From positions 1 to 35,285 of the forward strand of contig JBAXGN010000071.1 in the NCBI GenBank assembly GCA_037139415.1: DNA of 35,285 bases. Direction: 5' to 3'. Both the position numbers and the translations under genes were made by a program. The notes under the pieces were generated by a model. That model did not search any database. It was not told the DNA's origin and worked only from the letters and a program-made list of their open reading frames with translations. How positions within the stretch are numbered: position 1 is the first letter of the stretch; the number at the start of each line of letters is the position of its first letter. This document shows positions 1 to 35,285 of the stretch, in pieces. Origin of the DNA: Verrucomicrobiota bacterium (GTDB lineage Bacteria > Verrucomicrobiota > Verrucomicrobiia > Limisphaerales > Fontisphaeraceae).

Positions 1-490
1 GGTTTAGCCGTCCAAAAAACCTGCTGAAAAACCCCCTGCAATTCACCGGAATCAAAACTATAGTCTGACCCCGAATCCGGTTATGGTGGTTTCAATTTTA
101 TGCAAGTGCGACGCACATGCGCGCCACCATTGACACAAAAAGGCGAGACACATACGACATAACAACTGGCTAGCAGCAACTTTGTTCAATCTTTGGCCTT
201 TCCTGACATGCACCTATTCAGGATTGTCCGGAAAGGCATCCATCATCCCGGACGGAATGACAGACAGTAGCGTCATGAGGGGAACGGGGCATGACCTCCG
301 GAAAACCGTCCAATAAACCCAACTGCACCTTGAAGAGGTGCCAGAATCAATTCACCGCACCAATGCGAAATGTCGTTTTGCAATTGACCAGCGGGATCTT
401 TTTACGGATGGTCGGCAACATGATAATAAACTGGCTACCGAAGACAACGAACGGGAAGGGTGTTCAATAATACTGTTAGGCAAACCACCT
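1..490. other. Non-coding left edge with one copy of a ~140-bp repeat
   Basis: I see no convincing gene in this stretch. An open frame starting at 338 runs into the next gene, but its first 51 residues are hydrophilic and precede a clear signal peptide, so I treat it as untranslated. Positions 239-380 hold the first copy of a direct repeat that recurs at 1383-1520. The first 100 bases are A/T-rich with short C runs and resemble mobile-element end debris, but I cannot name an element. Confidence 0.5.
239..380 (+). repeat. Direct repeat R1, copy a (upstream of the BamE-like gene)
   Basis: This ~140-bp segment aligns with 1383-1520. Shared blocks include GGAACGGGGC, CGTCCAAT, GGTGCCAGAATCAATTCACC and CACCAATGCG, in the same order and with nearly the same spacing (offset about 1140). 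The two copies flank the gene at 491-1369. They could be recombination remnants of a duplicated upstream region or copies of a dispersed intergenic element. Confidence 0.75.
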
Positions 491-1369
491 ATGCATTTGT
501 GCCGCATTATTCTATTGATCCTGATCGCACTTGCTGGTGATTCAAACGGCGGCGAGACCAATTACTACGCGCATTTGATCGCCAGCGTGAATAAGGCTCT
601 GCCAGGCGTTCAACAGGTCACAGAATCCACGCTGTTAGACATCAACAATACCACAACAAAAACTCGCGGTTGCGTATTTCACCTCAACAGCATCGCTGCC
701 GGAGGACCGATTGCAAACATCCGTCTGAGCATGACCTTGGATGAGGTCATTGGCGTTTGGGGCAAGCCACCGGAATTATGGTGGAATTATCAGCGCGGGC
801 CTCGCCTGGACTACAGAGGCGTTACGCTTTACTTTGCGTCAAACAAACTCTCCGGCATTAGCATAAACAGTCCGGCACTCCGAGAACTTCAATTCGAGCC
901 GAACGTTCCTTCCCGCTCGACCATTACGAGGTGGCGGCAGCAAGAGCCCATGAATTGGACCCTGAACAGGAGCCGTAACGCACTTCAATTACAGCACACT
1001 AGCAAACAGATTCTGCTCACGCTTTCATTTCGCCATGGGGATAATGCCCCGTTGTTTCAACTGCGACTTGAGCAGTGCGCTACTCCACTCGTGCAATTGC
1101 CTCAACGGGGACTGAACCGGATCGGATCCTCTTACCTGCCCCCTTGTGATAAATTCGAGGCCTGTATTCTTGCCAAACTGGCAGCCATTGACCAGGGCTT
1201 CTGGTGGGGGGAACATAAAGATCCCGAGCCCGAGCTTGTAACGACGCTGCGCAGATCAGAAAAGTCATTCTGGCTGGTTTACTTCGAAGCGAAAATCCGC
1301 GCACCTGGCAGTAGCATTTTTGCCTGCATTGACCAAAATACAGGTGAAACAGAGATCGATACCGAATGA
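491..1369 (+). CDS. Secreted protein with SmpA/BamE-like motif (paralog of the 203-aa duplicated genes)
   Basis: This is a 292-residue exported protein of unknown function. I start it at ATG 491 because the residues MHLCRIILLILIALAG form a signal peptide; the frame stays open upstream but looks non-secretory. Around residue 80 it has LSMTLDEVIGVWGKP, which fits the G-M-T-x-x-E-V-x-x-x-W-G-K-P pattern of SmpA/OmlA/BamE-fold lipoproteins, followed by RLDYRGVTLYF. The same order (LLDxNNTT, then the GMTxDEV-WGKP block, then RLDY and a short beta segment) occurs in the two identical genes at 21360 and 25007, so these are paralogs. This member is longer, with an extra C-terminal region of about 120 residues containing several cysteines. 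A periplasmic location is inferred; the role is unknown. Confidence 0.7.
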   Translation: MHLCRIILLILIALAGDSNGGETNYYAHLIASVNKALPGVQQVTESTLLDINNTTTKTRGCVFHLNSIAAGGPIANIRLSMTLDEVIGVWGKPPELWWNYQRGPRLDYRGVTLYFASNKLSGISINSPALRELQFEPNVPSRSTITRWRQQEPMNWTLNRSRNALQLQHTSKQILLTLSFRHGDNAPLFQLRLEQCATPLVQLPQRGLNRIGSSYLPPCDKFEACILAKLAAIDQGFWWGEHKDPEPELVTTLRRSEKSFWLVYFEAKIRAPGSSIFACIDQNTGETEIDTE

Positions 1370-1382
1370 GACATGCAGAGAG

Positions 1383-1520
1383 TGCATCCGGCAGGGATGA
1401 AAGAAAGCTAGCGTCTTGAGTGGAACGGGGCGCGGCCTTTGGAAAGGCGTCCAATGCCCCCAACTGAACCCCAAGGGTGCCAGAATCAATTCACCTCACC
1501 AATGCGATTATGCTGTTTTT
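1383..1520 (+). repeat. Direct repeat R1, copy b
   Basis: This is the second copy of the ~140-bp repeat at 239-380, lying just after the stop of the BamE-like gene and about 140 bp before the HicB-like gene. The best-conserved core is GGTGCCAGAATCAATTCACC followed by CACCAATGCG. Small insertions and deletions separate the copies, so it is not a fresh duplication. Confidence 0.75.
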
Positions 1521-1658
1521 ACAACGACAGTTCTGTGTCCTTGTTTTCCTGATGCGCCTTGGTAAAGTCGTTGTGTGATCTGATTCTGTTACATGTTATT
1601 CGCAGGGTTACGCCGCTGAACCAGTCACACTCCATGGCCGATGCCGTGGGTGTCACCT

Positions 1659-1856
1659 ATGCAATATCACATCAAACTCATGCACTCGGAAGAAGGCTGG
1701 GCGATCAGATGCCCGGCGCTTCCAGGATGCCATTCGCGGGGAGCAACGCGCGAGAAAGCCCTTGATAACATTCGCATTGCCATTCGTGAGTGGCTCGAAG
1801 TTGAGGCCGAAGACTCAGGCTGGTTGGCGGTTGAAGAAACGGTTGTCACTGTTTAA
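1659..1856 (+). CDS. HicB-like antitoxin domain protein (orphan)
   Basis: This 65-residue protein starts MQYHIKLMHSEEGWAIRCP and continues with LPGCHSRGATREKALDNI, then an IREWLE helix. It matches the partial RNase H fold of HicB-family antitoxins, whose hallmark is a beta hairpin, a W-x-x-x-x-P-x-L-P-G-C segment and a 'G-x-T-x-x-E-A-x-x-N-I' helix. HicB proteins normally neutralise the HicA mRNA interferase encoded next to them. No HicA-like reading frame (small, with a G-S-H-x-x-x motif) is visible on either side, so this is either an orphan or a stand-alone UPF0150-type protein. The C-terminal DNA-binding domain of long HicB proteins is absent. The start at 1659 was chosen because homology begins at MQY; no good ribosome-binding site is seen. 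Confidence 0.72.
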   Translation: MQYHIKLMHSEEGWAIRCPALPGCHSRGATREKALDNIRIAIREWLEVEAEDSGWLAVEETVVTV

Positions 1857-1937
1857 GTGCAGGTCGCCAACTGGTGCAACAACTCAACCCCTACCCCAAC
1901 CCAGGAGCCGCTGACACTCGCCCCACAAGGACGGTAA

Positions 1938-3443
1938 TCACTTCAACGGCTTCATGGTCAACGGATCGCGCAGCGGCAATTCGGTGAATCGGTCGCCTGC
2001 CAGCTTGAGGAGTTTCTCGGGATGATCCGGGTTGTCCTTCAGGATGACTTGTTTTTGGCCGACGACCAGAATGATGACTTCCGCCGGCTTAAGAAAACGT
2101 TTGGCTACGCGTTGCACATCCGCGCCGGTCACGGATTCAAAGCGTTGACGGTAGTTCTTGAACCAATCCGGGTCCGCCTGATACCGCCCCGTGAATTCCT
2201 CCATGGCCAAGGCCGCCGCCACCTGGCCTCTGGTCGCAAAGGCGCGAGGGAACGTGTCAATGAAGGAACGCTTGGCGGTATTTAACTCCTCATCGGTTAC
2301 CGGCGCAGTGGTCATCCGCTTGAGTTCATCCAGCACAATGCTGACGGCATACGCCACGGTATGCGACTTGGTCTGGAAACCAGCGGTGAATACGCCTGGG
2401 TAATACATTCCGCCCGCCAGGCTGGAACCGGCGGAGTAGGCCAGCCCTTCATCACTGCGGACGCGGTTCATAATGCGCGAGGTGAATCCGCCGCCGCCCA
2501 AAATATTGTTCATCACTTGGGACGCCACATAGTCGGGGTCATTACGCATAATGCCCGGCAATAGAATGCTCACGCGGCCTTGGTTCACGTCTTTGTCCAC
2601 CAGGTAGGCGCCCGGTTTGGCCATGGCGGTGTCCGTCGGGGGCTTGGATGCCACCTTGCCTTGGAATGGCCAGTTGCTGAACAAGGTTTCCAGCTTCGCA
2701 ATCATGGCTTCCCGATCAAAGTCGCCGTTTACCGCAACCAGGAAATTGCCCGGGTGAAACCAGTCATGGTGAAACGCCTCCAGGTCCGCGCGGGTGACGG
2801 ATTTAAGCGAGGCATCGGTGGTGTGGCGATTCACGAAAAACTTTTCGCCATAGGCCAGGAAGTTGCGCTCGCGTCCTTCAATCTGCGCGGACTCATCGTT
2901 GCGTTGTTTCAAGGATTGGTAAATCTGCTGTTTGCGCAGTTCGATCTTGTTGTCCTGAAAACGCGGCAAGGCCAGGACCTCGCGCAACAGCGCGAGTCCC
3001 TCGTCGAGGTCCTTGGATAGCAGATTCAGGCTCACGCTGCCCTGGGTGTCACCGACGCCGCTGTTTAATTGCGCCGCCAGGAAAGCCAGCCGCTCTTCCA
3101 GCTCTTCCGCCGATTTGGATTTAGTGCCGCCACGGGCAAGCAACCAGCCTGTCAGCTCGGTGACGCCCTCCTTGCCTGCCGGCTCCAGGTAATCACCCGT
3201 GCGAACATAAACGGTGATCGTGACCAGTGGCAGTTCGCGGTCGGGCACAACGTACGCCACGGGGCCGCTTTTCAATTGCACACGGTAATCCGCCGCCTTG
3301 GGCGGTTCAAAGGTGAGCGGCCCAAATTGCAGTTTCTCCGGACGATCCGGCACGGCGGCATCGCTGGCCGCCAGTGAAGTGAAGGAACATTGGCTGCCCA
3401 AGGCCACCAGCAACCACAGCATGGAGGTACGTGAAGACTTCAT
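1938..3443 (-). CDS. M16 family peptidase-like protein, non-catalytic partner
   Basis: This 501-residue protein has a signal peptide ([21 protein letters not shown]). It has the two-halved M16 (pitrilysin/insulinase-like) architecture, with an N-terminal domain opening [20 protein letters not shown] and a C-terminal domain with [22 protein letters not shown], a hallmark of the substrate-binding M16 half. Where active enzymes have H-x-x-E-H, this one reads [15 protein letters not shown], so all three zinc-motif positions are missing. It follows the catalytic M16 gene with only one base between stop and start (TAATATG) and has a strong ribosome-binding site (GGGAGG). Known paired bacterial M16 proteins work as an active/inactive heterodimer in the periplasm, and that arrangement is inferred here. 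The start at 3443 was preferred over an upstream one that would overlap the previous gene. Confidence 0.9.
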
Positions 3444-3444
3444 A

Positions 3445-5199
3445 TTATTTCCCTCCCTTTTCCAGTTCCGCAATGCGTTGCGCTAACTTTTTGGTCATAA
3501 ATTGATACAGGGGGCGGCTTTTTTCATCCACCTGGCTGGTGCGGGCTTCCAATGCCTGCAACTGTTGTTTGAGTTTGACGGGGTCCTTTTCTTTTTGAAA
3601 CTTGGCGGCCATGGTTTTGCCGGCTTCCTTCATTTCTGCCGGCAGGGCGGTCAGATCGGCATCTTCCGCAGTGTTGGCACCCGGCTTGCGGTTGTAAACC
3701 GCCACGCAACGGTTTTCGCGCAGCAGATATTTGTTGGCCACCCGTGTCAGGTCGGCGGCGGTTACCGCCTGATATTTCGGGCCGGACTCATTGATCGCCC
3801 GCCAATTGCCCATGCCATCATTGAAAATAAGCTGCATGAGAATGGCCATGTTGGACTGCAATTTGCGATACTCGTTGGCGGCAAAATTATTTTTGACCTT
3901 CTGTAATTCCTCGGCGGGCACTTCCTTTTCCTTGAGCGCCTCCAGTTCCTTGTAGATCGCCTTCTCCACTTCCTCCGGCGTGTGGCCTTCGCGGGCTTCG
4001 CCGCTCACATTGAAGAGGCCGGCCCATTTCATAGAATGCTGCGCGGCATCTGCCTCGGTGGCCACCTGGCTGCCCACCACCAAGCCCTTGTACAGACGGC
4101 CCGTGCGGCCATTCAGCACCTGGGCCAGCACCTGCAACGCGTAACTATCCGCATGGCCGAAACCGACCGAATGCCAGATGATGTCCACTTGCGGATTGGT
4201 GTCCGCCTCGGCGTACATCCGTTTTTCGGCGGGTTGCGTCGGCTCGATGGTCGGCACATCCGGCGGATTCTTTTGCCCGCGGGGAATCCGTCCGAAATAT
4301 TTCTCCATCTGTGCCAGGGCGGTCTCGGTTTTAAAATCACCGACCAGGATGGCTGTGATATTCTGCGGCGCGTAATACGTGGCGTAAAACTCATCCGCCT
4401 GCGCCTTCGAAATGGAGGCCACATCCGTCGGCCAGCCTATCACCGGCCAGTGATAGGGATGCGCCTGCCAGATCATGGAAGTGAACTCTTCCTCGAACTT
4501 TCCCAGCGGCGTGGATTCCGTCCGCATCCGGCGCTCTTCATAGACCACGTCCCGCTCGGCGTAAAATTCGCGGAATACGGGTCGCCACAGCCGCTCGGAT
4601 TCCATCCACATCCAGAGGTCCAGTTTATTGGCGGGGACGGTGATGAAGTAACCGGTGAGGTCATGCGTGGTAAACGCATTCATGCCGGACGCCCCTTGCG
4701 TGGTGTAAACGCGGTCGAACTCGTTCTTCACCTGAATATCCCGCTGTTGCTTGATGAGTTCCTGAAAGCTTTTCTCCAGTTCTTTCCAGCGCGCGGTCCG
4801 ATTCTCAGGTTTTTGCACGTCGTCAATTTCGCCGCGCCGATACAACGCCCGCATTTTGGCTTCCTCGGCCCGCATTTCCTCGCGCACCTTTTCCTGTTCC
4901 GCGATGATCTGGAGGTCCTTCTGGTAATCCTTGGTGCCGAGTGTGGGGGTGCCCTTGAACATCATGTGCTCAAAGAGATGCGCGGTGCCGGTGATGCCCG
5001 GTCGCTCGTTGCTGCTGCCCACGTGCGCCACCCAGCCACCCGCGATACTGGGATCATCATGCCGCTCCAACAGCAATACCCGCATGCCGTTGGATAACTG
5101 GTGTTCGGTGACCGGAACTTTTTGCGCCGGAACTTGGACTGCCCAAGCCAGCACCAGCAATCCCGCCAGACCGCATTTCAATGTACCATGCCGTTTCAT
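3445..5199 (-). CDS. M16 family zinc metallopeptidase, catalytic subunit
   Basis: This is a secreted zinc peptidase of about 584 residues. The signal peptide is [20 protein letters not shown]; two in-frame ATGs lie 6 and 18 bases further upstream, so the exact start is open. The inverted zinc motif HLFEH lies near residues 74-78, followed by MMFKGT. The third ligand is probably a glutamate in the segment VVYEERRMR. Between these is an unusually long charged insert (about residues 100-160, rich in E, K and R) that looks like a helical hairpin and is seen in some M16 enzymes. The C-terminal M16 half follows ([13 protein letters not shown]). The gene leads a two-gene operon with the inactive partner at 1938-3443 and is divergent from the oxidoreductase gene at 5361. 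Likely role: periplasmic degradation of peptides. Confidence 0.92.
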
Positions 5200-5360
5200 T
5201 GACATATTAGACAACATTAGCGGCAAATGTTCACCCAGACAACGTAATCTTTGCACCGCAATTCATAAAACTCAGGCATGAAAGTATGGACAACCACCAA
5301 ACAATCTGCGAACATTGAGACACGTACCCGTATTATTGATTCGTAACGAGAAAGAGTAAC
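5200..5360. promoter_or_regulatory. Divergent intergenic region between M16 operon and oxidoreductase gene
   Basis: This 161-bp gap separates two divergently read transcription units, so it must contain promoters for both. I could not pick out a convincing -35/-10 pair with standard spacing. Its base composition is clearly more A/T-rich than the coding DNA on either side. A weak purine-rich stretch (GAGAAAGAG) lies just before the ATG at 5361. Confidence 0.4.
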
Positions 5361-6695
5361 ATGAAACGCGTGACTATCGAAAATCGTAATCGCCGATCCC
5401 ACCGGCAAACCGGCGGGACCACCAACCACACCGCGCTCAACCGCCGTGGGTTTCTCAAAACCGCACTTCAAGCCGGAGCCCTCCTGCTGGCACCCCAAGT
5501 GGTTCCCAGCTCGGTTCTCGGTGTGGATGGCACCGTTTCCCCCAGCGAACGCATTGTGCTGGGTGCCATCGGCATCGGCAACCGAGGTAGCTACGTGCTG
5601 GGCTGTTTTCTCCAGCAACCTGACGTTCAGTTTATCGCCATTGCGGATGTGAAAGCCGCCCGCCAGGAGGCGGTGAAAAAGATGGCGGATGCCAAATACA
5701 ACAACCAGGATTGCGCCACCTACCGCGACCTGCGCGAATTGCTCGCCCGCACCGACATTGATGCCACCTTGATCGCCACCGGCCCGAACTGGCACGCGGC
5801 GGCCAGCACGCTCGCCGCCAATGCGGGCAAGGATATTTATTGCGAAAAACCGTGTACCAAGAACATTGCGCAGAGCTTCGCGCTGGCGGATACCATTCGC
5901 CGGACCGGTCGCGTGTTTCAAGCCGGCACCCAGCGGCGCAGCCTGCCGAACTTCGTGTACTCCATCGAACTGGCGCGCCAGGGCAAGCTGGGCAAGCTCG
6001 AAACCGTTTATGCGCACCCCGGTGGTCTGGGTACCAGCATGAGCGGTTGGATGACCCCAGAACCGGAGCCCCCGAAAGATCAGGTGGATTGGGATACGTA
6101 TCTCGGCCCGGCGGCTTGGCGGCCATTCAATCAGAAACAGCTCCACGGCTTTGGCTTTGAAAAAGGCGGCGGGTTGACTGGCGGCGGATGCCTGGAATGG
6201 GGCTCGCACTGCGTGGATCTTTGCCAGTGGGCGGCGGACGCCGATGCGACCGCCCCAATCGAGTATGAACCCAAAGACGGCCAGTTGCATGCGCTCTATC
6301 CCAGCGGCGTCAAACTCATCATGCGCAACGATGGCTGGCTCAAGCTCGGATCTTGCCCGGTGCGCTTTGAAGGCACCACCGGCTGGGTGGAAACCGGTGA
6401 CAACGGCGACATCGTCGCCAGTTCGGAAGCGCTGCTCGTTGGGCGCGGAGCCAAAATTGGCGGGTATCCGGCTGATTTTCACGTCCGCGATTTCCTTGAC
6501 TGCGTGAAATCACGCGGTCTGTCGCGCGCCAATGCCGATGTGGCCTGCTGGTCGCACGTGGCCTGCCACTCTGCCAACATCGCCCTGCACTTGAACCGCA
6601 AGGTGCGGTACGACCTCAAACGAAATGAATTCATTGGGGATTCCGAGGCCAACCGCCTGCGCTCGGAAGCGCAACGTGAACCGTGGCGCATCTAA
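5361..6695 (+). CDS. Tat-exported Gfo/Idh/MocA family oxidoreductase
   Basis: This 444-residue NAD(P)-dependent oxidoreductase probably acts on a sugar or sugar-derived polyol. Residues 28-33 are RRGFLK, the twin-arginine motif, followed by the hydrophobic stretch TALQAGALLLA, so export in folded form is predicted. The Rossmann nucleotide-binding segment is VLGAIGIGNRGSYVLG. The Gfo/Idh/MocA signature EKP appears in DIYCEKPCTKN, where the lysine is the usual catalytic residue. A later GSHCVDLCQW segment matches the histidine region of the C-terminal domain. Exported members with twin-arginine leaders are abundant in Verrucomicrobiota and Planctomycetes. It probably forms an operon with the HEAT-repeat gene 45 bp downstream. 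The substrate cannot be told from sequence. Confidence 0.93.
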   Translation: MKRVTIENRNRRSHRQTGGTTNHTALNRRGFLKTALQAGALLLAPQVVPSSVLGVDGTVSPSERIVLGAIGIGNRGSYVLGCFLQQPDVQFIAIADVKAARQEAVKKMADAKYNNQDCATYRDLRELLARTDIDATLIATGPNWHAAASTLAANAGKDIYCEKPCTKNIAQSFALADTIRRTGRVFQAGTQRRSLPNFVYSIELARQGKLGKLETVYAHPGGLGTSMSGWMTPEPEPPKDQVDWDTYLGPAAWRPFNQKQLHGFGFEKGGGLTGGGCLEWGSHCVDLCQWAADADATAPIEYEPKDGQLHALYPSGVKLIMRNDGWLKLGSCPVRFEGTTGWVETGDNGDIVASSEALLVGRGAKIGGYPADFHVRDFLDCVKSRGLSRANADVACWSHVACHSANIALHLNRKVRYDLKRNEFIGDSEANRLRSEAQREPWRI

Positions 6696-6740
6696 CCATG
6701 CCTGATTGTCATATCCTTATCACCTATTACTGAAAATTTT

Positions 6741-8714
6741 ATGATGCTCCAGCTTCAAAATTTGGTCCGCAGCCTGACGGGGGCCGCGGTATTGACTCTG
6801 ACCCTTCAAATCCAGGCCGCCGTGTTTGACCCGCAGGATTCCACCGCTGAAAAACAGCGGAAATTGATCGCGGTGCTCAAATCCGACGCTCCGTCTGCGG
6901 ACAAGGCTCTGGTCTGCAAACAGCTCGCCATTTACGGCGGCCCGGAAGCCGTCCCGGCCTTGGCGCCACTGTTGTCCAATCCGGAACTGTCTTCCTGGGC
7001 GCGCATTGCCTTGGAAGCCATTCCTGACGCGGCGGCGGATGCCGCATTGCGCGACGCCCTGACCCGTGTACAGGGCCGCCAACTGGTGGGAGTGATCAAT
7101 ACCATCGGGGTGCGCCGGGATGCCCAGGCCATCAGCGGTTTATCAGCCAAACTCAAGGATGCGGATGCCGATATTGCCTCGGCGGCGGCGGCGGCCTTGG
7201 GGCGCATTGGGGGCAATCAGGCCACCGCCATTCTGGAGAAATTCCTCCCGACCTCCCCGGAGGGTGTCCGCTCCGAAGTTGCGGAAGGGTGCGTCCGTTG
7301 CGCCGAACGTTATCTCAATGAAGGGAATAACAAAGAGGCCATCCGGTTGTATGACTTAGTCCGTAATAGTTCGGTTCCCCGGCAGCGTATTATTGAAGCC
7401 ATCCGTGGCGCCATCCTCGCGCGCAAATCGGAAGGGTTGCCGCTGTTGATGGAGCAGTTGCGATCGGAAGATCGGGCTCGCTTTGGTATCGGCCTGCGCA
7501 CCGCCCGAGAACTGTCGGGTCGCGATGTGACTCTGGCGCTGGCTGAAGAGCTGGAACGATCCGGTCAGGACCGGCAGGCGCTGCTGCTCCTCGTTTTGGC
7601 GGATCGGGCGGATGCCGCGGCTCTGCCGACCATCCAAAAGGCCGCCCGCAGCGGTCCCAAAAAAGTGCGTCTGGCGGCGCTGACCGCGCTGGACCGCCTG
7701 AATAACCCGGCGGTCGTGCCGGTGTTGCTGGATGTTGCCGCCGAGAACGATCCGGACTTGGAGAAAGCCGCCCGGGTGGCGCTGGCCCGTTTGCCCGGCA
7801 AAGAAGTGGATAACCAACTGTTGAATCGCCTGCCTCAGTCCGCCGGAAAAATGCGGCAGGTGTTGCTGGAGCTGGCGGGGCAACGCCAGATTGCCGGCGC
7901 TCTGCCGCTGGCCATGCAGTGCCTGAATGATGCGGATGCCGTTGTCCGCAGCGCCGCCATCGCCACCATCGGCTTGTTGGGCGAGGAAAAACAAATTGCT
8001 GACCTGATCAAACAACTCAAGCAAACCCAGGCCGCCAAAGATCAGGGCGATCTTGAAAAGGCCATGCTGGCGATTGCCAGTCGTCAGGGGGCGCGCTGCT
8101 TGCCGCACCTGTTGCCGCTGGCAGAGAACGGGGATGTTGCCCTCCGCATCATTGCGCTGCATACCCTGGCAAGTGTTGGCGGGCCAGAAGCGTTGGCGGC
8201 AGTGAAAAACGCCTTGAATGATAAGGAAACCACCGTTCAAGATGAAGCGGTTCGCACCTTGTCCACCTGGCCGAATAGTTGGCCGGATGACGCGGCTGTG
8301 GCCGAACCCCTGTTGACGCTGGCGAAGACTGGTAAAAAAATGTCACACCAGGTGCTGGGATTGCGCGGGTACCTGCAATACATCCAGACCGATAAAAAGC
8401 TTAAGGATGAAGACAAACTGGCGAAGGTCAACGATGTCCTGCCGCTCGTGAAACGCGTGGAGGAAAAACGCCTGGTGATTGGCGCGCTGGGGACCATCCC
8501 CTCCGCCAGTTGCTTGGAACCGTTGATGACGTATGCCGCCGATCGCGCCCTGGCTGATGACGCGTGTTCCGCGATCATTGCGCTTGCTCCCCGGGGCGAT
8601 CTGAAGGGTGCCACCAAGGAACTCCGTCGCAAGGCACTTCAGGTCGCAGTGGAAAAAGCGCCCAACGACGCGACCAAGAAGAAGGCCGACAAAGCCTTAA
8701 AGGGCGTTCGCTAA
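6741..8714 (+). CDS. Secreted HEAT-repeat protein
   Basis: This 657-residue protein has an N-terminal signal peptide (about residues 1-27, ending in LQIQAAVF). The rest is a chain of roughly 30-40-residue helical repeats of HEAT/PBS-lyase type, for example AVPALAPLLSNPELSSWARI, AISGLSAKLKDADADIASAA followed by LGRIGG, and VVPVLLDVAAENDPDLEKAA. These form an extended solenoid used for protein binding, and no catalytic motif is seen. Such proteins commonly sit next to exported Gfo/Idh/MocA oxidoreductases in Verrucomicrobiota and Planctomycetes; here the gap to that gene is 45 bp. A role as a periplasmic scaffold for a sugar-oxidising complex is inference only. Confidence 0.85.
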   Translation: MMLQLQNLVRSLTGAAVLTLTLQIQAAVFDPQDSTAEKQRKLIAVLKSDAPSADKALVCKQLAIYGGPEAVPALAPLLSNPELSSWARIALEAIPDAAADAALRDALTRVQGRQLVGVINTIGVRRDAQAISGLSAKLKDADADIASAAAAALGRIGGNQATAILEKFLPTSPEGVRSEVAEGCVRCAERYLNEGNNKEAIRLYDLVRNSSVPRQRIIEAIRGAILARKSEGLPLLMEQLRSEDRARFGIGLRTARELSGRDVTLALAEELERSGQDRQALLLLVLADRADAAALPTIQKAARSGPKKVRLAALTALDRLNNPAVVPVLLDVAAENDPDLEKAARVALARLPGKEVDNQLLNRLPQSAGKMRQVLLELAGQRQIAGALPLAMQCLNDADAVVRSAAIATIGLLGEEKQIADLIKQLKQTQAAKDQGDLEKAMLAIASRQGARCLPHLLPLAENGDVALRIIALHTLASVGGPEALAAVKNALNDKETTVQDEAVRTLSTWPNSWPDDAAVAEPLLTLAKTGKKMSHQVLGLRGYLQYIQTDKKLKDEDKLAKVNDVLPLVKRVEEKRLVIGALGTIPSASCLEPLMTYAADRALADDACSAIIALAPRGDLKGATKELRRKALQVAVEKAPNDATKKKADKALKGVR

Positions 8715-8745
8715 ACTCCGCATCGCGCTCGGGCGCACGCTACCC

Positions 8746-9648
8746 ATGGGGGACACGCTCCTGGAAAAAGGCAGTGGCTTTATTGGTGAGCATCGTGTCA
8801 TGTTGCCCGAGCGGATGGCTGCCACCCTGATGCGGCAGAAGCCGCTGTTAAGCGGATTATTTGCCGCCGGGGCCGGCTATTTTCCCCGGGCCGAAGGGCA
8901 TCTCCGGCGGCGTCCGAAAGGCACGGATCAAGCGATCTTCATCTATTGCGTCAAAGGTGGTGGCTGGTGTCAGTTGGGGGGTGCCCGGCATACGGTGCGC
9001 GCGGGCGACCTGCTGGTGATACCGTCACACCAACCGCATAGTTACGGAGCAAATACCACCAACCCGTGGACCATTCACTACGTCCATGCGCTGGGTTCAA
9101 ATGTCCGCGAATATCTGCGGGAATTGGGCGTGTCGGTAAAAAATCCGGTCACGCACTTGGGGATGGATATGCAGTTGGCGCTGCTGTTTAACGAAGTGGC
9201 GCAAACGCTGGAGCGCGGTCTGGCCTACCTCGACCTGCTGCAAGCCTCGCATACCTTGGGGCACTTGTTGGCCCTGCTGATCCGGCATCGCTATGCGTAT
9301 CATCCGGATGCCGCCGACGGCCTGCAAAAAGTGGCACAGTGCATCGTGTACATGAGCGAACACCTGGACCAACCGCTCAAGGTGAGCCGCTTGGCCGCCC
9401 TCAGCAACCTGTCCACCCCGCATTTCACCGTGCTCTTCAAGCAGCAGACCGGCTCCGCTCCGCGCGATTACCTGCACCTGCTGCGCATTCATCGGGCCTG
9501 CCAGTTGCTGCACGGCACCACCTTGAACATGAAGGATATCGCCGCCCAGCTTGGCTACCAGGACCCCTTCCATTTTTCCAAACGCTTTAAGCAATTCCAA
9601 GGCGTCTCCCCCAGCGAATACCGCGCCGCGCACGGATCAGAACGATGA
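8746..9648 (+). CDS. AraC family transcriptional regulator
   Basis: This 300-residue regulator has an N-terminal cupin sensor domain (GWCQLGGARHTVRAGDLLVIPSHQPHSY in pieces, about residues 70-110) and a C-terminal pair of helix-turn-helix motifs (about 200-296). Within the DNA-binding part, LKVSRLAALSNLSTPHFTVL is the first helix-turn-helix, and DIAAQLGYQDPFHFSKRFKQ with GVSPSEYR is the classic AraC signature. I kept the start at 8746 because the segment GEHRVMLPERM before the AGYFPRA motif belongs to the family. AraC proteins of this build bind a sugar or derivative and switch on catabolic genes. It lies 31 bp after the HEAT gene, so it may regulate the oxidoreductase unit. The effector is unknown. 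Confidence 0.93.
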   Translation: MGDTLLEKGSGFIGEHRVMLPERMAATLMRQKPLLSGLFAAGAGYFPRAEGHLRRRPKGTDQAIFIYCVKGGGWCQLGGARHTVRAGDLLVIPSHQPHSYGANTTNPWTIHYVHALGSNVREYLRELGVSVKNPVTHLGMDMQLALLFNEVAQTLERGLAYLDLLQASHTLGHLLALLIRHRYAYHPDAADGLQKVAQCIVYMSEHLDQPLKVSRLAALSNLSTPHFTVLFKQQTGSAPRDYLHLLRIHRACQLLHGTTLNMKDIAAQLGYQDPFHFSKRFKQFQGVSPSEYRAAHGSER

Positions 9649-9950
9649 ACTTCCCAATTTGCAATTCCACCATCCCCTTTTTGACCATTGGCTATTTTCC
9701 CCGTCCATCTTGTCGCATTCCTTTTTACTGATCACTTGATTACTGTTCACTGATGTCTTATTCCTGCTGCCATCGCGTAAATGAAATGCATGTTTGAGTT
9801 TGCACTGGGTTGGGAAGCGGAGTAGTCTGCCGCTGTGTTGTGTAATCATGGACACCACCGATGCCTCGTCTTGCCAGGGTTTCGCGGAACCCGGCGCGTG
9901 GTAGTTTTACGCGGTCAACTGGTCGCCATGATCATGGAGGAATGCCACTT
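9649..9950. other. Intergenic gap before GST-like gene
   Basis: No gene is supported in these 302 bases. The first half is pyrimidine-rich. The frame of the next gene stays open back to 9861, but that extension (rich in R and S) lacks similarity to the family and the ribosome-binding site favours the later start. Confidence 0.5.
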
Positions 9951-10625
9951 ATGATTACGCTGGTGCAGTTTCCTTGGAGCCCTTTTTGCATTGTCCAACG
10001 CCGGATTCTCGAGTTTGGCGGCGCCCGGTTTCGCTGTGCGAATGTGCCTAACACGGATCGTACCCTCGTCTGGCGGTTAACGCGTCAGCGCTATCACGCC
10101 GTGCCGATCATCAAGGATGGCCAGAATGTCATTTTCGAGGTGGACGATAATTCGCAGGTGATTGCCAAGTATCTGGATGCCCGGTTGCAGTTGGGATTAT
10201 TTCCCAAGGAATGGTCCGGCGTGCAAAATGTTATCTGGCGTCATATCGAGAATGAAATTGAGGATATCGCCTTCCGGCTCAATGACATTTATTACCAGGA
10301 GTTCGTCCCGGAAAAGGAATGGCTGGCCTTCCTTCGCCATAAGGAGCGCAAGTTTGGACGCCATTGCCTGACCCAATGGCAGCAGCAGCAGTCCGGCCTG
10401 CTGGAAGAGCTAAGCCGTCGGCTGATTCCTTACGAGCAGATGCTGGGCACCCGTCCGTTCCTGCTGGATCAGCAACCGCGCTTTGTGGATTTCGATTTGT
10501 ACGGCATGTTGGGCAACTTTATGTTTAGCGGACACTATCAACTCCCCGCGCCGCATAATCACCTGCAACAATGGTATGACCGCATGACTCGGCTGCCAAA
10601 AAAGACGGTGACCCGGGCCAAATAA
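9951..10625 (+). CDS. Glutathione S-transferase-like protein
   Basis: This 224-residue cytoplasmic protein has a thioredoxin-fold N-terminal domain and an all-helical C-terminal domain. MITLVQFPWSPFC contains a P-W-S-P-F-C active-site-like turn (Cys13). The segment HAVPIIKDGQNVIFEVDDN then resembles the cis-proline and glutathione-binding V-P-x-L/I plus (E/D)-S region of glutathione S-transferases. Near the C terminus, RFVDFDLYGMLGNF matches the conserved 'x-x-D-x-x-L' N-capping motif. The start at 9951 is set by GGAGG ten bases upstream; an ATG at 9942 sits too close to that site. The substrate is unknown. Confidence 0.82.
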   Translation: MITLVQFPWSPFCIVQRRILEFGGARFRCANVPNTDRTLVWRLTRQRYHAVPIIKDGQNVIFEVDDNSQVIAKYLDARLQLGLFPKEWSGVQNVIWRHIENEIEDIAFRLNDIYYQEFVPEKEWLAFLRHKERKFGRHCLTQWQQQQSGLLEELSRRLIPYEQMLGTRPFLLDQQPRFVDFDLYGMLGNFMFSGHYQLPAPHNHLQQWYDRMTRLPKKTVTRAK

Positions 10626-10678
10626 CCCGGCTGGCAAAATTTCATTACGATTAACCAAGAATACCCCGATAATCACCC

Positions 10679-11986
10679 GTGAAAAAAAACTATATTCTCG
10701 ACACCAACGTTTTGCTGCACGATCCCAACTCACTCCTGAATTTTCAGGAGAATAATGTATTCATCCCCATCGAGGTCATTGAGGAAATTGATCGTTTCAA
10801 ACGCGAGTCCTCCGAACTGGGGCAGAATGCCCGCACGGTTTCCCGCATGTTGGACACACTGCGTGAAAAAAACCGGCTCAGCGAGGGCGTGACGCTCTCC
10901 AATTCAGGGCGTCTGCGTATTTTATTCAAGGATGACGATGGCCCGATGCCCATCGCCGGGAGTCATACGGTGGACAGCCGGATCATTGCCCGCGCCCTGA
11001 CCGTTCAGCGCAAAGACCCGGAGTTGCGCACCATCCTCGTCACCAAGGATATCAATCTGCGCATCAAGGCCGACGCGCTGGGGTTGGAGGCCGAGGATTA
11101 CGAGACCGATCGGGTCCGGATTCAGGACCTCTATACCGGGGTATTTGAACATACGGTGCCGGTGGACCAGATGGCGGCGTTTCGGCTCAATGGCGAACTG
11201 GAACTGCCGGGCAACACGCTCCACTGGCCCAATGAATACTGCACGCTTATCGAGGCGGGTAATCCCAAGCGCACGGCGCTCACGCGGGTGGACAATACCG
11301 GCAAAAAACTGGTGCCCATCATTGATAGCCGGGAGGGCATCTGGGGGATCAAATCAAAAAATCGCGAGCAACACTTCGCGTTTGACGCCCTGCTGGATGA
11401 CCGCATCAAGCTGGTCACCCTGATGGGCAAGGCGGGCACGGGCAAGACCTTGATGGCGATGGCGGCCGGACTCAAAAAAACCGTGCTGGACCGGGAATTT
11501 CGGCGGCTGGTGGTGGCGCGTCCCACCATCTCGATGGGCAAGGAACTTGGGTTTCTGCCCGGCACCCTTGAGGAAAAACTCGGCCCTTGGATGCAACCGA
11601 TCCACGACGCCTTGGAAATGTTGAGCGATCTCAACATGGGGCACGAGCATCGCCGCGCGACGGATTTATTGCGCACCGGCACCATTGTGGTCGAGGCGTT
11701 GAGCTATATTCGCGGACGTTCCATTGCCAACCAGTTCATGATCATTGACGAGGCGCAAAACCTGACGCCGCTCGAAGTCAAAACCATTGTCACCCGCGTC
11801 GGTCACGGCACCAAGCTGGTGTTCACCGGCGATCCCTACCAGATTGATAATCCCTACGTGGACTCCGCGTCCAACGGATTCAATTACATTGTCAGCAAAT
11901 TTCGCGAGCAGTCCCTGGCGGCGCATATTGAACTGCAAAAGGGCGAACGCTCCGAGCTGGCGGAACTGGCCGCGAATATCCTGTGA
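10679..11986 (+). CDS. phoH: PIN domain-PhoH family ATPase
   Basis: This 435-residue protein begins at a GTG codon. The N-terminal PIN nuclease domain (about residues 1-140) opens KKNYILDTNVLLHDP, with the first catalytic aspartate in LDTN. Further acidic residues lie in EVIEEIDRFK and HTVDSRI, and ILVTKDINLRIKA closes the domain. The C-terminal PhoH helicase-like ATPase follows, with Walker A GKAGTGKT at 250-257, the family motif ARPTISMGKELGFLPG, and Walker B IIDEAQNL around residue 357. This layout matches the PIN-PhoH (PhoH2/YlaK) proteins, which act as RNA-unwinding ribonucleases. Many PhoH2 genes sit next to a VapB-like antitoxin, but none is evident here. It overlaps the next gene by 4 bases. 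Confidence 0.95.
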   Translation: MKKNYILDTNVLLHDPNSLLNFQENNVFIPIEVIEEIDRFKRESSELGQNARTVSRMLDTLREKNRLSEGVTLSNSGRLRILFKDDDGPMPIAGSHTVDSRIIARALTVQRKDPELRTILVTKDINLRIKADALGLEAEDYETDRVRIQDLYTGVFEHTVPVDQMAAFRLNGELELPGNTLHWPNEYCTLIEAGNPKRTALTRVDNTGKKLVPIIDSREGIWGIKSKNREQHFAFDALLDDRIKLVTLMGKAGTGKTLMAMAAGLKKTVLDREFRRLVVARPTISMGKELGFLPGTLEEKLGPWMQPIHDALEMLSDLNMGHEHRRATDLLRTGTIVVEALSYIRGRSIANQFMIIDEAQNLTPLEVKTIVTRVGHGTKLVFTGDPYQIDNPYVDSASNGFNYIVSKFREQSLAAHIELQKGERSELAELAANIL

Positions 11987-12519
11987 GGCGTAGCCTCAGG
12001 CTGGGAATCGTCATGCTCGCCGGAATCTGGCTGGGTATGGCGGTGTTCTTTACCTTTGGGGCTGGCCCCATGTTTTTCCGGGAACCCATGCTCGCGGTTT
12101 TTAAGCAGGCCGGGGCGGTCGAGCCAAAACAATATTCCGGCATGGCCGCCATGCTGATCTTGGAGCGGTATTTTTGGTGGCACCTGGCTTGCGGCGCGGG
12201 GTTTATGAGCCTGCTGGCCTGCCAACGGTTTCTGGTTCGTGAGTCCGTGGGCAAAGCCACTTTGGTCTTATCGGGCACGGTAGTGGCCATGGGCCTCGTC
12301 AGCGGGCTTTATTTTCAGCCCCGGCTACACCTGTTGCATCAGCAAAAATATGATTCCACGCTGTCCGCTGGTGTGCGCGAGACCGCCGGGAAACAGTTTA
12401 TGGCGGCGCATGGCATATCCCAGAGCGCCAATCTGATCGCCCTTTTTTGTTTGGTCGGATTATTCGTTGCTTGCTGGAAGGATAATGGCGGCGATCAACC
12501 CGCTGCCAGGATAAATTAA
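11983..12519 (+). CDS. DUF4149/TMEM205-like integral membrane protein
   Basis: This 178-residue membrane protein has about four hydrophobic segments: LGIVMLAGIWLGMAVFFTFG near the N terminus, one around residues 60-80 (WHLACGAGFMSLLACQRF), one around 90-108 (LVLSGTVVAMGLVSGLYF), and a C-terminal one (LIALFCLVGLFVACW). The G-x-x-x-F-x-x-x-A-P-x-x-F-like pattern after the first segment and the N-P/Q-R-x-x-L region match DUF4149. It starts at a GTG whose last two bases are inside the TGA stop of the PhoH gene, indicating translational coupling. Function is unknown in the family as a whole. Confidence 0.75.
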   Translation: MRRSLRLGIVMLAGIWLGMAVFFTFGAGPMFFREPMLAVFKQAGAVEPKQYSGMAAMLILERYFWWHLACGAGFMSLLACQRFLVRESVGKATLVLSGTVVAMGLVSGLYFQPRLHLLHQQKYDSTLSAGVRETAGKQFMAAHGISQSANLIALFCLVGLFVACWKDNGGDQPAARIN

Positions 12520-13041
12520 GCGCAGAATGAACAATGCTATAGGTTAAATGACACCTCAACCGGTCGCACCAGAAACCAATGGAAAACAGCCCAGATCAAA
12601 GCAAGACCTCTTTTCGCGAAGCGAACGCCTCGCTGTAGGGCATCTGATTCGTGGTGGCTTGGGAAGCCAACCGGACTTTCCTGCACCTTTTATCGGCGTT
12701 TTCGCTTGCTGCTGATTGCCATTGGACAAGTGCGCAGCTTGCGTTAAACATGATCGCTTGGGAGGGCAGTTTAGGGTGACCGAATCCGGGCGGCGTACTG
12801 CAATAAAACCGGCCTCACCTTCACCAAGGCTGCCGATGGCACCCGGCAGCATATTTGGGCGGGGACTTGGGAATGGAAACTATTTTTGGATAAGAAACAT
12901 TGATTTGAAAACTGGTAAAATGGGAATTGTCCCTGGAGAATAGTTATTATACCGTAGCATTACCGAGTATTATTACGTCCGTTTCAACGGCGCGTTAAAT
13001 ACCATGGGCGGCGGAATCCCGCGAAGCTAACTGTCTGGCAT
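12520..13041. other. Intergenic region without a supported gene
   Basis: These 522 bases have several short open frames on both strands, none with a recognisable domain, signal peptide or ribosome-binding site. One stretch at about 12790-12900 (reading CNKTGLTFTKAADGTRQHIW on the plus strand) has protein-like composition and could be the tail of a decayed gene. The 3' end leads into the first copy of the intergenic element E1. Confidence 0.45.
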
Positions 13042-13139
13042 AAAATCCCCCTTGATTCCCCAACCGGGGTAAGGGAAAGTTCGCCCCCATGAATGGTGAG
13101 CCCAAAGCGATGTCCAACCGCAGCACGATCCGTGCAGGC
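13042..13139 (+). repeat. Intergenic element E1, copy 1
   Basis: This ~100-bp element begins AAAATCCCCCTTGATTCCCC and contains a CCCC-AACC-GGGG type inverted pair, a second block like GTGAGCCCAAAGCGATGTCC, and a tail CCGCAGCACGATCC. Related copies lie at 21252, 22517, 24205 and 24899, each directly in front of a gene for an exported protein. In this copy the ATG at 13089 lies inside the element and reads in frame into the next gene, which makes the apparent long N terminus suspect. Confidence 0.75.
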
Positions 13140-14753
13140 ATGAACCGCGCCCATAAGCGGGGTCCGATCCGTTCCAGCCTTTGGCCGCGCCCCGCGCAAG
13201 CGCTTTTGCTCAGCCTCCCGCTCGTGCTCCTGGGTCTGCCGGCGTTGGCGCAGCAGCCGCTTGATGGCGTCTCCGCGCCGGTGGTGGCCCGCTATCCGGA
13301 ACTCGGCAAAGCGGGCTCGCCCTTCCAGCAGGAGTTCCTGCGCCGTCGGCAGGTTTACGCGGCCGAAAATCCCCAGTTCACCAATGACAACGCCTGGGCG
13401 ATGAAGCTGGCGAGTGAGGTGGCGAAGGAGCTGCCTTCCTTCGCGGCGAAGCCGGAGATCGAGTTCAAGGTGCTGCTCATCATCAAGCGCTACAGTGACA
13501 CCTGGCACCCGCTGTTCCTGCCCGTCCGCTCGGAGATGACCGCCGAGGACATCGCGAAAGCGCGGCATTGTTTCGAGGTTCAGACGCCGGACATGGTGCA
13601 TGACATCACGCGCGGCAAGGTGAAGTTCACGCCCACCGTCCTGGTATCCGCCCAGCCGCTGCGCAGCCTGAATCCGCAGCGGCGCGACAGCGCGGAGTAT
13701 ATGGGGCAGGAGCTGGTCAACGAACTGGCCACGTTCGCCAAGCCGGGCGACTACGACAGCGTGGGCTATTACTTCCTCTATTTCGACAACGCCTCCGGCT
13801 ACCGCATCCCGCGCGCGGGCTACGGAGTGGGCGGCTTCAGCGGTTCGGATGGCATCGGCATGTTCGCCGTCGGCAGCGCGTCGAGCATGAACCCGCGGGA
13901 TGAAATTTTCCTGCACGAATGGATGCACGGGCAGGACGGTTACTACGGCGGCAAGAGCGGCGTCCGGTTGCCGAAGGGCGCGCTGCACGGCTCGGGGAAT
14001 TACGACGCGCATTACAAGGTGGCCAAAGCCTGGCGCCCGCAGGACACCTTCCGCGGCTACCTGGAATGGTATCAGGACATCCTCAATTGCCGGGTTCCCG
14101 AAGGCGGTAGCTTCGTCGGCCATGGTGAGGCGGCGTGGAAGCACGGCCCGATGCGGGAGGAGGCCAAGAAAAAGGGCAAACCGTTCCCAACCACCCCGCT
14201 CCCCAAGGGCGAGTATCCGCAGTGGGTCTATGAACTGATGAAGGGGAACCTGAAAAATGCCCGGCTCGGGCCCACGCTGCTCCCCGCGGGATTGAAGGCG
14301 GGCGAGATCACGAAAGACAGCAAGCCGTGGCGGCTGGATAGCTGGAGCGGCAGCGCCAAGACCACGGCCCGCTATTCGGAAAGCGACGGCGGATCGTTCA
14401 CCCTGGATTGCGCATCAGGGAATAACGCCTCGCTCCGCTGCGATGCGCCGGCGGAGCCATCGGCAAACTACGTCCTGACCGCCGAGGTGAAGACGGTGCA
14501 AGTCAAAATCGAGCAGGCGGGCGGCAAATACTCCGTGCTGCTCGCCGCGGGAGATTTGCAGTCCACCAGGGACCTCTCCGGCTCCGTGGACTGGACGCCG
14601 ATCGTGCTGCCCTTCACCACCAAGCCCGACCGATCCTCAACGACCGTGCGCTTGCAACTCGGCGGATTCAGCAGCATTGCCAGCGGGCGCGCCTGTTTCC
14701 GGGCGGTCAAACTTCAGAAAGTGGCCTACCCGGTGACTACGACGAAGCCTTGA
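13140..14753 (+). CDS. Secreted HExxH metallopeptidase-like protein, unrecognised family
   Basis: This 537-residue exported protein has a signal peptide ending LVLLGLPALAQ. I start it at ATG 13140 because the earlier in-frame ATG (13089) lies within repeat element E1. Residues 259-263 are HEWMH in the context DEIFLHEWMHGQDGYYG, which fits the HExxH zinc-binding motif of gluzincin and metzincin peptidases; the third ligand is not obvious. Before it come alternating hydrophobic beta-type segments (EFKVLLIIKRYSD, VGYYFLYFDN). The C-terminal ~150 residues (from about WRLDSWSGSAKTTARY) look like a beta-sandwich, perhaps a carbohydrate-binding module. I cannot assign a peptidase family. It lies 170 bp upstream of the ECF sigma gene. 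Confidence 0.7.
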   Translation: MNRAHKRGPIRSSLWPRPAQALLLSLPLVLLGLPALAQQPLDGVSAPVVARYPELGKAGSPFQQEFLRRRQVYAAENPQFTNDNAWAMKLASEVAKELPSFAAKPEIEFKVLLIIKRYSDTWHPLFLPVRSEMTAEDIAKARHCFEVQTPDMVHDITRGKVKFTPTVLVSAQPLRSLNPQRRDSAEYMGQELVNELATFAKPGDYDSVGYYFLYFDNASGYRIPRAGYGVGGFSGSDGIGMFAVGSASSMNPRDEIFLHEWMHGQDGYYGGKSGVRLPKGALHGSGNYDAHYKVAKAWRPQDTFRGYLEWYQDILNCRVPEGGSFVGHGEAAWKHGPMREEAKKKGKPFPTTPLPKGEYPQWVYELMKGNLKNARLGPTLLPAGLKAGEITKDSKPWRLDSWSGSAKTTARYSESDGGSFTLDCASGNNASLRCDAPAEPSANYVLTAEVKTVQVKIEQAGGKYSVLLAAGDLQSTRDLSGSVDWTPIVLPFTTKPDRSSTTVRLQLGGFSSIASGRACFRAVKLQKVAYPVTTTKP

Positions 14754-14923
14754 AATGACCGCTGTCCGCCAAGACATCACGTCCCCGATCCTTTCACCAT
14801 CGGCCTCGGGTCGGTCAAAACCATCGGCTGAATCGCCCTCGCCCCCGGTTTGCCCTGCCGGAAAAACTTTTGCAGTGGGGATGGTTTTACCTGCTAAGTT
14901 TGGGCGAAGCGTGGAATAAGTTT

Positions 14924-15502
14924 ATGATGAATGAACATCCTGGAGACAGGCCGTTACCTGCCCCTGCACCACTGGACGAACGCACGTTGCGGGTGCAGCA
15001 ACTATTTGTGCAGCATCAAGGCCGGCTGCGGGCTTTTGTGCTGGGACTGGTACCGGAATTTTCCGCCGCGGATGATGTGATGCAGGAGACGTTTCTGGTC
15101 GTCTCACGCAAGGCGAATGAGTTCGACCCGGACACCAACTTCCAGGCGTGGGTACGGCGGATTGCCACGTTCAAGGTGCTATCCTTGCATCGGGATCGCC
15201 AGCGTGCGCCACTGTGTTTGCAAGCGGATGTGATCGAAGCGCTGGCCGCTGCCGCTCCCAGTTGGGACGATGAGGCACAGTATTTGACCGAAGTGCGAGT
15301 TTTGAAGACCTGCATTGAGAAACTCCCTCCTGCCCCGCGTGAATTGATCCGGCTGCGCTATTATGGCGAGCATTTGCCCGAGGAAATCGCGCGGCTGCGT
15401 GCCCAATCAGTCAATGCTGTGAATGTGACTTTAACCCGGGCGCGCATTGCCTTGCGGGAATGCATGGAGCGTAATCTAAAGACTGCGGGGGCGACACCAT
15501 GA
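14924..15502 (+). CDS. ECF sigma-70 factor, Planctomycetes/Verrucomicrobia type
   Basis: This 192-residue sigma factor has region 2 at VQQLFVQHQGRLRAFVLGLV, AADDVMQETFLVV and FQAWVRRIATFKVL, which binds core polymerase and the -10 element. Region 4 is at CIEKLPPAPRELIRLRYYGE and the following helix-turn-helix (EEIARLRAQSVNAVNVTLTR), which binds the -35 element. The long spacing and sequence style fit the subfamily common in Rhodopirellula and Verrucomicrobium genomes. The start at 14924 (ATGATG) was chosen because the residues upstream do not belong to the fold. Its stop overlaps the start of the FecR/LamG gene by 4 bases (ATGA), so the two proteins are translationally coupled, as for a sigma factor and its membrane regulator. 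Confidence 0.93.
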   Translation: MMNEHPGDRPLPAPAPLDERTLRVQQLFVQHQGRLRAFVLGLVPEFSAADDVMQETFLVVSRKANEFDPDTNFQAWVRRIATFKVLSLHRDRQRAPLCLQADVIEALAAAAPSWDDEAQYLTEVRVLKTCIEKLPPAPRELIRLRYYGEHLPEEIARLRAQSVNAVNVTLTRARIALRECMERNLKTAGATP

Positions 15503-17133
15503 ATGATGCACGTCTTGCATTATTGTGCAGTCGTTATCTGGATGGCCAACTTACCGAGGCGGAACGGGCTGAGTTGGAGGACCTGCTGCGGCGATCATCC
15601 GCCGCACGGGAACAGTTCTGGAGGGAAACACGGCTACACGCGCAATTACATGAAGTCGAGAATGAAGGTGCTGAAACATTGCCGACACAACCCAGGCGGC
15701 TGACACTACCGCGTTGGGCGCAAAGCCCCGTCAATTGGCTGGCGATGGCGGCCTGCCTGGGACTTGCCTTGATATTGGCACTGCAATTCCACCCCCGGCA
15801 GAACATCGGGACGGATAATCCAGCCAACACGCCCCTGGAGTCCACGTCGGCGGCAGTGGCAGTGTTGACACATGGCGTGGATCTGGAGTGGCGCAAGCCG
15901 GAAGAGGCACGCAAAGTCGGGACCGCACTAGAGCCGGGCTGGTTGCGCCTGAAGGCGGGTTTGGCGCTGGTGGAGTTCTTTAATGGCGCGCGCGTCTTGC
16001 TGGAGGGGCCGGTGGAATTTCAACTGGTTTCTGCGACGAAGGGGTTTTGTGCGTCGGGTCGCTTAAGCGCAGAAGTACCGGCACACGCGCAGGGGTTCAC
16101 GATCATGACGCCGCAGGTGCGAGTGGTGGATCGTGGCACAGCGTTTGGCGTGAGTGTCGGCGCGCAAGCGGCGGAAGTGCATGTATTCAAGGGCAAGGTG
16201 GAGTTGCTGGAGAAGGTAACCCCGCAGCGGGACTTGCGGGAGGGGGAGGCAGTGACGGTTGCGGTTGATGGCACACTCCGTTCCATACCCACGCACAGCA
16301 CGGTATTTGCCTCGGTAGCAGAATTTGAGCGGCGGCTCACCGTTGTGCAGCGGCAGCAACTGGCGCAATGGCGCGCCGCAGCGCTACGATTGAATTCCGA
16401 TCCTGATTTGCTGTTACGGTTTGATTTTGAAATACCCGCCAATATACGGACGCTGCCGAACGTAACAGCGAAGCACTCATCCACTGGCGATGGCACCATT
16501 GTCGCTTGCGAGCGGGGCGAAGGCCGTTGGCCTGGCAAGAGCGCACTGGAGTTTCGCAGTATGGGCGACCGCGTGCGTGTCAACATCCCCGGTGAGTTTC
16601 GCTCAATAACGCTGACAGCTTGGGCACGCGTGGACGGCATTGAAAGGGCGTTCAATTCCTTGTTCATGTGCGAAGGATATGGCAAGGGCGGATTCCATTG
16701 GCAGATTTCGCGCAAGGGGGATGTAAAATTAGGCGTCAAACTGGATAATCAGAAAGACAAGGCCACCGATTATTGCAGTCCAGTCATTTTTACGCCCGAG
16801 CGCCTTGGCCGCTGGGTACACCTCGCTGTTGTCTATGATGCTGAGGCAAAGCAGGTGACGCATTTTGTGGATGGCGTGGCGGTAAGTCGTGAAGCTACGC
16901 GCTTCGTAGTGCCGCTCCGCATCGGCAATGCTGACGTGGGAAACTGGAGCTTGGGCACGCACAGCACTATTTACCCGGTACGCCATTTCAGCGGTCGCAT
17001 GGATGAACTGGCGCTGTATGGCCGGGCCTTGCGGGAAGCGGAAATCCAACAACTTTATGCCATAGGCGTGCCCATGAGCCTGGAGACACACGCAGCCGTC
17101 AACGCCCAATCCGGAATCCCCGAACAACAATGA
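15499..17133 (+). CDS. FecR domain-LamG domain membrane protein (probable anti-sigma regulator)
   Basis: This 544-residue protein has four parts. A cytoplasmic N terminus (about 1-50; LLCSRYLDGQLTEAERAELE) resembles the zinc-less anti-sigma helix bundle. One membrane helix lies at about 79-97 (WLAMAACLGLALILALQF). A FecR beta domain follows at about 165-255, with FTIMTPQVRVVDRGTAFGVS and VHVFKGKVELLE. A C-terminal LamG/concanavalin A-like jelly roll spans about 300-525, with SITLTAWARVDG, RWVHLAVVYD and FSGRMDELALYGRALREAEI. FecR proteins relay periplasmic signals to a cognate ECF sigma factor; here the sigma gene overlaps it by 4 bases. The lectin-like domain suggests that it binds a glycan. 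It also overlaps the fucosidase gene by 4 bases. Confidence 0.92.
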   Translation: MNDARLALLCSRYLDGQLTEAERAELEDLLRRSSAAREQFWRETRLHAQLHEVENEGAETLPTQPRRLTLPRWAQSPVNWLAMAACLGLALILALQFHPRQNIGTDNPANTPLESTSAAVAVLTHGVDLEWRKPEEARKVGTALEPGWLRLKAGLALVEFFNGARVLLEGPVEFQLVSATKGFCASGRLSAEVPAHAQGFTIMTPQVRVVDRGTAFGVSVGAQAAEVHVFKGKVELLEKVTPQRDLREGEAVTVAVDGTLRSIPTHSTVFASVAEFERRLTVVQRQQLAQWRAAALRLNSDPDLLLRFDFEIPANIRTLPNVTAKHSSTGDGTIVACERGEGRWPGKSALEFRSMGDRVRVNIPGEFRSITLTAWARVDGIERAFNSLFMCEGYGKGGFHWQISRKGDVKLGVKLDNQKDKATDYCSPVIFTPERLGRWVHLAVVYDAEAKQVTHFVDGVAVSREATRFVVPLRIGNADVGNWSLGTHSTIYPVRHFSGRMDELALYGRALREAEIQQLYAIGVPMSLETHAAVNAQSGIPEQQ

Positions 17134-18554
17134 ACACCCCGTTACACCATGGTTTGCTTTGGCTAACCCTCTGCGGACCGGCTTTAACCGTACCTGCTTA
17201 TGAACTACCGCCCGAGGCGAAGCAGGTACCTGCCAAAATCGAAATACCAGCCGGCCCCTTTCAGCCCAGTTGGGCATCGCTGGAGAAATACCAAGTGCCG
17301 GATTGGTTCCGGGATGGGAAATTCGGCATCTTTGTCCATTGGGGGCCGCAGACGCTGGCCGGAGCCAAAGATGGTTCGGCGGATGGCTCCAAGACCCTCA
17401 ATTGGCAGGATTACGCCGCCGCCTTTCGTGGGGACAAGTTTGATGCGAAGCACTGTGCCGAAATTTTTCGCAAATCCGGCGCAAAATACGTAGTGCAAGT
17501 CGCCGAGCATCACGATGGCTATGCGCTCTACGACTCGTCATACACGCCCTGGACATCGGTAAAGATGACGCCCAAGCGCGATTTCGTTGCCGAACTGGCG
17601 GCGGCACTCCGCAAAGAGGGGCTGATCTTTGGCGCGTCCTCCCATACCGAGGAGCATTGGTGGTTCTACGATAATCCGCCGAAGAAAGCGCCGCCCGCTC
17701 CCTTGCCGGGAAGGCCCGTCCCCCCGCAGCCGGACAAGGCGTTTCTGGATTGGTGGTACGCCCGGCTGGTCGAGATCGTGGACAAATACCATCCGCAAAT
17801 CATGTGGTTCGATTGGTGCATTGAGCAGCCGGGGTATGATCCGTATCTCCAGCAGTTTGCCGCTTACTATTACAACCGGGCCGCCGAATGGAAGCAGGGC
17901 GTGGTCCTCAATTACAAATACAACGCCATCCCAACGGACGCCGCCGTCTTGGATATTTCGTGGAACACCAGCCGGTTCTCCTGGCGTCCCGAGCGGATCA
18001 ACCCCACCCCGTGGCAATTCGACACCATGTCCAACCGCAGTTATTGGTTCTGGCGCGCCGACATGGAGATGCGCCCCGTGGCCGAGATGCTCTGCGAACT
18101 CGCGGACGTCATCAGCAAGAACGGCAACTACCTCCTCAACATCCCGCCTGCGCCCGACGGCACGTTGACTCCGGGCCAGGAAAAGATTCTCATCGAGATC
18201 GGACGTTGGCTAACCATCAACGGCGAAGCGATCTACGGCACGCGACCGTGGAAAGTTTTCGGCGAAGGCCCGACCGAAGGACTCGGCCCGAAGTTCCAGG
18301 GCAATCCACCGAAGGCACCCTATACATCGCAAGACATCCGGTTCACAACGAAGGGCGATACGCTCTACGCCATTGTGCTGGCCTGGCCGGAGAACCGGAT
18401 GGTGACCATCAAGTCGCTGGCCGATTGTAAAATCAAGGCCGTGCGCCTGCTCGGTTGCGATGCGCCGGTGAAATGGACTGGGAACTCCATCGAGTTACCC
18501 GCGAACGCCAGCGCGGGCGCGCCGTGTGTTCTCAGAATCCAACACGACCAGTGA
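17130..18554 (+). CDS. Alpha-L-fucosidase, GH29
   Basis: This 474-residue secreted glycosidase has the signal peptide MNTPLHHGLLWLTLCGPAL and a GH29 (beta/alpha)8 barrel. Family hallmarks are WFRDGKFGIFVHWGPQTLAG, the AKYVVQVAEHHDGYALYDS segment with paired histidines, and KRDFVAELAAALRKEGLIFG. The probable nucleophile is Asp228 in QIMWFDWCIE. The barrel ends with SKNGNYLLNIPPAPDGTL, typical of the family. GH29 enzymes release terminal alpha-L-fucose from fucosylated glycans with retention. The start overlaps the stop of the FecR/LamG gene (ATGA), placing the enzyme in the sigma factor's transcription unit. It has a short C-terminal beta domain and no obvious carbohydrate-binding module. Confidence 0.95.
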   Translation: MNTPLHHGLLWLTLCGPALTVPAYELPPEAKQVPAKIEIPAGPFQPSWASLEKYQVPDWFRDGKFGIFVHWGPQTLAGAKDGSADGSKTLNWQDYAAAFRGDKFDAKHCAEIFRKSGAKYVVQVAEHHDGYALYDSSYTPWTSVKMTPKRDFVAELAAALRKEGLIFGASSHTEEHWWFYDNPPKKAPPAPLPGRPVPPQPDKAFLDWWYARLVEIVDKYHPQIMWFDWCIEQPGYDPYLQQFAAYYYNRAAEWKQGVVLNYKYNAIPTDAAVLDISWNTSRFSWRPERINPTPWQFDTMSNRSYWFWRADMEMRPVAEMLCELADVISKNGNYLLNIPPAPDGTLTPGQEKILIEIGRWLTINGEAIYGTRPWKVFGEGPTEGLGPKFQGNPPKAPYTSQDIRFTTKGDTLYAIVLAWPENRMVTIKSLADCKIKAVRLLGCDAPVKWTGNSIELPANASAGAPCVLRIQHDQ

Positions 18555-18570
18555 TTGTCCTGAAAGACCT

Positions 18571-21093
18571 GTGAAATCCATTACGTTTTATCTTTCATAC
18601 GCAGTGATGCTGCTGACGGTGCAGGCAGCGGAACGAACATTCGTGCAAGTACGCGAATCGAATCGCGTGGTATCCGTGGAAAACCGCCTGGTGCGCGTCA
18701 ACTACGACCTGGCCAAGGGTACCTATAGCGCTACGGATAAGAAACGCGACCGCGTGATTATTGCGAATGCCACGACCAAGCTTGACCAATTTTCATCGGC
18801 GGGAGCTGAGAATACGTTTGTCGTTGAACCGCTCAGTGATGCGCTGGGCATGGGACGGTCGATATTAATCACCAGCAAGGTGTCCGGCGGCCCGAAACTA
18901 TTGTTGCAAATCTCCCTCTATGACGAGCGTGGCTTTATCACACTCGCCGCCGGATTGGAAAATACCACGGACAAGGTCATTCAACTCCGGGACATTACGA
19001 CGCTGGATGGCGAAGCCTTCGCCGGGTTTGAAACGCAGACCCGCTACAGCACGTTGGATGGATTCAGCGGCGGTGCCAAGACATACGTCGCGCATGACGG
19101 ACGCAAACGGAAAAGCCTGAACAATCTGCTGGTGACTTTTGGCAATCCCGGCGTAAACCGGTCACTCGTGGTGGGCGGGCTGAGCTACGAGGAGTTTGAA
19201 AAGTACGCCGAGCTAGAGCGCGGTCCCAAGGCGTTGGCCGTCCGGCTATTCGCCAATGATCCAGTAGGCAAGCGGATTGATCCCGGCACGCGTTACCTGG
19301 TGGCCAAGGACCGGTTCTATGTGGACTTCATGATCGACAACCCGTTTGACGCGCTGGAGGCGTACGCCAATCAGGTTCGGCTGGCGCAATCCGTGGTGCT
19401 GCCGGTATGCCGGTTCCCGATTGTGGATACCTGGTTTGCCCAAGTGCCGCATTTCGGCGGGGGCGAAGATCGCGCCGGTTATCGCGCGCAAAACGATTCG
19501 GTTGGCGCGGTGGAGGAAATGGAATGCGTGGTGCGGAGCGGCTTTCTGAAGTACGCACCGGTAGCCGTGCTGATCGAGCCGGACCTTTACGATCCCCACA
19601 ACCAGCAAGGATGGTGGGACGATGAGCATTGGCAACGCGGGCCAAGTAACCGGGCCAAGAACGCCGGGAACTGGGTTAGTTCACACGGCCAGTTTGTGCC
19701 GCCTTACGAAACGGCCCGGAAATGGGCGGGCGCCGTCAAAGCGTTGGGCGGCATCCCGATGATTTATATCCAGACTGGATTCCGTTCGCAGGATTACGCG
19801 GAAAAATTTCCCGGCCACATGCTGCACAACGAGCCCAACGCGCCGCATCTCAACGAAAAGGGGGAGCAGCTTTACCGCGACAAGGAGAAGAAACAGCCGC
19901 GCAAGCTGGGCTACGATTACACCGATCCCGGTTTCATCACTCACGTCCGCGAAGTCTGGGAAAACCTGCGGTTGGCTGGCGTACAGGGCGTGAAGTTCGA
20001 TTATCCCGACTTCCCTTTCACCGGCTGGCCCACGCGCGGCGGCATGGAGGACCCCTACGCCACCACCGCGATGCATTATCGCAACATCTTCCGCCTGGCC
20101 AAAGAGGGACTCGGCCCGGATTGTTACCTGCATGAACGGGCCTTGGATCGCGGTTCGGATGTTACGCTGGGCCTGGTTACCTCGCAGCGCACCGAGGGCG
20201 ACACCGACAACGTTGATCCCACCATGATCTCGCGTGTCGGGCTGCGCTGGTATAAAAACCGAAACATCCTGAACTATGACATGGATGGCAAAAACCCTTT
20301 TCATGCCGTGCCGGCAAACCGCGATGGACAGCGCGCCATGCTGACGATGTCGTACGTGGCCGCTGGCACCCTGATGATTGTGCCGAGCTTTGGCCGCATG
20401 ACCGCCGATCAATTGCATGACCTTTCCCGCCTATATCCGTTCCATGCCAACCGCCAGAGTGCCCGGCCCGTGGACGCCTTCACTAGCACATGGCCGCACA
20501 TCTACGACTTCAAGGTTAATTCACACTGGCACCAGCTCACGTTTTACAACACCGATACCACGAACAGCGCCACGGTAGCGGTGGATTTGGCTGGTGACAC
20601 TGCGTTTGGAGCACTCGGGCTCGATCCGGCAAAACACTATTACGTTTACGACTTCTGGAACGATGCCCTCCTGGGTAAATTTCCCGGCAAACAACGCTTG
20701 GAACAAACACTGCGCCCTGGTGAGGCAAGGATGATGTCCATTCACGAGGTCGAGGCGCATCCGCAATTTCTCTCCACCGATCGTCACCTCATGCAAGGAT
20801 ATGTGGACCTGCTGGGTTGCGATTGGGATGAGGCCAAGAAGCAATTGCGTGGCGTAGCCAATGTGGTTGGTGGTGAACCTTACCTGATCATCCTCGCCAC
20901 CAATGGGCAAAAACCAGCCGCTGCGACGGTGGACGAAACCATTGAGAAGGATATTGTCAAATCGGGGCTGGCTCCCGTCAAGAGTAAGGCCGCACTCCGA
21001 CCGGTGGCCGGCAAACCTGACCTCATCGAGTTGATTCTCGAACGCTCTGCCAACGGGCCAATCGCCTGGACCATATCTTTTCAAACGCCATGA
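18571..21093 (+). CDS. Secreted glycoside hydrolase of clan GH-D (GH36-like, possible alpha-galactosidase)
   Basis: This 840-residue protein begins at GTG 18571, 16 bases after the fucosidase stop; the signal peptide is MKSITFYLSYAVMLLTVQA. The N-terminal ~270 residues form a beta-supersandwich like that of GH36 (VENRLVRVNYDLAKGTYSAT). A TIM barrel follows. VQGVKFDYPDF carries the likely nucleophile Asp477 in the K-x-D-x pattern of clan GH-D, and SQRTEGDTDNVDP (around residue 544) is a candidate for the acid/base region. A C-terminal beta domain closes the chain. Clan GH-D enzymes cleave alpha-galactosides or alpha-N-acetylgalactosaminides. The family number and substrate are not certain. Its TGA overlaps the ATG of the esterase relic at 21090 (ATGA). 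Confidence 0.8.
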   Translation: MKSITFYLSYAVMLLTVQAAERTFVQVRESNRVVSVENRLVRVNYDLAKGTYSATDKKRDRVIIANATTKLDQFSSAGAENTFVVEPLSDALGMGRSILITSKVSGGPKLLLQISLYDERGFITLAAGLENTTDKVIQLRDITTLDGEAFAGFETQTRYSTLDGFSGGAKTYVAHDGRKRKSLNNLLVTFGNPGVNRSLVVGGLSYEEFEKYAELERGPKALAVRLFANDPVGKRIDPGTRYLVAKDRFYVDFMIDNPFDALEAYANQVRLAQSVVLPVCRFPIVDTWFAQVPHFGGGEDRAGYRAQNDSVGAVEEMECVVRSGFLKYAPVAVLIEPDLYDPHNQQGWWDDEHWQRGPSNRAKNAGNWVSSHGQFVPPYETARKWAGAVKALGGIPMIYIQTGFRSQDYAEKFPGHMLHNEPNAPHLNEKGEQLYRDKEKKQPRKLGYDYTDPGFITHVREVWENLRLAGVQGVKFDYPDFPFTGWPTRGGMEDPYATTAMHYRNIFRLAKEGLGPDCYLHERALDRGSDVTLGLVTSQRTEGDTDNVDPTMISRVGLRWYKNRNILNYDMDGKNPFHAVPANRDGQRAMLTMSYVAAGTLMIVPSFGRMTADQLHDLSRLYPFHANRQSARPVDAFTSTWPHIYDFKVNSHWHQLTFYNTDTTNSATVAVDLAGDTAFGALGLDPAKHYYVYDFWNDALLGKFPGKQRLEQTLRPGEARMMSIHEVEAHPQFLSTDRHLMQGYVDLLGCDWDEAKKQLRGVANVVGGEPYLIILATNGQKPAAATVDETIEKDIVKSGLAPVKSKAALRPVAGKPDLIELILERSANGPIAWTISFQTP

Positions 21094-21250
21094 CCGGAAA
21101 ACTGCTTTTCCTCTTCGTGTAATTGCCCGCGTACGATTCGCCGGGCAAAAGCGATGACTGAGCCACCCTGCGCGAATCCATGCTGGTGACGCTGCAAACC
21201 GTGACCAACACCGCGATGGTCGTGACCATTGATCATGGAGAAATAGCAGG
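21090..21250 (+). pseudogene. Relic of a sialate O-acetylesterase gene with internal deletions
   Basis: This stretch is a shrunken copy of the intact esterase gene at 22666-24201. It begins ATGACCGGAAAACTGCTT, identical to the first 18 bases of the intact gene. It then jumps to sequence matching about 23636-23768 (FLFV-stop-LPAYDSPGKSDD, continuing to TIDHGE), and ends GAGAAATAG, the same last codons as the intact gene (E-K-stop). Two point changes turned a glutamine codon into TAA and a tryptophan codon into TGA. The start codon overlaps the stop of the GH36-like gene, which shows that the ancestral operon ran sigma-FecR-fucosidase-GH36-esterase. It cannot make a working enzyme: the GQSNM serine is gone. 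Confidence 0.88.
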
Positions 21251-21251
21251 A

Positions 21252-21357
21252 AAATCACCCTTGCTTCCTTAACGGGGGTGGGCGTAGGTTTCCAATCATG
21301 AATCGTGAGCCAAAAGTCATGCGCCTTTACTGCAAGGCGACCTGTGAACATCAACTT
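21252..21357 (+). repeat. Intergenic element E1, copy 4a (inside duplication copy A)
   Basis: This copy begins AAATCACCCTTGCTTCC, has GGGGGTGGGCGTAGG and ATCGTGAGCCAAAAGTCATG, and ends GGCGACCTGTGAACAT. It lies between the esterase relic and the 203-residue gene. A short frame from ATG 21298 (MNREPKVMRLY...) runs through the element and stops at TGA 21361-21363, overlapping the next gene's ATG, so it could be a coupled leader peptide. Insertions between copies break that frame, so I do not call it a gene. Confidence 0.75.
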
Positions 21358-21359
21358 CT

Positions 21360-21971
21360 ATGAGAATCATGCTTCAATACTTTGCTGGTCTGGTCTGGCT
21401 TGTCGCCACGAGTTGTCCGGGCGCAGACCAATCGTATTACCAAAGTTATCTGGCCTTGGTGGGCACCAACGATGAATGCCAAATCGGGTACGTTTGTTCT
21501 CCGCTTTTGTTGGATACAAATAATACCACGCCTAAACTTACCAACGAGGTGATCAACCTGCATGACAGCAATGTTCAAGGGTGCCTCGGCAAGATTTGCC
21601 TTGGAATGACCATGGACGAGGTGGTTGCTGCCTGGGGTAAACCGCAGCGGTTTTATTCCCGATGTCTCGGCGGGCGGCGTCTTGATTACTGGGACGCAAT
21701 TGTGATATTTGATCCCGGCAGCAATTCGGTTTTGAAAATCATTTCCAAGCGTAATGAGAATCGCCGCTTTGAAAAGGGCCTTAGCGCGTCCTCTCCAATG
21801 GCAGACTTTATTCAAATTCTTGGCACTCCCACCAGACGTTCCGATGACCCTCCTTATTGCAATTTAATGTATGATATGCCTGCTGGGACTTTGAATCTGC
21901 ATTTTTATGTGAATCTCCTTTCCAGCTTCCGCTTGGAGCGCCGGTCTGATAAACCTGTGCCAAAGCAATAA
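21360..21971 (+). CDS. Secreted SmpA/BamE-like protein, duplicate 1
   Basis: This is a 203-residue exported protein with signal peptide MRIMLQYFAGLVWLVATSCPGA. In the mature part, LLLDTNNTT precedes ICLGMTMDEVVAAWGKPQ, the G-M-T-x-x-E-V-x-x-x-W-G-K-P motif of the SmpA/BamE fold, then RLDYWDAIVIFDPGS. A second, weaker copy of the motif follows (SPMADFIQILGTPTRR), suggesting two half-domains. Several cysteines are present. The protein is identical to the one at 25007-25618 and related to the one at 491-1369. BamE-fold proteins usually bind other envelope proteins; the partner here is unknown. An upstream element E1 forms its whole leader region. Confidence 0.8.
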   Translation: MRIMLQYFAGLVWLVATSCPGADQSYYQSYLALVGTNDECQIGYVCSPLLLDTNNTTPKLTNEVINLHDSNVQGCLGKICLGMTMDEVVAAWGKPQRFYSRCLGGRRLDYWDAIVIFDPGSNSVLKIISKRNENRRFEKGLSASSPMADFIQILGTPTRRSDDPPYCNLMYDMPAGTLNLHFYVNLLSSFRLERRSDKPVPKQ

Positions 21972-22052
21972 TGGGAATGGGGGAATTCCTGCTTCACCGC
22001 AACGCGACCCGTGAGTGCATGAACAGTGACAAAAAACAATTTCTTATCAGGT

Positions 22053-22352
22053 ATGGATAACACCCCGAAAAACCGGCTAAAGAACCGCTGTTACGCGATC
22101 TCGTACCTGCTCCTGCTTATGCCGGTCGCCCAACTTGTATTTCTTGCGGCCTGGCCCCGTGGGATACCCCATGCCTTCCTCATCGATAGTTGGATGGTTT
22201 CGATAGTTATCGGTTGTTTGTGCGTGTTCATCGGCAGCGGGCTCATGAGCAAGAAACCGATCGAAACTTTGGGAAACCTGGCCTTGGCGCTCCATATCAC
22301 CTCTCTGGTCGTCTTGGTGGCATACGAACTTTGTAACTCCTATGACAAATGA
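22053..22352 (+). CDS. Small membrane protein with three predicted transmembrane segments
   Basis: This 99-residue protein, if begun at ATG 22053, has a basic start (MDNTPKNRLKNRCY) and three hydrophobic segments: about 13-32 (AISYLLLLMPVAQLVFLAAW), 44-64 (SWMVSIVIGCLCVFIGSGLM) and 73-92 (LGNLALALHITSLVVLVAYE). A GTG at 22026 would add nine residues. I do not recognise the family. It follows duplication copy A by about 80 bp, and the sequence between (about 21984-22022) resembles the tail of element E1. The positive-inside pattern suggests a cytoplasmic N terminus. Confidence 0.65.
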   Translation: MDNTPKNRLKNRCYAISYLLLLMPVAQLVFLAAWPRGIPHAFLIDSWMVSIVIGCLCVFIGSGLMSKKPIETLGNLALALHITSLVVLVAYELCNSYDK

Positions 22353-22516
22353 CGCATCCGGCAACGAATTGTCTTTCTTTCATTGAACCAGTTTCCCCGA
22401 TCCTGCACGCACTGAAAGAATAACCCCCACTTAAAACCGCGCATTGGGCCAAAACTGGGCCTCTGGGCTTAAATCCTGCAACCTCCAGCTAAAGCGGACA
22501 AGGTCTTGTCCGGGGG
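22353..22516. other. Intergenic region before the esterase gene
   Basis: No gene is visible. A short inverted repeat, GACAAGGTCTTGTC (about 22498-22511), precedes element E1. It could act as an operator-like palindrome or part of a transcript hairpin, but there is no following T run to call it a terminator. Confidence 0.4.
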
Positions 22517-22622
22517 AAAATTCCCCCTTGATTCCCTAACCGGGGCGGGCGTAGGGTCGCCGGCATGCAGCGTGAGCCAACAGCAGTGTCTTTACCGCAG
22601 CGCGACCCATGAGCGCATCATT
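22517..22622 (+). repeat. Intergenic element E1, copy 2
   Basis: This copy reads AAAATTCCCCCTTGATTCCC, then CCGGGGCGGGCGTAGGGTC, CAGCGTGAGCCAACAGCAGT and CCGCAGCGCGACCCATGAGC. It lies 43 bp upstream of the esterase start at 22666 and matches the other four copies in block order. An alternative in-frame ATG (22609) for the esterase falls inside this copy. Confidence 0.75.
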
Positions 22623-22665
22623 GAACTCGAAGCCAATGCCATCCCGTGGCGTCTTCCGCAACATC

Positions 22666-24201
22666 ATGACCGGAAAACTGCTTTGCCTCGCCCTTTTATT
22701 CCCGTGCCTGGCTGGGGCCACCGTTCACCTCCCCCATCTGTTCTCGCATGGCATGGGGTTGCAGCGGGATCAGCCGGTGCCGTTCTGGGGTTGGGCGGAG
22801 CCGGGGGAGAGCGTGACGGTGGAGTTCGCCGAGCAGGTGAAGCCCGTGAAGGCCGATGCCACCGGCAAGTGGCAGATCGCGCTGGATCCCCTGCCCGCCA
22901 GCGCGGCGCCGCGAACCTTGCGGATCAATTCAGCAAGCGTCACCAACGTGCTCGTCGGCGATGTTTTTCTTTGCTCGGGCCAATCCAACATGGCGATGTC
23001 CATGGAGGCCGCCCGCCGCTACCCGGGAACTGCGGAGGACATCCAGTCCACCAGCCTGCCGGCGGTGCGCTTCTTCCAAGCCCCCAACGCCACGTTCCGG
23101 GAAACGCCGCAGGAGGATGTGGAGGCCAAATGGGAACCCGTGGCGCCGGCCAACAATGCCCACCTCTCCGCCGTGGCGTTTTACTTCGCGAAATCCCTGC
23201 ATGCGCACCTCCAGGTGCCGCTCGGCATCCTGCGCGCCTCCCATGGCGGCGGCTCCGCGGAGATCAAAATGCCCCGGGAAGCCCTGCTCTCCGTGCCCAG
23301 CGGCAAGAAGTTCTATGAAGATGCCATCAAGCGCGCCAGCCCGGAAAGCGTGGCGGCCCGCAACCGCATCTTCCAGGAGCGTTATGAGGCCGCCGTCCGC
23401 GATGCCAAGGCCAAAGGCGCCAAACCGCCCGAGCCGCCCAAGCCGGTTTCGGCCGTGGATGGCGGTTACCCGTGCAGCGATTGGAACGGCGTCATTGCGC
23501 CGATCATCCCCTACGCCAAGCGCGGCATCGTCTGGTACCAGGGCGAACACAACGCCGGGCGCGCCTTTGCCTACCGGGAGATTTTCCCCGCGCTGATCCG
23601 CAGTTGGCGCGCGGCCAGCGGCCAGCCGGGCCTGCCGTTCCTCTTCGTGCAATTGCCCGCCTACGATTCGCCGGGCAAAAGCGATGACTGGGCCACCCTG
23701 CGCGAATCCATGCTGGTGACACTGCAAACCGTGACCAACACTGCGATGATCGTGACCATTGACCATGGCGAGCGGGACAACATCCACCCCGCCGACAAGC
23801 AACCCGTCGGCGAACGGCTGGCCCTGGAGGCGCGGCGGCTGATCTACGGCCAACCGGTGACCGGGTGCGGGCCGTTGTACGCCAGGTTCACCGTGGATGG
23901 CGCGAACCTCGTCGTGCGATTTCGTGACACGGGCGTCTCGCCCGTGAGTCTGAGCGCGACCACCACCCCAGCCATGGGCGGGACGCCCATGCTCCTCAGC
24001 GGCTTCACGCTTGCCGGTGAAGATCGCAAATTCGTGGCGGCCACGGCGGTGATTCGTGGCAACACCGTGGTCCTCAGCAGTCCCGCCGTGCCCAAGCCCG
24101 TGGCGGCGCGGTATGCGTGGGCCAACTGGCCGCAACCCAGCCTGTTCGACGCTCAAGGCTTGCCCGCCTCCCCCTTCCGCACAGATGACTGGGAGAAATA
24201 G
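22666..24201 (+). CDS. Sialate O-acetylesterase (SGNH/DUF303 family)
   Basis: This 511-residue secreted esterase has the signal peptide MTGKLLCLALLFPCLAGA. It removes O-acetyl groups from sialic acids so that sialic-acid enzymes can act. The serine motif is VFLCSGQSNM, with the nucleophile Ser107. The Asp-His pair is in DNIHPADK (Asp371, His374), and GVIAPIIPYAKRGIVWYQGE is a family hallmark. The start at 22666 rather than 22609 is supported by the relic at 21090, whose homology begins exactly at this ATG. Near the C terminus (about residues 420-445) the coding frame contains two perfect DNA hairpins of a REP-like element. It probably serves with the sialic-acid operon at 26.3-29.9 kb. Confidence 0.93.
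   Translation: MTGKLLCLALLFPCLAGATVHLPHLFSHGMGLQRDQPVPFWGWAEPGESVTVEFAEQVKPVKADATGKWQIALDPLPASAAPRTLRINSASVTNVLVGDVFLCSGQSNMAMSMEAARRYPGTAEDIQSTSLPAVRFFQAPNATFRETPQEDVEAKWEPVAPANNAHLSAVAFYFAKSLHAHLQVPLGILRASHGGGSAEIKMPREALLSVPSGKKFYEDAIKRASPESVAARNRIFQERYEAAVRDAKAKGAKPPEPPKPVSAVDGGYPCSDWNGVIAPIIPYAKRGIVWYQGEHNAGRAFAYREIFPALIRSWRAASGQPGLPFLFVQLPAYDSPGKSDDWATLRESMLVTLQTVTNTAMIVTIDHGERDNIHPADKQPVGERLALEARRLIYGQPVTGCGPLYARFTVDGANLVVRFRDTGVSPVSLSATTTPAMGGTPMLLSGFTLAGEDRKFVAATAVIRGNTVVLSSPAVPKPVAARYAWANWPQPSLFDAQGLPASPFRTDDWEK
23928..23991. repeat. REP-like double palindrome inside the esterase coding frame
   Basis: Two perfect 8-bp-arm hairpins lie 26 bp apart: CACGGGCGTCTCGCCCGTG at 23928-23946 (loop TCT) and CATGGGCGGGACGCCCATG at 23973-23991 (loop GGA). 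Their core arms, GGGCG and CGCCC, are shared. They translate as DTGVSPV and AMGGTPM, a peptide pair I associate with palindromic elements recurring in Verrucomicrobia and Planctomycetes proteins. The insertion keeps the frame open. Confidence 0.8.
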
Positions 24202-24204
24202 CGT

Positions 24205-24300
24205 AAAAAATCCCCCTTGCTTCCCCGTTGGGGGCGGGCGTAGGGTCAGCCGCAAGCATCGTGAGTCAAAAGCGATTGCTTATCAGTGGAAGCAGAAAGG
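24205..24300 (+). repeat. Intergenic element E1, copy 3
   Basis: This copy reads AAAAAATCCCCCTTGCTTCC, then CCGTTGGGGGCGGGCGTAGG, GCATCGTGAGTCAAAAGCGA and a diverged tail. It begins three bases after the esterase stop and ends just before the gene at 24309. CCCC-GTT-GGGG makes a small hairpin. Confidence 0.75.
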
Positions 24301-24308
24301 AAAATGAC

Positions 24309-24788
24309 ATGAAAGCATGGCTATTAATCGGTCTGGTGGTTGTTTCGTCGGTTTGCATGAATGGCGCAGACCAAACGGCGAAATGCACGTTCTCGAATCA
24401 GGGTTATTCGATCGCGCCATTGGATGAAGCGCCGGCGGGCGATACGACCTACCATTGCCTGACGATGTTTATGCCGGTATCGGATGGCTTCGCCCCCAAT
24501 GTCGTCGTGCAACTTCAGCGGTATACCGGAACCATCGCCGAGTATGTCGCCCTTTCAAAGCTGTCATTGGCCGCGCAAGGAATGACAATCACCAAGGAAT
24601 CAGCCACGGAGACCACGGTCGTTTTTGAATACAAGGGAACGTTTAAAGGCCGACCCCTTCATTGGTACGCCAAGGCCGTCAAGAACGGCGCCAAAGTTGT
24701 TCTGGCGACCGCCGCCGCCACCGAAGGCCAGTGGAAAACCGCTTCCGAAAAACTCCTGAAGTGCGTTAACAGCGCTGAAGCCAATTAG
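24309..24788 (+). CDS. Small secreted protein, possible DcrB/PsbP-like fold
   Basis: This 159-residue exported protein has signal peptide MKAWLLIGLVVVSSVCMNGA and a good ribosome-binding site (AAAGGA, about 8 bases upstream). The mature part reads as alternating beta strands and one helix: TTYHCLTMFMPVSDGFAPNV, VVVQLQRYTGTIAEYVALSK, and TVVFEYKGTFKGRPLHWYAK. The order (cleft strand, 'N-V-V-V', 'I-x-E-Y-x-x-L-S', then a transfer of 'G-x-x-K-G-R-P-L' and 'V-V-L-A-T-A') resembles the DcrB/PsbP-like (Mog1/PsbP) fold, but I cannot confirm it. Function is unknown. It lies 107 bp after the esterase. Confidence 0.65.
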   Translation: MKAWLLIGLVVVSSVCMNGADQTAKCTFSNQGYSIAPLDEAPAGDTTYHCLTMFMPVSDGFAPNVVVQLQRYTGTIAEYVALSKLSLAAQGMTITKESATETTVVFEYKGTFKGRPLHWYAKAVKNGAKVVLATAAATEGQWKTASEKLLKCVNSAEAN

Positions 24789-24898
24789 GGCGGACCATGG
24801 ATGATTTTTGGCGACAAACCGGACAAACCATTATTTATCGCGGATAAGGGGGCGGGGTGTTCACCGCTGGTCCGCCCGGAAACCAACTTTCCCGGCAG

Positions 24899-25004
24899 AA
24901 ATCACCCTTGCTTCCTTAACGGGGGTGGGCGTAGGTTTCCAATCATGAATCGTGAGCCAAAAGTCATGCGCCTTTACTGCAAGGCGACCTGTGAACATCA
25001 ACTT
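24899..25004 (+). repeat. Intergenic element E1, copy 4b (inside duplication copy B)
   Basis: This is identical to the element at 21252-21357, as part of the 732-bp duplication. It ends two bases before the ATG at 25007. Confidence 0.75.
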
Positions 25005-25006
25005 CT

Positions 25007-25618
25007 ATGAGAATCATGCTTCAATACTTTGCTGGTCTGGTCTGGCTTGTCGCCACGAGTTGTCCGGGCGCAGACCAATCGTATTACCAAAGTTATCTGG
25101 CCTTGGTGGGCACCAACGATGAATGCCAAATCGGGTACGTTTGTTCTCCGCTTTTGTTGGATACAAATAATACCACGCCTAAACTTACCAACGAGGTGAT
25201 CAACCTGCATGACAGCAATGTTCAAGGGTGCCTCGGCAAGATTTGCCTTGGAATGACCATGGACGAGGTGGTTGCTGCCTGGGGTAAACCGCAGCGGTTT
25301 TATTCCCGATGTCTCGGCGGGCGGCGTCTTGATTACTGGGACGCAATTGTGATATTTGATCCCGGCAGCAATTCGGTTTTGAAAATCATTTCCAAGCGTA
25401 ATGAGAATCGCCGCTTTGAAAAGGGCCTTAGCGCGTCCTCTCCAATGGCAGACTTTATTCAAATTCTTGGCACTCCCACCAGACGTTCCGATGACCCTCC
25501 TTATTGCAATTTAATGTATGATATGCCTGCTGGGACTTTGAATCTGCATTTTTATGTGAATCTCCTTTCCAGCTTCCGCTTGGAGCGCCGGTCTGATAAA
25601 CCGGTGCCAAAGCAATAA
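25007..25618 (+). CDS. Secreted SmpA/BamE-like protein, duplicate 2
   Basis: This 203-residue protein is identical to that encoded at 21360-21971; the only nucleotide change in the gene is silent. It has the same signal peptide, the ICLGMTMDEVVAAWGKP block and the RLDYWDAIVIF segment. Two identical copies in one locus may raise dosage or simply reflect a recent duplication that has not yet decayed. Confidence 0.8.
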   Translation: MRIMLQYFAGLVWLVATSCPGADQSYYQSYLALVGTNDECQIGYVCSPLLLDTNNTTPKLTNEVINLHDSNVQGCLGKICLGMTMDEVVAAWGKPQRFYSRCLGGRRLDYWDAIVIFDPGSNSVLKIISKRNENRRFEKGLSASSPMADFIQILGTPTRRSDDPPYCNLMYDMPAGTLNLHFYVNLLSSFRLERRSDKPVPKQ

Positions 25619-25880
25619 TGGGAATGGGGGGACTCCTGCTTTTCCGTAATGCGCCCCGTGAACGCTACACCCTGTCCATCCTCCGGATTGAGGGAGCGCA
25701 ATCCCGCGCCAGGTCAGGTGACGGCAGGGGATGCGCTGGAACAATTAGAATTGCGCCCCCACCGGCCAGGATTGGTGGCAGGGCCGAAGGCCCGTCATGT
25801 GATAGCCCGGGCTGAAGGCCCGGGGAAAAGCCCCCCGTCAACCGTCCCGCCCTGTAAGGGCGGCATGACCTCCGGAACAC

Positions 25881-25964
25881 GAGGCAAAAGTTGTAGCCGA
25901 TGACGTAAAAGTTGTAGCTGATGAGGCAAAAGTCATGACGGATAATGTAAAAACCATCGCCAAA
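25881..25964 (+). repeat. Four tandem 21-bp units
   Basis: The units begin at 25881, 25902, 25923 and 25944. The first two are GAGGCAAAAGTTGTAGCCGA(T) and GACGTAAAAGTTGTAGCTGA(T); the third and fourth are increasingly diverged. Read in the plus frame they give a heptad, EAKVVAD-DVKVVAD-EAKVMTD-NVKTIAK, of amphipathic helical character. The frame has a stop at 25866-25868, just upstream, and no good start before the repeats, so this may be a fragment of a coiled-coil gene or a plain satellite. Confidence 0.8.
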
Positions 25965-26069
25965 ACCGCCAAAATGGGCACTTCGGGGTGCATTGGACCA
26001 CCCTGCCCGCCGCCGGGCATGGCCGCAACCCATTCAGGGTTGGGGATTTAACGAACCGCCTGACCCAGG

Positions 26070-26165
26070 GTGGCTCGTGCCTTGCGATTCTGGGCTGGAG
26101 GCCACAATTCCGTTGGAATTGCCGCCCGCATCCCGGATGGAGGCAACAATTCTGAAGGAATTGCG
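26070..26165. repeat. Palindrome cluster of intergenic repeat type
   Basis: The region contains CCCAGGGTGG...ATTCTGGGCT, then CAATTCCGTTGGAATTG (7-bp perfect arms) and CAATTCTGAAGGAATTG (6-bp perfect arms), each followed by similar text (CCGCCCGCATCCCGGATGG or GCGTCACC). The CAATTCC/GGAATTG hairpins recur twice 40 bases apart, with a shorter cousin near 25740-25755 (CAATTAGAATTG). Confidence 0.7.
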
Positions 26166-26299
26166 TCACCAGAGGCCAGGGTTGGTTGCGGGGGCGCAAG
26201 GGGGAGCAACCGTTGCTGGTTTTGCGCCCCACCTTTTCCCATCAACCCCCAAACCCACAAGCCCACCCAATCCGCAATCCGCAGTCAAAAGTTTTCTTT

Positions 26300-27220
26300 T
26301 TATTGAATCCATTTCCAGAAGCCGATTTTCTCCAACGCGGATTCCAATTGCTGAATTTCTTCGGCCGCCAGGTTTCCGTTCGGCAGGCGTGCGGGACCAA
26401 CGGGAACCCCCAGCAACCCCATCAGCGCCTTGGCCGCGCCAAGGTAGCCGGACGGCGTGGCAACCAATGTCTTTACCAATTGCGCGCCCCGGAATTGCTC
26501 CATGCGCGCGGTGTCCAGATCCCCGGCGTTGAAGGCTTTGATGATCCGATGATAGACGGGCGCGGCGAAACAATAGCCGCTGCCGACCGCGCCTTTGGCG
26601 CCCAGGGCGAGTGCGGCCAGCATGAATTCGTCATTGCCCCAGGGCAGGTCGAACACTCCGCCAGCGGCGCGCATGGCAAACTGGTAATTGTACATGTCCA
26701 CGTTGGTCCATTTGATGCCGGCCAGGTTGGGAATTCGTTCGCCGCCTTGTTCGAGAAATTCCGGCATGGCGAGACTCACCCCGGTAAGCGCGGGGATATC
26801 ATAAAAATAGAAGGGCAGCGCAGGTGCGCCTTCGGCGATGTGGACGCAGCACTCCACCAGCGCGTTGACGTTGCGCGGCTTGAAATAGGATGGCGCCAGG
26901 GCGGAGATGGCGACCGCACCGTGTTTTTGCGCATGGGCGGCAAGCGTCCGGGCGTCCTCGATGCAATTGGACCCCACATGGACCACGACCTTGAGCTTGG
27001 TGTCTTTGGTGACGGCCAGCCAGCGTTCCGCAAGCAGGGTGCGTTCGATCAGTGAAAGCGAATGGCTTTCACCGGTGCTGCCGTTGATGAAGGCGGTGGT
27101 GATTTTGTTCTTGAGGAAATGCGCCGCTTGTTTTTCGACAACGGCCAGGTTGAGCGATCCATCCGCTTTGAACGGCGCATGGGCAGCCGCGACGAGCCCG
27201 TGAAGTTTGAATGATGACAT
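26300..27220 (-). CDS. nanA: N-acetylneuraminate lyase (DHDPS/NAL family)
   Basis: This 306-residue class I aldolase cleaves N-acetylneuraminate to N-acetylmannosamine and pyruvate in the cytoplasm. Residues 47-52 are GSTGES, the pyruvate carboxylate-binding motif; members of this family that act on sialic acid carry G-S-T-G-E. Tyr140 in LPFYFYDIPALTG and Lys170 in NLAGIKWTN are the expected catalytic tyrosine and Schiff-base lysine. Related DHDPS enzymes differ at these flanking residues, and the neighbours (epimerase, transporter) support NanA. It is the last gene of a minus-strand operon, 53 bp after the MFS transporter gene. Confidence 0.93.
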   Translation of the reverse strand: MSSFKLHGLVAAAHAPFKADGSLNLAVVEKQAAHFLKNKITTAFINGSTGESHSLSLIERTLLAERWLAVTKDTKLKVVVHVGSNCIEDARTLAAHAQKHGAVAISALAPSYFKPRNVNALVECCVHIAEGAPALPFYFYDIPALTGVSLAMPEFLEQGGERIPNLAGIKWTNVDMYNYQFAMRAAGGVFDLPWGNDEFMLAALALGAKGAVGSGYCFAAPVYHRIIKAFNAGDLDTARMEQFRGAQLVKTLVATPSGYLGAAKALMGLLGVPVGPARLPNGNLAAEEIQQLESALEKIGFWKWIQ

Positions 27221-27273
27221 GATTAATTTTGTGTTAATGGTGAAGGTTGATTGATGCGATATAAATCAGGGGT

Positions 27274-28515
27274 TCAGGTTTTGTCTTCGCTGCCGCAATC
27301 CCGCTGCCGGGGGCGGAGCAGGAGCATTAGAATCATGGCGAGGATGGAGGGGATGACGCAAAGCGCAAATCCCGTGGCCAGCGGCACCCCATGATCCTTA
27401 AGCCTGCCCAGCAAGGGTGTCAGGTACGCGCCGGCGGCAATACCGGCAAAATTCATCAAACCATACGCCGTGGCGCGGAGGTGCGGCGGCACGACCTGAC
27501 AGGCAATGGGCATGTTGTTGGTGTCAAAAAAGCCGAATCCAAAGCCATAAAGACCGGCGCAGATCATCACCAGCCAAAAGGCCGGAGCCATCCCCATGCC
27601 CAGCAATGCCGGCACAGTGAGGAAGAGCCCCAAGGCACTGACCCAAGTGCGACCGCCCAAATGGCGTTGTGAGAGCAGGTCGGAAATCCTGCCACCGATC
27701 ATCACCCCAAAAAATGAGGCGCCGGCGGTGAGGCTGGTCGCCCAGAGACCGGAATGCTTTTGATCCAATAAGAAGCGATCCTGCAATAGGGTCGGCAACC
27801 AGTTCTTGACCGCCCAACCCGGCAGGCTGGGCAGCGAAAAGCAGGCGAGCAAGATAATAAAACCGAGCCAGTGTACGTTGGAAAAATCACGCGACCCAAC
27901 CGGCTGGGTATTATTGGCATTCTGATGGCTCCGGGTGTCAGTCTCATGCAGGAAGATCGCCAGCACCAGCGCATAGGCCACGCCAATGCCGCCGCATCCG
28001 GCAAACGCTGCGTGCCAGGAAATATCCTGGGCCACCCAGCCGCCCACACCACCCAGCGCCTGTCCCATATAAATCCCGCTCATGTGAATACCGACGGCCA
28101 GTGAACGCGTGGGCCCGCGGTGAAAATCTGCGATTAAAGATAGCCCGGCGGGAATATAGACTGCCTCGCTGATGCCCATGACGGCACGCAGGCAATACAG
28201 CGTGAAAAAGTCATGGGTGACGCCCATGCTTATTGTGACGGCAGACCAAACGGCCAGGCTGAATACGATGAGCCATTTACGATTAAAACGGTCGGCAAAC
28301 ACGCCGCTGAGGGGACTGCAGATTGCATAGACCCACATGAAGATGGCCATCAGCATGCCAAAGGTCTCGGCGCTTTTCAGCGCCGGGATATCCACCTGCA
28401 TGGACAGCTTCATCGTCGCCAGCATTTGCCGGTCGAGATAATTCAATAGCGCGACCGGCCAGAGCAGGATAACCACCCGCCATGGCGAAATTTGATTTGC
28501 CGCTGAACGATTCAT
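27274..28515 (-). CDS. MFS transporter, probable sialic acid permease
   Basis: This 413-residue protein has about 12 membrane helices and belongs to the anion:cation symporter branch of the major facilitator superfamily (ExuT/NanT style). Near the N terminus is WPVALLNYLDRQMLATMK, the N-Y-x-D-R signature. GVFADRFNRKWLI is the loop 2-3 motif and GGRISDLLSQRHLGGRTW is its repeat in the second half. I start it at ATG 28515 because this ATG overlaps the TGA of the Kelch fragment (ATGA). Sialic acid is the inferred substrate, from its position between the epimerase and lyase genes. Confidence 0.9.
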   Translation of the reverse strand: MNRSAANQISPWRVVILLWPVALLNYLDRQMLATMKLSMQVDIPALKSAETFGMLMAIFMWVYAICSPLSGVFADRFNRKWLIVFSLAVWSAVTISMGVTHDFFTLYCLRAVMGISEAVYIPAGLSLIADFHRGPTRSLAVGIHMSGIYMGQALGGVGGWVAQDISWHAAFAGCGGIGVAYALVLAIFLHETDTRSHQNANNTQPVGSRDFSNVHWLGFIILLACFSLPSLPGWAVKNWLPTLLQDRFLLDQKHSGLWATSLTAGASFFGVMIGGRISDLLSQRHLGGRTWVSALGLFLTVPALLGMGMAPAFWLVMICAGLYGFGFGFFDTNNMPIACQVVPPHLRATAYGLMNFAGIAAGAYLTPLLGRLKDHGVPLATGFALCVIPSILAMILMLLLRPRQRDCGSEDKT

Positions 28516-28703
28516 TCCGGATTCCATATCCAAACTTCGGGCGACCGCACCCCGCGCCGGACCTCACCAATGGGGATCACATATCCACCATTCCAGAGAA
28601 CAACTGCCACGGTGGCGCGCGGTGCCGACATTCTACCAATGATGGGCCACTTGTCCAACTCCGGATTGTACTCCAGGATTTCCGACCTGAAACCTGTATT
28701 CAT
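28512..28703 (-). pseudogene. Kelch-repeat remnant of an N-acetylneuraminate mutarotase (NanM-like)
   Basis: This 63-residue frame carries only one or so Kelch blades: SEILEYNPELDKWPIIGRMS, then a strand and loop GGYVIPIGEVRRGVRSPEVW. Kelch blades have the 'Y-x-P-x-x-x-x-W' and 'G-G' pattern, and the tail I-x-x-G-E-x-x-x-G-V-R-S-P is what I know from NanM and related bacterial Kelch proteins of sialic-acid loci. NanM speeds the alpha-to-beta conversion of sialic acid and is about 350 residues long, so this is a fragment. Its ATG overlaps the epimerase stop and its TGA overlaps the transporter start (both ATGA), so the neat junctions remain while the body was lost. Confidence 0.78.
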
Positions 28704-29875
28704 GCCTCTTCCAGAAGTTGCCAGCAGTACCACAGCATTCTTGGTAAATGGAATGGGCCTTTCCACAGTGAGCCTTTGAGGGTGTTGGCAGGCGTGCCAT
28801 CGCGCCGGAGGTAGCCGAACCATTCACCGTGCCTGGGGTCGGCAAAATGTTTAAAGGACCAGTCGTGGACGAGTTTGTGCCAACGGGCGTATTTTTTATC
28901 ACCGGTCATTCGCCAAGCCAGGAGCGTGGCAATGATGGCTTCATTGTGAGGCCACCAGAATTTCATGTCTTGCCAGTATTCCTGCACGGGCAGATTGCGG
29001 AGGTCGCGGAAATAAAAAAAGCCTCCAAATTCACGATCCCAGCCCCGGTCCCACATGCCATCCAGAATGCTCAATCCGAGCTTCGCCAGCTTGTTATCGC
29101 CACGAATCTTTGCCTCATGCAGGATGAACCATGCGCATTCGATGGCATGACCGGGATTTAACATGCGCCCGTCAAAGTGATCGTAAATCTCGCCTTTGGG
29201 TCCCACCACCTCCATGAGCGCCTTAAGCCTGGGTTTAAAGAAATCCCGTTTGATTTCATGGATGGCCCGGTCAATCCATTCCGAGCAGGTTGCTCCCAGT
29301 ACCGGCACATCACCCAGGTTGGCGCGAAATTCCTGCGCCGTGACGATGGTGATCATCAACGGGGCGAGCGCCTTCATTGGGCGGGTATCTGGATTCACTT
29401 TGGCGGGAGCGTGGCCCGGTTCAAAGTTGAACTTTAGGAACATGGTAAACGCTTTGTGCGCATCCCGTTCGGCCGATTTATCACCCGTAGCCTTTGCGTA
29501 AGCGGCAAAGGCGATAGCGGCAAAACATTCGGAATACACATAGCGCCGCATGCGAAGTGGACGTCCCTCGCGCGTGACCGTAAAATACATCTTGCCGGAT
29601 TCGGCATAACAATGCTGCCGGGCAAAGTTCAAGCAGCTCGCGGCGGCCTCAAGCCACTGCTTTCGTGGCTCAATGGTGTTGTATAAAGTGGCAAACATCC
29701 AGGCTGCCCGCCCTTGAAACCAGACCGATTTATCCGTATCCACTACCGAGCCGACCCGATCCAATGCCGTCATGATGCCGCCATGCTTTTTGTCCATGCC
29801 ATTCTTGAGCCAGAACGGCATAACATCCTTAAGCAGGGTGTCGCGATAACAACCGATCATATCTTGCAGCTTCAT
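28700..29875 (-). CDS. N-acylglucosamine 2-epimerase (AGE family)
   Basis: This 391-residue (alpha/alpha)6-barrel enzyme interconverts N-acetylmannosamine and N-acetylglucosamine, which moves the product of the lyase into amino-sugar metabolism. Family hallmarks are SVWFQGRAAWMF (Arg56), YSECFAAIAFAAYAKATGD, MLNPGHAIECAWFILHEA (His243) and WWPHNEAIIATLLAW (His310), then HGEWFGYLRRDG. I start at 29875 (MKLQDMIGCYRDTLL) because the residues before it lack similarity. It heads the minus-strand operon epimerase, Kelch remnant, transporter, lyase. It probably replaces the NanE/NanK route used by other bacteria. Confidence 0.94.
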   Translation of the reverse strand: MKLQDMIGCYRDTLLKDVMPFWLKNGMDKKHGGIMTALDRVGSVVDTDKSVWFQGRAAWMFATLYNTIEPRKQWLEAAASCLNFARQHCYAESGKMYFTVTREGRPLRMRRYVYSECFAAIAFAAYAKATGDKSAERDAHKAFTMFLKFNFEPGHAPAKVNPDTRPMKALAPLMITIVTAQEFRANLGDVPVLGATCSEWIDRAIHEIKRDFFKPRLKALMEVVGPKGEIYDHFDGRMLNPGHAIECAWFILHEAKIRGDNKLAKLGLSILDGMWDRGWDREFGGFFYFRDLRNLPVQEYWQDMKFWWPHNEAIIATLLAWRMTGDKKYARWHKLVHDWSFKHFADPRHGEWFGYLRRDGTPANTLKGSLWKGPFHLPRMLWYCWQLLEEA

Positions 29876-30577
29876 CGGGTAAACGTGTTCGTGCGTAGTT
29901 TGTGTGAATTCAACGGCGGAATACAGGAAAAAATGGAGGTGCATTGTCTAATCAGGCACGTATTCGGCGGGGTGTGGCCGCGATGAGCAGGGGCGGTTGT
30001 TGTCGCTCACGAATTGGAGCGACTTTGCCAATGGCACCGGGGAACGGGTGACGCGGTGGGAGTATGACAGTTATCGCGGCTGGCGCACCAATAAGGTGTA
30101 TCCCGATGGTGATAGTATCGGATACATAGATAGTCCCGCTGGGCGATTTGGCCAGTGTCAATTATTCGAATGGCACCACGCCAGTCAGCACGTTTGGCTA
30201 TGACCGACGAGGGTTGGTGTACGGTGTCACCAATGGGAGTGACCGGGCCACCTATCGTTATGTTGCCGGGGTCAACTCGGCGCTTGTGCAGGATCGGATT
30301 ATGAGGCATAACAATTCCGTGATCAATGCGTCTGCCAGAATTTATGACCGGCTGAATCGCTTGACGAGTCTGGTCGCCACGACGCCCTCACCGATTCATC
30401 CACCAGCGGGGGGCCCGTTTCATCTGCACTGCGCGATGGCGGAGGCGCGTTGCCGCACGGAAGTGCCGGTGTTGCGCGAACTCACGCCGGGGCACTGGGT
30501 CTCGTGCCATCTGTGTCCGTGAGATCAGTCTTCCGAAATTGCCCGTCGCGGTCTTGCTTCAGCGGGTTGGTGTTTTT
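29876..30577. other. Intergenic region with Rhs relic
   Basis: This gap between the epimerase start and the end of the beta-helix gene contains the YD-repeat relic described separately at 29990-30400. After it (30400-30577) I see only short open frames with unusual composition and no recognisable domain. The first ~80 bases should contain the promoter of the sialic-acid operon; I could not identify it. Confidence 0.5.
29990..30400 (+). pseudogene. YD-repeat (Rhs family) relic with frameshift and internal deletion
   Basis: Frame one (from about 29997) reads LTNWSDFANGTGERVTRWEY, then DSYRGWRTNKVYPDGDSIGY up to SPAGRF. A frameshift follows, and frame two reads LASVNYSNGTTPVSTFGYDR, RGLVYGVTNGSDRATYRY, and ARIYDRLNRLTSLVA. 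These are typical YD repeats of large Rhs/wall-associated proteins found in Verrucomicrobia. The two halves normally sit further apart, so a deletion between 'SPAGR' and 'LASVNYSN' is likely. No start, signal or C-terminal toxin domain remains. Confidence 0.8.
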
Positions 30578-32830
30578 TCATTCTCCCGGCAGTGATCCGG
30601 CGGCGGGAACGGTGAAGGTGCCGCGTTTGCGCGGGATTTCTGGAAGCGGCTCGCCGTACGGCACGGCCCCGGCGTCCGGCTTCTTCCCCGTCTCATAGCC
30701 CGGAAGGCTTTTGCCGGTAAGGGTAGCCAGGTCGCCAGCACGGCCGCGGGCCGGGCTATCCGCGCGCAGCCGCACATCGTGGCTTTCCGCGTTCACAAAG
30801 CCGGGATCGCCTTCGAGCCAGAGGCTGCCTCGATCAATGCCCAGTTCCGCCGCCAGATTTTTCGTTTTGCTCCAGTCGCTGCGCTGGCCGCGCCGCACGA
30901 TGATGTTATTTTCCCCGTGCCAGTTGGGCTTGAGTTCAGTGCCGGACCACCAGCGCTCGCACCAAAAAATATTATTGAGAAACCAGTAGTTCGGCGTGCC
31001 GATCCCCTGCACCTTGTTATAGGTCACCGCCGAGCTGCTCGTTGAAGTATTGTGATACACGTACACCGGGGATGGATACTGGGGCACAAAGCAGCGGTAA
31101 TCCTCGCCATTGTCGAAATAGATGTTGCGGTAGGCGTAGAGCGGGCCGGCCTTGATGGTCTTGATGCGGAAGCCACAGCAGGTCTCCTCCACCCAGTTGT
31201 CATGCCAGCGGCAGTTCTCGCCCGCGCCGTTGGGCTCCAAGCCATCGTCGGCCACGCGGAAGATGCGGTTGTGATGCACGTCGAGATTCCGGTTTTCGCC
31301 CACAGCCCCGGTATCTTCGATGCCGTCCCAGCCATCGTGGATGTAGTTATCGTGAATGACGTGGCCGCCTGCGGTGGCGTGGATTTCAATGCCGACGCGG
31401 TCATAGAAGCCGCCCTCCTTGACCGCCAGCCAGTTGTCCCACCAACCGATCATTTTGGGGCTGGCACCCGCATACGGATCTTGCGAAATCTCATTGAAGC
31501 GCACCGTGCAGCGGTCAGCCCCGGCACCGAGAAACACACCGTGATCGGTGATCTCGATGCGGCAGGCTTCCACGGTTGATCCAGCCGAATGCTCGACGAG
31601 TACCCCCTGCCAGGCGTAGCGGATTGTGACCCCGCGCACCACGCAACGATCCACGCCACGGATGGTGATGGCGGGAAGTCGCGGGGCAACCGTCAGCTTC
31701 AGCTTGCGCGGATCGGGGTTGCCGCGAATGCGGAGGATCAGTTCCTTACGCTTGTCCGAATACATCGTGAGGGCTTTCACGCCTTCCCAGCCCGAGGGGC
31801 CGATGCCTTTCTGGAAGATCACCGGCCAGGCCCAGTCCGGCGTGTAAATATTTTCCGGCACCACGCCAAGGGCAGCCTTGTTTTTGCCACGCGCCAATAC
31901 CTTCTTCACGTTCTCCGGGTCCACGCGCCGTTCATCAAGGATCGTGACAATTTTGTCGTCTACCGTAACGGTGATCACCGGCGAAGCGAGAGCGGCCTTG
32001 TAAACTCCGGGGCCGAGGTCATCAGCCGGTTTCCATTCGAGCGCGATCGGGTCCGAGGCGTCAATGACCGCCCCGGGATCACCCTCCAGCGTGACGGGGA
32101 AATTCGGGGTCCCGCCTTCGTTGAAGCGCACGCGTTCGCGATACACACCCGGCGCGAGGTGCACGGTGGTGCCGGGAGTGGCGCGGTCCAGTGCCTCCTG
32201 GATGCGGGCAAGCGGTTCGGCTTTGGTGCCGGACGCACCACTCTTGCCCGCCAGCGAGACATACAGGTCGGTCCGTTGCGGCACAACCGCTTTCGGTTCG
32301 TAGAGCCTTACCTCAGCGAAGGAAACCCGCGCGCCGATCTGGACTTGGCCTTGCGAATACCGGCAGAGCACGGAAACGGCGGCGGCCTCCTCGGAATTAA
32401 AGGCGAGGCGCAGGGTCTCCCAGTCGGTGCCCATATTTAAACCGCCGCTGATCCGCCGGATTTCCTTGCCGGAGCCATCAAGGAGCTTGATCATCAGGAG
32501 CGCAATCCCATTGCTGCTCGCCTTAACCTTGGCTTCGGCGAGGTAGCGGGTGTTTTTTGACAGGCCCTTGACCGATTGCTCCACCGCTCCGTAGTTCGCC
32601 TGGGCTCGTTCGACGATAATGGTGAGCGCCGGTTTGTTCGCCGTCGAATTGGCCGCTGGTTCCAGCTTCCATGGTTGTGAATCCTTACCCACATTCCACC
32701 CGGCGGGCGCACCGCCGTTCCCGCGTTCCGCGAAATCGCCATTATGAAGGAGGTTGGCGGCCGGTTGGGCCACCAGCCAGCCGGGCAGGATGGAAAACAG
32801 GGCCAGGAGAATCGCAAAGTTCAGGCGCAT
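30578..32830 (-). CDS. Secreted right-handed beta-helix protein with N-terminal carbohydrate-binding-like domain
   Basis: This 750-residue exported protein has signal peptide MRLNFAILLALFSILPGWLVA. I start at 32830 because AAGGA lies nine bases upstream. Residues about 20-175 form a jelly-roll resembling carbohydrate-binding modules of the CBM4/9 type (NLLHNGDFAERGNGGAPAGW, KVKASSNGIALLMIKLLDGSG). A pectate-lyase-like parallel beta-helix follows (IQEALDRATPGTTVHLAPGVYRE in pieces; CVVRGVTIRYAWQGVLVEHS; HVIHDNYIHDGWDGIEDTG; LDVHHNRIFRVADDGLE), with right-handed repeats ending at SPARGRAG. Such proteins are often polysaccharide lyases or carbohydrate-active enzymes; I see no decisive catalytic signature. 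It is transcribed toward the sialic-acid operon. Confidence 0.85.
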   Translation of the reverse strand: MRLNFAILLALFSILPGWLVAQPAANLLHNGDFAERGNGGAPAGWNVGKDSQPWKLEPAANSTANKPALTIIVERAQANYGAVEQSVKGLSKNTRYLAEAKVKASSNGIALLMIKLLDGSGKEIRRISGGLNMGTDWETLRLAFNSEEAAAVSVLCRYSQGQVQIGARVSFAEVRLYEPKAVVPQRTDLYVSLAGKSGASGTKAEPLARIQEALDRATPGTTVHLAPGVYRERVRFNEGGTPNFPVTLEGDPGAVIDASDPIALEWKPADDLGPGVYKAALASPVITVTVDDKIVTILDERRVDPENVKKVLARGKNKAALGVVPENIYTPDWAWPVIFQKGIGPSGWEGVKALTMYSDKRKELILRIRGNPDPRKLKLTVAPRLPAITIRGVDRCVVRGVTIRYAWQGVLVEHSAGSTVEACRIEITDHGVFLGAGADRCTVRFNEISQDPYAGASPKMIGWWDNWLAVKEGGFYDRVGIEIHATAGGHVIHDNYIHDGWDGIEDTGAVGENRNLDVHHNRIFRVADDGLEPNGAGENCRWHDNWVEETCCGFRIKTIKAGPLYAYRNIYFDNGEDYRCFVPQYPSPVYVYHNTSTSSSAVTYNKVQGIGTPNYWFLNNIFWCERWWSGTELKPNWHGENNIIVRRGQRSDWSKTKNLAAELGIDRGSLWLEGDPGFVNAESHDVRLRADSPARGRAGDLATLTGKSLPGYETGKKPDAGAVPYGEPLPEIPRKRGTFTVPAAGSLPGE

Positions 32831-32876
32831 AAATGTCATTCCTTAACGGTAATCGTGAATCATGTGTATAGCCCAG

Positions 32877-33275
32877 TCAAAAATCCCTCAGATAAATGCG
32901 GGCCTCCACCTTGAGCCACTCGCCAACCCAGGCTTTGGCTTCCAATTTGCCGAAGAGCAGCTTGCCGGCGTCCATCAATCGGGCCAGCGCCTCGTTCTTG
33001 GCGCGGGGCACATAGCCGAGGTGGTGACCAGCGGCGTCGAAGACCATGATCGCCAGCGCATCGTGGGGATTGTTCGCCTCGCGTTTGAGCACCAGAAAAA
33101 CTCCCGGCACCAAGTCCGGTTCCACCTCCTTAATATTCCGATGACTCGTGCCCGCAATGTGGCATTCGATGAGCATGATTTCCCGTGCAAAGGGCTGGAG
33201 GGCTCCATCTTTCCCAAAGGCGCCGTGGATCAGCGCCATCAGCGTCGGATCAATTTTTGCCAAAGCATTTTCCAT
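32877..33275 (-). CDS. HIRAN domain protein
   Basis: This 132-residue cytoplasmic protein carries a HIRAN domain at about residues 35-125: IAGTSHRNIKEVEPDLVPG, FLVLKREANNPHDALAIMVF, then GHHLGYVPRAKNEALARLMD and KLEAKAW. HIRAN domains occur in DNA-repair helicases such as HLTF and bind 3' DNA ends; stand-alone bacterial versions often lie in DNA-processing or defence loci. The start at 33275 is supported by GGAG six bases upstream. It overlaps the end of the J-domain gene by 26 bases. The short N-terminal extension (NALAKIDPTLMALIHGAFG) is helical. Confidence 0.85.
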   Translation of the reverse strand: MENALAKIDPTLMALIHGAFGKDGALQPFAREIMLIECHIAGTSHRNIKEVEPDLVPGVFLVLKREANNPHDALAIMVFDAAGHHLGYVPRAKNEALARLMDAGKLLFGKLEAKAWVGEWLKVEARIYLRDF

Positions 33276-34083
33276 AAGCATCTCCAGATAACAGAATTTT
33301 CAGGTGCGCCGTCAAAGCATCGCGCTGTATCCGCAATGTCTCGGTTTGAACCTCCAACTCGCGCCGTCGGGATTCGACCCATCCGCTGTCATCCAACGTC
33401 GCCTGCAAGGTGAACGGGGGCTGGCTTTGAATCTGCTCCATTTCCTTGAGGGTGGCATGGATTTGCTTCTCCAGCGTCTGCTGGTTCTGACGAAGACGAT
33501 CCAATGATTTGGGCGGTGGGGCCACGGCGGCATTTTTCTCCGCCAGCAGCGTTAACGCCCGAAGCTCCTGAATATCCGCCGCCTCATACGCTTCCTGAAC
33601 CCGGGGCCAAAGCCGTTGTTGCTCGGGCGTCAAATTCGGATTCACATCGGGGTGCAATTTCTTCACCAGGGCGTAATAGAGCTTCTTCAACTCCCGACTA
33701 TCTTCGGGCGATAACAAATGCTTCAACCGTTTTTCCGCCGCTTCCAGCGTTCCAACGGCTTCCGCCAAACGTTGCTGCCACTGCAAAAATTCAAGCTCCA
33801 GTTGCCCTTCGATAGCCACCAAATCCGGTTTCTCGCCCACATTCAGGCTGGCCTGCACCAGTTCCACTTGGCGCTTCAGGCGTGCATACTCTAACCGGAC
33901 ACGCAACAGGTCCAATTCCCATTTCCCAATCCGGGTCTGGTAAATCGCCAGCAGGTTTGGCTTCACCGTGTGGACCAGGTCGTGGGCCTCGGCCAGCAGC
34001 GCGGTCAACTCTTCGCGCAATAAACCGTTTTCTTCGGTCAATCGCCGCACCTCTGGATGAAAATCAATGTTCCCGTCGTTCAT
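33250..34083 (-). CDS. J-domain (DnaJ-like) coiled-coil protein
   Basis: This 277-residue protein has the J-domain in its centre (about residues 120-190). The HPD tripeptide at 144-146 lies in KKLYYALVKKLHPDVNPNLT, the motif that stimulates the DnaK/Hsp70 ATPase, followed by RVQEAYEAADIQELRAL. Long charged helices rich in E, L, Q and R flank it on both sides (for example VRLEYARLKRQVELVQASLN), indicating coiled coils. There is no glycine/phenylalanine or zinc region, so this is a class C-type J-protein. I start at 34083 because the frame further upstream overlaps the methyltransferase gene. It lies between a methyltransferase and a HIRAN protein, both DNA-linked. Confidence 0.85.
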   Translation of the reverse strand: MNDGNIDFHPEVRRLTEENGLLREELTALLAEAHDLVHTVKPNLLAIYQTRIGKWELDLLRVRLEYARLKRQVELVQASLNVGEKPDLVAIEGQLELEFLQWQQRLAEAVGTLEAAEKRLKHLLSPEDSRELKKLYYALVKKLHPDVNPNLTPEQQRLWPRVQEAYEAADIQELRALTLLAEKNAAVAPPPKSLDRLRQNQQTLEKQIHATLKEMEQIQSQPPFTLQATLDDSGWVESRRRELEVQTETLRIQRDALTAHLKILLSGDAYGKCFGKN

Positions 34084-34174
34084 TTGAGCCAATGGTTGAT
34101 ATTCATCCAATGATATTGTGCCGGGCGTGCCGTACCGCGCAAGAAACTTTGAAATATTCGAACTCCATTGGAAA

Positions 34175-35285
34175 TCACGGGGTGGGTGTCGGGATGGGCA
34201 TCCGTGGCGGGGCGGTTTGCCACATGAGATCAATCTCCGCTGGAGTTAAACCATAGGCTTGATTGACCAGGTCACTGAGAGCACCTTCAAGCTTCAAGGT
34301 TTCGACAGCCAGGGCACGCGCTGGTTCGATTGTGCGAATATATTCCTCCCGCAGGGCGTGGACCCCAGCAGCGGTCAGCGGTAGTTTCTTGCCCCGAATG
34401 CGCTTCACCTCGCTCACCCAAGTATCGGAATCGAGTGAGGTTACGCTCTGGAGCTTGTTTCCGGGTTTTTCAATCATGTATTCCACACGGAGCCAGTCGA
34501 GCAACATGCGCTGGGTCTGTTGCTGGCTGGCGGTGATTTCAATTAGTCGCCGCACGTTAGTCTCCGCTGCTTGCCGCTGCTGTGGCGTTGGACGCGGGAT
34601 CGACAGTCGCTCAACGTAGGGAATATCCATCGCCAGAGCTTCGTCCTTTTTGTGAGGAAAGAAGCGGAAGGAAAAAAACCACATGGTTGGCGAGTTCAGG
34701 CATGCCAGCAGCCATTGATCGGTGGTCGGTAGGATGATTGCGGCGTCGTTTACGAGCATCCCACTGTCGTCCCGAGCAATTCGCGAATGGAAAGCTATCC
34801 GTTGGATGCACAATTTTGGTCGCAAGAATTCCTGCCAGTATGCACAGGACCGCAGCTCCCACCAGTATTTCCCTTGGTCCTGCCGATTCCGTAGCCGTTC
34901 CTCCAAAGGCTTCAAGTAACCGTGCAGACTGGGATACTGGGCCTTAAACTTGGCTTCAGCCTGCTCACCAAGGTCTGCCCACGGCCAAGCCCGGTCGTTA
35001 CTTGACGGCAGGACGATCATCCAAAGATTCGCCCAGTCAGGTATCCAGCGACCGATGTCCTGTCCACGCAGATAAGGACGGAGGGTCTCTTCGCAGTTTC
35101 TGTCCTCGGCAACTAATCTATTTCGCGTCTCTTTGGAAATTAGAAAGGCCTCATTCAAACCGGTTTTGATGCCATAAAGTGGCCTGAGCTGTGCAAACTC
35201 TTTCAATGGAATCCCGTTCGATCGAATTCTCTCTAGCAGCCTGTCGGACTTAACAATGCGGATTTTTTGCAGGTTTTTGAATAAA
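34175..35285 (-). CDS. Eco57I/TaqI-like DNA methyltransferase or type IIG R-M enzyme, C-terminal part (cut by window edge)
   Basis: The visible 369 or so residues are the C-terminal end of a gene entering from the right; the frame is open to the edge (reading LFKNLQKIRIVKSDRLLERI before PLKEFAQLRP). The segment RPLYGIKTGLNEAFLISKET, then YLRGQDIGRW and NLWMIVLPSS, matches the TaqI-like specificity (target-recognition) domain that follows the methyltransferase core in type IIG enzymes. Later PYVERLSIPRPTPQQRQ is typical of the end of that domain. A long helical C terminus follows. The catalytic NPPY-type motif should lie outside the window. A TTG at 35206 is not the true start. Confidence 0.85.
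   Translation of the reverse strand, partial: LFKNLQKIRIVKSDRLLERIRSNGIPLKEFAQLRPLYGIKTGLNEAFLISKETRNRLVAEDRNCEETLRPYLRGQDIGRWIPDWANLWMIVLPSSNDRAWPWADLGEQAEAKFKAQYPSLHGYLKPLEERLRNRQDQGKYWWELRSCAYWQEFLRPKLCIQRIAFHSRIARDDSGMLVNDAAIILPTTDQWLLACLNSPTMWFFSFRFFPHKKDEALAMDIPYVERLSIPRPTPQQRQAAETNVRRLIEITASQQQTQRMLLDWLRVEYMIEKPGNKLQSVTSLDSDTWVSEVKRIRGKKLPLTAAGVHALREEYIRTIEPARALAVETLKLEGALSDLVNQAYGLTPAEIDLMWQTAPPRMPIPTPTP

What the first reader, a model, noticed from the sequence alone, without database searches (positions are those of the whole stretch)
26300..29875. Sialic-acid catabolic operon with a truncated NanM inside its translationally coupled chain
The minus-strand order is AGE epimerase, Kelch fragment, MFS transporter, NanA. 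The 63-residue Kelch frame has ATGA overlaps on both sides, so it could still be translated and keep ribosomes moving into the transporter gene. A full NanM mutarotase appears to have been cut to about one blade without disturbing its neighbours.
Basis: partly seen in the sequence, partly recalled or inferred. Interest (0 to 1): 0.7.

Follow-up and report, generated by a model that had tools for sequence, protein, structure and literature searches.

The report
Mutarotase gene remnant in sialic-acid operon
A bacterial operon that looks built for using sialic acid still carries the last sixty or so codons of a sugar-converting enzyme whose larger front part was lost in frame, leaving the neighbouring genes intact: ordinary gene loss, seen unusually cleanly.

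Summary
On the minus strand lie an AGE-type epimerase (29875-28700), a 63-codon Kelch frame (28703-28512), an MFS transporter (28515-27274) and a NanA-like lyase (27220-26300), with real ATGA overlaps on both sides of the Kelch frame. The frame is the C-terminal blade of a NanM-like Kelch mutarotase. The closest relative found, L109, has the same four genes in the same order with a 377-codon Kelch gene; the window's frame is 73% identical to its last 59 residues and exactly 942 nt shorter. L109 and three other relatives have stop/start overlaps at both junctions, so the coupled chain is ancestral and the loss left it intact. The same short product was not seen in 320 searched genomes of the order; at least two of them carry Kelch genes broken in other ways. 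The genome keeps an intact Kelch mutarotase and a YhcH-type gene elsewhere, and NanM loss cost E. coli nothing in a published competition test. The remnant has no internal stop and is not clearly evolving faster, so the loss is recent or the remnant weakly constrained. Whether it is translated or matters for coupling was not testable. A clean relic of a known kind; low interest.

The parts
28700..29875 (-). AGE-type N-acylglucosamine 2-epimerase gene (ATG at 29875; a longer frame opens at ATG 29944)
   Evidence: PF07221 E 1.9e-46; NF052547 E 9.3e-114, below its cut-off; 77.6% identical to L109
28512..28703 (-). 63-codon remnant of a NanM-like Kelch mutarotase gene: start codon plus C-terminal blade
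   Evidence: 72.9% identical over 59 residues to the end of the full-length L109 gene; 942 nt shorter
28700..28703 (-). ATGA overlap of epimerase stop and remnant start
   Evidence: sequence; same kind of overlap in 7 of 10 relatives with this junction
28512..28515 (-). ATGA overlap of remnant stop and transporter start
   Evidence: sequence; 4-nt overlap (ATGA, GTGA or TTGA) in 18 of 33 relatives with this junction
27274..28515 (-). MFS transporter gene, probably the sialic-acid transporter
   Evidence: PF07690 E 2.6e-47; 74.4% identical to L109
26300..27220 (-). NanA-like N-acetylneuraminate lyase gene
   Evidence: PF00701 E 6.8e-46; best NCBIfam model NF003164 N-acetylneuraminate lyase E 4.5e-40, below its cut-off

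Best explanation
The 63-codon frame is the remnant of a full-length NanM-like Kelch mutarotase gene that stood second in an ancestral epimerase-mutarotase-transporter-lyase operon. Shown: relative to L109 the gene is shorter by exactly 942 nt (314 codons), lacks the region of the N-terminal hydrophobic segment and most of the propeller, and keeps a start codon at the epimerase stop, the last blade, both 4-nt overlaps and intact neighbours. Inferred: the loss was one in-frame deletion, perhaps between short GTTTC-like repeats; the remnant is not a working mutarotase; ribosomes ending the epimerase may restart on it and pass to the transporter; the loss was tolerated because anomerisation is partly spontaneous and the genome keeps another Kelch mutarotase and a YhcH-type gene.
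For: Same four genes, same order, full-length Kelch in L109, L131 and L157; epimerase-Kelch-transporter in 6 relatives, with overlaps at both junctions in 4 of the 6. 72.9% identity over 59 residues. Of 84 matches to the 63-mer other than the window's own in 320 genomes of the order, 81 lie in frames of at least 351 aa. The rest of the lost gene was not found elsewhere in the genome except as the distinct C37 copy. Other genomes of the order have broken Kelch genes: G041 keeps only the part matching residues 220-369 of the G052 protein, G208 is split between two frames. NanM-deficient E. coli was not outcompeted on Neu5Ac (PMC8141875, passages).
Against: The remnant has no internal stop, and pN/pS (0.22, bootstrap 0.13-0.36) and relative rates do not exceed those of intact neighbours clearly, which is also what a retained gene would show. 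No congeneric genome turned up to watch it decay. The breakpoint cannot be placed exactly.
Confidence: 0.87

Rival explanations
1. The remnant has been retained as a small functional gene: a short translated bridge between epimerase and transporter, or a one-blade protein with a role of its own.
For: Frame open, both overlaps kept, no clear acceleration. SD-like GGAAGAGG just before its start. GE-x5-R residues conserved in the blade across the family are kept. AlphaFold gives the blade a moderate-confidence sheet (pLDDT 80.9, pTM 0.50), and beta-propeller blades can be recruited and amplified (PMC6805158, passages).
Against: Same short product not seen in relatives. The window alone departs at 3 of 27 strongly conserved columns against 1 of 27 for L109. 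L036 and L145 couple epimerase to transporter directly, so no bridge is needed. A single PkwA blade was an unfolded monomer (PMC6805158, passage).
Confidence: 0.08
2. Assembly artefact: the real genome has a full-length Kelch gene and the short form is a misjoin in a fragmented assembly.
For: The genome is held as 378 contigs, and a 704-nt exact repeat lies a few kb away, so misjoins are possible in principle. No reads could be examined.
Against: The missing part was not found elsewhere in an assembly of 98% estimated completeness. The length difference is a multiple of three and keeps the frame, which a random misjoin would do about one time in three.
Confidence: 0.05

Closest known systems
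NanM/YjhT N-acetylneuraminate mutarotase family (PF24996; TIGR03547; cyclically permuted form TIGR03548; structure 2UVK)
   Same: The full-length relative L109 passes PF24996 (98.4 bits, cut-off 45), matches 2UVK by sequence (E 4.3e-14) and is predicted as a Kelch propeller. The remnant is the end of such a protein.
   Different: The remnant has 63 residues and one blade and lies below every curated cut-off. Even the full-length relatives are below the NCBIfam cut-offs, and the match runs in permuted order.
nanLET-type sialic-acid cluster (Bacteroides fragilis; lyase, AGE-type epimerase, MFS transporter)
   Same: Lyase, epimerase and MFS transporter side by side. That nanLET is an alternative to nanA/K/E was seen in a passage of PMC4747158; its gene make-up is recalled.
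   Different: Different gene order and a Kelch gene (here a remnant) inside the chain; sialic-acid use not tested.
Termination-reinitiation at overlapping stop and start codons (PMC6728339)
   Same: ATGA overlaps at both ends of the remnant; in that paper 13 of 14 tested pairs were strictly coupled (abstract).
   Different: Here the middle cistron is a gene remnant, and coupling is untested.
Gene relics inside operons (pseudogenes left by in-frame deletion)
   Same: Truncated frame between intact neighbours, full-length gene in relatives.
   Different: No known case was compared; the frame is still open and both overlaps are kept.

Membership tests
NanM mutarotase (working member) | Whole-protein score above the curated PF24996 cut-off | tested here: not met
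   20.6 bits against 45 for the remnant; the L109 relative scores 98.4
NanM mutarotase (working member) | Complete Kelch propeller | tested here: not met
   63 residues, one blade; the L109 relative is 377 residues and matches whole Kelch propellers
NanM mutarotase (working member) | Exported protein | tested here: inconclusive
   The remnant lacks the region of the hydrophobic N-terminal segment of L109, predicted as helix 13-29 at low confidence; no signal-peptide program was run
NanM mutarotase (working member) | Neu5Ac anomerase activity | not testable with these tools
   needs an assay
Relic of a NanM-like Kelch gene | Full-length homologue in the same operon position in relatives | tested here: met
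   L109, L131, L157 (four genes); L038, L094, L101 (three genes)
Relic of a NanM-like Kelch gene | Loss of constraint on the remaining sequence | tested here: inconclusive
   pN/pS 0.22 (0.13-0.36); 3 of 27 conserved columns broken in the window only, 1 of 27 in L109 only
Conserved small gene | Same short product in relatives | tested here: not met
   Not seen in 320 genomes of the order or in 384 of the class drawn from a larger group; no congeneric genome turned up
Sialic-acid catabolic operon of nanLET type | Lyase, AGE-type epimerase and MFS transporter adjacent | tested here: met
Sialic-acid catabolic operon of nanLET type | Products specific for Neu5Ac and ManNAc | tested here: inconclusive
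   best NCBIfam models are N-acylglucosamine epimerase and N-acetylneuraminate lyase, both below cut-off
Translationally coupled gene chain | Overlapping stop and start codons | tested here: met
   ATGA at 28703-28700 and 28515-28512
Translationally coupled gene chain | Downstream translation depends on upstream translation | not testable with these tools
   needs reporters or ribosome profiling

The most novel reading that the evidence does not exclude
The remnant has been kept because it is translated as a short bridging cistron that passes terminating ribosomes from the epimerase to the transporter and so preserves their expression ratio: a gene relic kept for the act of being read and not for its product.
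Probability: 0.08. Interest if true: 0.45.

Novelty: new member of a known kind. Interest (0 to 1): 0.2.

Why it matters
It shows how an operon can lose a middle gene without breaking its chain of overlapping stop and start codons, because the loss was in frame and kept both ends. It is a natural object for testing whether relic cistrons serve as ribosome bridges. For sialic-acid biology it adds to the signs that this Kelch mutarotase is dispensable: at least two other genomes of the order carry broken Kelch genes, and one of them (G041) has the epimerase coupled directly to the transporter. Otherwise it is ordinary gene loss.

Tried and rejected
Conserved small gene: not supported, since the same short product was not seen in relatives. 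The three other short Kelch frames in the order were read and compared with full-length proteins: G150 is cut by the contig end; G041 keeps only the part matching residues 220-369 of the G052 Kelch protein; G208 is split between two frames, its match starting at residue 137. None resembles the window's remnant. A fourth match, G287, has a TAG inside the match, and only residues 147-366 match; it may be a further broken gene and was not read further.

Recent copy of the intact Kelch gene on C37 of the same genome: rejected, 47% identical to the remnant against 73% for L109.

Decay test: pN/pS and relative rates do not separate the remnant from intact neighbours. Synonymous differences are near saturation and the stretch is short, so this neither dates the loss nor shows selection.

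Breakpoint: the first 18 nt of the remnant match the start of the L109 Kelch gene at 14 places; for the 14 nt after ATGA the match is 10 of 14, a score reached at 4 of 1120 positions of the L109 gene, the start included. Suggestive only; the short-repeat idea is inference.

Fold: 2UVK was not among the 50 rows shown for the L109 model; this is no evidence against membership. The remnant's model had no match at E 0.001 or better; its best were designed and natural Kelch propellers at E 0.05 and above.

Literature: searches for NanM/mutarotase/sialic acid/Kelch, cyclically permuted mutarotase, sialic acid with Verrucomicrobi, NanM and operon (no paper), coupling with pseudogene and deletion (12 of 36 listed), nanLET and single blade. 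No title or abstract start in these listings described such a remnant; papers not opened may. Four papers were opened: PMC8141875, PMC6805158 and PMC4747158 (passages) and PMC6728339 (abstract and outline).

Script slips: one search set the transporter frame one base off, corrected; one search printed the L109 transporter in a wrong frame, corrected; one search stopped before its last step, redone.

Full report
Observation. The window is one contig of a genome of 7.9 Mb held as 378 contigs, 98% estimated completeness. A genome of the same order, G007, has contigs of the same lengths as a record titled Verrucomicrobia bacterium, so the organism is most likely a verrucomicrobiote. On the minus strand lie an AGE-type epimerase (29875-28700), a 63-codon frame (28703-28512), an MFS transporter (28515-27274) and a NanA-like lyase (27220-26300). 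Epimerase stop and remnant start share ATGA; remnant stop and transporter start share ATGA. The 63 residues match the NANM family weakly and single blades of Kelch propellers by sequence; their predicted structure is most like Kelch blades, without a significant match.

What it is. The best, L109 (an uncultured bacterium), has the same four genes in the same order. Identities to the window are epimerase 77.6%, Kelch C-terminus 72.9% over 59 residues, transporter 74.4%, lyase 67.2%. Its Kelch gene has 377 codons, and the two genes differ by exactly 942 nt. The homology begins at residue 4 of the remnant; the start codon lies at the epimerase stop in both. In L109 the epimerase stop overlaps the Kelch start by ATGA and the Kelch stop overlaps the transporter start by GTGA.

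Breadth. Over loci L032-L193 and the window, identical junctions counted once, epimerase-Kelch adjacency occurs in 10 relatives (Kelch frames 354-510 aa, stop to stop), 7 with a 4-nt overlap. Kelch-transporter adjacency occurs in 33 relatives, 18 with a 4-nt overlap. Five short Kelch frames in the second set (L111, L121, L154, L173, L184) run to the edge of the stored locus. Epimerase-Kelch-transporter occurs in L038, L094, L101, L109, L131 and L157, with overlaps at both junctions in L038, L101, L109 and L157. Two relatives, L036 and L145, join epimerase directly to transporter by ATGA with no Kelch gene between. In many other loci the epimerase has none of these neighbours. So the coupled chain is older than the window's lineage, and the Kelch gene is one of its changeable members.

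No matching small gene seen. The 63-mer was searched in 320 genomes of the order: 79 genomes matched, with 85 matches listed, one of them the window's own. Of the other 84, 81 lie in frames of at least 351 aa, one of these (G287) with a TAG inside the match. The three short ones were read: G150 is cut by a contig end, G041 keeps only the later part of the gene, G208 is split between two frames. G041 is also the genome whose epimerase is joined directly to the transporter (L036). In 384 genomes of the class, drawn from a larger group, 20 matched at E 1e-10 or better, the window's genome included, and the only short frame was the window's. Only two genomes of the same family, and none of the same genus, appeared in these searches; neither matched. 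This is the main gap in the case.

Is the remnant decaying? It has no internal stop. Against L109, pN/pS is 0.22 (bootstrap 0.13-0.36), beside 0.17 for the epimerase, 0.24 for the transporter and 0.30 for the lyase. Over 53 distinct outgroup segments, differences private to the window average 3.3 and those private to L109 3.2. Among 27 columns conserved at 70% or more, the window alone departs at 3 (P to S, P to A, S to I), L109 alone at 1. This fits a loss that is recent compared with the split from L109, or weak constraint; the data do not separate the two.

Function and tolerance of the loss. The full-length L109 protein is predicted as a Kelch propeller (mean pLDDT 86.5; top VIA-align row Z 33.3, 279 residues aligned). 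Its hydrophobic N-terminal segment is predicted as a helix (13-29) at low confidence (block pLDDT 53-58), which suggests export; no signal-peptide program was run. The remnant lacks that segment. In E. coli NanM is periplasmic, YhcH is a cytoplasmic anomerase that serves NanA, spontaneous anomerisation speeds up with pH, and strains without NanM were not outcompeted on Neu5Ac while strains without YhcH were (PMC8141875, passages). The window's genome keeps an intact Kelch gene at C37 (frame 15816-17204) that passes PF24996, and a YhcH/DUF386 gene at C48; it also has 19 BNR_2 sialidase-type matches at E 0.001 or better, not all over the cut-off. Loss of this copy could therefore be borne; that is inference.

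Mechanism proposed. An in-frame deletion joined the start region of the mutarotase gene to its last blade. Because both ends were kept, the epimerase can still end at the remnant's start and the remnant at the transporter's start. Ribosomes could go on by termination-reinitiation, strict in 13 of 14 tested overlapping pairs (PMC6728339, abstract). An SD-like GGAAGAGG stands just before the remnant start (by eye). None of this was tested for the window. A one-blade product is unlikely to act as an enzyme: a single blade of the propeller PkwA was an unfolded monomer (PMC6805158, passage). L036 and L145 show that the epimerase can also be joined straight to the transporter.

Verdict. It is a clear example of a known kind, a gene relic inside an operon. 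The one open and mildly interesting point is whether the relic is kept as a ribosome bridge.

Noticed in passing
window 21252-21955 and 24899-25602 (+): A 704-nt exact direct repeat, 3647 nt apart, holding nearly all of two copies of a 203-aa frame (21360-21971, 25007-25618); the first copy's protein has no Pfam match. Recent duplication or an assembly effect.
   Followed up: partly
window 22609-24201 (+) and 17130-18554 (+): A sialic-acid-specific acetylesterase (SASA, PF03629) and an alpha-L-fucosidase (PF01120) gene lie in the same window, which fits a host-glycan-using region.
   Followed up: partly
L089 (G041:C18), about 4145-4594 (minus): A Kelch gene lacking its 5' part; the same genome has the epimerase joined directly to the transporter (L036), so its mutarotase seems to be decaying by another route.
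   Followed up: partly
L091 (G208:C36), about 99-805 (+): A Kelch gene split between two frames; the same genome has a long-frame Kelch match on C363.
   Followed up: partly
L197 (G287:C326:5000-9500), about 2216-2872 (minus): A Kelch match with a TAG inside and no match to the first 146 residues of the G052 protein; possibly another broken gene.
   Followed up: no
L032 2943-4154 and 404-3028 (minus): In G007 the Kelch gene after the epimerase is followed by an 875-aa frame that holds a second Kelch domain and, by eye, a sodium-solute-symporter-like part: a possible mutarotase-transporter fusion. Many Kelch matches of the order lie in frames above 800 aa.
   Followed up: no
window 29950-30520: Short frames upstream of the epimerase read by eye like a YD/Rhs-repeat fragment; the 124-aa frame 30148-30522 has no Pfam match.
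   Followed up: no
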